This document shows positions 1 through 36,508 of a DNA stretch of 36,508 nt, one piece after another; within the stretch, counting starts at the first letter, position 1; every line of letters begins with the position of its first letter. This DNA comes from Elusimicrobiota bacterium. Its GTDB lineage: Bacteria; Elusimicrobiota; Endomicrobiia; Endomicrobiales; Endomicrobiaceae. A model generated the notes under the pieces. The model ran no database searches, was not told the DNA's origin, and saw nothing but the letters and a program-made list of their open reading frames with translations. Location: the NCBI GenBank assembly GCA_031274365.1, contig JAISQF010000021.1, positions 1-36,508 of the forward strand, given 5' to 3'. The translations under genes and the position numbers were made by a program.

Positions 1-118
1 ACATCGCACAACATCGCACAACATCGCACAACATCGCACAACATCGCACAACATCGCACAACATCGCACAACATCGCACAACATCGCACAACATCGCACA
101 ACATCGCACAACATCGCA
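1..118. repeat. 10-bp tandem repeat, about 12 copies
   Basis: The unit acatcgcaca is repeated head to tail eleven times perfectly, then eight bases of a twelfth copy. The array runs into the left window edge, so its full length is unknown. The unit has no stop codon in any frame on either strand. The array ends 36 bp before the first possible start (TTG 155) of the autotransporter gene and is open in the same frame as that gene. Perfect identity of the copies suggests a recently active, slippage-prone tract. Confidence 0.97.
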
Positions 119-154
119 TTCTTTAATATAAATTTTGAACAAAAAGTCAAGGGT

Positions 155-3100
155 TTGTTTTGTTTTTTAGCTACAACCGCCGCGGACATTTGCTCATACT
201 GTAAGCTAAAGCATACGGTTAATAAAGTGTCGTCTCTGCGGGACTATGCGGTAATTGTAATTGCGTTATTTATAGGAAGTTTTAATATTGCACAAGCGAC
301 TGATTATAATATAGACACTTTTTCAGCAGGAGGGGCAGATAACGGATTATTAGATGATTATAATTCAAGCAGCATTGACGACGACAGTATTTTCAATATC
401 CTTGCCGCCATTACCTTTGGAGATAATCTAACCGATAATCCTGATTGGGCGACTTTGTCTATAAGAGGTTGGGATAGCTCTGGTGGCGGTGCGTATAAAT
501 TACAAACATTAGATGGAGATAATAGTTATTTAGGTTTTAGTCTAACAAATAAAACGATAGATTTTTCGTATTTGAGTTTTGAGAACTTTAAGACATCAAC
601 ATACGGCGGAGTGATTTATGCGGATGAATCTATAATAACATTTGATGGACAAATAAATTTTATAAACAATACGGCTGGGAATGCCGGCGGGGCGATATAT
701 GCTGAATTCGGGTCGTCGGTGGGATTTATAGCGGGCGGGGATATTTTGTTTATAGGAAACACCGCGGCAGGATTGGCAAACGATATTTATTTGGATAATG
801 CGCTGCTTTATATGGACGCAAAGAATTATCAAATAACAATGGACGACGGAATAAAAGCGTATAACGGCAGCACGATTACATGGCAAGATACAGGCGACGG
901 GGTTTGGGTGTTGGGCGGTATAAATGAATTTGATAATTTGGGCTTATTTCAAATAAATCACGGTTCGATAACGGTGATGAATGCGAGCTGGACATGGACA
1001 AATAATGATAATGTAGATTTGGATTTAATGAATTCAACGATGAGTTTTATAAATACTTTAGTGAATTTTGAAAACAATACGACTAATGACCATGGCGGGG
1101 CGATTTTTCCTGTTAATTCTCAATTAAATTTTATCAATTCATCGGTAAGTTTCATAAATAATAAATCCCCGTCTGACTCCGGCGGGTATTCCGGCGACGG
1201 CGGAGCGCTTGATATTTATTGGTATTCGCAGGTGAACTTTGAGAATTCAATAGTAAGTTTTACTAACAATTATGCCCTCCATGAAGGCGGAGCGATTGTT
1301 CTTGAAGCGGATAACTCAGAAACTTATTTTTTGCAGGCAACCTTTGAAAATTCAACAGTGAGTTTTACAAACAATTCTTCTAACTATGGCGGAGCGATTG
1401 TTCTTTACCGCAGCCAAGCAAACTTCACAAAATCAGAGATAAATTTTACAAGCAATATAGCCGCCGGCGCCGGCGGAGCGATTGGTATTGAGCTTGTCAG
1501 CCGATTAAACTTTAGAAATTCATCGGTAAGTTTTACAAGCAATACAGCCGGTCAATATGGCGGGGCGATTTTTCTTGAAATTGAGTCGGAAGTGAACTTT
1601 ATAGATTCTTTAGTAAGTTTTATAGATAATGCGGCTAACATTGACAATAGCGCTGGCGGGGCGATTTGGCTTGCGCATAATTCGGTGTCGCCAAATAATT
1701 CGCAAATAAACTTCACAAATTCAACAGTGAGTTTCACAGGCAATACTGCCGGTTATGGCGGGGCGATTTATCTTGCCGACAGTGGTTCAGAATTAATATT
1801 TAGCAATACAGAAGCGATTTTTGAAGGAAATAAAGCGACAACCGTAAATGGCGGCAATGACATTTATAATCAAGGCGTGATAAATATTTTGGCCAAAAGC
1901 GAAGTGATACTCAGGAGCGGGATAAACGGCGGAGGAAGTATAAATATAGAAAATGCGGTATTGCGGGTATCGGCGGATAATTCTAATGCAAATGAGATAA
2001 CGGTAAACGGGGGAATGTTTTCATTGGTTGATGTTGGAAATACAAATGAATATTCGACAAAGACATTTAGCGTGAACGTATTAAATTTAATAAACGGCGG
2101 GACATTGGAGATAGGAATAGTGCTGAGCACAAATGCAAGCGATTTAATAGATTTGGAAAACGGTGAAATGAAAATTGATGTTGGCAGCAAATTAAATATC
2201 AGATATTTTGGTCAATGGCAATCAATAGAATCTTATGTGATAGCAAAAGGGACGATAAATAATGATGATTGGAAAAATTTTAATTATAATAAAAATTATT
2301 ATTCATTAGATTATGATAAAGATGGGAAACGTTTGCTGTTATCATCACTGATTAATCCCAATATAAATTCGTCTATAAAAGACATGGTGAACGCGGTATT
2401 TGTGGCAAATGTAATAAGGGAAATAGGGCGTGTGGACAACAGTGAAATATATGAAAACAGTCATAAGGACGTATGGGTATTAGGGGGAGTAAAAGGAGCA
2501 AAAGTGCACGATCTTACGGATAAAGGGTATGAAGCAAAAGCGGGGATAGCGATAATAAGGAAGGAAAATTGGCGGGCAGGGATTTACGGGGGATATTTAA
2601 GCGGTGCGATAGAGGATGAAAGCAACGAAGCGGATATTGAAGGGACGGAAGCTGGGATATACGGCTCATATTTATTTATGGAAAAAGTAAAGCTGCAAGG
2701 AGTTGCGGGATATAGAGTGTCGACGGTAAAATTAAATGCAAAGAAAAAGGGAGCAAATTTTGAAACGCAGGAAATGAGATTTGGAATAGAGGGTGAGTAT
2801 GAGACGGGAAAACAGTGGAGTCCGTTTATATCGGTTGAAGGTTCGGAAATTTCGCATAAAGAAATAAAACAATATGATGAAGAAACGGAAATAGGAATTA
2901 TAGAAGCAAATCAATATTTGAGAATGGACGCTAAGGGAGGAGTAAAAATAAAATTGAGAGGGATTAATGTCAGAGGATATATGGGCTATACAATGGATGG
3001 GCTGATACCTGAATTAAAATACAGGGTGGAGGACGAAGAGTTAAAGGCGAAAGCGGCGGAACAATCGGCGATATTTTTCGGATTAGGGATTGGAGGGGAA

Positions 3101-3244
3101 ATACCGGTTAGCCGAAACATATCAGCTTTTGCTAATGGCAGAATGCACATCAATAATGATTATTTTACATATGGCGTAAATGCGGGTCTAAATTATAAAT
3201 TTGCGCAAAATATGAAAAAACCGCGCCGCCATAAACGATTATAA
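155..3244 (+). CDS. Autotransporter with polymorphic-OMP (GGAI/FxxN) repeats, paralogue 1
   Basis: A predicted surface-exposed autotransporter of up to 1029 residues. A hydrophobic segment ending in FNIAQA (about residues 31-48) looks like a signal peptide but lies well inside the longest frame. GTG at 227, just before it, is therefore a better start than TTG 155, although neither has a convincing ribosome site. Residues about 150-560 carry roughly nine repeats of the form FxNSxVSFxxN followed by GGAI, the pattern of Chlamydia Pmp passenger beta-helices. A linker region (about 570-760) is followed by an autotransporter beta-barrel (about 771-1016) starting near DVWVLGG and ending NYKF. Unusually, the protein continues 13 residues past that final aromatic strand with a basic tail (KKPRRHK). 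The 5' end is built from sequence also found in intergenic repeats, so the native start may have been lost. The frame stays open upstream through the 10-bp repeat to the window edge. Function is inferred as adhesion or surface variation. Confidence 0.85.
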   Translation: MFCFLATTAADICSYCKLKHTVNKVSSLRDYAVIVIALFIGSFNIAQATDYNIDTFSAGGADNGLLDDYNSSSIDDDSIFNILAAITFGDNLTDNPDWATLSIRGWDSSGGGAYKLQTLDGDNSYLGFSLTNKTIDFSYLSFENFKTSTYGGVIYADESIITFDGQINFINNTAGNAGGAIYAEFGSSVGFIAGGDILFIGNTAAGLANDIYLDNALLYMDAKNYQITMDDGIKAYNGSTITWQDTGDGVWVLGGINEFDNLGLFQINHGSITVMNASWTWTNNDNVDLDLMNSTMSFINTLVNFENNTTNDHGGAIFPVNSQLNFINSSVSFINNKSPSDSGGYSGDGGALDIYWYSQVNFENSIVSFTNNYALHEGGAIVLEADNSETYFLQATFENSTVSFTNNSSNYGGAIVLYRSQANFTKSEINFTSNIAAGAGGAIGIELVSRLNFRNSSVSFTSNTAGQYGGAIFLEIESEVNFIDSLVSFIDNAANIDNSAGGAIWLAHNSVSPNNSQINFTNSTVSFTGNTAGYGGAIYLADSGSELIFSNTEAIFEGNKATTVNGGNDIYNQGVINILAKSEVILRSGINGGGSINIENAVLRVSADNSNANEITVNGGMFSLVDVGNTNEYSTKTFSVNVLNLINGGTLEIGIVLSTNASDLIDLENGEMKIDVGSKLNIRYFGQWQSIESYVIAKGTINNDDWKNFNYNKNYYSLDYDKDGKRLLLSSLINPNINSSIKDMVNAVFVANVIREIGRVDNSEIYENSHKDVWVLGGVKGAKVHDLTDKGYEAKAGIAIIRKENWRAGIYGGYLSGAIEDESNEADIEGTEAGIYGSYLFMEKVKLQGVAGYRVSTVKLNAKKKGANFETQEMRFGIEGEYETGKQWSPFISVEGSEISHKEIKQYDEETEIGIIEANQYLRMDAKGGVKIKLRGINVRGYMGYTMDGLIPELKYRVEDEELKAKAAEQSAIFFGLGIGGEIPVSRNISAFANGRMHINNDYFTYGVNAGLNYKFAQNMKKPRRHKRL

Positions 3245-3312
3245 AATCTAACAATTCAACGTTACCATAAACCAAGAATAGAGGAAGTATCAATATCTGG
3301 CGCACAAACTGA
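3242..3312 (+). repeat. 3' flank repeat, segment A, copy 1
   Basis: This segment starts at the stop codon of the first autotransporter gene and is almost identical to 9883-9953 behind the second, with only a few substitutions. A weaker relative of its second half lies near 17885-17916. The shared stretch shows that the duplication of the two autotransporter genes extends beyond their stop codons. Confidence 0.85.
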
Positions 3313-3562
3313 CGAGCAAACCGAAAAGAAAGAAATACAGGCACAGCAGGCAGAAATACAGCAGAAGCCCGTAACTAAAAATAAAGAAACAAAAAAGGAA
3401 ATACAGACACAGCGGAAAGAAATACAGCAAAAAGAAACATTATATTACGGCGGAAATCAAAAGAGTGGTAATTTCTATGAAATACGGAAACAACAGATAG
3501 AGACATTTATATACAAATGCTTACGTCAATTTTTGTCCCCATCGGAAGCACAGAAACAATAA
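3245..3562 (+). other. Open reading extension in frame after the autotransporter stop (no start codon)
   Basis: Directly after the TAA of the first autotransporter, the same frame stays open for 105 codons to a TAA at 3560-3562, with no ATG at its head. It translates to a short block containing YHKPRIEEVSIS, then a Gln/Glu/Lys-rich stretch with repeated EIQ units (KEIQ, AEIQQK, KEIQTQ, KEIQQK), then an unremarkable tail. The first 22 codons are conserved behind the second autotransporter. It may be a former C-terminal extension cut off by a stop codon, a remnant of another gene, or chance. It is not proposed as an independently translated gene. Confidence 0.45.
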
Positions 3563-3730
3563 CAGAGACATTATATTACCAATTCTTTGCTGCCGCTCTG
3601 CCGCTCGTGAAGCACAGAGAAATAGGTAGAGACGTTAATATTACATCAACCCATTGCGCCATTTTAATAACATAGACAAAGATGTTACATTACAATAACT
3701 ATCGATAATTCACACTCCATTTTAACATTA
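3313..3730. repeat. Segment present after paralogue 1 and absent after paralogue 2, with degenerate short repeats
   Basis: About 415 bp separate the two 3' flank segments here, while the matching segments after the second autotransporter are directly joined. Inside are several variants of the motif agagacattatattac (near 3431, 3499, 3563, 3623 and 3675). The end (about 3671-3730) resembles 17939-18003 on the far side of the copper block. Apart from the EIQ-rich open frame at its left, no gene is visible. Confidence 0.6.
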
Positions 3731-3845
3731 GTTTGTAATGATAGCTTTGCCGGTTTCGTATTTTTGAAACGAATATGCAAAAACATTTATATTCTTAAAT
3801 AGATTTTATAAGTAATAACGTTGGGAAAATGTCGGGACGATTTAT
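3731..3845. repeat. 3' flank repeat, segment C, copy 1
   Basis: This stretch, including gaatatgcaaaaacattta and gattttataagtaata, is repeated with high similarity at 9957-10063 after the second autotransporter. It is non-coding as far as can be seen. Confidence 0.8.
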
Positions 3846-3904
3846 GTTTAATAAAGTGTTGTCCCTGCGGGAGTATAATGTAGGATATATCACTTACCTT
3901 TTTG

Positions 3905-4056
3905 CATTTGACGAACTCGCCGCCCCCGCGTATCACGACATAAGGAAGGACGTCTTACACAGCATCAAACGATAATCAAAAAAACATTTTATTCTTAAGC
4001 TCGTCTTCTAATGCAGTCTGCGCTAAAAACCTTTAATAAATAAAGACACGGCAAAA
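3905..4056. repeat. Dispersed intergenic repeat, copy 1
   Basis: About 150 bp that align over their whole length with 20928-21081, sharing blocks such as aactcgccgcccccgcg, acgacataagg and ataaataaagacac, with scattered differences. No open frame of note runs through both copies. The left part resembles a short stretch near 35577-35597. It looks like a member of a decayed, dispersed intergenic repeat family. The rest of the gap to 4379 shows no recognisable gene; weak open frames there lack start signals or similarity. Confidence 0.75.
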
Positions 4057-4379
4057 AAACTTTCATTAAAATTAATATTTGCTTTTCAACTATTGAATTT
4101 GATATAAAATATTGACGACTTAAATTGAGATGTTTTTATGTTTTATATGCTGATACCAATTTGTTACTTTTCTATTTTCATCTATCTTGACTGCTCGCTT
4201 ACAGGGATGTCTTTTTCAAAATCAAAAGGATTTTTTTGTGTTTAACAAAATGTATTTTTCAAAAACTATAAATGTTTCAAATTTTTTCAAAAATTCTGAT
4301 ATTTTGGATTTTTTATCATTGATTGTAAGCTTGTTAAAGGACAATGCTTTGGCGAGCGACAATGCGCTAAAAGAGACTA

Positions 4380-4394
4380 CCCCCCCCCCCCCCC
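4380..4394. repeat. Poly(C) tract, 15 C, upstream of second autotransporter
   Basis: An uninterrupted run of 15 cytosines in otherwise AT-rich DNA, about 185 bp before the preferred start of the second autotransporter. Homopolymeric G/C runs of this size are known contingency loci in several bacteria, including Chlamydia pmp genes, whose repeat motif the downstream gene shares. Here the run lies outside that gene's coding sequence, so any effect would be on transcription or on a small open frame that crosses it. Confidence 0.95.
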
Positions 4395-4457
4395 TATTCG
4401 CAATTAACTTTATTAAAAAAATCAATAATAATTTTAAGTTTTATAATATTCAAAAAG

Positions 4458-4490
4458 GCAATGAATTTATTTTCATTGCTTTTTTTATTT
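4458..4490 (+). terminator. Intrinsic terminator between the poly(C) tract and the second autotransporter
   Basis: Perfect 8-bp arms GCAATGAA (4458-4465) and TTCATTGC (4472-4479) enclose a 6-nt loop and are followed by a run of seven T and then ATTT. The opposite strand also has a run of five T after the stem, so it could work in both directions. It would block or attenuate any transcript coming from the poly(C) region toward the autotransporter. Confidence 0.75.
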
Positions 4491-4578
4491 ATGGAAAATG
4501 CCGGAATTTTTTATTTTGGCGGTTTTTTTGCCATAAAAGACGGAAGTAAAATAAAAAATGGAGAATAATGGAGAAGAA

Positions 4579-7500
4579 ATGAATAAATTTTTCAAAAGTC
4601 TAATTGCAGGCGCAATATTATTATTTGTGGGCGGGGTATCTTTTGCGCAAACTGATATAGGGGATTTCCTCACGTTAAATACTCTCTGGACAGGAGGGGA
4701 TAATGTTAGCGGGCAATTAACTGCCGATATTAATTTTTTGGACAATTTGGGAAATGCGGGCGCTTGGGCTAACTTTACAATTGACGGGGCAGGACATAAG
4801 TTTGATGGAAGGAAAAAAACTGGATTTAAGACATTATCAGCGGGGCAGACGCTAACATTTTTGAATTTGAATTTTATGAATTTTATGACATCAACATATG
4901 GCGGAGCGATATGGGCAAGCCAATCTACAATGACATTTAACGGACCAATAAATTTTACAAGCAATACCGCTAATTATGGCGGAGCGATTTTTGCAAGCCA
5001 ATCCACAATGACATTTAATGAAAAAATAAATTTTACAGGCAATATCGCTGTCGGCGCTTCAGTCTCCTCTGGCGGGGCGATTTTTGCAAGTCAATCTACA
5101 ATAACATTTAATGGAGAAATAAATTTTACAAGCAATAGCGCTAATTATGGCGGAGCGATTTATGCGGAAGGCGGGTCGTTGATAGAATTTATAGCGGTCG
5201 GAAATATATTGTTTAGAGGAAATAAAGCAAATGGCGCGGCAAATGATATTTATTTAGATAATTCAGGACTCTATTTGGATGCCGGTGTTTATCAAATAAC
5301 AATGGAAGGCGGAATAAAAGCATATAACGGCAGCGTGATTAGCTGGGCAAACGGCGCGGGCGGAAGCTGGGTATTGGGCGGAATAAATGAATTTAATGGT
5401 TTAGCTTCATTTAATACAGCCGAACAAAGTTTGATAACGGTTATAAATGCGAGCTGGACATATGTAAGTAATGCGACTTTGGAATTAAGCAATTCAACGA
5501 TGAGCTTTATAAATTCGTCTGTGAGTTTTGTAAATAATGAGGGGGATACTTATGACGGGCTCGGAGCGATTTCTCTCGACAGTAATTCACAATTAAATTT
5601 CACAAAATCAATAGTAAATTTTACAAGCAATACTTCACACGGTGAAGGCGGAGCGATTTCTATTATGGATTTTTCGCAAGCAAACTTTGGAAATTCGTCG
5701 GTAAGTTTTACAGGCAATAGCGGCAATTACGGTGCGATTTTTCTTACCTATGCCTCATTTGCAAACTTCGCAGATTCAGTAGTGAGTTTCACAAGCAACA
5801 CCGCCGTCTATGGCGGCGGAGCGATAAATATCGACAGCTACTTCTCATCAGCAAGCTTCACAAATTCAGTAGTGAGTTTTACAAGCAACACCGCCGTCTA
5901 TGGCGGCGGGGCGATTATTATTTCTGATAACGATTTGCAAGTGGACTTTGAAAATTCGTCGGTAAGTTTTGTAGGCAATAGCGTCTCTGGTTTGGGCGGG
6001 GCGATTTTTATTTCACATGGGGAAGTGAACTTTACAAAATCAATAGTAAATTTTACAAGCAATACAGTCGACAGTACAGACATCGGCGGCGGCGGAGCGA
6101 TTGCTCTTGCGTATGACGACCAGGTTGCTCCAATATTAACATTCAGCAACACAAAAGCGATATTTGAAGGAAATAATGCGCCATCCGGAAAAGACATTTA
6201 TAATCAGGAGGGCAGTGTGATAAATATTTTGGCCAAAAGCGAAGTGATACTCAGAAGCGGGATAAACGGCGATGGAAATATAAATATAAAAAATGCAGTA
6301 TTGCGGGTGACGGCGGACGGCTCAAATACGGGGGGGACGATAGCGGTAGATGCGGGGACATTTTCTTTGGTGGATTTAGAAAGTTACTCAAATTGGGGAT
6401 CAACAAAAACATTTACTGTTGATACAATAAATTTCACAAACGGCGCTACATGGGAGATAGGAATATTGGGCGCCACTGATTATTACAGTGATTTAATAAT
6501 CTTGTCAGACCGGATGAGCGTGGGAGAGATGACCGTATTAAATATAAGATTTTATAAGCCTTGGGATGCAAAAAAACATAGTTATATAATAGCGCAAGGG
6601 ACAGTGATTTCCCCTGAGAATTTTGTTGTAAATGACGAAAATATTTATTCGTTGAATTACGAAAATGATAATTTAATACTGACATTAGGTTCGAATTATT
6701 GGGATATATTTTATTGGAATGGAAGCGAGCCGTCAAACAGTTTGCTGCCGGTGTATAATGGTTTGGCGGCGGACGTCGATAAATTAAATATTAGGGCTGA
6801 CATAACTTTTGGCGGGGCATTGTCAAGCATGGCGGATTGGAAGACATTGACGATAAGAGGGGTGAAATCGACACCCGGCTCGGATACAGCTCAATTGAGG
6901 ACATTTGACGGAGTAAATATTTATCCAGGGTTTAGTTTGGCAAGTAAAGAAATGACATTTTCGTATTTGAGTTTTAATAATTTTACAACATCAACATACG
7001 GCGGAGCGATATGGGCAAGTCAATCAACAATAACATTTAACGGTCAAATAAGTTTTATAGGAAATACAGCGGCGTCAAACGGAGGGGCGGTCTCGCTTGA
7101 CAATACGCAAATGAGTCTTACAAAGTCATCTGTGAGTTTTATAAATAATACGAGCAACGGAAACGGCGGAGCGATTTATCTTTCAAATAATTCACAATTA
7201 ACTTTTGAGAATTCAACGGTGAGTTTCATAGGAAATCAAGCAAAAGAAGCCGGAGCAATATTCATAGCCGGCGGGACGGTGACATTTGTAAATTCATCGG
7301 TAAACTTTGCAGGAAACAGGGCAACTAATGAAACATCAGAAGATTCGGCAGGAGCGATAACGATAGGAGGCGGGGCATATCTAAACTTCATAAACACCGC
7401 AGCGAACTTTGAAGATAACGACAGCGCGTTTTGGGATGGCAACGATATAATTGTTGACGGTATAATAAACATAATAGAGGGCAGCAAAGTGACTATACAC

Positions 7501-9885
7501 TCGCAGATAAATACTAATAATAGCGGGACGATAAATATAGGCAATGGCGGGTGGTTAAAGGTTATGGGCTACTTAGAAAATCTGGATGACTGGGCGACGA
7601 CAAATGTCAATAGCGGGGGGCTGTTAAGCTTATTAATTGATAGTTTTGTGGATGGAACTATAAATGTAACGGGCGGGACAATATCATTTGTAGATAAGGA
7701 CTTAGCGGTTGGCTATTCTACAAAAACGGTAGAGGTTGATGATTTGAATATGAAGGAATCAAGCAGGATAGAGATAGGTGTAGTTGGTAATGCAAACGCT
7801 AATGACGCGATAGCAATTGACGATAGGATGACTATAACAGGCGACGATATTTGGTTAGATATAATAAATTATACGCCGTGGGACGGGTCGCGAAGGGTCT
7901 ATGTAATAGCGACTGGGAATATAGACGATTCGGATAAACTGCAGTATGATGAGGAGAAATATGAATTAGTTTATGGTAGTCAAAAATTGACATTGAGTAT
8001 GAAAGGGTGGACGAGCTGGGACATAAAGTATTATAAGGAAGCGGATGACGATGATGAGAGTTTGGTATCGGTGTGGGACAGTTTATTGAATAATGATGAT
8101 GACAAGATATTGAATATATTGGCGTATATGAAATTTACGGATAAATTAGCCGATAATCCGACAGGCAGCTGGACAAAACTTACGATAAGGGGATTGGACA
8201 AGAGCAAGGGCGCGGGCGCGGCGGCAATAAGGACTTTGGACGGGAACAATAATTATGCGGGTTTTAGTTTGATAGGTAGAACATTGACATTTTTGGATTT
8301 GAATTTTGTGAATTTCTCGACATCAACAAACGGCGGAGCGATTTTTGTTAGCAATGATTCGCAAGTAAATTTCACAAGTTCAACGATAAATTTTACGGGA
8401 AATAATGCAGACGGAAACGGCGGAGCGATATATAATGACAGCATGGGAGAATTGATATTTAGAAATTCGAAAGTTATTTTTGAAGGAAATAATGCGGCAT
8501 CCGGCAAAGACATTTATAATAACGGCGTGATAAATATTTTGGCCAAAAGCGAAGTGATACTCAGGAGCGGGATAAACGGCGGCGGAGAAATAAATATAGA
8601 AAATGCGGTATTGCGGGTGTCGGCTGATAATTCTAATGCAGAAGTTATAACGGTAAAAGGCGGGGGCGTATTTTCATTAGTGGATGCGCAAAATGCAAAT
8701 GAATATTCGACAAAAACATTTAGCGTTAACACATTGAATTTGAACAATGGCGGGGCATTAGAAATAGGCATAGTGTTAAGTTCTGACACGAGTGATTTAA
8801 TAGATTTGGGAGTATCAGGAGAGATGAATGTTGACATTGGCGGAAAGCTAAACATTAGATATTTTGGGCAATGGCAAACAGCGAGGAGTTATGCGATAGC
8901 GCAAGGAACAGTAAATAATTGGGAAGGATTAGTTTATGATAAGGGACATTATTTATTAGATTATGATGAAAATACATTATTTTTACGTGCGCTGAGTGAT
9001 CCGAGTATAAACCCGATAAAAGACATGGTGAACGCGGTATTTGTGGCAAATGCAATAAGGGAAATGGGGCGAGTGGACAACAGTGAAATATATGAAAACA
9101 GTTATAAGGACGTATGGGTATTAGGGGGAGTAAAAGGAGCAAAAGCGCACGATCTTACGGATAAAGGGTATGAAGCAAAAGCTGGCATAGCGATAATAAG
9201 AAAGGAAAATTGGCGGGCTGGGATTTACGGGGGATATTTAAGCGGGACAATAGAGGATGAAAACAACGATGCGGATATTGAAGGGACAGAAGCTGGGATA
9301 TACGGCTCATATTTATTTAAGGAAACGATAAAGCTGCAAGGAGTTGCAGGATATAGAGCGTCAACGGTAAAATTAAATGCAAAGCAAAAAGGCGCGAATT
9401 TTGAAACGCAGGAAATGAGATTTGGAATAGAGGGTGAGTATGAGACGGGAAAACAGTGGAGTCCGTTTATATCAATAGCAGGCTCGGAAATTTCACATAA
9501 AGAAATAAAACAATATGATGAAGAAACGGAAATAGGAATTATAGAAGCAAATCAATATTTGAGAATGGACGCAAATGGAGGAGTAAAAATAAAATGGAGA
9601 GGATTTAATATCAGAGGATATATGGGCTATACAATGGAAGGAGGAATGCCTGAATTAAAATATAGGGTGGAGGATGAAGAGTTAAAGGCGAAAGCGGCGG
9701 AACAATCGGCGATATTTTTTGGATTAGGTATTGGAGGGGAAATACCGGTCAGCCGAAACATATCAATGTTTGCCAATGGCAGAATGCACATCAATAATGA
9801 TTATTTTGTATATGGCGTAAATGCGGGTCTAAATTATAAATTTGCGCAAAATATGAAAAAACCGCGCCGCCATAAGCAATTATAA
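4579..9885 (+). CDS. Large autotransporter with three polymorphic-OMP modules, paralogue 2
   Basis: A predicted surface autotransporter of 1768 residues. ATG 4579 is chosen because ggag at 4570-4573 lies five bases upstream and the protein then begins with a clean signal peptide (MNKFFKSLIAG ... VSFAQ); ATG 4558 in the same frame adds seven residues. The passenger holds three successive modules (roughly 4640-6560, 6700-7960 and 8010-8990 in DNA). Each opens with a TLTIRG/LRTxDG-like block and FxTSTxGGAI, followed by FxNSxVSFxxN/GGAI repeats and, in two cases, the INILAKSEVILRSGING block. The C-terminal beta-barrel (from about 9109) is nearly identical to that of the upstream paralogue, again with the basic tail KKPRRHK after the final NYKF. 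No passenger cleavage site was identified. Chlamydial Pmp proteins with these repeats are adhesins; that role here is inference. Confidence 0.9.
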   Translation: MNKFFKSLIAGAILLFVGGVSFAQTDIGDFLTLNTLWTGGDNVSGQLTADINFLDNLGNAGAWANFTIDGAGHKFDGRKKTGFKTLSAGQTLTFLNLNFMNFMTSTYGGAIWASQSTMTFNGPINFTSNTANYGGAIFASQSTMTFNEKINFTGNIAVGASVSSGGAIFASQSTITFNGEINFTSNSANYGGAIYAEGGSLIEFIAVGNILFRGNKANGAANDIYLDNSGLYLDAGVYQITMEGGIKAYNGSVISWANGAGGSWVLGGINEFNGLASFNTAEQSLITVINASWTYVSNATLELSNSTMSFINSSVSFVNNEGDTYDGLGAISLDSNSQLNFTKSIVNFTSNTSHGEGGAISIMDFSQANFGNSSVSFTGNSGNYGAIFLTYASFANFADSVVSFTSNTAVYGGGAINIDSYFSSASFTNSVVSFTSNTAVYGGGAIIISDNDLQVDFENSSVSFVGNSVSGLGGAIFISHGEVNFTKSIVNFTSNTVDSTDIGGGGAIALAYDDQVAPILTFSNTKAIFEGNNAPSGKDIYNQEGSVINILAKSEVILRSGINGDGNINIKNAVLRVTADGSNTGGTIAVDAGTFSLVDLESYSNWGSTKTFTVDTINFTNGATWEIGILGATDYYSDLIILSDRMSVGEMTVLNIRFYKPWDAKKHSYIIAQGTVISPENFVVNDENIYSLNYENDNLILTLGSNYWDIFYWNGSEPSNSLLPVYNGLAADVDKLNIRADITFGGALSSMADWKTLTIRGVKSTPGSDTAQLRTFDGVNIYPGFSLASKEMTFSYLSFNNFTTSTYGGAIWASQSTITFNGQISFIGNTAASNGGAVSLDNTQMSLTKSSVSFINNTSNGNGGAIYLSNNSQLTFENSTVSFIGNQAKEAGAIFIAGGTVTFVNSSVNFAGNRATNETSEDSAGAITIGGGAYLNFINTAANFEDNDSAFWDGNDIIVDGIINIIEGSKVTIHSQINTNNSGTINIGNGGWLKVMGYLENLDDWATTNVNSGGLLSLLIDSFVDGTINVTGGTISFVDKDLAVGYSTKTVEVDDLNMKESSRIEIGVVGNANANDAIAIDDRMTITGDDIWLDIINYTPWDGSRRVYVIATGNIDDSDKLQYDEEKYELVYGSQKLTLSMKGWTSWDIKYYKEADDDDESLVSVWDSLLNNDDDKILNILAYMKFTDKLADNPTGSWTKLTIRGLDKSKGAGAAAIRTLDGNNNYAGFSLIGRTLTFLDLNFVNFSTSTNGGAIFVSNDSQVNFTSSTINFTGNNADGNGGAIYNDSMGELIFRNSKVIFEGNNAASGKDIYNNGVINILAKSEVILRSGINGGGEINIENAVLRVSADNSNAEVITVKGGGVFSLVDAQNANEYSTKTFSVNTLNLNNGGALEIGIVLSSDTSDLIDLGVSGEMNVDIGGKLNIRYFGQWQTARSYAIAQGTVNNWEGLVYDKGHYLLDYDENTLFLRALSDPSINPIKDMVNAVFVANAIREMGRVDNSEIYENSYKDVWVLGGVKGAKAHDLTDKGYEAKAGIAIIRKENWRAGIYGGYLSGTIEDENNDADIEGTEAGIYGSYLFKETIKLQGVAGYRASTVKLNAKQKGANFETQEMRFGIEGEYETGKQWSPFISIAGSEISHKEIKQYDEETEIGIIEANQYLRMDANGGVKIKWRGFNIRGYMGYTMEGGMPELKYRVEDEELKAKAAEQSAIFFGLGIGGEIPVSRNISMFANGRMHINNDYFVYGVNAGLNYKFAQNMKKPRRHKQL

Positions 9886-9953
9886 AATCTAACAATTCAA
9901 CGTTACCATAAATCAAGAATAGAGGAAGTATCAATATCTGTCGCACAAACTGA
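9883..9953 (+). repeat. 3' flank repeat, segment A, copy 2
   Basis: Almost identical to 3242-3312, starting at the stop codon of the second autotransporter. In the autotransporter frame it remains open for 23 codons, then meets TAG at 9955-9957. Two of the few differences from copy 1 change an amino acid (P to S, G to V). Confidence 0.85.
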
Positions 9954-9956
9954 TTA

Positions 9957-10063
9957 GTTTATAATGACGGTTTTGTATTTTTGAAATGAATATGCAAAAA
10001 CATTTATATTGTTAAATAGATTTTATAAGTAATAGCGTTTGGGAAAATGTCAGGGTGATTTAT
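9957..10063. repeat. 3' flank repeat, segment C, copy 2
   Basis: Highly similar to 3731-3845. Here it directly joins segment A, without the roughly 415 bp found in the other copy. It ends just before the stop codon of the histidine kinase gene on the other strand and so marks the left edge of the copper block. Confidence 0.8.
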
Positions 10064-10074
10064 TTCAATAATTC

Positions 10075-11460
10075 TCAAATAGATTTCGGAAATGTAACGA
10101 CAAATTTGCTGCCCTTGTTCGGTTTGCTTTGCGCAACCACTGTCCCGCCATGCGCCGCAATTACCGACTTGACAATAGCAAGTCCAATCCCCGCGCCGCC
10201 TGTGTTTCGGTTGCGGGATTTATCAGCGCGGTAAAAACGCTCAAAAATAAACGGCAGTTCGTTTTCAGGAATTCCCGCGCCGCTATCTTCAATTGTCAAC
10301 ACGACTTCGCTATCAGTCTCCCGAACGGAAATTTGAATATGTCCGCCTTTCGACGTGTATTTCACAGCATTGGACATAAGATTACCGATAACGCCGCCGG
10401 TTCTGTCTTTGTCTATTGACACAACTGCGGGCATTCCGTCTATATCAAGTCTCAGATTTTTGTTTGATAGTTCGCCCGCGAAATTCTCGCAAACGCTGCG
10501 GGTAAGCGCGAGTAAATCTGTCAGCGTTTTATCTAATTTCAAGTTATCGCTGTCGGCGCGTTCCAACCGTTCTAAATCCATAACCATCTTGCCAAGACGC
10601 AGGATTTCCTCATGGCAGCTTTTAAGCCGCGCGGGGGTTGGTTGCCATATACCGTCGATCATCGCCTCAGTGTGTGTGCCGAGGGCGGCAAGAGGAGTGC
10701 GAAGCTCGTGCGCGACATCAGCGGTCAGCCGCTTGCGTAAATTTTCTTGTTTGGACAGGGCGTTTGCAAGATGATTTACAGATGATACCAAATCTAAAAG
10801 TTCTTTCATTTTCGTTCCGCTTTCGAATTGAATATCATATTTGCCTGCCGCAATTTGACCGGCAATTTCCGCTGTTTTTGTCACAGGCCGGGCGATACGT
10901 CTTGCCAAAATCAAACCCGCTATAAATGAAAACAACAATGATGACACGCCGACAATCATCAGCATAGTATTAAGCGAACTTATAAAATCAAAATCGCCCT
11001 CAGTCAAAAAATAAGGACCAAAATAACTAACGGTTACAGAACCAATCTCTTGTCCGTTTTGCGTCAATGTATATTTATGCGAAGCGAAATTTCCGGTTGC
11101 GCCATATTCCTTCATTCTGCTTGTAATATCGTCCATGATGTGTTTGCACTCTGTCATATCGTGGTTTTCCGCGTCCCAAATATTTTCGCCAACGCGGTTA
11201 TATACCTTAATAATATAGCCTTCTTCTAATGCATCCATCCCTACGGTACGAACAGCGTTTATATTCCATGTGTGCGTAAAACTGTTGTATTGCAGGCTCA
11301 AGTCGCTCAAGATATGATCAGTCCTTTGCGTCTGTGTTTTCGTTATGTATGATTCAAATTGGCTGCTTACCAACGTATTTGAAAAAAAGCTGATAATGGA
11401 AACCGTAATCAGTACAACCAGCATAAACGCCAATGATAATTGTGTTTTAAGACTTCGCAT
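10075..11460 (-). CDS. Membrane sensor histidine kinase of the copper block
   Basis: A 461-residue sensor kinase. Two membrane segments (about 7-29 and 161-185) enclose a periplasmic sensor domain of about 130 residues. HAMP follows (about 186-237), then a HisKA domain with the phosphoacceptor H251 in VAHELRTP, and an HATPase domain with N box (NLMSNAVKYT, from 360), G1 box DSGAGIP (392-398) and G2 box GAGIGLAI (422-429), all intact. Its ATG directly abuts the stop codon of the response regulator, with no gap, so the two are surely cotranscribed and probably form a pair. Position at the end of a copper export operon suggests that it senses metal or envelope stress, but the sensor domain has no recognised copper motif. 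Its base composition matches the copper block, not the AT-rich flanks. Confidence 0.93.
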   Translation of the reverse strand: MRSLKTQLSLAFMLVVLITVSIISFFSNTLVSSQFESYITKTQTQRTDHILSDLSLQYNSFTHTWNINAVRTVGMDALEEGYIIKVYNRVGENIWDAENHDMTECKHIMDDITSRMKEYGATGNFASHKYTLTQNGQEIGSVTVSYFGPYFLTEGDFDFISSLNTMLMIVGVSSLLFSFIAGLILARRIARPVTKTAEIAGQIAAGKYDIQFESGTKMKELLDLVSSVNHLANALSKQENLRKRLTADVAHELRTPLAALGTHTEAMIDGIWQPTPARLKSCHEEILRLGKMVMDLERLERADSDNLKLDKTLTDLLALTRSVCENFAGELSNKNLRLDIDGMPAVVSIDKDRTGGVIGNLMSNAVKYTSKGGHIQISVRETDSEVVLTIEDSGAGIPENELPFIFERFYRADKSRNRNTGGAGIGLAIVKSVIAAHGGTVVAQSKPNKGSKFVVTFPKSI

Positions 11461-12162
11461 TTATGCGCCTCCGAACTTATATCCAAGTCCGTGTATTGTA
11501 ATGACATAGTTCGGATTTTTGGAATCGTCTTCAATTTTTTTTCGCAGATTCTTAATATGATTATCAATTGCGCGGTCAAAACTATCAAACTCATCGCCAA
11601 AGACAATATCAATAAGCTCCGCCCGGGTGAACACTCTGCCCGGGTATTTAATCAGCGCTGCGAGAATTTTCATCTCGCTGGGCGTTAAGCTGACGGGTTG
11701 CCGATTTTTCAAGACGGTGTTATTTTCAAAATCAACGATTAAATCCCCGTTGCAAAAAGAGTTTTTTACTGTTAGGGGAATTAAATCGCCGGCGGTTCGC
11801 CGCAGGACGGCGTCAATCCGCGCCGCAAGTTCTTTTAAGCTAAACGGTTTTGTGATGTAGTCGTCCGCGCCGATATTAAGTCCCTCTATCAAATCGTTTT
11901 CCTCAATTTTAGCCGTCAGCATAATAATAGGCGCACGGGATTTACTTCGTATCCTGCGGCAGATTTCCTCTCCGGAAATATCGGGCAGCATCAAGTCAAG
12001 AAGAATCAGCGCTATGTTTTCACGTTCAAAGATTTCAAGCGCTCGTTTTCCGTTTTGTGCTGTAAATACAGTGAAGGTGCGGCTTTCCAAAAATGAGGAA
12101 AGCACTTCCAAGATTTTTGGCTCGTCATCCACAACTAAAATATTTTTATTTTTCAAAATCAT
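11461..12162 (-). CDS. OmpR/PhoB-family response regulator
   Basis: A 233-residue two-domain regulator. The receiver domain (about 5-120) has the acidic pair D12/D13, the phosphoacceptor D56 in LLDLMLP, T83 and K105. A winged-helix DNA-binding domain (about 135-230) includes LTPSEMKILAAL and ends with HGLGYKF. It lies 21 bp after the small HMA protein and runs straight into the kinase gene. The targets are not visible, but the copper genes of the same operon are the obvious candidates, which would make the operon autoregulated. A gagg element about nine bases before the ATG supports the start. Confidence 0.94.
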   Translation of the reverse strand: MILKNKNILVVDDEPKILEVLSSFLESRTFTVFTAQNGKRALEIFERENIALILLDLMLPDISGEEICRRIRSKSRAPIIMLTAKIEENDLIEGLNIGADDYITKPFSLKELAARIDAVLRRTAGDLIPLTVKNSFCNGDLIVDFENNTVLKNRQPVSLTPSEMKILAALIKYPGRVFTRAELIDIVFGDEFDSFDRAIDNHIKNLRKKIEDDSKNPNYVITIHGLGYKFGGA

Positions 12163-12183
12163 CGATATAGCCTCGTCGCAGCG

Positions 12184-12393
12184 CTAAGTAATCACCCGAT
12201 ACCCGGTGCCATTGATTGCGCCGACAATTGCACCCGCTGTTACTAACGCCGCGTCAAATTCCGCGCCAACTTCTTTTTTGCGTCTATCGGCTTTTACTTT
12301 TTTAATGCCGGGTAGTTTACGCACAGCGTCTTGAATCACAATTTCGCAATACCCGCAAGACATTCCGTCAACGCGCAAAGTTATTTTTTTCAT
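12184..12393 (-). CDS. copZ: Small HMA-domain copper chaperone (CopZ-like)
   Basis: A 69-residue protein made of a single heavy-metal-associated domain with the metal-binding motif MSCGYC (C13 and C16) in the usual beta1-alpha1 loop. Proteins of this kind carry Cu(I) in the cytoplasm and pass it to the N-terminal domains of CopA or to a regulator. The tyrosine before the second Cys differs from the more common A/N/H. An aaggag ribosome site precedes the ATG. It lies between the lipoprotein and the response regulator with short gaps on both sides. The family is clear; copper specificity is inferred from the neighbours. Confidence 0.88.
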   Translation of the reverse strand: MKKITLRVDGMSCGYCEIVIQDAVRKLPGIKKVKADRRKKEVGAEFDAALVTAGAIVGAINGTGYRVIT

Positions 12394-12418
12394 AACGCAT
12401 CTCCTTTTTATAGTCCTC

Positions 12419-13210
12419 TTACTGCAAATTAAACGCTTTCAAAAATTTATAAACATCGGTCGGCTTGCCGTTAATATCAACGTTTACTGTGGTATATATC
12501 CAACCCTTAACCTTTTTGGGATCAACGCCCGCCGCAATAAGAGGTTCCGGGTTTAACACAAATACGATGTCCTTATCCTGATTTTCCTTTGTCGTGCCGT
12601 TCGTGGATAAGTCCTTTGCCCACTCAAAGAGATTTCCATCGCCGAGATTTACATTGTAATGATCAAGTGCGGTGTGATAGCCGATAGAATCGCGGTATTT
12701 TTTGACGATTTGTTCATACGCCGCCAAAGCTGTGGGCTTGCCGCTGTATTTCAAATCGTCGCCGCCTAACTTAGTTCCCACTATCAGCATACCTTTATAT
12801 ATTGTATAGTTTTTCGGCAATTTGCTCGTATCAAGTCCCGCGTCCACAAATGGTTTTGCGTCAAATTCCAACATCACGTCGTAGAGCGGACTTTTGCTGT
12901 AATTCTCGCTCCATATAAAACGCACCGTATTGTCCGGCGCCGAGAGCGACCATCCGACATTCATTTCGTCTGCTTGAACTTTGTCAGGGATAGCGTTCAA
13001 AACTTTTTCAAACGATGAAACGGAATCCTTGCCCACCACATCTAACCCGGACAATCCGGAGCAAGCCGTCAATGCCGCCGCCATCACTGTAACTGCGAGT
13101 GCAAATTTTCCATAGAGGAAAAAAGATTTGACATTACCGGGCACCATCACCTCTGCAACTGCAAGTGCAATTTTCCTAATAGAATTTTTCATTTTGCGCT
13201 TCATTTTCAT
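12419..13210 (-). CDS. Predicted lipoprotein of unknown function in the copper operon
   Basis: A 263-residue protein whose N-terminus ends in a lipobox L47-T-A-C50, so it should be lipidated at C50. The leader is unusually long because it seems to contain two signal-like stretches (RKIALAVAEVM and GKFALAVTVMAAALTAC), and the DNA shows a matching direct duplication. The start is supported by aaaggag seven bases before the ATG. The mature part is not recognised. It holds similar phrases in two places (AKPFVDAGLDTSKL and PEPLIAAGVDPKKV, each preceding a K/G-Y/W-I-Y stretch), which suggests two related halves. No Cys/Met/His cluster typical of copper storage is visible. Its place between copA and the chaperone suggests a periplasmic or outer-membrane role in metal handling, which remains inference. 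Confidence 0.8.
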   Translation of the reverse strand: MKMKRKMKNSIRKIALAVAEVMVPGNVKSFFLYGKFALAVTVMAAALTACSGLSGLDVVGKDSVSSFEKVLNAIPDKVQADEMNVGWSLSAPDNTVRFIWSENYSKSPLYDVMLEFDAKPFVDAGLDTSKLPKNYTIYKGMLIVGTKLGGDDLKYSGKPTALAAYEQIVKKYRDSIGYHTALDHYNVNLGDGNLFEWAKDLSTNGTTKENQDKDIVFVLNPEPLIAAGVDPKKVKGWIYTTVNVDINGKPTDVYKFLKAFNLQ

Positions 13211-13315
13211 TTTCGTTCTCCTTTAATCTTATGCAATTTTTCTAATAAAATTTTTTATTATGAATCAATCCTTTATTCTACATCCTGCAAAGTTGCGCTT
13301 TGTCGGGAACATCGT

Positions 13316-15799
13316 TTAGTTTTTCACCTTAAATCTTTTCAAACGCAGAGCATTTGTGAGTACTGAAACCGAACTTAAACTCATGGCGGCGGCGGCAAAT
13401 ATCGGATTAAGCAGAGGTCCGCCAAATAGATAAAGCGCGCCCGCGGCGATCGGTATGCCGACCACATTATAGCCGAATGCCCAAAAGAGATTTTGCTTGA
13501 TATTGCGTATAGTTGCGCGGCTTAGATTAATCGCTGTCGGCACATCCATAAGGTCGCTTCGTATTAACACGATGTCCGCCGATTCCATCGCCACATCCGT
13601 GCCGGAGCCGATTGCAATTCCGATGTCTGCCTGCGCCAATGCGGGAGCGTCGTTTATTCCGTCGCCAACCATTGCCACCTTGCGTTTTTCCATTTGCAAT
13701 TTCTTGACCTCATTAGATTTATCCTGCGGCAAAACCTCGGACAGCACGCGGTCAATCCCGACTTGCTTGGCTATAGCCGCGGCAGTTTTTGCATTGTCGC
13801 CGGTAATCATTACCGCCTCAATGCCCATTTTGCGCAGAGTTTCAATAGCGGATTTGCTTGACTGTTTTACTACGTCGGCCACTGCGATAACTCCGGCGAG
13901 TGCGCCGTTAATCGCCACATACATAGGCGTTTTGCCCTCGCTTGCTAATTTGTCGACGGCTTCCGTAAGCATGGAAAGCGGGATATTCCGTTCGTCCATC
14001 AGTTTTCTGTTTCCCGCGAGGATTGTCTTTTCGCCGATTTTCGCCTCAATACCGCGTCCAGTTATGGAGTTAAACTCGTCCACCGGCAAGAATTTCAATC
14101 CCTTGTCCTGAGCGGCGATTACGATTGCCTGCCCAAGCGGATGTTCGGAGCCTTTTTCCGCGCTCGCCGCGAGCGCAAGCAGGGAATTATTGCCGCATAG
14201 ACTCTCTGCGCTGCCGTCTATCGTCAAAATGTCGGTCACTGTCGGCTTGCCCTCAGTAATTGTGCCTGTCTTGTCAAAGACGATGATATTTATTTTATGC
14301 GCGGTTTCAAGCGCCTCGCCGCTCTTAATAAGAATTCCATTTTCCGCGCCCTTGCCGGTCCCCACCATTATCGCTGTCGGCGTCGCAAGTCCCAAAGCGC
14401 AGGGGCACGCGATGACAAGCACAGAGATAAAAATAGTCACAGCAAATTTCAAATCTCCACCCGTGCCGAAATACCAAGCGATTCCCGATGAGAGAGCAAT
14501 TATACAAACCACCGGAACGAAGTAGCCGGATACGATGTCGGCCATTTTCGCAATTGGGGCTTTGCTGCCCTGAGCGTCTTCCACCAATTTTATAATCTGC
14601 GCCAGAACCGTATCAGCGCCGATTTTTTCCGCGCGAAATTGCATAGAGCCCGTTGTGTTTAGCGAAGCGGCATACACCGCGTCTCCCGCCTTTTTATCCA
14701 CAGGCATACTCTCGCCCGTGAGCATTGATTCGTCAATTGATGTATTGCCGGAAACAACCGTGCCGTCCACCGGAATTTTCTCGCCGGGCTTTACTACAAT
14801 AATGTCGCCGATTTCCACTTCGTCAATGGGAATTTCACGCTCAATGCCGTCAGAAATCACAATAGCGGTTTTGGGCGCAAGACCCATCAGTTTTTTGATT
14901 GCCTCGCTTGTCCTGCCTTTAGAGACGGCTTCAAGCGATTTGCCTAAAAGTATCAGCGTGATGATAACGCCCGCCGTTTCAAAGTAGAGCGATTCCACCG
15001 CCGCAAATCTGCCCGCGGCGATTTGCCAAGTGTTGTAGATGCTGTATAGCACAGCCGCCGTCGTCCCTATGGCAATAAGGCTGTCCATATTTGGACTTCG
15101 CATCCAAAGCGCCTTAAACCCGATGGTGTAGAATTTATAGCCCACGCTGATAACGGGAATGACAAGAATCAATTCCGCCAGCGCATAGAGCAACGGATAA
15201 TTCATCGGATCAAGTCCGCCGGGGAATGGAAGCTGAATTACTTTAATCATCGGAACCATTGCGATGTAAAGCAGAGGCAGGGAAAACACAGCCGACACGA
15301 TGAATTTCGTCCATAGCGTTCGAATTTCTTTCTGTTTGCGCTCTCTATCCTCGTCGGCGGCATCAGTTTTGGAAAACTCTAATGCCTTGTAGCCCGCCTT
15401 TTCGATAGCTTCTTTGATGATTGATACCCGCGTCTTTGCGGGGTCATAAGCGACCGCCGCTTTCTCCGTAGCGAAATTTACGGAGACGTTTGTCACACCG
15501 TCTAACTTTTTAATCGCTTTTTCCACCCGCTGTGCGCAGACCGCGCATGTCATACCGCCAATCGGTATGGTAATATTGCTATTGTCCGTCTTTTCCACTA
15601 CTTCATAGCCAATTTTTGTTACGGCCTCTTTGATAGCGGGAATAGACAGACTTGCCGCGTCATATTCCACGAACAGTTTCTCGCTTGCCAGATTCACATT
15701 CGCCTGACTGATACCCGACAACTTTCGGACAGTCTTTTCAATCCTCTGCGCGCAAGCCGCGCATGTCATACCTCTGATACTCAATACTTGATTCTCCAT
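13316..15799 (-). CDS. copA: Copper-exporting P1B-type ATPase CopA
   Basis: An 827-residue ATPase that pumps Cu(I) from the cytoplasm. Two N-terminal HMA domains carry MTCAAC (C13/C16) and MTCAVC (C85/C88). Eight membrane segments are expected. Visible motifs are the TGES actuator loop (361-364), the CPC ion-binding motif (465-467), the phosphorylated aspartate D509 in DKTGT, the HP motif (553-554), the hinge GDGINDAP (712-719), and YN and MSLSS in the last two helices, together typical of Cu(I) transport. All catalytic residues are present. The ATG is preceded by gaggtgat at good spacing. It is the first gene of the minus-strand operon and is transcribed divergently from the HxlR-family regulator through overlapping promoters. 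Confidence 0.97.
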
Positions 15800-15837
15800 A
15801 TTTGGATCACCTCACTCATTAAACATTGATGTTCTAG

Positions 15838-15866
15838 TTGACAATTTTCAATTGCCATGATATTAT
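15838..15866 (+). promoter_or_regulatory. Promoter of the HxlR-family regulator gene
   Basis: A TTGACA -35 box (15838-15843) and a TATTAT -10 box (15861-15866) are separated by exactly 17 bp, facing right. The expected transcript start is near 15873. The -10 box overlaps that of the copA promoter on the other strand. Confidence 0.7.
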
Positions 15867-15881
15867 TATAACTATAATAAT
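15862..15881. promoter_or_regulatory. Perfect palindrome over the divergent -10 boxes
   Basis: The arms ATTATTATA and TATAATAAT surround a 2-bp centre and are perfectly complementary. The palindrome covers both -10 boxes, so it could be an operator or simply follow from the two AT-rich -10 elements. Confidence 0.55.
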
Positions 15882-15892
15882 TTATTTTTCAA
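15865..15892 (-). promoter_or_regulatory. Promoter of the copA operon
   Basis: On the minus strand a TTGAAA -35 box (15892-15887) and a perfect TATAAT -10 box (15870-15865) are separated by 16 bp, giving a leader of about 59 nt before copA. The two divergent -10 boxes share two base pairs, so RNA polymerase should not be able to occupy both at once. Confidence 0.7.
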
Positions 15893-15916
15893 GTATGCAC
15901 TTTATTGTGCCATACT
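15892..15916. promoter_or_regulatory. Candidate operator, interrupted inverted repeat
   Basis: The left arm AGTATGCAC (15892-15900) matches the right arm GTG-C-CATACT (15907-15916) apart from one extra base, around a 6-bp centre. It touches the copA -35 box and lies in the leader of the regulator gene. HxlR-family proteins bind as dimers to inverted repeats of this general size, so the site is a good candidate for control by the adjacent regulator. Confidence 0.5.
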
Positions 15917-15946
15917 ATACAAAAGGAAAGTATGGAGGATATAAAT

Positions 15947-16318
15947 ATGACAAACTGCAATTGCACAGGGCTTAATTGTCCCGTTGACACTACGCTGCGT
16001 CTGATTGGCGGAAAATACAAATCCTTGATTCTATGGCATCTCATCAATGGCGCTTTGCGCCACAGTGAAATTCACCGTTTGATTCCGCAAGCCACGCCCA
16101 AAATGCTGACACAGCAACTTCGTGAGCTTGAGCGGGACAACTTGCTTTTTCGCACCGTTTATCCCGTTGTGCCGCCAAAAGTGGAATATGCGCTCACGGA
16201 CTCCGGTCTGAGTTTGAAACCTATTTTGTTTGCTATGTATGACTGGGGCGCGAATTATTTACGGGATAATGGCAGGGAAATCAACTGTTCTATGACGATG
16301 GATGTCCGCGAAACTTAA
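15947..16318 (+). CDS. HxlR-family transcriptional regulator, Cys-rich; candidate copper or redox sensor
   Basis: A 123-residue winged-helix regulator of the HxlR family, recognised by CPVDTTLRLIGGKYKSLILWHL near the N-terminus, RFSEI-like RHSEIHRLIP, and TPKMLTQQLRELERDNL for the recognition helix. ATG 15947 is preferred because ggagg (15934-15938) lies eight bases upstream; longer frames lack such a site. Besides the family's usual Cys (C11), it has C4 and C6 (CNCTGLNC) and a C-terminal C114-x-M116-x-M118 group, possible thiol/thioether ligands for Cu(I). HxlR members usually sense electrophiles or oxidants through the conserved Cys. It is divergent from copA and shares its promoter region, so it is likely to regulate copA. 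Confidence 0.88.
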   Translation: MTNCNCTGLNCPVDTTLRLIGGKYKSLILWHLINGALRHSEIHRLIPQATPKMLTQQLRELERDNLLFRTVYPVVPPKVEYALTDSGLSLKPILFAMYDWGANYLRDNGREINCSMTMDVRET

Positions 16319-17728
16319 TTACACCACAGTGATAGAGCCTCTTATCATACCCATCCAGCAGCTATACCGGAATGTGCCGGTTTTATCCGGCGTGAACTCA
16401 ATGATATTTTCACCTGTTTTGAACTGATAGCGTATGCCGTATTCCGGTATCCGCATTCTATTATTACAACCGTTAATACTGCCCTGCGGCGCGTCTATTG
16501 TCCATTTCACGGGCTTTCCAACTTGGACGGTAATTGATGGATAGCGTCCGCCCGCAAGTGTGCTTTTAACAATTTGGATGCCGTTTTCTATAACAATGTT
16601 AGAAGCATTTGACGGTCCTCTTGCGGCAAGCGCTGAATTGGGTGCGGATAGAAAGTCAAGAGATAATCCCGAAAGAGTCCAGCCTTGTGATAACATTGAA
16701 AAACCAAGAATCATAACTAATACGGCGCCAACAGTCATAACTTTGTGCGTAAATTTTTTACTGAGCATTGAACTCAACGCGCCAAGCCCGAACATCATGG
16801 GCACGGTTCCGAGAGAAAATAGCAGCATGGACAATGCGCCCGTAATGGGGCTTCCTGTGGAAAGAGCGTAAATTTGCATGGCTTGCAAAGGCCCGCATGG
16901 CATAAAGCCGTTTAGCAGTCCGACGATAAGCGGACTATTACCGCTCGATTTTTTCTCGTCTATTTTGCGGGAAAATATACGCGGCATACTCGGTGTGAGT
17001 TTTCTTATAATTGGAAAAATGCCAAACATATTGATTCCTATAATAATCATAAATATGCCGGCTGCAAGTTTCAGTATTCCTTGCAGGCTGCTCGAAAAAG
17101 AAAGAACCGAACCGAGCGCGCCGACAAGAAAGCCAATGGCTGTATAGGAAACAACCCGTCCGAGATTATATAGGAAGCTGGGGCGCAAGGCTGCAGCGCT
17201 GTTGACGCCGGCTTTGCCTATCTGTGCGGATTGCGACATGCTCTTGGCCGGCGGTATGCACTGAGAGAGATTTATTCCTCCGCACATAGCGATACAGTGA
17301 ACTGAAGTCAAAAGTCCGATGACAAACAGCATTGCATAACCCATATCAGCCTCGGCGGTTGGGAATAGGTTAAAAATCTCCGTAAGACCGAAATGTCTTG
17401 CCAATATGAATAGCGCAAGCAGTATTATTAGGATGCCGACGGCGTGCCTATAATCCGTTTTTGGAGCTTTGTCCGTCAACACCTCATAGTCCAACTTTTC
17501 AATGACTGCCGTAATATCTTTTATTGATATAATGTCAGTATCATAGGTGATTTCAGCGGTTCCTGTTCTATAGCTGACACTTGCGCTTAAGACGCCCGCA
17601 GTGTTTCGCAGTTTCTTTTCGATTTTGTTTTGGCAGCTTATACATGTCATACCGCCGATTCTCATTTTTTTTGATTTGATTTCCGATTCCATAAAGCGAC
17701 ATTTCCTCCCTTTATTTGATATTCTCAT
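16319..17728 (-). CDS. HMA / TauE-SafE (DsbD_2-like) membrane / cupredoxin fusion protein
   Basis: A 469-residue, three-part protein. The N-terminus is an HMA domain with MTCISC (C29/C32). The middle (about 95-350) is a polytopic membrane domain of the TauE/SafE or DsbD_2 type, with paired motifs SVHCIAMCGG and NGFMPCGPLQ. The C-terminus (about 370-469) is a cupredoxin-like domain with SINGCNNRM and YSCWMGM (C457, M459, M461) as probable copper ligands. Such fusions occur in copper loci of anaerobic Firmicutes. A role in moving or delivering copper across the inner membrane is inferred. An internal ATG at 17692, with gggagg twelve bases upstream, is an alternative start that keeps the HMA domain. 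Its stop codon directly abuts that of the HxlR gene on the other strand. Confidence 0.87.
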   Translation of the reverse strand: MRISNKGRKCRFMESEIKSKKMRIGGMTCISCQNKIEKKLRNTAGVLSASVSYRTGTAEITYDTDIISIKDITAVIEKLDYEVLTDKAPKTDYRHAVGILIILLALFILARHFGLTEIFNLFPTAEADMGYAMLFVIGLLTSVHCIAMCGGINLSQCIPPAKSMSQSAQIGKAGVNSAAALRPSFLYNLGRVVSYTAIGFLVGALGSVLSFSSSLQGILKLAAGIFMIIIGINMFGIFPIIRKLTPSMPRIFSRKIDEKKSSGNSPLIVGLLNGFMPCGPLQAMQIYALSTGSPITGALSMLLFSLGTVPMMFGLGALSSMLSKKFTHKVMTVGAVLVMILGFSMLSQGWTLSGLSLDFLSAPNSALAARGPSNASNIVIENGIQIVKSTLAGGRYPSITVQVGKPVKWTIDAPQGSINGCNNRMRIPEYGIRYQFKTGENIIEFTPDKTGTFRYSCWMGMIRGSITVV

Positions 17729-17839
17729 TATACTTAATACTTAGCAAACGTGTGAATTTTATATGGATTTACACTTTGCCGCAAATTTTTTATCGCAATG
17801 ATTTTTGCTTTGCCCGCGATTAACGATACTATTATATAA

Positions 17840-18003
17840 GGGGCATGTGTAGAAATTATATGGATTGAAATAAAAAAAATCGGCAGACCAAAAATAGAGA
17901 AAGCGTCAACGCCCGCCGTATAAATCGAAAAAAATAAATATAGATGGAATATTATATTACAATAACTATTGATAATTCACACTTCATATTTTATAATCAT
18001 TAA
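17840..18003. repeat. Degenerate repeat fragments at the right edge of the copper block
   Basis: In the gap between the fusion gene and cutA, 17885-17916 resembles part of flank segment A (3272-3303), and 17939-18003 resembles 3671-3730, sharing tacaataact and gataattcacac. A short stop-to-stop frame here ends in RPKIEKASTPAV, reminiscent of the RPRIEEVSIS-type peptide after the autotransporters. No gene is visible; 17729-17839 should hold the promoter of the leftward fusion gene, but no strong match is seen. Confidence 0.55.
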
Positions 18004-18039
18004 AAATATTATGTTGAAATTTAACGGCGGAGATAGAAA

Positions 18040-18354
18040 ATGAAATGTATCAATGTTTTTGTAACTGTTCCGAATAAAAAAACTGCGGACAAAATAGCTC
18101 GTCATTTATTAAACAATAAAATAATTTCCTGCGTAAGCATTATTAAAGATATTGAATCTTTTTATTGGTGGAAAGGAAAAGTTGAACGCTCAAAGGAGTT
18201 GTTGCTTTTAATGAAAACGGTCAAAAGCAAATTCGTATGTCTTGTAAAAGAAATCAAAAAAATCCATCCTTATGAAGTTCCTGAAATCATATCAATAGAT
18301 ATTTCCGCAGGAAATAAAGATTATATCGAATGGATAAAAAAGAACGTCCTATGA
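18040..18354 (+). CDS. cutA: CutA1-type divalent-cation tolerance protein
   Basis: A 104-residue member of the CutA1 family, small trimeric cytoplasmic proteins named for a copper-tolerance phenotype in E. coli but without a settled molecular role. Family features seen are VTVPNKKTADKIA at the start, NNKIISCVSII, the aromatic SFYWWKGKVE, and KKIHPYEVPEII followed by YIEWIKK at the end. The length is normal. A ggaga site lies seven bases before the ATG. The next gene starts inside its stop codon (ATGA). Although next to the copper block, its AT-rich codon use matches the host chromosome, so it probably was not part of that insertion. Confidence 0.93.
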   Translation: MKCINVFVTVPNKKTADKIARHLLNNKIISCVSIIKDIESFYWWKGKVERSKELLLLMKTVKSKFVCLVKEIKKIHPYEVPEIISIDISAGNKDYIEWIKKNVL

Positions 18355-19154
18355 TTGACTTTAAAATGCCCGAGGCTATTTTCTTTGACGTCGATGGAAC
18401 GCTTTTTAGTCATTCAACTTTAAGCGTTCCCGAAAGCTCTAAAAAATCTTTGCAAGCGGCAAGGAATATGGGGATAAAACTGTTTGTTGCCACCGGACGC
18501 CATAGATTGTTTTTAGAGGATATTCCTTGGATGATGGATTTTGGCTTTGACGGTTATATCACATTAAACGGTCAATTTTGTTTTAGCGGAGACGCTGTTA
18601 TTTATGAAAATTATATCAATCAAAAAGCTGTGGAAATTTTATTAAATTATCTTAAAGCTCAAAAAGAAACTATTCCTTTTATGTTTTTAGAAAAAGATAT
18701 GATTTATAAAAATTTTGAACTTTTGCAAGGAAACAATATAAGAATTTCTAAAAAATGCGAAACATTTTTAGATATAAACGATTGTTATAGAGCTTTGAAA
18801 AATAAAATTTATCAGATAAATACTTATGCCGCAAAAGATATTGCCGTGCCCATAATACAAGAGATGGAATATTGTTCTTGGACGGGATGGGGAAGCCAGT
18901 GTATAGATATAATTCCGTTGAAAGCAAATAAAGCCGAAAGCGTAAAAAAAGTTATAGAATATTTCGGGTTTTCTATGGACAAAATTGCGGTTTTTGGCGA
19001 CGGAGATAATGATGCCGAAATGCTGTCTTTGCCGTTGATTAGCATAGCGATGGGCAATGCTTCAGACAAAGCAAAAGCCGCCGCAAATTATATTACTGAC
19101 GATATTGACAAAGACGGTTTGTCTAAAGCAATGTCTAAATTGCTTCATTTATAA
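18351..19154 (+). CDS. Cof-type HAD-superfamily phosphatase
   Basis: A 267-residue hydrolase with all four HAD motifs: FFDVDGTLF near the N-terminus (nucleophile and acid aspartates), LFVATGR with the motif II threonine, the motif III lysine region near LKANKAES, and VFGDGDNDAEML (motif IV). The long segment between motifs II and III is the C2-type cap of the Cof/YidA group, which dephosphorylates sugar phosphates or similar small molecules. The substrate cannot be told from sequence. The start at 18351 overlaps the cutA stop by four bases, pointing to translational coupling. Confidence 0.92.
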   Translation: MIDFKMPEAIFFDVDGTLFSHSTLSVPESSKKSLQAARNMGIKLFVATGRHRLFLEDIPWMMDFGFDGYITLNGQFCFSGDAVIYENYINQKAVEILLNYLKAQKETIPFMFLEKDMIYKNFELLQGNNIRISKKCETFLDINDCYRALKNKIYQINTYAAKDIAVPIIQEMEYCSWTGWGSQCIDIIPLKANKAESVKKVIEYFGFSMDKIAVFGDGDNDAEMLSLPLISIAMGNASDKAKAAANYITDDIDKDGLSKAMSKLLHL

Positions 19155-19196
19155 TGATAATGTCGGGAATTAAAAATTTTAAGGAGAAAAATTTTG

Positions 19197-20831
19197 ATGA
19201 AAACGGACATAGAAATTGCAAACGGCGTGAAATTAAAACCTATTAAAGAAGTCGCTCAAAAAATTGGAATAGACAAAGACGAGCTTTATCTATATGGAAA
19301 TTATATGGCTAAGGTGAACGCTAAAAATGATAGAAAAGCAAAACTGATTTTGGTCACCGCGATAAATCCCACGCCGGCAGGAGAGGGAAAAACGACTGTA
19401 AGCATAGGGCTTGCCGACGCATTAAATTTAATCGGCAAGAAAACGGCGCTTGCTTTAAGGGAGCCGTCTTTAGGACCTGTCTTTGGAATAAAAGGCGGAG
19501 CTGCGGGCGGAGGATTTTCTCAGATAGCGCCTATGGAAGATATAAATCTGCATTTTACCGGAGATTTTCACGCCATTACCGCGGCAAATAATTTGCTTTC
19601 GGCTATGATTGACAATCATATTTATTGGGGAAATTCTCTTCGTATAAAAAAAGTTTTTGCTCGCCGCGCTCAAGACGTCAACGACCGCTCTTTGAGAAAT
19701 ATCGTCGCCGGGCTTGGATATAATGTAAGAGAGGACGGTTTTGATATTACGGCGGCAAGCGAAATAATGGCTATTACGGCTCTATCTTTTGACATAGAAA
19801 ATTTGAAAGAAAGAATCGGCAATATCATAATAGCTCAAGATGAGAACAATAATTTTATCACGGCAAAAGACATAAAAGCCGGCGAGGCTATGACTATTTT
19901 ACTAAAGGATGCGATAAAACCGAATTTAGTCCAAACTTTAGAGGGTAATCCGGCTTTTGTTCACGCTGGACCTTTTGCAAATATCGCCCACGGATGCAAC
20001 AGCATAATAGCGACAAGGACGGCTTTGAGTTATGCCGATTATGTTGTGACGGAAGCGGGCTTTGGGGCGGATTTGGGGGCTGAAAAATTTCTCGATATAA
20101 AATGCCGTATTGCAAATATAGCGCCCGACGCCGTCGTAATTGTGGCGACGATAAGGGGATTAAAATATGCGGGCGGAACGTTAAAAGAGAATCTTTCAAA
20201 ACCCGATTTAGATTCTCTAAAAAAAGGAATTCCAAATTTAATAAAGCATATAGAAAATATAAAAAATGTTTTTGGGCTTGCCTGCATTGTGGCTATCAAT
20301 AAATTTGAAAGCGATACTGATGAGGAAATAAAAGTATTGGAAAGCGAATGCAAAAAAGCCGGCGCCGAGAGCGTTCTTGCCGACGTTTGGGCTAAAGGCG
20401 GAGCGGGCGCAAAAGAGCTTGCCGAGAAAACAGCGGAGCTTTGTAAAATAAAATCGCAATTAAAATTTGCTTATGATTTGTCCGACTCTCCTCAAATAAA
20501 AATTGAGAAAATTTCAAAAAAAATATACGGCGCAAGAAACGTCGTTTTTTTGCCAAAAGCTCAAAAAGTTTTGCAGTCGATTAAGGGAAAGTCTTATGAA
20601 AAGTTTTTGGTATGTATAGCCAAAACTCAATATTCTCTCTCGGACAATCCCGCATTATTAGGACGTCCTGAAAATTTTGACATAACTGTCCGCGATATTC
20701 TTTTAAGGGGCGGAGCTGAATTTTTAGTCGCTTTGGCGGGGGATATAATGCTTATGCCGGGATTAGGAAAAATCCCCGCGGCTGAGAAAATGACAATAAA
20801 CGTCGATGGAACAATAAGAGGACTGTTTTAG
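19197..20831 (+). CDS. fhs: Formate--tetrahydrofolate ligase
   Basis: A 544-residue enzyme that uses ATP to join formate and tetrahydrofolate into 10-formyl-THF, feeding purine synthesis and, in acetogens, the methyl branch. Seen are the P-loop TPAGEGKTT (59-67), the family signature KGGAAGGGFSQIAPMEDINLHFTGD, and FGADLGAEKFLDIKC. The length is normal for the family. ATG 19197, eleven bases after aaggag (19181-19186), is chosen over the TTG just before it. It is about 40 bp after the HAD gene and could be cotranscribed. No folate or formate genes adjoin, so a housekeeping one-carbon role is the simplest reading. Confidence 0.96.
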   Translation: MKTDIEIANGVKLKPIKEVAQKIGIDKDELYLYGNYMAKVNAKNDRKAKLILVTAINPTPAGEGKTTVSIGLADALNLIGKKTALALREPSLGPVFGIKGGAAGGGFSQIAPMEDINLHFTGDFHAITAANNLLSAMIDNHIYWGNSLRIKKVFARRAQDVNDRSLRNIVAGLGYNVREDGFDITAASEIMAITALSFDIENLKERIGNIIIAQDENNNFITAKDIKAGEAMTILLKDAIKPNLVQTLEGNPAFVHAGPFANIAHGCNSIIATRTALSYADYVVTEAGFGADLGAEKFLDIKCRIANIAPDAVVIVATIRGLKYAGGTLKENLSKPDLDSLKKGIPNLIKHIENIKNVFGLACIVAINKFESDTDEEIKVLESECKKAGAESVLADVWAKGGAGAKELAEKTAELCKIKSQLKFAYDLSDSPQIKIEKISKKIYGARNVVFLPKAQKVLQSIKGKSYEKFLVCIAKTQYSLSDNPALLGRPENFDITVRDILLRGGAEFLVALAGDIMLMPGLGKIPAAEKMTINVDGTIRGLF

Positions 20832-20927
20832 TTTTTTTGTTTTTATTTATTTTTTCGCTTGACCGCTTGGGACTTTTTTTAGTTTTTTGTCTCCAGCCGC
20901 TGCGGACATTCGCTTATATTTTTTTGG

Positions 20928-21081
20928 CATTTGCCAAACTCGCCGCCCCCGCGCATAACGACATAAGGTAGGGCGGCTCACACAGTGTCAAATGATAATC
21001 CAAAAAAATATTTCGCTCATAGACGCGTCCTTTTAAGGCGGCCTCCGCAAAAAACCCTCTATAAATAAAGACACAGCAAAA
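20928..21081. repeat. Dispersed intergenic repeat, copy 2
   Basis: Full-length relative of 3905-4056. The sequence just to its left (about 20879-20915, with gccgctgcggacattcgct) resembles the 5' end of the first autotransporter gene (about 165-205). To its right, 21123-21139 is a small hairpin (AAGTCCC, 3-nt loop, GGGACTT) that recalls tgtccctgcggga near 3860. The gap 20832-21245 holds nothing else that I recognise. Confidence 0.75.
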
Positions 21082-21245
21082 GCAGAGATTTGCATTTCTT
21101 TTTTTTGCTTTTGTTGTTAAGAAAGTCCCCGCGGGACTTAATTTTACTCTTGTTTTGTCTTTGTCTCTTAAACTGTCATTACAAAAAGTCTAATATGTTA
21201 AGAGATTTAACACGTTTTGTTTTTATTTTACAAAGGAGATATAAT

Positions 21246-22067
21246 ATGAAATTTAGAGTCCTTTCGGATCTCCATATCGACGTAAATAGTAAATATAAAA
21301 TTTCTTGGGACGATAAAGATATTCTTACTATTATAGCGGGGGATGTCGCGGGCTCTTTATCTGATACTAAAAAATTTCTGAGAGATAAATTTAATAATGT
21401 CATTTTTATAGCGGGAAATCATTTAGTTTATAATGATGAAAATATGCCGATTCAAATTCTTTATCAAGACTTAAAAGACGAATTTCCCATTGATTCTAAA
21501 ATAGCTTTTTTGCAAGACGATTATAAAATTATAGACGATACGGTTTTTATCGGCGCGACTTTATGGACTGACTATGCTTATAATCCCGGAATACTTCCAA
21601 AAGACGTTTCTGTAAAAAAAATTATTCAGGTCAATATGGAAGTTGCAAGCGAATGTATGAACGATTATAGATGGGGTTTATATCTTGATGAAAAAAGAAA
21701 AATAGTTCCTCTTACTCCCAAACATTGCGCCGGTTTTTTTGCAAAATCTTTAAAATTTATAAAAAAAACTTATGATAAGTTTGCCGGCGGCGCAAAGAAA
21801 ATAGTTTTGATTGTTCATCACGGAGTCTCTCCGAAAGTTTTAGGATTAGGATATACTTGCGATGAAATAGCGGCGTTTTATATAAGCGATTTAGAGGATT
21901 TTATCTCTGCACAATTGCCCGATTTGTCTTTGATAATACACGGACATATACATATTTCATGCGCTTATAAAATAGGAAAAATTCCCGTTTTATGTAATGC
22001 AAGAGGATATGAAAATATGGGAAAGAAAAATACAAATTTTAATAAAGACTTAATTTTAGAGATTTGA
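21246..22067 (+). CDS. Calcineurin-like metallophosphoesterase
   Basis: A 273-residue protein with the five metal-binding motifs of the family in order: SDLHID (DxH), AGDVAG (GD), GNHLVYN (GNH), VHHGVSP (H) and HGHIHIS (GHxH). It should be a dinuclear-metal cytoplasmic phosphoesterase; the substrate is unknown. ATG 21246 is chosen because ggag (21235-21238) lies seven bases upstream and the protein then begins directly with the catalytic SDLHID strand. A longer in-frame start at 21090 would add residues encoded by repeat-like sequence. It lies alone between the repeat-filled gap and queF. Confidence 0.9.
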   Translation: MKFRVLSDLHIDVNSKYKISWDDKDILTIIAGDVAGSLSDTKKFLRDKFNNVIFIAGNHLVYNDENMPIQILYQDLKDEFPIDSKIAFLQDDYKIIDDTVFIGATLWTDYAYNPGILPKDVSVKKIIQVNMEVASECMNDYRWGLYLDEKRKIVPLTPKHCAGFFAKSLKFIKKTYDKFAGGAKKIVLIVHHGVSPKVLGLGYTCDEIAAFYISDLEDFISAQLPDLSLIIHGHIHISCAYKIGKIPVLCNARGYENMGKKNTNFNKDLILEI

Positions 22068-22114
22068 TTAAAAAATTAGAAATATAAAAATATCGCGATA
22101 AAAAGGAGATTATA

Positions 22115-22507
22115 GTGGAGAAAAAAACACCGATTTTTGATAAAGTCAGTCCCGATTTGCTTGAGGCTATGCCCTATCAGTATATAGGAAAAGATATAGA
22201 CGTAAATATTCAAACTGAGGAATTTACCTGTTTATGTCCGTGGACGGGGCTTCCCGATTACGCTTTGCTTTCAATTTCTTATATTCCCAATGAATTGGTA
22301 ATAGAGTTAAAATCGTTAAAAATGTATTTGCAGTCTTTTAGAATGGTGGGAATGGTTCACGAAAGCGTTGTAAATAAAATCACCGACGATTTGTCGTCGA
22401 TTATAAAACCTAAAAAAATGTTTGTTGAGTTAAGATTTGGAATTCGCGGCGGAATAGAAACTACGGTCAGCAGACAAATAGAGGATAAAAATGTTAAAAA
22501 AAGTTGA
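22115..22507 (+). CDS. queF: NADPH-dependent 7-cyano-7-deazaguanine reductase QueF
   Basis: A 130-residue unimodular QueF, which reduces preQ0 to preQ1 in queuosine synthesis. Seen are the catalytic Cys C41 in CPWTG with the following PD (D48), the family motif ELKSLKMYLQSFR (63-75), and the HE pair (H81/E82). The usual Q of TGQPD is L here (TGLPD), a possible variation near the active site. The start is GTG 22115, seven bases after aaggag. Its 3' end overlaps murC by 17 bp, so it is probably cotranscribed with the cell wall genes. No preQ1 riboswitch was recognised in the 47-bp leader. Confidence 0.93.
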   Translation: MEKKTPIFDKVSPDLLEAMPYQYIGKDIDVNIQTEEFTCLCPWTGLPDYALLSISYIPNELVIELKSLKMYLQSFRMVGMVHESVVNKITDDLSSIIKPKKMFVELRFGIRGGIETTVSRQIEDKNVKKS

Positions 22508-23843
22508 GAATATTCATTTTATCGGAATAGGCGGTTCCGGTATGTCGGGCATTGCCGAAGTCTTGATAAATTTAGGGCATAAAGTTTCTGGTTCCGATTT
22601 GAAAAAAACTGAGACTACCGAACGCTTAAAATCTATGGGCGCAAAAATTTTTATAGGACATAATCCAAAAAATATAAAAAACGCAGAAGTCGCCGTAATT
22701 TCTACAGCCGTCCAAAAAAGTAATCCCGAAGTTAAAGCCGCCCGCCAAAACAAAATTCCCGTCATACGCAGAGTTGAAATGCTTGCGGAATTAGCGCGTC
22801 TTAAATATTGCATTACAATAGCCGGAACGCATGGAAAAACCACAGCCACCTCTATGACGGCTATGGTATTGTCCGAAGGCGGGCTTGACCCGACCGTCGT
22901 AGTCGGCGGCAGATTGAAAAATATAAATACAGGCGCTCGTCTTGGGAAAGGAGATTATCTTGTTGCCGAAGCCGACGAATCGGACGGCTCTTTCTTAAAA
23001 CTTTCGCCCGCCGTCACAGTTGTGACAAATATAGACAACGATCATCTTGATTATTATAAGACTATGGATAATTTGAAAAACGCTTTTGTCGAGCATATAA
23101 ACAGCGTTCCTTTTTACGGGGCTGCGATAATTTGTTCCGACGATAAAATAGTCGTAGAAATTATTCCTCAAATTAGGAGAAAATATATAACTTACGGTTT
23201 TAAAGGAAATCCCGACTTAAAAGCTTCCGACGTTAAAATTATGAACGGTTATACGACATTTGAAGTTTTTTATAAAAATAAAAAGTTGGGACGGGCGCGC
23301 ATAAGAGTTCCCGGTATGCATAATATCTTGAATTCTCTCGCGGCTATAGGCGTGGGTTTGCAGCTTGGAATTCCTTTTAAGACGATAATAAAAGGAATAT
23401 ATAATTTTGACGGCGTCGGCAGACGTCTTGAAATAAAAGGCGAAAAAAACGGAGTTTTAGTTATAGACGATTACGGACATCATCCGACGGAAGTTAAAGC
23501 CACGATAAGCGCGATAAAACATTTTTGGGCTAAAAGAAAATTGATTGTTTTATTTCAGCCCCATAGATATACGAGGACGCAAAATTTATTTAAAGAGTTT
23601 GGCGAAAGTTTTAACGGAGCTGATTTGGTTGAAGTTTTAGATATTTATTCAGCCGGCGAAAAATCTATAAAGGGAGTAAGTGCGGATTTAATTTGTAATG
23701 AATTGAAAAAAAATAAAATAAAAGCTCAAAAATATACCGGAGCCAAAAATCTTGCGGATAATGTTTTTTCAGGATGTATAGTTTTAACTCTGGGCGCCGG
23801 CGACGTATGGAAAGAAGGTGAAAAATTATTAACCTTGATTTGA
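22491..23843 (+). CDS. murC: UDP-N-acetylmuramate--L-alanine ligase MurC
   Basis: A 450-residue Mur ligase that adds the first amino acid to UDP-MurNAc in the cytoplasm. An N-terminal Rossmann domain begins with HFIGIGGSGMSGIAEVL. The central ATP-binding domain has the P-loop AGTHGKTT (111-118) and EADESDGSF. The C-terminal domain contains DDYGHHPTEV and FQPHRYTRT. All expected motifs and the length are normal. It begins inside the end of queF and overlaps murB by four bases, part of a compact wall and division operon. Confidence 0.97.
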   Translation: MLKKVENIHFIGIGGSGMSGIAEVLINLGHKVSGSDLKKTETTERLKSMGAKIFIGHNPKNIKNAEVAVISTAVQKSNPEVKAARQNKIPVIRRVEMLAELARLKYCITIAGTHGKTTATSMTAMVLSEGGLDPTVVVGGRLKNINTGARLGKGDYLVAEADESDGSFLKLSPAVTVVTNIDNDHLDYYKTMDNLKNAFVEHINSVPFYGAAIICSDDKIVVEIIPQIRRKYITYGFKGNPDLKASDVKIMNGYTTFEVFYKNKKLGRARIRVPGMHNILNSLAAIGVGLQLGIPFKTIIKGIYNFDGVGRRLEIKGEKNGVLVIDDYGHHPTEVKATISAIKHFWAKRKLIVLFQPHRYTRTQNLFKEFGESFNGADLVEVLDIYSAGEKSIKGVSADLICNELKKNKIKAQKYTGAKNLADNVFSGCIVLTLGAGDVWKEGEKLLTLI

Positions 23844-24715
23844 TTGAAAAATTATCAGATATGGGCGTTAGGATTTATAAGAACGAGCCGCTCTCCAAAC
23901 ACACCTCTTTCAAAATAGGAGGCCCCGCCGATTATTTATTGGAAATACCGTCAGAAAAATCTTTAATGGAATTCTTGAAAAATTCCTCTAATGAGAAAAT
24001 TTTTATTCTTGGCGGCGGGACAAATGTCCTTTTTTGCGACGAAGGTTTCAGAGGGATAATTGTTAAACTTACCGGCGATTTTGAAAAATTTTCTTTTTGC
24101 CAAAACAAACTTATTTGCGGCGCAAGCGCAAATTTATCAGCCGTTTTAAGAGAATGCGCTAAAAGAAATTTATCGGGTTTAGAATGTTGCGCCGGCATAC
24201 CCGGAACAGTTGGCGGAGCCGTATTTGGAAATGCGGGCGACAAAGATTGCGGTATCTGCGGCGCTGTTTTTAGCATAGATATTGTGAATAATATGTATAA
24301 AGAACTCATAGATAGGAAAAAATTAGTTTGTGAATATAGAAAAACAAATATTTCGGGAATTATCACAAATGTTAATTTTCTGTTGACACAAAGCGAAAGA
24401 AATGGTATTTTAAGGGAGATTTTAGATAGCAAAATATATAAACGCAGACAAACGCAGCCGATTGGAATACCTAATGCAGGTTGTGTTTTCAAAAATCCTA
24501 CTGGTGAAAGCGCGGGAAAATTGATTGATTTAGCGGGCTTAAAAGGGACAAAAATCGGTGGAGCTAAAATATCTGAAATCCATGCAAATTTTATCGTCAA
24601 TGAAAATAATGCGAAAGCGTCCGATGTTTTAGATTTGATAAATATGGTTAAAAGAAAAATAAAAAATATTTTTGGAATAGCATTGCAAGAGGAAATAAGG
24701 GTGATAAAGGAATAA
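23840..24715 (+). CDS. murB: UDP-N-acetylenolpyruvoylglucosamine reductase MurB
   Basis: A 291-residue FAD enzyme that makes UDP-MurNAc, the substrate of the preceding gene's product. Seen are HTSFKIGGPADY, the FAD-binding ILGGGTNVLF, GIPGTVGGAVFGNAG, and the C-terminal NAGCVFKNP and LQEEIR. At the catalytic position where E. coli MurB has Ser229, this protein has Cys215 (NAGCVFKNP), so proton donation by a thiol is implied. The start is TTG 23840, overlapping the murC stop (TTGA); ATG 23861 is an alternative that removes seven residues. It is followed after 2 bp by ddl. Confidence 0.95.
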   Translation: MIEKLSDMGVRIYKNEPLSKHTSFKIGGPADYLLEIPSEKSLMEFLKNSSNEKIFILGGGTNVLFCDEGFRGIIVKLTGDFEKFSFCQNKLICGASANLSAVLRECAKRNLSGLECCAGIPGTVGGAVFGNAGDKDCGICGAVFSIDIVNNMYKELIDRKKLVCEYRKTNISGIITNVNFLLTQSERNGILREILDSKIYKRRQTQPIGIPNAGCVFKNPTGESAGKLIDLAGLKGTKIGGAKISEIHANFIVNENNAKASDVLDLINMVKRKIKNIFGIALQEEIRVIKE

Positions 24716-24717
24716 AG

Positions 24718-25623
24718 ATGCTTGTTGAAAAATTGAAAAAGAAAAAAATCGGAGTCCTATACGGCGGAATGTCCAGCGAAAGAGAAATATCTCTAAAGTC
24801 CGGGAAAGCCGTGTTTAAAGCTTTAGAGCAAATGGGTTTTAACGTTTGCGCAATCGACGTGGATAAAAATGTCGCCGACAAAATAAAAAAAAATAAAATA
24901 GATATTGCTTTTCCCGTTTTGCACGGATCTTTGGGCGAGGACGGAAGCATACAAGGAATGCTTGAAATGATGGGAATACCTTATACGGGCTGCGGTATTT
25001 TTTCGAGCGCCGCTTCAATGGATAAGGATGTTTTTAAGAAATTTCTAAAAACTGAAAATCTAAATACGCCGGCTTGGTTTGTCTTAAAACAATTTCAAGC
25101 GATACCAAAAATAAAAAAATATCCCATAGTCGTAAAACCCGTAAGCGGGGGCTCGACAATAGGCATAACCATTGTAAAAAATTCCGGTCAATTTTTGAAA
25201 GCTGTGAAAAACGCTTTCCATTACGATAAAAAAATAATAGCGGAACAATTTATAAAAGGAAAAGAAATAACTTGCGCCGTCTTAAAAGGAGAAGTTTTAC
25301 CGATAATAGAAATTGTCCCTAAAAAAGGTTTTTATGATTTTGACGCCAAATATAAAAAAGGCGGCTCGCTTCATATTATACCCGCAAGGATAAGTAAAAA
25401 AGCTTATAAAACCGCTCGAAATTACGCTCTGAAAGTTTATGAACTTTTTAATTGCAGCGCCATATGCAGAGTTGATATGATTATAGATAGAGACGATAAA
25501 GTTTGGATTTTAGAAAATAACACTATGCCGGGAATGACGGAAACTTCTTTAGTTCCCGACGCCGCAAAATTTGCAGGACTTACTTTTAACGACGTTATTC
25601 TAAAAATTTTGGAGTGTTTATAA
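24718..25623 (+). CDS. ddl: D-alanine--D-alanine ligase
   Basis: A 301-residue ATP-grasp ligase that makes the D-Ala-D-Ala dipeptide of peptidoglycan. It shows GVLYGGMSSEREISL at the N-terminus, FPVLHGSLGEDGSIQG, the ATP-grasp YPIVVKPVSGGSTIG, and the Mg-binding end LENNTMPGMTETS, where the more common EVNTxPGMT is changed to ENNTMPGMT with the key acidic and Asn residues kept. The terminal dipeptide is predicted to be D-Ala-D-Ala rather than D-Ala-D-Lac from overall fit, which is inference. It lies tightly between murB and ftsQ. Confidence 0.96.
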   Translation: MLVEKLKKKKIGVLYGGMSSEREISLKSGKAVFKALEQMGFNVCAIDVDKNVADKIKKNKIDIAFPVLHGSLGEDGSIQGMLEMMGIPYTGCGIFSSAASMDKDVFKKFLKTENLNTPAWFVLKQFQAIPKIKKYPIVVKPVSGGSTIGITIVKNSGQFLKAVKNAFHYDKKIIAEQFIKGKEITCAVLKGEVLPIIEIVPKKGFYDFDAKYKKGGSLHIIPARISKKAYKTARNYALKVYELFNCSAICRVDMIIDRDDKVWILENNTMPGMTETSLVPDAAKFAGLTFNDVILKILECL

Positions 25624-25631
25624 TCCGACTT

Positions 25632-26522
25632 ATGAAAAAGAGAATAACTAAAAAAAAAACTAATTATTGGGTAAAATTGAGAACGGACGCCGTAATTAAC
25701 CGCGGCGACTTTCAATATTATCCGAGAGAAAAAAAGCGCCGGCAAAAAAATACAAGTCCGAATGTCGATGTCTTAAAAACAATTGGAAAAATTGTTAGAA
25801 TGGCGCTTATAGCTTTTGCGGTTTTTTTGATTTATAATCTTATTTCAAAAGGGATAGATAAATTTTTTGCCCTTGAAATTATGACGATTAAAAATATTGA
25901 AATAATTGGAACGCAAAATGTAAGCGTCTCTGAAATTGAACGCATTATTCCTTTTGGAATAGGCGACAATATTTTTAAGGTGGATTTGTCCGAGCTTGAA
26001 GATACTATAATGACTAAAAATCCCGAAGTTAGAAATATCTCAATCAACAGAGAGATATTTGACGGGGGAGTAAGCAAAGTGTCGATAAAAATTGAAGAAC
26101 GCGTTCCGGAAGCTTTTGTAAAAAATGGAAATATATTAAAAGGAATAGATTCCGATAATAAACAATTTCCTTTGCGTGGAGATATGAAAAGCATGAAGCT
26201 GCCGTTGATAGCTTATAAAACGGATAAAGAGGCGGAAATGATTTTGGACTTTTTGAGATACTCCAAGCCCGCGCTTAAAGGATTTTTTAATAATATCAAA
26301 GAAGTTAAAATAGTCGATGCGGGCGACATAGTTTTTATAGCCGACGACGGAACTTTTGTTTATTGGGGCGATTATGTCGATAAAAATTTGTCTAAAAAAA
26401 CGGATATTTTTCAAAAGATTTACACTGATGCAAAATCAAAATATGAAATGATAGATTATATTGATATGACGTTTTTCACTTCGGGCCGGGCGATAATAAA
26501 GCCATCTTATAAAAAGGATTGA
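25632..26522 (+). CDS. ftsQ: Cell division protein FtsQ
   Basis: A bitopic inner-membrane protein of the divisome that links early and late division proteins. A basic cytoplasmic tail (rich in KK and RR) is followed by one membrane segment (ALIAFAVFLIYNLI) and then a POTRA domain beginning IKNIEIIGTQNVSVSEIE, and the beta domain (VSIKIEERVPEAFV and onward). The ATG at 25632 is chosen; a GTG at 25614 that overlaps the end of ddl would add six residues. Neither has a perfect ribosome site. The sequence is divergent, as usual for FtsQ, and position between ddl and ftsA supports the call strongly. Confidence 0.92.
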   Translation: MKKRITKKKTNYWVKLRTDAVINRGDFQYYPREKKRRQKNTSPNVDVLKTIGKIVRMALIAFAVFLIYNLISKGIDKFFALEIMTIKNIEIIGTQNVSVSEIERIIPFGIGDNIFKVDLSELEDTIMTKNPEVRNISINREIFDGGVSKVSIKIEERVPEAFVKNGNILKGIDSDNKQFPLRGDMKSMKLPLIAYKTDKEAEMILDFLRYSKPALKGFFNNIKEVKIVDAGDIVFIADDGTFVYWGDYVDKNLSKKTDIFQKIYTDAKSKYEMIDYIDMTFFTSGRAIIKPSYKKD

Positions 26523-26524
26523 TT

Positions 26525-27823
26525 ATGAAATATGAAAAAAAGACGGTTAAAGTTTTAACTGCGGCTCAAACTCTCAGCGCCGGTATAGACATAGGCAGCG
26601 ATCAAGTGACTTGCGTAATCGGTGTTGTCGATGAAAGTTTAAGAAAGGTGAACATTTTGGGAAGCTCTATAGTTAGATGTAACGATAAAAGATCTATAGA
26701 AGCGGGCGAGATAAAAAACATAGTGGAAGCCTCGCATACGATTGAAGCTGCGCTCGAAGAAGCTCAAAGATTTGCGGGAGGAGAAGCGTCGCATTTTATT
26801 ATCGCCGTCAGAGGAAGTTTTATAGAAGCAAGGCGCGCCACCGGCAAAGCAAGCACGGATACCTCTACAAGAGAAGTTACTCAAGACACAATGGACAATG
26901 CGATAAATAATGCAAGAGACGTTATAACGGGAGATCTCTCATACGCTTCGGATATACTTCAAATAATTCCAAATGATTTTATTTTAGACGGTGCGACCGG
27001 AATCCAGCAGCCTCTCGGTATGGGCGGCATCAATTTAGAAATTGAAGTTCATGCTCTGGCCGCTCCAATATTAAAAATGGAAAATATAGACAAGGCTTTA
27101 AAAATGGCAAATATAGATTATGTAAATAAAGTATATTCTTATATAGCCGCAAGCGATATTCTTGTTAGACAAGATGAAAAGGAATTGGGTTGTCTTGTCG
27201 TCGATTTTGGCGGATCCACAATAGGACTTGTTTTATATATTGAGAACTTAAAATTTATTTATGAAATTCGCGCGGGATCCGACTTAATAACAAAAGCAAT
27301 AAGTCTCTATCTCAGAGCTCCGCGCCACGAGGCAAGGAGAATAAAAGAAGAGTTCGGCTCGGCAGTTATCGGAGATGATTTTGAAAATTCTGAATTTGAA
27401 TATCTCGGCGCCGACGGAACGACGATAAATAGAAATGAAAGGGTTCATCTTGTGCGGGAAGTTATACAGCCTGAGATGGATAGAATTCTAAAAGAAATAG
27501 AAAACGTCCTTGAAAAAAAAGGATATGGAAAAGATAAATTATCGGGCGGCATTATTCTTACCGGAGGCGGAAGCCGTATGCAGGGCATGAGGGACGCTTT
27601 TGAAAGATTTTTTGACGGTTGTTCCGTGCGCATTGCAAAACCTTTAGACGATAAAGTTACCGGTATAAGAGAAATAACGTCAAATCCGTCTTATACGGCC
27701 GCCATAGGAGCTTTGTATTATATGCTTTCAGACGAGCAAGAGCAGATTGGCGGGCGGGAATCGTCTTTAGAATTCTCTGGTATTTTGAGCAAAATTAAAA
27801 AATTCTTAAAAGGGATATTCTAA
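26525..27823 (+). CDS. ftsA: Cell division protein FtsA
   Basis: A 432-residue actin-like ATPase that anchors FtsZ to the membrane. The phosphate 1 motif is GIDIGSDQVTCVIG near the N-terminus. VDFGGSTIGLVLY is the phosphate 2 region and GGIILTGGGSRMQGM the adenosine motif. The C-terminus ILSKIKKFLKGIF is a basic amphipathic helix that should bind the membrane. ATG 26525 follows aaagga at suitable spacing, two bases after the ftsQ stop. Its stop overlaps the ftsZ start (TAATG). Confidence 0.96.
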   Translation: MKYEKKTVKVLTAAQTLSAGIDIGSDQVTCVIGVVDESLRKVNILGSSIVRCNDKRSIEAGEIKNIVEASHTIEAALEEAQRFAGGEASHFIIAVRGSFIEARRATGKASTDTSTREVTQDTMDNAINNARDVITGDLSYASDILQIIPNDFILDGATGIQQPLGMGGINLEIEVHALAAPILKMENIDKALKMANIDYVNKVYSYIAASDILVRQDEKELGCLVVDFGGSTIGLVLYIENLKFIYEIRAGSDLITKAISLYLRAPRHEARRIKEEFGSAVIGDDFENSEFEYLGADGTTINRNERVHLVREVIQPEMDRILKEIENVLEKKGYGKDKLSGGIILTGGGSRMQGMRDAFERFFDGCSVRIAKPLDDKVTGIREITSNPSYTAAIGALYYMLSDEQEQIGGRESSLEFSGILSKIKKFLKGIF

Positions 27824-28959
27824 TGCAAATGTTGATAAAAGAAATATCTCAACCGGCCATAATAAAAGTTGTCGGCGTCGGCGGCGGCGGAAATAACGCC
27901 ATAGATAGAATGATCGCCGAAGGAGTAACAGGCGTGGATTTTATAGGTATAAATACGGACTATCAAGTTCTAAGAGAATGCAAAGCGCAGAGATTGATAG
28001 AGATAGGCGAAAAGGTTTCTGGTGGAAAAGGCGTCGGCGGAAATCCAGAGCTTGGAAAGCAAGCCGCCGAGGAAAGTTTTGATTTGATAAAAGAAGCCCT
28101 GTCGGGCGCCGATATGGTAATTATCACAACCGGTATGGGCGGAGGAACGGGCACGGGAGCTGCTCCCGTCGTCGCCCGCGCCGCAAGAGAAATGAATTGT
28201 TTGACGATAGGCGTTGTGACTATGCCGTTTGAAGTTGAAAGAAGAGACGAGATAGCGGAATTAGGAATAGAAAATATGAGACAATGGACGGATTCTATGA
28301 TAATAATTCATAATGATAAAGTTTTTAATATCATAGAGGGTCTTTCGGTTAAGGGAATGTATGGGATAATTGACGACGTTTTAAGACAAGCCGTTCAATC
28401 TATCACCGGTATCATAACGGGAAAAGGCCAAATAAATAGAGATTTCAACGATGTGAAAGCCGTGCTCAAAGATTCGCAAACAGCTATTATTGGAATAGGC
28501 GAATGTTCAAGCCAAGAAGATCCGAAAGAAGCTATCTATAGAGCGATAAAACATCCAATGTTTGAAAATTACGATATTTCAAAAGCAAAAAAATTGCTTA
28601 TAAATATGGTAACAAGCAGCAAGATGGACGCCGCAAAAATTCCGGAAATACATAAAGCCATAGAGAGTTTTAACACTATGTCGGAGTTTCCCAGAGTTAT
28701 CGGACACGCTTTTGAAGATCGTCTTGACGATAAAATAAGAATTGTAATAATCGCTACCGGTTTCAAATATTCATACGGTTTAAGAAAACCGATGAATAAG
28801 TTTGCGCGCGACGCCAAAAATAAATCTAAAAATAAGACTGATAATAAATCCGCGGAATTGTTTCCATTAGATCAAGAGTTTGAAAAAAAAGAAACGTTGA
28901 TGTTTGATAAACCCGCTTATGAAGTATGGAAACAAACGGGAAGATTGGAAAGAAAATGA
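27823..28959 (+). CDS. ftsZ: Cell division GTPase FtsZ
   Basis: A 378-residue tubulin homologue that forms the Z ring. Seen are VVGVGGGGNNAIDRM, the GTP signature GGGTGTG (106-112), and the NFNDVK-equivalent NRDFNDVKAVL of the T7 synergy region. The linker after about residue 325 is short and Lys/Asn-rich. The last residues (FDKPAYEVWKQTGRLERK) probably serve as the conserved C-terminal peptide that binds FtsA, with DKPAYEVWK in place of the common DIPAFLR. It begins in the ftsA stop codon, and pgeF begins in its own stop. Confidence 0.98.
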   Translation: MQMLIKEISQPAIIKVVGVGGGGNNAIDRMIAEGVTGVDFIGINTDYQVLRECKAQRLIEIGEKVSGGKGVGGNPELGKQAAEESFDLIKEALSGADMVIITTGMGGGTGTGAAPVVARAAREMNCLTIGVVTMPFEVERRDEIAELGIENMRQWTDSMIIIHNDKVFNIIEGLSVKGMYGIIDDVLRQAVQSITGIITGKGQINRDFNDVKAVLKDSQTAIIGIGECSSQEDPKEAIYRAIKHPMFENYDISKAKKLLINMVTSSKMDAAKIPEIHKAIESFNTMSEFPRVIGHAFEDRLDDKIRIVIIATGFKYSYGLRKPMNKFARDAKNKSKNKTDNKSAELFPLDQEFEKKETLMFDKPAYEVWKQTGRLERK

Positions 28960-29609
28960 AATACATATCTTCAAGCAAATTTCCTTTTAGACATTTGACG
29001 ACGACAAAATTAGCGGGCGATATGAAAAACGAGCAGAACAGAAATGATTTTCTGATCTCCGAAAATTTTGACGTTCAAAAATTAGTTTTGGCAAATCAAA
29101 CTCACAGCAATAAAATTAAAATTGTCGATAAAATGGACGCGGGAAAGATAATCGACGGATGCGACGGTTTTGTCACAAAAGAAACGGATTTGAATTTGGG
29201 GATTTTTACTGCCGATTGTATGCCTATTTTGATGACGTCCAAAGACGCTAAAGTCAAAGCCGCCATTCATGCGGGGTGGAAAGGATTGGCGTTTGGAATA
29301 ATAGAAAATACTATGGATAAGTTTTTACAACTTGGCGTTTATCCATACGAATTAGTCGTCTATATTGCGCCTCATATTCGCAAATGCTGTTATGAAGTTT
29401 CAAAAGAATTTGAAAAAATTTTTAGCGTTGAACTTAATAAAAACAAATTTGATTTGTCTCAATTTGCCAGAGACAGAATGGGAAAATGCGGGGTAAGACA
29501 TGTTTATGAATATAAACTCTGCTCCAATTGCTGCAAGCATAACGGCGAATATTTATTTTTTTCATACAGAAGAGACGGATGCGACGAGAGATTATTGACC
29601 GTTATATAA
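28956..29609 (+). CDS. pgeF: PgeF/YfiH laccase-domain protein (peptidoglycan editing factor family)
   Basis: A 217-residue protein of the YfiH/PgeF family, whose metal site is formed by H50 (in NQTHS), C88 (in FTADCMP) and H105 (in IHAGWKG), all present. Members have been reported to remove wrongly added L-Ser in muropeptide precursors and to act on purine nucleosides. Coupling to murC-ftsZ fits the wall role. The start at 28956 overlaps the ftsZ stop (ATGA) and has ggaaag upstream. The C-terminal CSNCCKHNGEYLFFSYRRDG is typical. The last 18 bp overlap the end of the convergent glycosyltransferase gene. Confidence 0.93.
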   Translation: MKYISSSKFPFRHLTTTKLAGDMKNEQNRNDFLISENFDVQKLVLANQTHSNKIKIVDKMDAGKIIDGCDGFVTKETDLNLGIFTADCMPILMTSKDAKVKAAIHAGWKGLAFGIIENTMDKFLQLGVYPYELVVYIAPHIRKCCYEVSKEFEKIFSVELNKNKFDLSQFARDRMGKCGVRHVYEYKLCSNCCKHNGEYLFFSYRRDGCDERLLTVI

Positions 29610-30716
29610 ATTTTCGTGCGCTTTGACGACGAAATTCAAGTCAAATTCCTCTCCGATAGATTCTTTACCCGCAGCGCCCATCTTTATTCTTTCATTTTCA
29701 TTTTTAATCAAATAAATAATTTTTTCGGCTGTTTTTTTGTATTGATACGGCTCTATTAAAAATCCAGTTTTTTCATCCTGAACTATTTCTTTTACTCCGT
29801 CAACGGCATTTGCCACAACCGGTCTTTGAGCGCACATAGCCTCGACTATGGCGCACGGCAAACCCTCCCAAAGAGACGTCATAACAAAAATATCGCAGGC
29901 GTAAAGTATGCCGGCAATATCTTTTCTCCAGCCTAAAAGAGATATGTTTTTTTCAATTTTCAAATCTTTAATTAATCCTTCGATTTCTTTTCTTTGTTCA
30001 CCGTCTCCGACGATTATAAAACGGACGTTTTTAATCTCGTCTAAAACTATAGCCGCCGCTTTTATAAAATCTTTTAAGTTTTTTTGCGGTTTGAAAGGAC
30101 CGATTGTCGCGACGATACTGTCGTTTTTTCCGTCGGCAAGCAAATTTCTAAAATCTATAGACGGCTTAAAATTTTTATAGTATTTAACGTCGATACCGGC
30201 TCTAATTACCGTAAAAAGATTTTTTTTTGCAATTTTATAACGCAGCCCTTTTTTTATATCCTCTTTGGCCACGCAAATCAATTTGTCTGAAAATAGAGAA
30301 CAAAATCTTTCAATAAAAATAAACAAATATTTTACAAAGCGGTTTTGAGTTTCGTTAAAACCGTATCCGTGTATCGTATGGACAATCATTTTTACGCCCG
30401 CAAGTTTTGCCGCTATACGTCCCAATATTCCGGCTTTTGACGAATGCGTGTGGACAATGTCGGGTTTTTCTTTTTTTAAGATTGAATATATTTCAATCAA
30501 TGTTTTTATGTCTTTTAGAGGGGAAATTTCTCTGACAAAATCAGAGAGGGAAAAAAGTTTAGTTTTCAAAGCGGCTTCATCGTCGAGAATTCCGCCTTTT
30601 CCGGTTATAAGAAAAGTGTCGAAAGACTTTTTATCGATATTTTCCAAAACATAAAGCGCTAATTTTTGCGCTCCGCCCAATTCCAATTTTGTAATAATAT
30701 AACAAACTTTTTTCAT
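29592..30716 (-). CDS. Glycosyltransferase family 4
   Basis: A 374-residue GT-B glycosyltransferase with the N-terminal KLELGGAQKLAL loop, HTHSSKAGILGRIAA, and the C-terminal donor site EGLPCAIVEAM (the E-x7-E motif) followed by RPVVANAVDGVKEIV. It most likely adds a sugar to an undecaprenyl-linked glycan or a lipid; donor and acceptor are unknown. A ggagatgag element precedes the ATG. It is the last gene of the minus-strand envelope operon, 39 bp after the flavoprotein gene. Confidence 0.93.
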   Translation of the reverse strand: MKKVCYIITKLELGGAQKLALYVLENIDKKSFDTFLITGKGGILDDEAALKTKLFSLSDFVREISPLKDIKTLIEIYSILKKEKPDIVHTHSSKAGILGRIAAKLAGVKMIVHTIHGYGFNETQNRFVKYLFIFIERFCSLFSDKLICVAKEDIKKGLRYKIAKKNLFTVIRAGIDVKYYKNFKPSIDFRNLLADGKNDSIVATIGPFKPQKNLKDFIKAAAIVLDEIKNVRFIIVGDGEQRKEIEGLIKDLKIEKNISLLGWRKDIAGILYACDIFVMTSLWEGLPCAIVEAMCAQRPVVANAVDGVKEIVQDEKTGFLIEPYQYKKTAEKIIYLIKNENERIKMGAAGKESIGEEFDLNFVVKAHENLYNGQ

Positions 30717-30755
30717 TTCTCATCTCCAAAATTTATCGCTTTATATTTTTAATAT

Positions 30756-32042
30756 TTATTTTTCTCTGTTTATAATATCCGCCGCGGCTTTTGCGTCTTG
30801 TATATTTTTTTCTATAAAAGAATATTCCCAAGCCCCGTATCGTCCTATGGAATAAATGTTGTTTGAGTTTAAAAATTCATTTATGATTTTAAGCGCTTTG
30901 TCTTTATTAGCGTCAAAAATCACATAAGCATAAGGCATATCGACGACGTTTATCGACGCTATCTCGTCAGTTTTTGAGATAAATCCTATTTTTTTCAAAT
31001 CGTTTATGACATTTGCGGATTTTTTATACTCGTTATTTTGCGATGAAAATTCAATGTAAAAACTATAAGAATTTTTCGGCGACATATTTTTATTTACATT
31101 TGAATATATTCCGACCCTGTAAAACGGCAAAGACGGTTCGGGCATATAAATCCAATGTTTGTTTTTTAATATGGCGGGAATTCCGTTTTTGCTTTTTATT
31201 CCGATATTTACGCATCTAACGTTTGAAAATTTTAATTTTTTCGCGGCTTCTTTAACTTTTGGCGGGACATTTGAAATTTGTTTTATAAGTTCGACAATAG
31301 GCTGCGTGGATATGATTTTGCAATATTTATAACTGTAAAAATCCGTATAAACAATTTTATTTTTTATGTCTATTTTTTTTGTTCTGGCGTTCATTATTGG
31401 TTTAACTTTTTGTAAAAATCCGTCTATAAGCGCTTGGCATCCTCCGCTTTTTGGATAATAAAAAACGCTGTTATATCCGTATGCGGAGCGATTTTTTGAA
31501 TAAGCCGATTCTATAATTTCTTTCGCTTCGGGTTTGGGGACAAATTGTCCCGTCCACTGAGCGTTCATTTTTTTTAAGTCATAACTCCACAACTTTTTAT
31601 TATAAGGCTCCATAAAATATTTTGTAATCCCCTTACCAAACATCGACAGAGACCAATCTATAAAAGGCATTTTATTGTCTATTTTTATATCTTTTCTTTT
31701 TAATATTCCGTCGATACATTCTTTTTTTATTTTTTCGTCAAGATAATAAAGATTTGCTTGAAATGGAAACGGAATAAAATTATTTTTTAGAAATATCGCG
31801 GCGTCTCTGTTTATTTTTTCCAATCCCCCGCTTAATTTATTTACAAATGTTTTTATTTTCTGATCTCTAATATGTATAAAATGCCCCGAGCAATCAAATG
31901 TAAAACCGTCCTCATAAAAAGAACGGCAAAGCCCGCCCGCGCAAAGATTTGCCTCTAAAACTATATTCTTTTTTTTTAGAAAATAAGAAGCGCTCAGTCC
32001 GCTTATTCCCGCGCCGATAATAATTATGGGATCTTTCATCAT
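30756..32042 (-). CDS. FAD-dependent oxidoreductase, UDP-galactopyranose-mutase / protoporphyrinogen-oxidase-like
   Basis: A 428-residue flavoprotein. The N-terminal dinucleotide-binding fold is PIIIIGAGISGLSASYFL followed by EANLCAGGLCRSF. Next come DCSGHFIHI and the long helical region with PYNKKLWSYDLKKM, which resembles a group of UDP-galactopyranose-mutase-like or NAD(P)-binding proteins found in polysaccharide loci. True Glf proteins share the general plan, but I cannot confirm the mutase active site. Neighbours (a phosphoglycosyl transferase and a GT4 enzyme) support a role in making or rearranging a nucleotide sugar. Its start overlaps the end of the WecA-like gene by four bases; a second ATG follows at once. 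Confidence 0.8.
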   Translation of the reverse strand: MMKDPIIIIGAGISGLSASYFLKKKNIVLEANLCAGGLCRSFYEDGFTFDCSGHFIHIRDQKIKTFVNKLSGGLEKINRDAAIFLKNNFIPFPFQANLYYLDEKIKKECIDGILKRKDIKIDNKMPFIDWSLSMFGKGITKYFMEPYNKKLWSYDLKKMNAQWTGQFVPKPEAKEIIESAYSKNRSAYGYNSVFYYPKSGGCQALIDGFLQKVKPIMNARTKKIDIKNKIVYTDFYSYKYCKIISTQPIVELIKQISNVPPKVKEAAKKLKFSNVRCVNIGIKSKNGIPAILKNKHWIYMPEPSLPFYRVGIYSNVNKNMSPKNSYSFYIEFSSQNNEYKKSANVINDLKKIGFISKTDEIASINVVDMPYAYVIFDANKDKALKIINEFLNSNNIYSIGRYGAWEYSFIEKNIQDAKAAADIINREK

Positions 32043-33070
32043 TCAACCTTTATCGAGCTTAACTCCATACTTGTAATCCATAAAGAGATTAGAACTAATG
32101 CAAATAAAATAATTGAATACGTAATACTTAATACCGTAAAAAGATACGCGCATATTGCAAGAACTATACAGACGGCGTAAGTGATTATAAGTATTTTTTT
32201 TCTCGAAAATCCGGCTCTTTCCAATCTTAGCGCGTAATGATCTTTACTGCCGACAAGAGGGGATTTTCCTTTGCGTATTCTAAACCAGCTCACGAGAAAA
32301 GTTTCATAGATAGGAACGGCTAAAATAACGAGAGGAGAAAAAGAACCTATTTCGCTCATATTTGTATAAGACGTCCCCATAGCCAAAGTTGAAAGTATAA
32401 TGCCGATAAATAAACTGCCGGCGTCGCCCATAAATATTTTTTTTGATTTTGAAAAATTATAAGGCATAAATCCCAATATTGCTCCGGCTAAAGCCGCCGC
32501 GCAAAAATTCACATATATCATTTCCGTCGGCAAAGATATAAATAAAAACGCAACGGAAGCGATGAGAGCTATGCCGCTTGACAAACCGTCCATTATGTCG
32601 ATTATATTTAAGGCGTTTGTAATTCCGACGACCCAGATAATGCTTATGATTACCGACGGATAATAATATTCTATAAAATTGATTCTTATATCAAAGCCTA
32701 TCACAATTATTGCCGCCGCCAAAAATTGTATCAGCAGTTTTGTTTTATATCCAAGCCCCTTATATTTTACGTCGTCGATAAGGCCTAAAATCATAATAAT
32801 GGACGAAGCGTAAATTATTCCTCTTAAATTTCTTAAAGTTCCCGTCGGAAAATCAGTAAATTGTCTCATCGCTATAAGAGTCAAAAACCAAGCCAAAGCG
32901 ATTACCAGACCGCCTAAATACGGAGCGTTTGTTTTGTGAGTTTTTATTTCAGTTAAGGGTCTGTCTAAAATATTAAGTTTTACCGCTATTGTTCTAAAAA
33001 ACGGAGTGGCTGTTACGGATATAATCAAAGCTATAACAAAAGAAAACAAATAAAGATAATTATCGGACAT
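32039..33070 (-). CDS. WecA/TagO-like undecaprenyl-phosphate phosphoglycosyl transferase
   Basis: A 343-residue polytopic membrane enzyme of the MraY/WecA family that moves a sugar phosphate from a UDP-sugar to undecaprenyl phosphate, starting a surface glycan. Motifs seen are LGLIDDVKYK (DD motif), NALNIIDIMDGLSSG, and MGDAGSLFIG. About eleven membrane segments are expected. The histidine-rich cytoplasmic loop of MraY is absent and the mur genes lie elsewhere, so a WecA/TagO type is favoured over MraY. It overlaps the preceding membrane-protein gene by 11 bp. Confidence 0.9.
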   Translation of the reverse strand: MSDNYLYLFSFVIALIISVTATPFFRTIAVKLNILDRPLTEIKTHKTNAPYLGGLVIALAWFLTLIAMRQFTDFPTGTLRNLRGIIYASSIIMILGLIDDVKYKGLGYKTKLLIQFLAAAIIVIGFDIRINFIEYYYPSVIISIIWVVGITNALNIIDIMDGLSSGIALIASVAFLFISLPTEMIYVNFCAAALAGAILGFMPYNFSKSKKIFMGDAGSLFIGIILSTLAMGTSYTNMSEIGSFSPLVILAVPIYETFLVSWFRIRKGKSPLVGSKDHYALRLERAGFSRKKILIITYAVCIVLAICAYLFTVLSITYSIILFALVLISLWITSMELSSIKVE

Positions 33071-34067
33071 TATTTTCTTCCTCCATTTTTATTTCATCAA
33101 ATTTGAATAAATCCGCAAGAGAAATTTTGGCAAATATTATGACGGAAAAACCGAGAGTAAAATTCACAATCAATTGCATCGCATGATAAATAAGTATGCA
33201 GGCAAGAGCCGAATTTTCCTCAATGCCCAATACTGATAATGCGGCAAGCCCCGCCATTTCAAAAGCGCCCAAATATCCCGGCGCCGTCGGTATTATGCCC
33301 GCTATTCCTATAATTATTACGGTAAAAATTCCTTCTATTAAAGACAGTTGAATTCCGCACGCATAAGCCACGACTATAAAAGACATACTCTCGACAATCC
33401 ATACTATAAATGAAAATATAAACGAAGTCGCCAGAGCTTTTTTGCTTTTTAATATCCCAAGCCCGTCTATAAATTTATTTGAAAGAGAGACGATAAGTTC
33501 TTTTAATTTTAACGGCAGGGGAAATTTAGATATTGCTTTCAAAGCTTTTGCGTCATAGATTGAAACGATAAACAAAACGATAAGCATTATTCCAAAAACT
33601 GCGGCGCAAATAAAAAAACTTCTTTTTATCAATACGGGAAAAGGCAGGGTGTTCATTATCAAAAAGAAAAATAAAACATAGACGATTATATCCATCAATC
33701 TTTCCACGACTATCGTCGCCAAAGCGCTGCTGCGCGAAATTTTTAATCTCTCTCCCGTGACTTTTGCCCTTATGACTTCGCCAAGTCTTAAAGGGATGAT
33801 ATTGTTCATAAAAAAACCTAAAACCGTATATGGAAAATTTTCAAAAAATCTTGTTTTCTTTATCGGCAAAATAATGAAAAAATATCTCGCGCTTCTTGCG
33901 GCATAAGTTAGAGCCGATAAAATTGCGGCGAGGATTAAAATATAATATTTCGTATCTTTTATATATCCCCATAATACAGGAAAATCTATATTTCTAAACG
34001 TTAAATAAATCAAAACCGCGCTGATTAAACATCCCAAAAGTATTTTTAAGAAATGTTTTTTAAACAT
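33060..34067 (-). CDS. Lysylphosphatidylglycerol-synthase-TM-like / flippase-like membrane protein (UPF0104)
   Basis: A 335-residue protein with about eight to nine membrane segments and the family motifs PLRLGEVIRAKV and PTAPGYLGAFEMAGLAAL. It matches the transmembrane part of MprF without the cytoplasmic lysyltransferase domain. Stand-alone members are found in glycan and lipid loci, and flippase or lipid-transfer roles have been proposed. Here it stands next to the WecA-like initiator, which fits translocation or assembly of a lipid-linked sugar (inference). A ggagaa site precedes the ATG. Confidence 0.88.
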   Translation of the reverse strand: MFKKHFLKILLGCLISAVLIYLTFRNIDFPVLWGYIKDTKYYILILAAILSALTYAARSARYFFIILPIKKTRFFENFPYTVLGFFMNNIIPLRLGEVIRAKVTGERLKISRSSALATIVVERLMDIIVYVLFFFLIMNTLPFPVLIKRSFFICAAVFGIMLIVLFIVSIYDAKALKAISKFPLPLKLKELIVSLSNKFIDGLGILKSKKALATSFIFSFIVWIVESMSFIVVAYACGIQLSLIEGIFTVIIIGIAGIIPTAPGYLGAFEMAGLAALSVLGIEENSALACILIYHAMQLIVNFTLGFSVIIFAKISLADLFKFDEIKMEEENNVR

Positions 34068-34079
34068 AATAATTCTCCG

Positions 34080-34589
34080 TTAAAGCATAATTTTTGAAAA
34101 ATAATTTATATAAGTTTGAGGCAAAATTATTGAAATGTAAACTCCCGCGGATAAAAAAGGAGCAAAAGGCATATAACCTCTGCGGTCTAATTTTTTTGCT
34201 AAAATTAAAATAATGCCGACGACGGAAGCTATAAAAAACGCTGCGATGTTTGCAAATATCGCTTTATCCCATCCGATTACGCTCCCGATGCCCGCCATAA
34301 GTTTTATGTCTCCGCCGCCGATAGTTTCTTTTGCAAAAAATATTTTTCCAATAAGAGCCGCAATTATTAAAAAAAGCCCTCCGCTGACCGCGCCTAAAAG
34401 ACAATGCAAAATTTCGTCAAACGCAAAATTTTTATAGACTGCTATATTAAATACGGCGAGAAAAATCCCGCAAACAAATAAAAGAGTTGGGAATATCGGA
34501 GGTATTATACGTTTTTTATAATCTATTACGCTTGCCGCAAATAACAGCGCGGCGCAAATGATAAAAATAATTTTATCTGCAATTGTCAT
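34080..34589 (-). CDS. Prepilin peptidase (A24A family), peptidase domain only
   Basis: A 169-residue membrane aspartyl protease that cleaves type IV prepilin-like leaders. The two catalytic aspartates are D23 in VIDYKKRIIP and the one in the GGGD motif (ETIGGGDIKLMAG). About six membrane segments are expected. The N-terminal methyltransferase domain with its Zn-Cys loop is missing, so it is the short form. ATG 34589 is chosen (ggag six bases upstream, ATGA overlap with the pseudopilin stop); a TTG twelve bases earlier is possible. The preceding gene encodes a likely substrate. Confidence 0.9.
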   Translation of the reverse strand: MTIADKIIFIICAALLFAASVIDYKKRIIPPIFPTLLFVCGIFLAVFNIAVYKNFAFDEILHCLLGAVSGGLFLIIAALIGKIFFAKETIGGGDIKLMAGIGSVIGWDKAIFANIAAFFIASVVGIILILAKKLDRRGYMPFAPFLSAGVYISIILPQTYINYFSKIML

Positions 34590-35041
34590 AAATCGCTCCA
34601 AAGTTTATTTTCAGAATTTTTTTTAGAACTATTTATCCAAATAGAGCCGGCTTTCTTTTGAGGGTATTCGTCGGATCCCGGCGCTTTATAGCACCAACCT
34701 CCCAAATTTTGATTATCTTCAAAATCGGAAGTTATTATTTTGTTTGATTTATCGCCAATATAATTGTAAGGAATGCTGTCTAAATAACCGTTTTCAATAA
34801 GTTCCTCGGCGATATTTTTGCTCGGAAATCGTCCGCCGTGCTCGCCGTAATAAAGATTTACGGCAGTCCTTAGCGATCTGAGTCCAAGAACTGTGGCGTC
34901 TTGATTAAAGTTTTTTTGACTTGAAATAAATTTGAATAATGTAAAAAATATAAATACCGCCATTATTATAATTATAACAATGCGTTCGTATTTATTAAAT
35001 CCGAATCTGCTTAAGAATTTGGAAAAAAATCTGTTTTTCAT
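34586..35041 (-). CDS. Type II/IV pseudopilin-like protein
   Basis: A 151-residue protein with a short basic leader ending in RFG, then FNKYE and a strongly hydrophobic helix (RIVIIIIMAVFIFFTLF). G14-F15 with Glu at +5 (E19) matches the prepilin cleavage rule G/FxxxE, though FTLI is replaced by FNKY. The globular part resembles PulG-like pseudopilins (LRSLRTAVNLYYGEHGGRFPS, GGWCYKAPGSDEY). It starts in the coaD stop codon and ends in the start of the prepilin peptidase gene, so the three are coupled. No other secretion or pilus genes are in the window. Confidence 0.8.
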   Translation of the reverse strand: MKNRFFSKFLSRFGFNKYERIVIIIIMAVFIFFTLFKFISSQKNFNQDATVLGLRSLRTAVNLYYGEHGGRFPSKNIAEELIENGYLDSIPYNYIGDKSNKIITSDFEDNQNLGGWCYKAPGSDEYPQKKAGSIWINSSKKNSENKLWSDL

Positions 35042-35532
35042 TGATTTTGTTTTTTGATTTGCTTTAATTTTTTTTCAACGCAGGCTGGAACAAAATCTTT
35101 TGTGTCCCCGCCAAGCATTGCTATTTCTTTAATCATACTTGAGGAAAGAAATGTGTAATCCTGATCGGGCATAAGAAAAACCGTTTCAAAATTAGCGTTC
35201 AAATTTCTATTCATCAGCGCCATCTGAAATTCATATTCAAAGTCCGAGACGGCTCTCAACCCTCTGATTAAAACATTCGCTTTCATCTCGTCAAAATAAT
35301 TGGCCAATAATCCTGAAAAAGAAACGACTTTCACATTATGCATATCCGAAACGCTTTCTTTAAGCATATCAATTCTATCCTCTAAAGAAAATAAATGATT
35401 TTTATTTAGATTTTTTGTAATTGCGACGATAAGAGTGGGGAATAATCGGCTTGCTCTTGTAATTATATCCAAATGCCCATTTGTAAGAGGATCAAAGCTG
35501 CCGGGATAAAGGGCTATGATTTCTTTTTTCAT
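35038..35532 (-). CDS. coaD: Phosphopantetheine adenylyltransferase
   Basis: A 164-residue nucleotidyltransferase for the penultimate step of coenzyme A synthesis. Seen are YPGSFDPLTNGHLDII with the TxGH nucleotide site, RGLRAVSDFEYE, and FLSSSMIKEIA with the ISSS-type motif. Length and motifs are normal. It heads the minus-strand operon that continues into pseudopilin and glycan genes. Confidence 0.97.
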   Translation of the reverse strand: MKKEIIALYPGSFDPLTNGHLDIITRASRLFPTLIVAITKNLNKNHLFSLEDRIDMLKESVSDMHNVKVVSFSGLLANYFDEMKANVLIRGLRAVSDFEYEFQMALMNRNLNANFETVFLMPDQDYTFLSSSMIKEIAMLGGDTKDFVPACVEKKLKQIKKQNQ

Positions 35533-35534
35533 AG

Positions 35535-35580
35535 CCGTAAAGTTATCAAATTTGATTATATTGTGTCAATTTTTTTGACA
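35535..35580. promoter_or_regulatory. Palindromes in the region upstream of coaD
   Basis: ATCAAATTTGAT (35535-35546) is a perfect 12-bp palindrome close to the coaD start. TGTCAA (35564-35569) and TTGACA (35575-35580) form an inverted repeat with a 5-bp centre. On the minus strand TTGACA (35569-35564) could be a -35 box, but no good -10 lies at the right distance. A role as operator or promoter is only possible. Confidence 0.3.
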
Positions 35581-35599
35581 TCTGACGAACTTGCCGCAA

Positions 35600-35870
35600 T
35601 AATATTTTTTCGTTGCGGGCGGGGTATGCTTCTATTTTTCCAAATAAAAAATTCCGGCTCATTTTTCGTTGCTGGCGCGTGCGATATGACAGCTAATATT
35701 TTTGAAAGATTATTATATTAAGAATATTTTTTTGTTTTTTTACCGTTGCGCGGCGCGGTTTGTTTAGTTTTTTTGGAGACAGCATCAAGCGGTTAGGAAA
35801 ATTAAAAAAATTATTTGTTTGATTTTAGCAAATATTAAAAACTGCTTTGATTTGAATTTCGGCAAGTATA
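35600..35870. other. Intergenic stretch without recognised features
   Basis: Apart from a short relative of the dispersed intergenic repeat at about 35577-35597, no gene, tRNA or clear repeat is visible between the coaD leader and the promoter of the toxin-antitoxin remnant. Open frames here are short and unsupported. Confidence 0.5.
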
Positions 35871-35873
35871 GCG

Positions 35874-35902
35874 TTGATTTTTTTTGATTTTTATTGTAAA
35901 TT
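35874..35902 (+). promoter_or_regulatory. Possible promoter of the structured RNA
   Basis: TTGATT (35874-35879) and TAAATT (35897-35902) are separated by 17 bp, each matching four of six consensus bases. A start near 35910 would place the hairpin-bearing RNA at the beginning of the transcript. Confidence 0.35.
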
Positions 35903-35909
35903 ATATTTA

Positions 35910-35996
35910 AAGAACTTGCTCGCAGAGTGGCGAGCAATAAAAAAAGAAAGCTCAAATTGAAGATTTAACAAAGCCCCTCTCTGTTGAGGGGCTTTT
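35910..35996 (+). ncRNA. Candidate short structured RNA, possible type III antitoxin remnant
   Basis: A roughly 85-nt segment between a possible promoter and a strong terminator, just before a TenpN-like toxin frame. It contains a perfect 8-bp hairpin (TTGCTCGC at 35916-35923, GCGAGCAA at 35930-35937, 6-nt loop) and an A-rich single-stranded stretch. In type III toxin-antitoxin loci the order is promoter, RNA antitoxin with tandem repeats, terminator, toxin. The order matches, but tandem repeats are not visible, so this may be a single remaining or decayed repeat. Confidence 0.4.
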
Positions 35997-36000
35997 GTGT
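35971..36000 (+). terminator. Strong intrinsic terminator before the toxin frame
   Basis: The arms AAGCCCCTC (35971-35979) and GAGGGGCTT (35986-35994) form a perfect 9-bp stem with a 6-nt loop, followed by TTGTGTTT. It extends into the first codons of the truncated toxin frame. Confidence 0.85.
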
Positions 36001-36359
36001 TTCTAATAAAGATAGAAAAAAACACTTTTGCAATTCCATTCAGAACGCATATCAATCATAGATTTTCTTTTTTAACCGTTCCTGCCGAAAAAAAGGGAAT
36101 AGATTTTTCAAAAGCTGTTGTAATCTATAAGTCAAGTTATATAGATAATACAAGAAAAGCCATCATAAACAGGCAAGAACGTAAAGTAATTATGAAAGAT
36201 GAAGTAAAGATAATTAACAAATTTTCTAAATATGTCAGGGATTATAAATCATTAATTCAAAAAGGCGAGAGGCGTTTTTATTATGCTTTTTCCACGCTTC
36301 AATATTTTCATCAAGAATTAGGTATTGACAACATCAAAACAAATAGCAAAGAATATTAG
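35997..36359 (+). pseudogene. TenpN-like type III toxin, N-terminally truncated
   Basis: A 120-codon frame from GTG 35997. The motifs FAIPFRTHINHRF, KGIDFSKAVVI, YIDNTRKAIINRQE, VIMKDEVKIINKFSKYVRDYK and FSTLQYFHQELGI match what I recall of the C-terminal three quarters of TenpN, the endoribonuclease toxin of TenpIN systems. About 30 residues that should precede KIEKNTFAIP are missing: the frame meets TGA at 35985-35987, inside the terminator stem, leaving no room for them. The GTG has no ribosome site and lies in the terminator's T tract. The likely history is a deletion that joined the terminator to the middle of the toxin gene. The family call rests on remembered motifs and should be tested by a profile search. 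Confidence 0.65.
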
Positions 36360-36417
36360 AATGTCTGGGGAAAATGTAAAAGCAAAAGCAAAAGCGCAAG
36401 CGTTATGAAAATAAATA

Positions 36418-36447
36418 TTGACAGCGATGTAAGACGTTAGGTATAAT
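36418..36447 (+). promoter_or_regulatory. Consensus promoter for brnT
   Basis: A perfect TTGACA (36418-36423) and a perfect TATAAT (36442-36447) are separated by 18 bp. Transcription should begin six to eight bases after the -10 box, at or next to the A of ATG 36453. This implies a leaderless mRNA, or initiation at a later codon. Confidence 0.8.
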
Positions 36448-36452
36448 TGGGT

Positions 36453-36508
36453 ATGAAATTTGATTGGGATGAGAACAAAAATAAAATAAACATTGACAAG
36501 CACGGAAT
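36453..36508 (+). CDS. brnT: BrnT-family toxin, 5' end only (cut by window edge)
   Basis: Eighteen codons are visible, reading MKFDWDENKNKINIDKHG, which matches the well-conserved N-terminus of BrnT ribonuclease toxins of type II BrnT/BrnA systems. The rest, and any brnA antitoxin gene, lie beyond the window. Five bases separate the -10 box from the ATG, and no Shine-Dalgarno sequence fits between them. The gene follows a decayed type III toxin, a typical place for successive toxin-antitoxin systems. Confidence 0.75.
   Translation, partial: MKFDWDENKNKINIDKHG

Follow-up and report, generated by a model that had tools for sequence, protein, structure and literature searches.

In the Bordetella fim promoters the C-stretch, which precedes a surface-protein gene, acts in the promoter or close to it, and in the pmp genes of Chlamydia a G/C run sits within the coding sequence. 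The poly-G of Treponema pallidum tpr and the repeat of Neisseria nadA are examples of a homopolymer or short repeat placed 5' of a surface-protein gene and within or near its promoter. In the gut symbiont Bifidobacterium breve, replication slippage in the G-tracts of coding genes controls the pilus, and G-tract templates are known to yield false G ends (the ‘G's end’) on Illumina instruments (PMC9187656). In the pil1 locus of Streptococcus gallolyticus the repeats lie within a leader ORF, the basal frame of which stops 39–49 bp short of a terminator; the remaining frames extend up to or past it, and the translating ribosomes then prevent termination (Danne et al. 2014, PMC3894217). For homopolymers located between a promoter and its gene (‘position 3’), the mechanism has been described as not fully worked out (PMC4514472).

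The tract considered here lies in a window of 36,508 nt, by which is meant the whole stretch of DNA that was analysed; it is contig C8 of a fragmented draft assembly (1.04 Mb, 22 contigs, 59% complete). A preliminary description of the window had reported a run of 15 C at 4380–4394 of the plus strand, unexpected by chance and upstream of a Pmp-like autotransporter, and had regarded it as a likely contingency tract. The run has that length and position, bordered by AGAGACTA on its 5' side and TATTCGC on its 3' side, and as the draft assembly is fragmented the length of exactly 15 is the assembler's consensus. No other C run in the window exceeds five; about 3e-7 runs of 15 or more would be expected there, and the longest C run across 30 dinucleotide-preserving shuffles of the window was nine. 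The protein encoded downstream is also as described, with Pmp repeats (matches to PF02415 and TIGR01376) and a signal-like N-terminus. Its C-terminal domain is predicted to form a beta barrel (pLDDT 83) that resembles EspP, EstA and NalP, with EspP as the best fold match (TM 0.71). This likeness came from the fold search, since a sequence search of the PDB gave no match for the autotransporter; no Pfam autotransporter domain matched its sequence, a search of the genome contigs with the whole protein returned no match, and a barrel profile search found two distant matches only, one of them in Candidatus Endomicrobium embiratermitis. On the strength of that match the family is tentatively taken to be the one to which Endomicrobium belongs.

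The run was originally placed outside the gene. It does precede the autotransporter start at 4579 (or at 4558), and it is thus not a run inside the regulated coding sequence as in Chlamydia pmp10. It does, however, fall within a reading frame of its own, which had earlier been raised only as a possibility: the frame is open from the GTG at 4238 through the C run as far as the TAA at 4549 (Table 1). No leader frame joins the autotransporter without a stop.

Table 1. Features of the leader and autotransporter locus, in window coordinates.
Feature	Position	Strand	Remarks
Putative leader promoter TTGCTT-18-TATAAA	4079..4108	+	Consensus match; -10 box 4103-4108
Shine-Dalgarno-like AAGGA	4226..4230	+	7 nt 5' of likely leader start; from sequence
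Leader ORF at C15	4238..4549	+	GTG 4238 or ATG 4250 to TAA 4549; 103 codons from GTG
C15 tract	4380..4394	+	Encodes Pro codons of leader
Leader stop, phase C13/C16 (predicted OFF)	4405..4407	+	44 nt 5' of hairpin 1
Terminator-like hairpin 1	4452..4485	+	14 bp, -14.5 kcal/mol, T run
Terminator-like hairpin 2	4500..4520	+	-8.6 kcal/mol; then T7 (4522-4528)
Leader stop, phase C12/C15/C18 (predicted ON)	4547..4549	+	Beyond both hairpins, 30 nt before ATG 4579
Leader stop, phase C14/C17 (predicted ON)	4566..4568	+	Beyond both hairpins, 10 nt before ATG 4579
Pmp-like autotransporter gene	4579..9885	+	ATG 4579, GGAGAAG upstream; alternative in-frame ATG 4558

The leader belongs to a family with eight copies in the genome, the profile of which matches 4250–4390 at E 3.8e-21. 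Most members finish in a C run, with various genes downstream. In two copies, at the start of contig C15 and the end of contig C17, GT2 glycosyltransferase genes begin with the leader and its run as their N-terminal part, and in the assembly neither gene is in frame. Other copies precede a nickel hexonate-epimerase gene (contig C4, run of 15 C) and an alpha/beta hydrolase gene (contig C2, run of 18 C, the leader being cut by the contig end). On contig C1 a degenerate leader with two stops and a run of 19 C stands before a broken autotransporter, and on contig C11 leader and hairpin stand before a TRAP-type transporter gene with the C run missing. In a second leader family (L211, contig C4) the stop runs directly into the start codon of an MBOAT O-acyltransferase (TAAATG), with a run of 10 C in frame, and a related copy with 16 C ends likewise on the start of a truncated MBOAT copy (runs at about 189642 and 191252). 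It was also considered whether C runs serve as a recombination hub that swaps leaders among genes, an idea that was dropped as duplication explains the repeated leader.

Several features suggest that the leader is kept open. The gaps between leader copies are 18, 9 and 3 nt inside the ORF, and upstream of the ORF they are not multiples of three. The seven scorable copies are without a stop, each being weak evidence by itself (P 0.03 to 0.37) and the copies being mutually related. Codon-position bias is absent, with differences of 213, 214 and 228 at the three positions in a total that includes the contig C11 copy in the wrong frame, and because of this lack of bias only the maintenance of the frame is claimed and not that of the peptide. 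The frame thus appears to be kept whilst the peptide sequence drifts. In five copies of the family a motif of the form TTGNNN-17/18-TAYRAA occurs 280–320 nt 5' of the tract end (about 290 bp at C15), and the assignment of a promoter upstream of the leader rests on this conserved motif and its consensus match. No match near threshold was obtained in Rfam. The 59 other genomes of the family that were searched, one congener among them, hold no copy of the leader.

The length of the tract determines where the leader stops. One frame ends tens of nucleotides before hairpin 1 and the other two cross it, and a second open frame of such length after the run has a probability of 1.5e-4 in shuffles, so that two open frames past C15 are unlikely to have arisen by chance. 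The epimerase leader on contig C4 has the same pattern of two open frames and one closed (P < 5e-4). The pattern is not general, since the loci on contigs C1, C17 and C2 keep a single frame open each. Between leader and gene lie two predicted intrinsic terminators, both at least 58 nt 5' of the autotransporter ATG. The 61-nt stretch around hairpin 1 folds at z -5.5, and over four loci its pairing is preserved in 100% of alignment cells with three compensatory pairs, as against zero in slid controls. A counterpart of hairpin 2 exists at the contig C1 autotransporter locus.

This anatomy, a repeat inside a leader ORF 5' of the gene, matches that of S. gallolyticus pil1, and for this reason a C-tract attenuator, ON at C15, is proposed. 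RNA polymerase would start at the leader promoter and transcribe, in order, the leader ORF with its C run, the two terminators and the autotransporter. Slipped-strand mispairing would alter the number of C and with it the frame in which the leader finishes. At C13 or C16 the ribosome would halt at 4407, the hairpins would form and most transcription would end before the gene (OFF or LOW). At C15, and likewise at C14 or C17, the ribosome would cross both hairpins and hold them open (ON or HIGH), with leader translation finishing close to the autotransporter start, and translational coupling may then add to the attenuation. That transcription begins from 4079–4108, that the leader is translated, that the hairpins terminate transcription, that the tract slips in vivo and that expression is affected are all inferred here from sequence.

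The proposal is supported by the leader family, the frames here and at the contig C4 epimerase leader, the leader gaps in multiples of three, the covariation of the hairpin, the conserved promoter motif, the out-of-frame coding tracts and a parallel in another genus (see below) and the S. gallolyticus precedent. Against it, hairpin 1 has few G-C pairs, hairpin 2 is weak and the promoter and terminator calls are consensus matches; moreover, three loci keep one frame open only, the leader shows no codon-position bias, the contig C11 copy has no run, the contig C1 leader has two stops, and the leader is without a counterpart in the searched other species of the genus. On balance, we favour with moderate confidence the view that C15 supplies the hypermutable element of a phase-variable attenuator before the autotransporter, in the ON state as assembled.

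As in S. gallolyticus pil1 and pil3, a simple repeat in a leader ORF would control a surface structure, and the gap between stop and terminator, 44 nt, is of the kind seen there. Unlike in S. gallolyticus, the repeated unit is a single C rather than the pentamer GCAGA, the phylum is a different one, there are two tandem hairpins, and the leader family recurs before many genes and is partly fused to coding genes. The likeness to Chlamydia pmp lies in the pairing of a Pmp-repeat, autotransporter-like protein with a G/C homopolymer, which in a congener (L203, G001:C51) does lie within a Pmp-like autotransporter gene, towards the 5' end of its coding sequence (C13 at 2651–2663, out of frame in the assembly); the window run differs in sitting in a separate leader ORF and not in the pmp-like gene. 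With tpr, nadA and Bordetella fim the locus shares a repeat 5' of a surface-protein gene, but their repeats are within or near the promoter whereas the present one is about 290 bp downstream of the motif and in a reading frame. The B. breve pilus is likewise a matter of G/C runs, a surface structure, a gut symbiont and the Illumina artefact, although the tract there is in a coding gene that lacks a leader or terminator.

The preliminary description had left open whether a switch would work through transcription or through a small frame. A frame on the plus strand across the run fits best, and an effect on promoter spacing is a poorer fit, the conserved promoter motif being some 290 bp 5' of the end of the run. 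No -35 and -10 boxes flank the C run in the manner of the tp0126 or porA spacers, and a plain intergenic run acting through promoter spacing was rejected on that ground. A transcriptional tract could nevertheless act from the 5' side of a promoter, its length altering the access of activator or polymerase, as in the nadA, tpr and Bordetella fim type, for which there are known precedents (PMC2791445, PMC7864442). Such a promoter would be located in 4404–4447, 3' of the run, where there is a promoter-like TTAACT-17-AATAAT (4404–4432) and where TTTTATAATATT, containing TATAAT at 4442–4447, is conserved in the window and at the contig C1, C17 and C11 loci. Yet the -35-like box of the 4404–4432 candidate is not conserved in contigs C1 and C17, and a transcript from the TATAAT would start within hairpin 1. 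This explanation also fails to account for the open frames of the leader, for the leader family and for the upstream promoter motif, and it is considered unlikely.

Less probable still is that translational coupling is the whole mechanism, with a leader in the right frame delivering ribosomes to the autotransporter start and the hairpins masking the start region instead of terminating transcription. Such an arrangement would suit the MBOAT loci and a second genus (G006), where the leader runs as far as the start codon of the main gene, and also phase C14/C17, which finishes 10 nt 5' of ATG 4579; it does not suit the C15 phase, which ends 30 nt away, nor hairpins that lie at least 58 nt 5' of the ATG and have T runs, hairpin 1 also covarying as a stem. 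The leader and run might instead be a relic, copied before the autotransporter with other DNA and having no effect there, in keeping with the repetition of the leader before unrelated genes, the degenerate copy on contig C1 and the lack of codon-position bias. A pure 15-nt run in an open leader would, however, erode unless it were selected or of recent origin, compensatory change preserves hairpin 1 and the layout recurs in G006, all of which makes a relic improbable. Finally, a chimera of assembly or amplification joining leader to autotransporter at the C run is very improbable, for whilst several contig ends carry artefactual-looking C or G runs of 22–70 and false G ends are a known Illumina product (PMC9187656), leader and hairpin stand in this order also at contig C11, with no C run, and at the contig C1 autotransporter, with a degenerate leader and C19; a misjoin was therefore discarded as the main reading.

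The wider genome bears on whether C15 is a contingency tract at all, whatever its mode of action. There are 19 runs of at least C12 preceded by a non-C base, in addition to runs at contig starts, where about 0.003 would be expected. Clear coding genes with such runs encode a GT8 protein, a hexapeptide acetyltransferase, a PTS transporter, three FkbM methyltransferases, the two GT2 enzymes and a large membrane protein that is glycosyltransferase-like by appearance. In the assembly eight of the nine are out of frame, which is consistent with slippage and with one ON length in three. The genome-wide set and the frames agree with the original assignment, and C15 is very probably, as judged from sequence, a phase-variable contingency tract; a genome-wide set of surface genes is probably phase-variable in these gut bacteria. 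The three FkbM genes (L189, L218 and L224 on contigs C21, C11 and C22; one in frame, two out of frame) have a common N-terminal segment up to the G run, followed by variable bodies. At the starts of contigs C1, C3, C6 and C18 (L206, L190, L213, L223), leaders or other sequence run into 22–70 C or G, probably because C runs provoke the G-end artefact of Illumina sequencing. Where a contig end has a leader passing into 28–70 G, as several do, this known artefact would be the explanation (PMC9187656).

Half of the sampled genomes of the family (30 of 60) have at least one run of at least C12, with a maximum of 36 in one genome and zero in many. In another genus (G005), runs of C16 and C18 are found at the 5' ends of Pmp-like autotransporter genes. 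The parallel in G006 (L263) consists of an unrelated leader with C13, after which the frames are 144, 4 and 164 nt long (second-frame P 0.026), and of a strong terminator between the run and the gene for a probable outer-membrane protein, and other leaders of this genome show the start-codon overlap version before autotransporter-like genes. The C-run leaders of G006 (L256, L260, L263, L267, L269) stand before autotransporter-like genes and also before outer-membrane-protein-like and enolase-superfamily-like genes, both of the latter named by eye. Among the 11 C runs of G023, a nearly closed relative, none was followed on the C strand by a pair of long open frames, and at most sampled tracts of G005, G013 and G014 the leader arrangement was not found, the runs being in or beside coding genes or at contig ends.

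It can be suggested, tentatively and as rather less than an even prospect, that a portable cassette of promoter, leader ORF, C tract and either terminator or start-codon overlap brings many unrelated genes of this Endomicrobium-related lineage, among them those for autotransporters, O-acyltransferases, glycosyltransferases and sugar-acid enzymes, under the phase-variable control of a leader, and that unrelated sequences gave rise to this logic again in a second genus, which would make it a general and overlooked class of contingency locus. If true, the S. gallolyticus pilus-locus mechanism would also apply in a distant phylum and with a repeat of one base, and ‘position 3’ tracts would gain a testable anatomy made up of tract length modulo 3, translation of the leader and terminators. 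Our literature search found no report of phase-variable surface genes in this group of gut bacteria, and such switches would escape annotation pipelines, since the run has the appearance of intergenic DNA.

The suggestion that each autotransporter paralogue has its own variable tract holds in part. Of the roughly eight autotransporter-like loci of the genome, only two have a C run upstream. The first autotransporter of the window (2–3244) is associated with a 10-bp array of ACATCGCACA (11.8 copies, window 1–118), which runs off the contig end. The array is open in the frame of the gene, and an ATG is lacking between it and the signal peptide; the start may therefore lie upstream of the array, in which case changes in the number of units would shift the frame. 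Elsewhere in the window, the region 10075–17728 has a GC content of about 0.45, above that of the rest of the contig, and encodes a histidine kinase/response regulator pair, a P-type ATPase with HMA domains and a DsbD-like protein with HMA; these two-component and heavy-metal genes were perhaps acquired.
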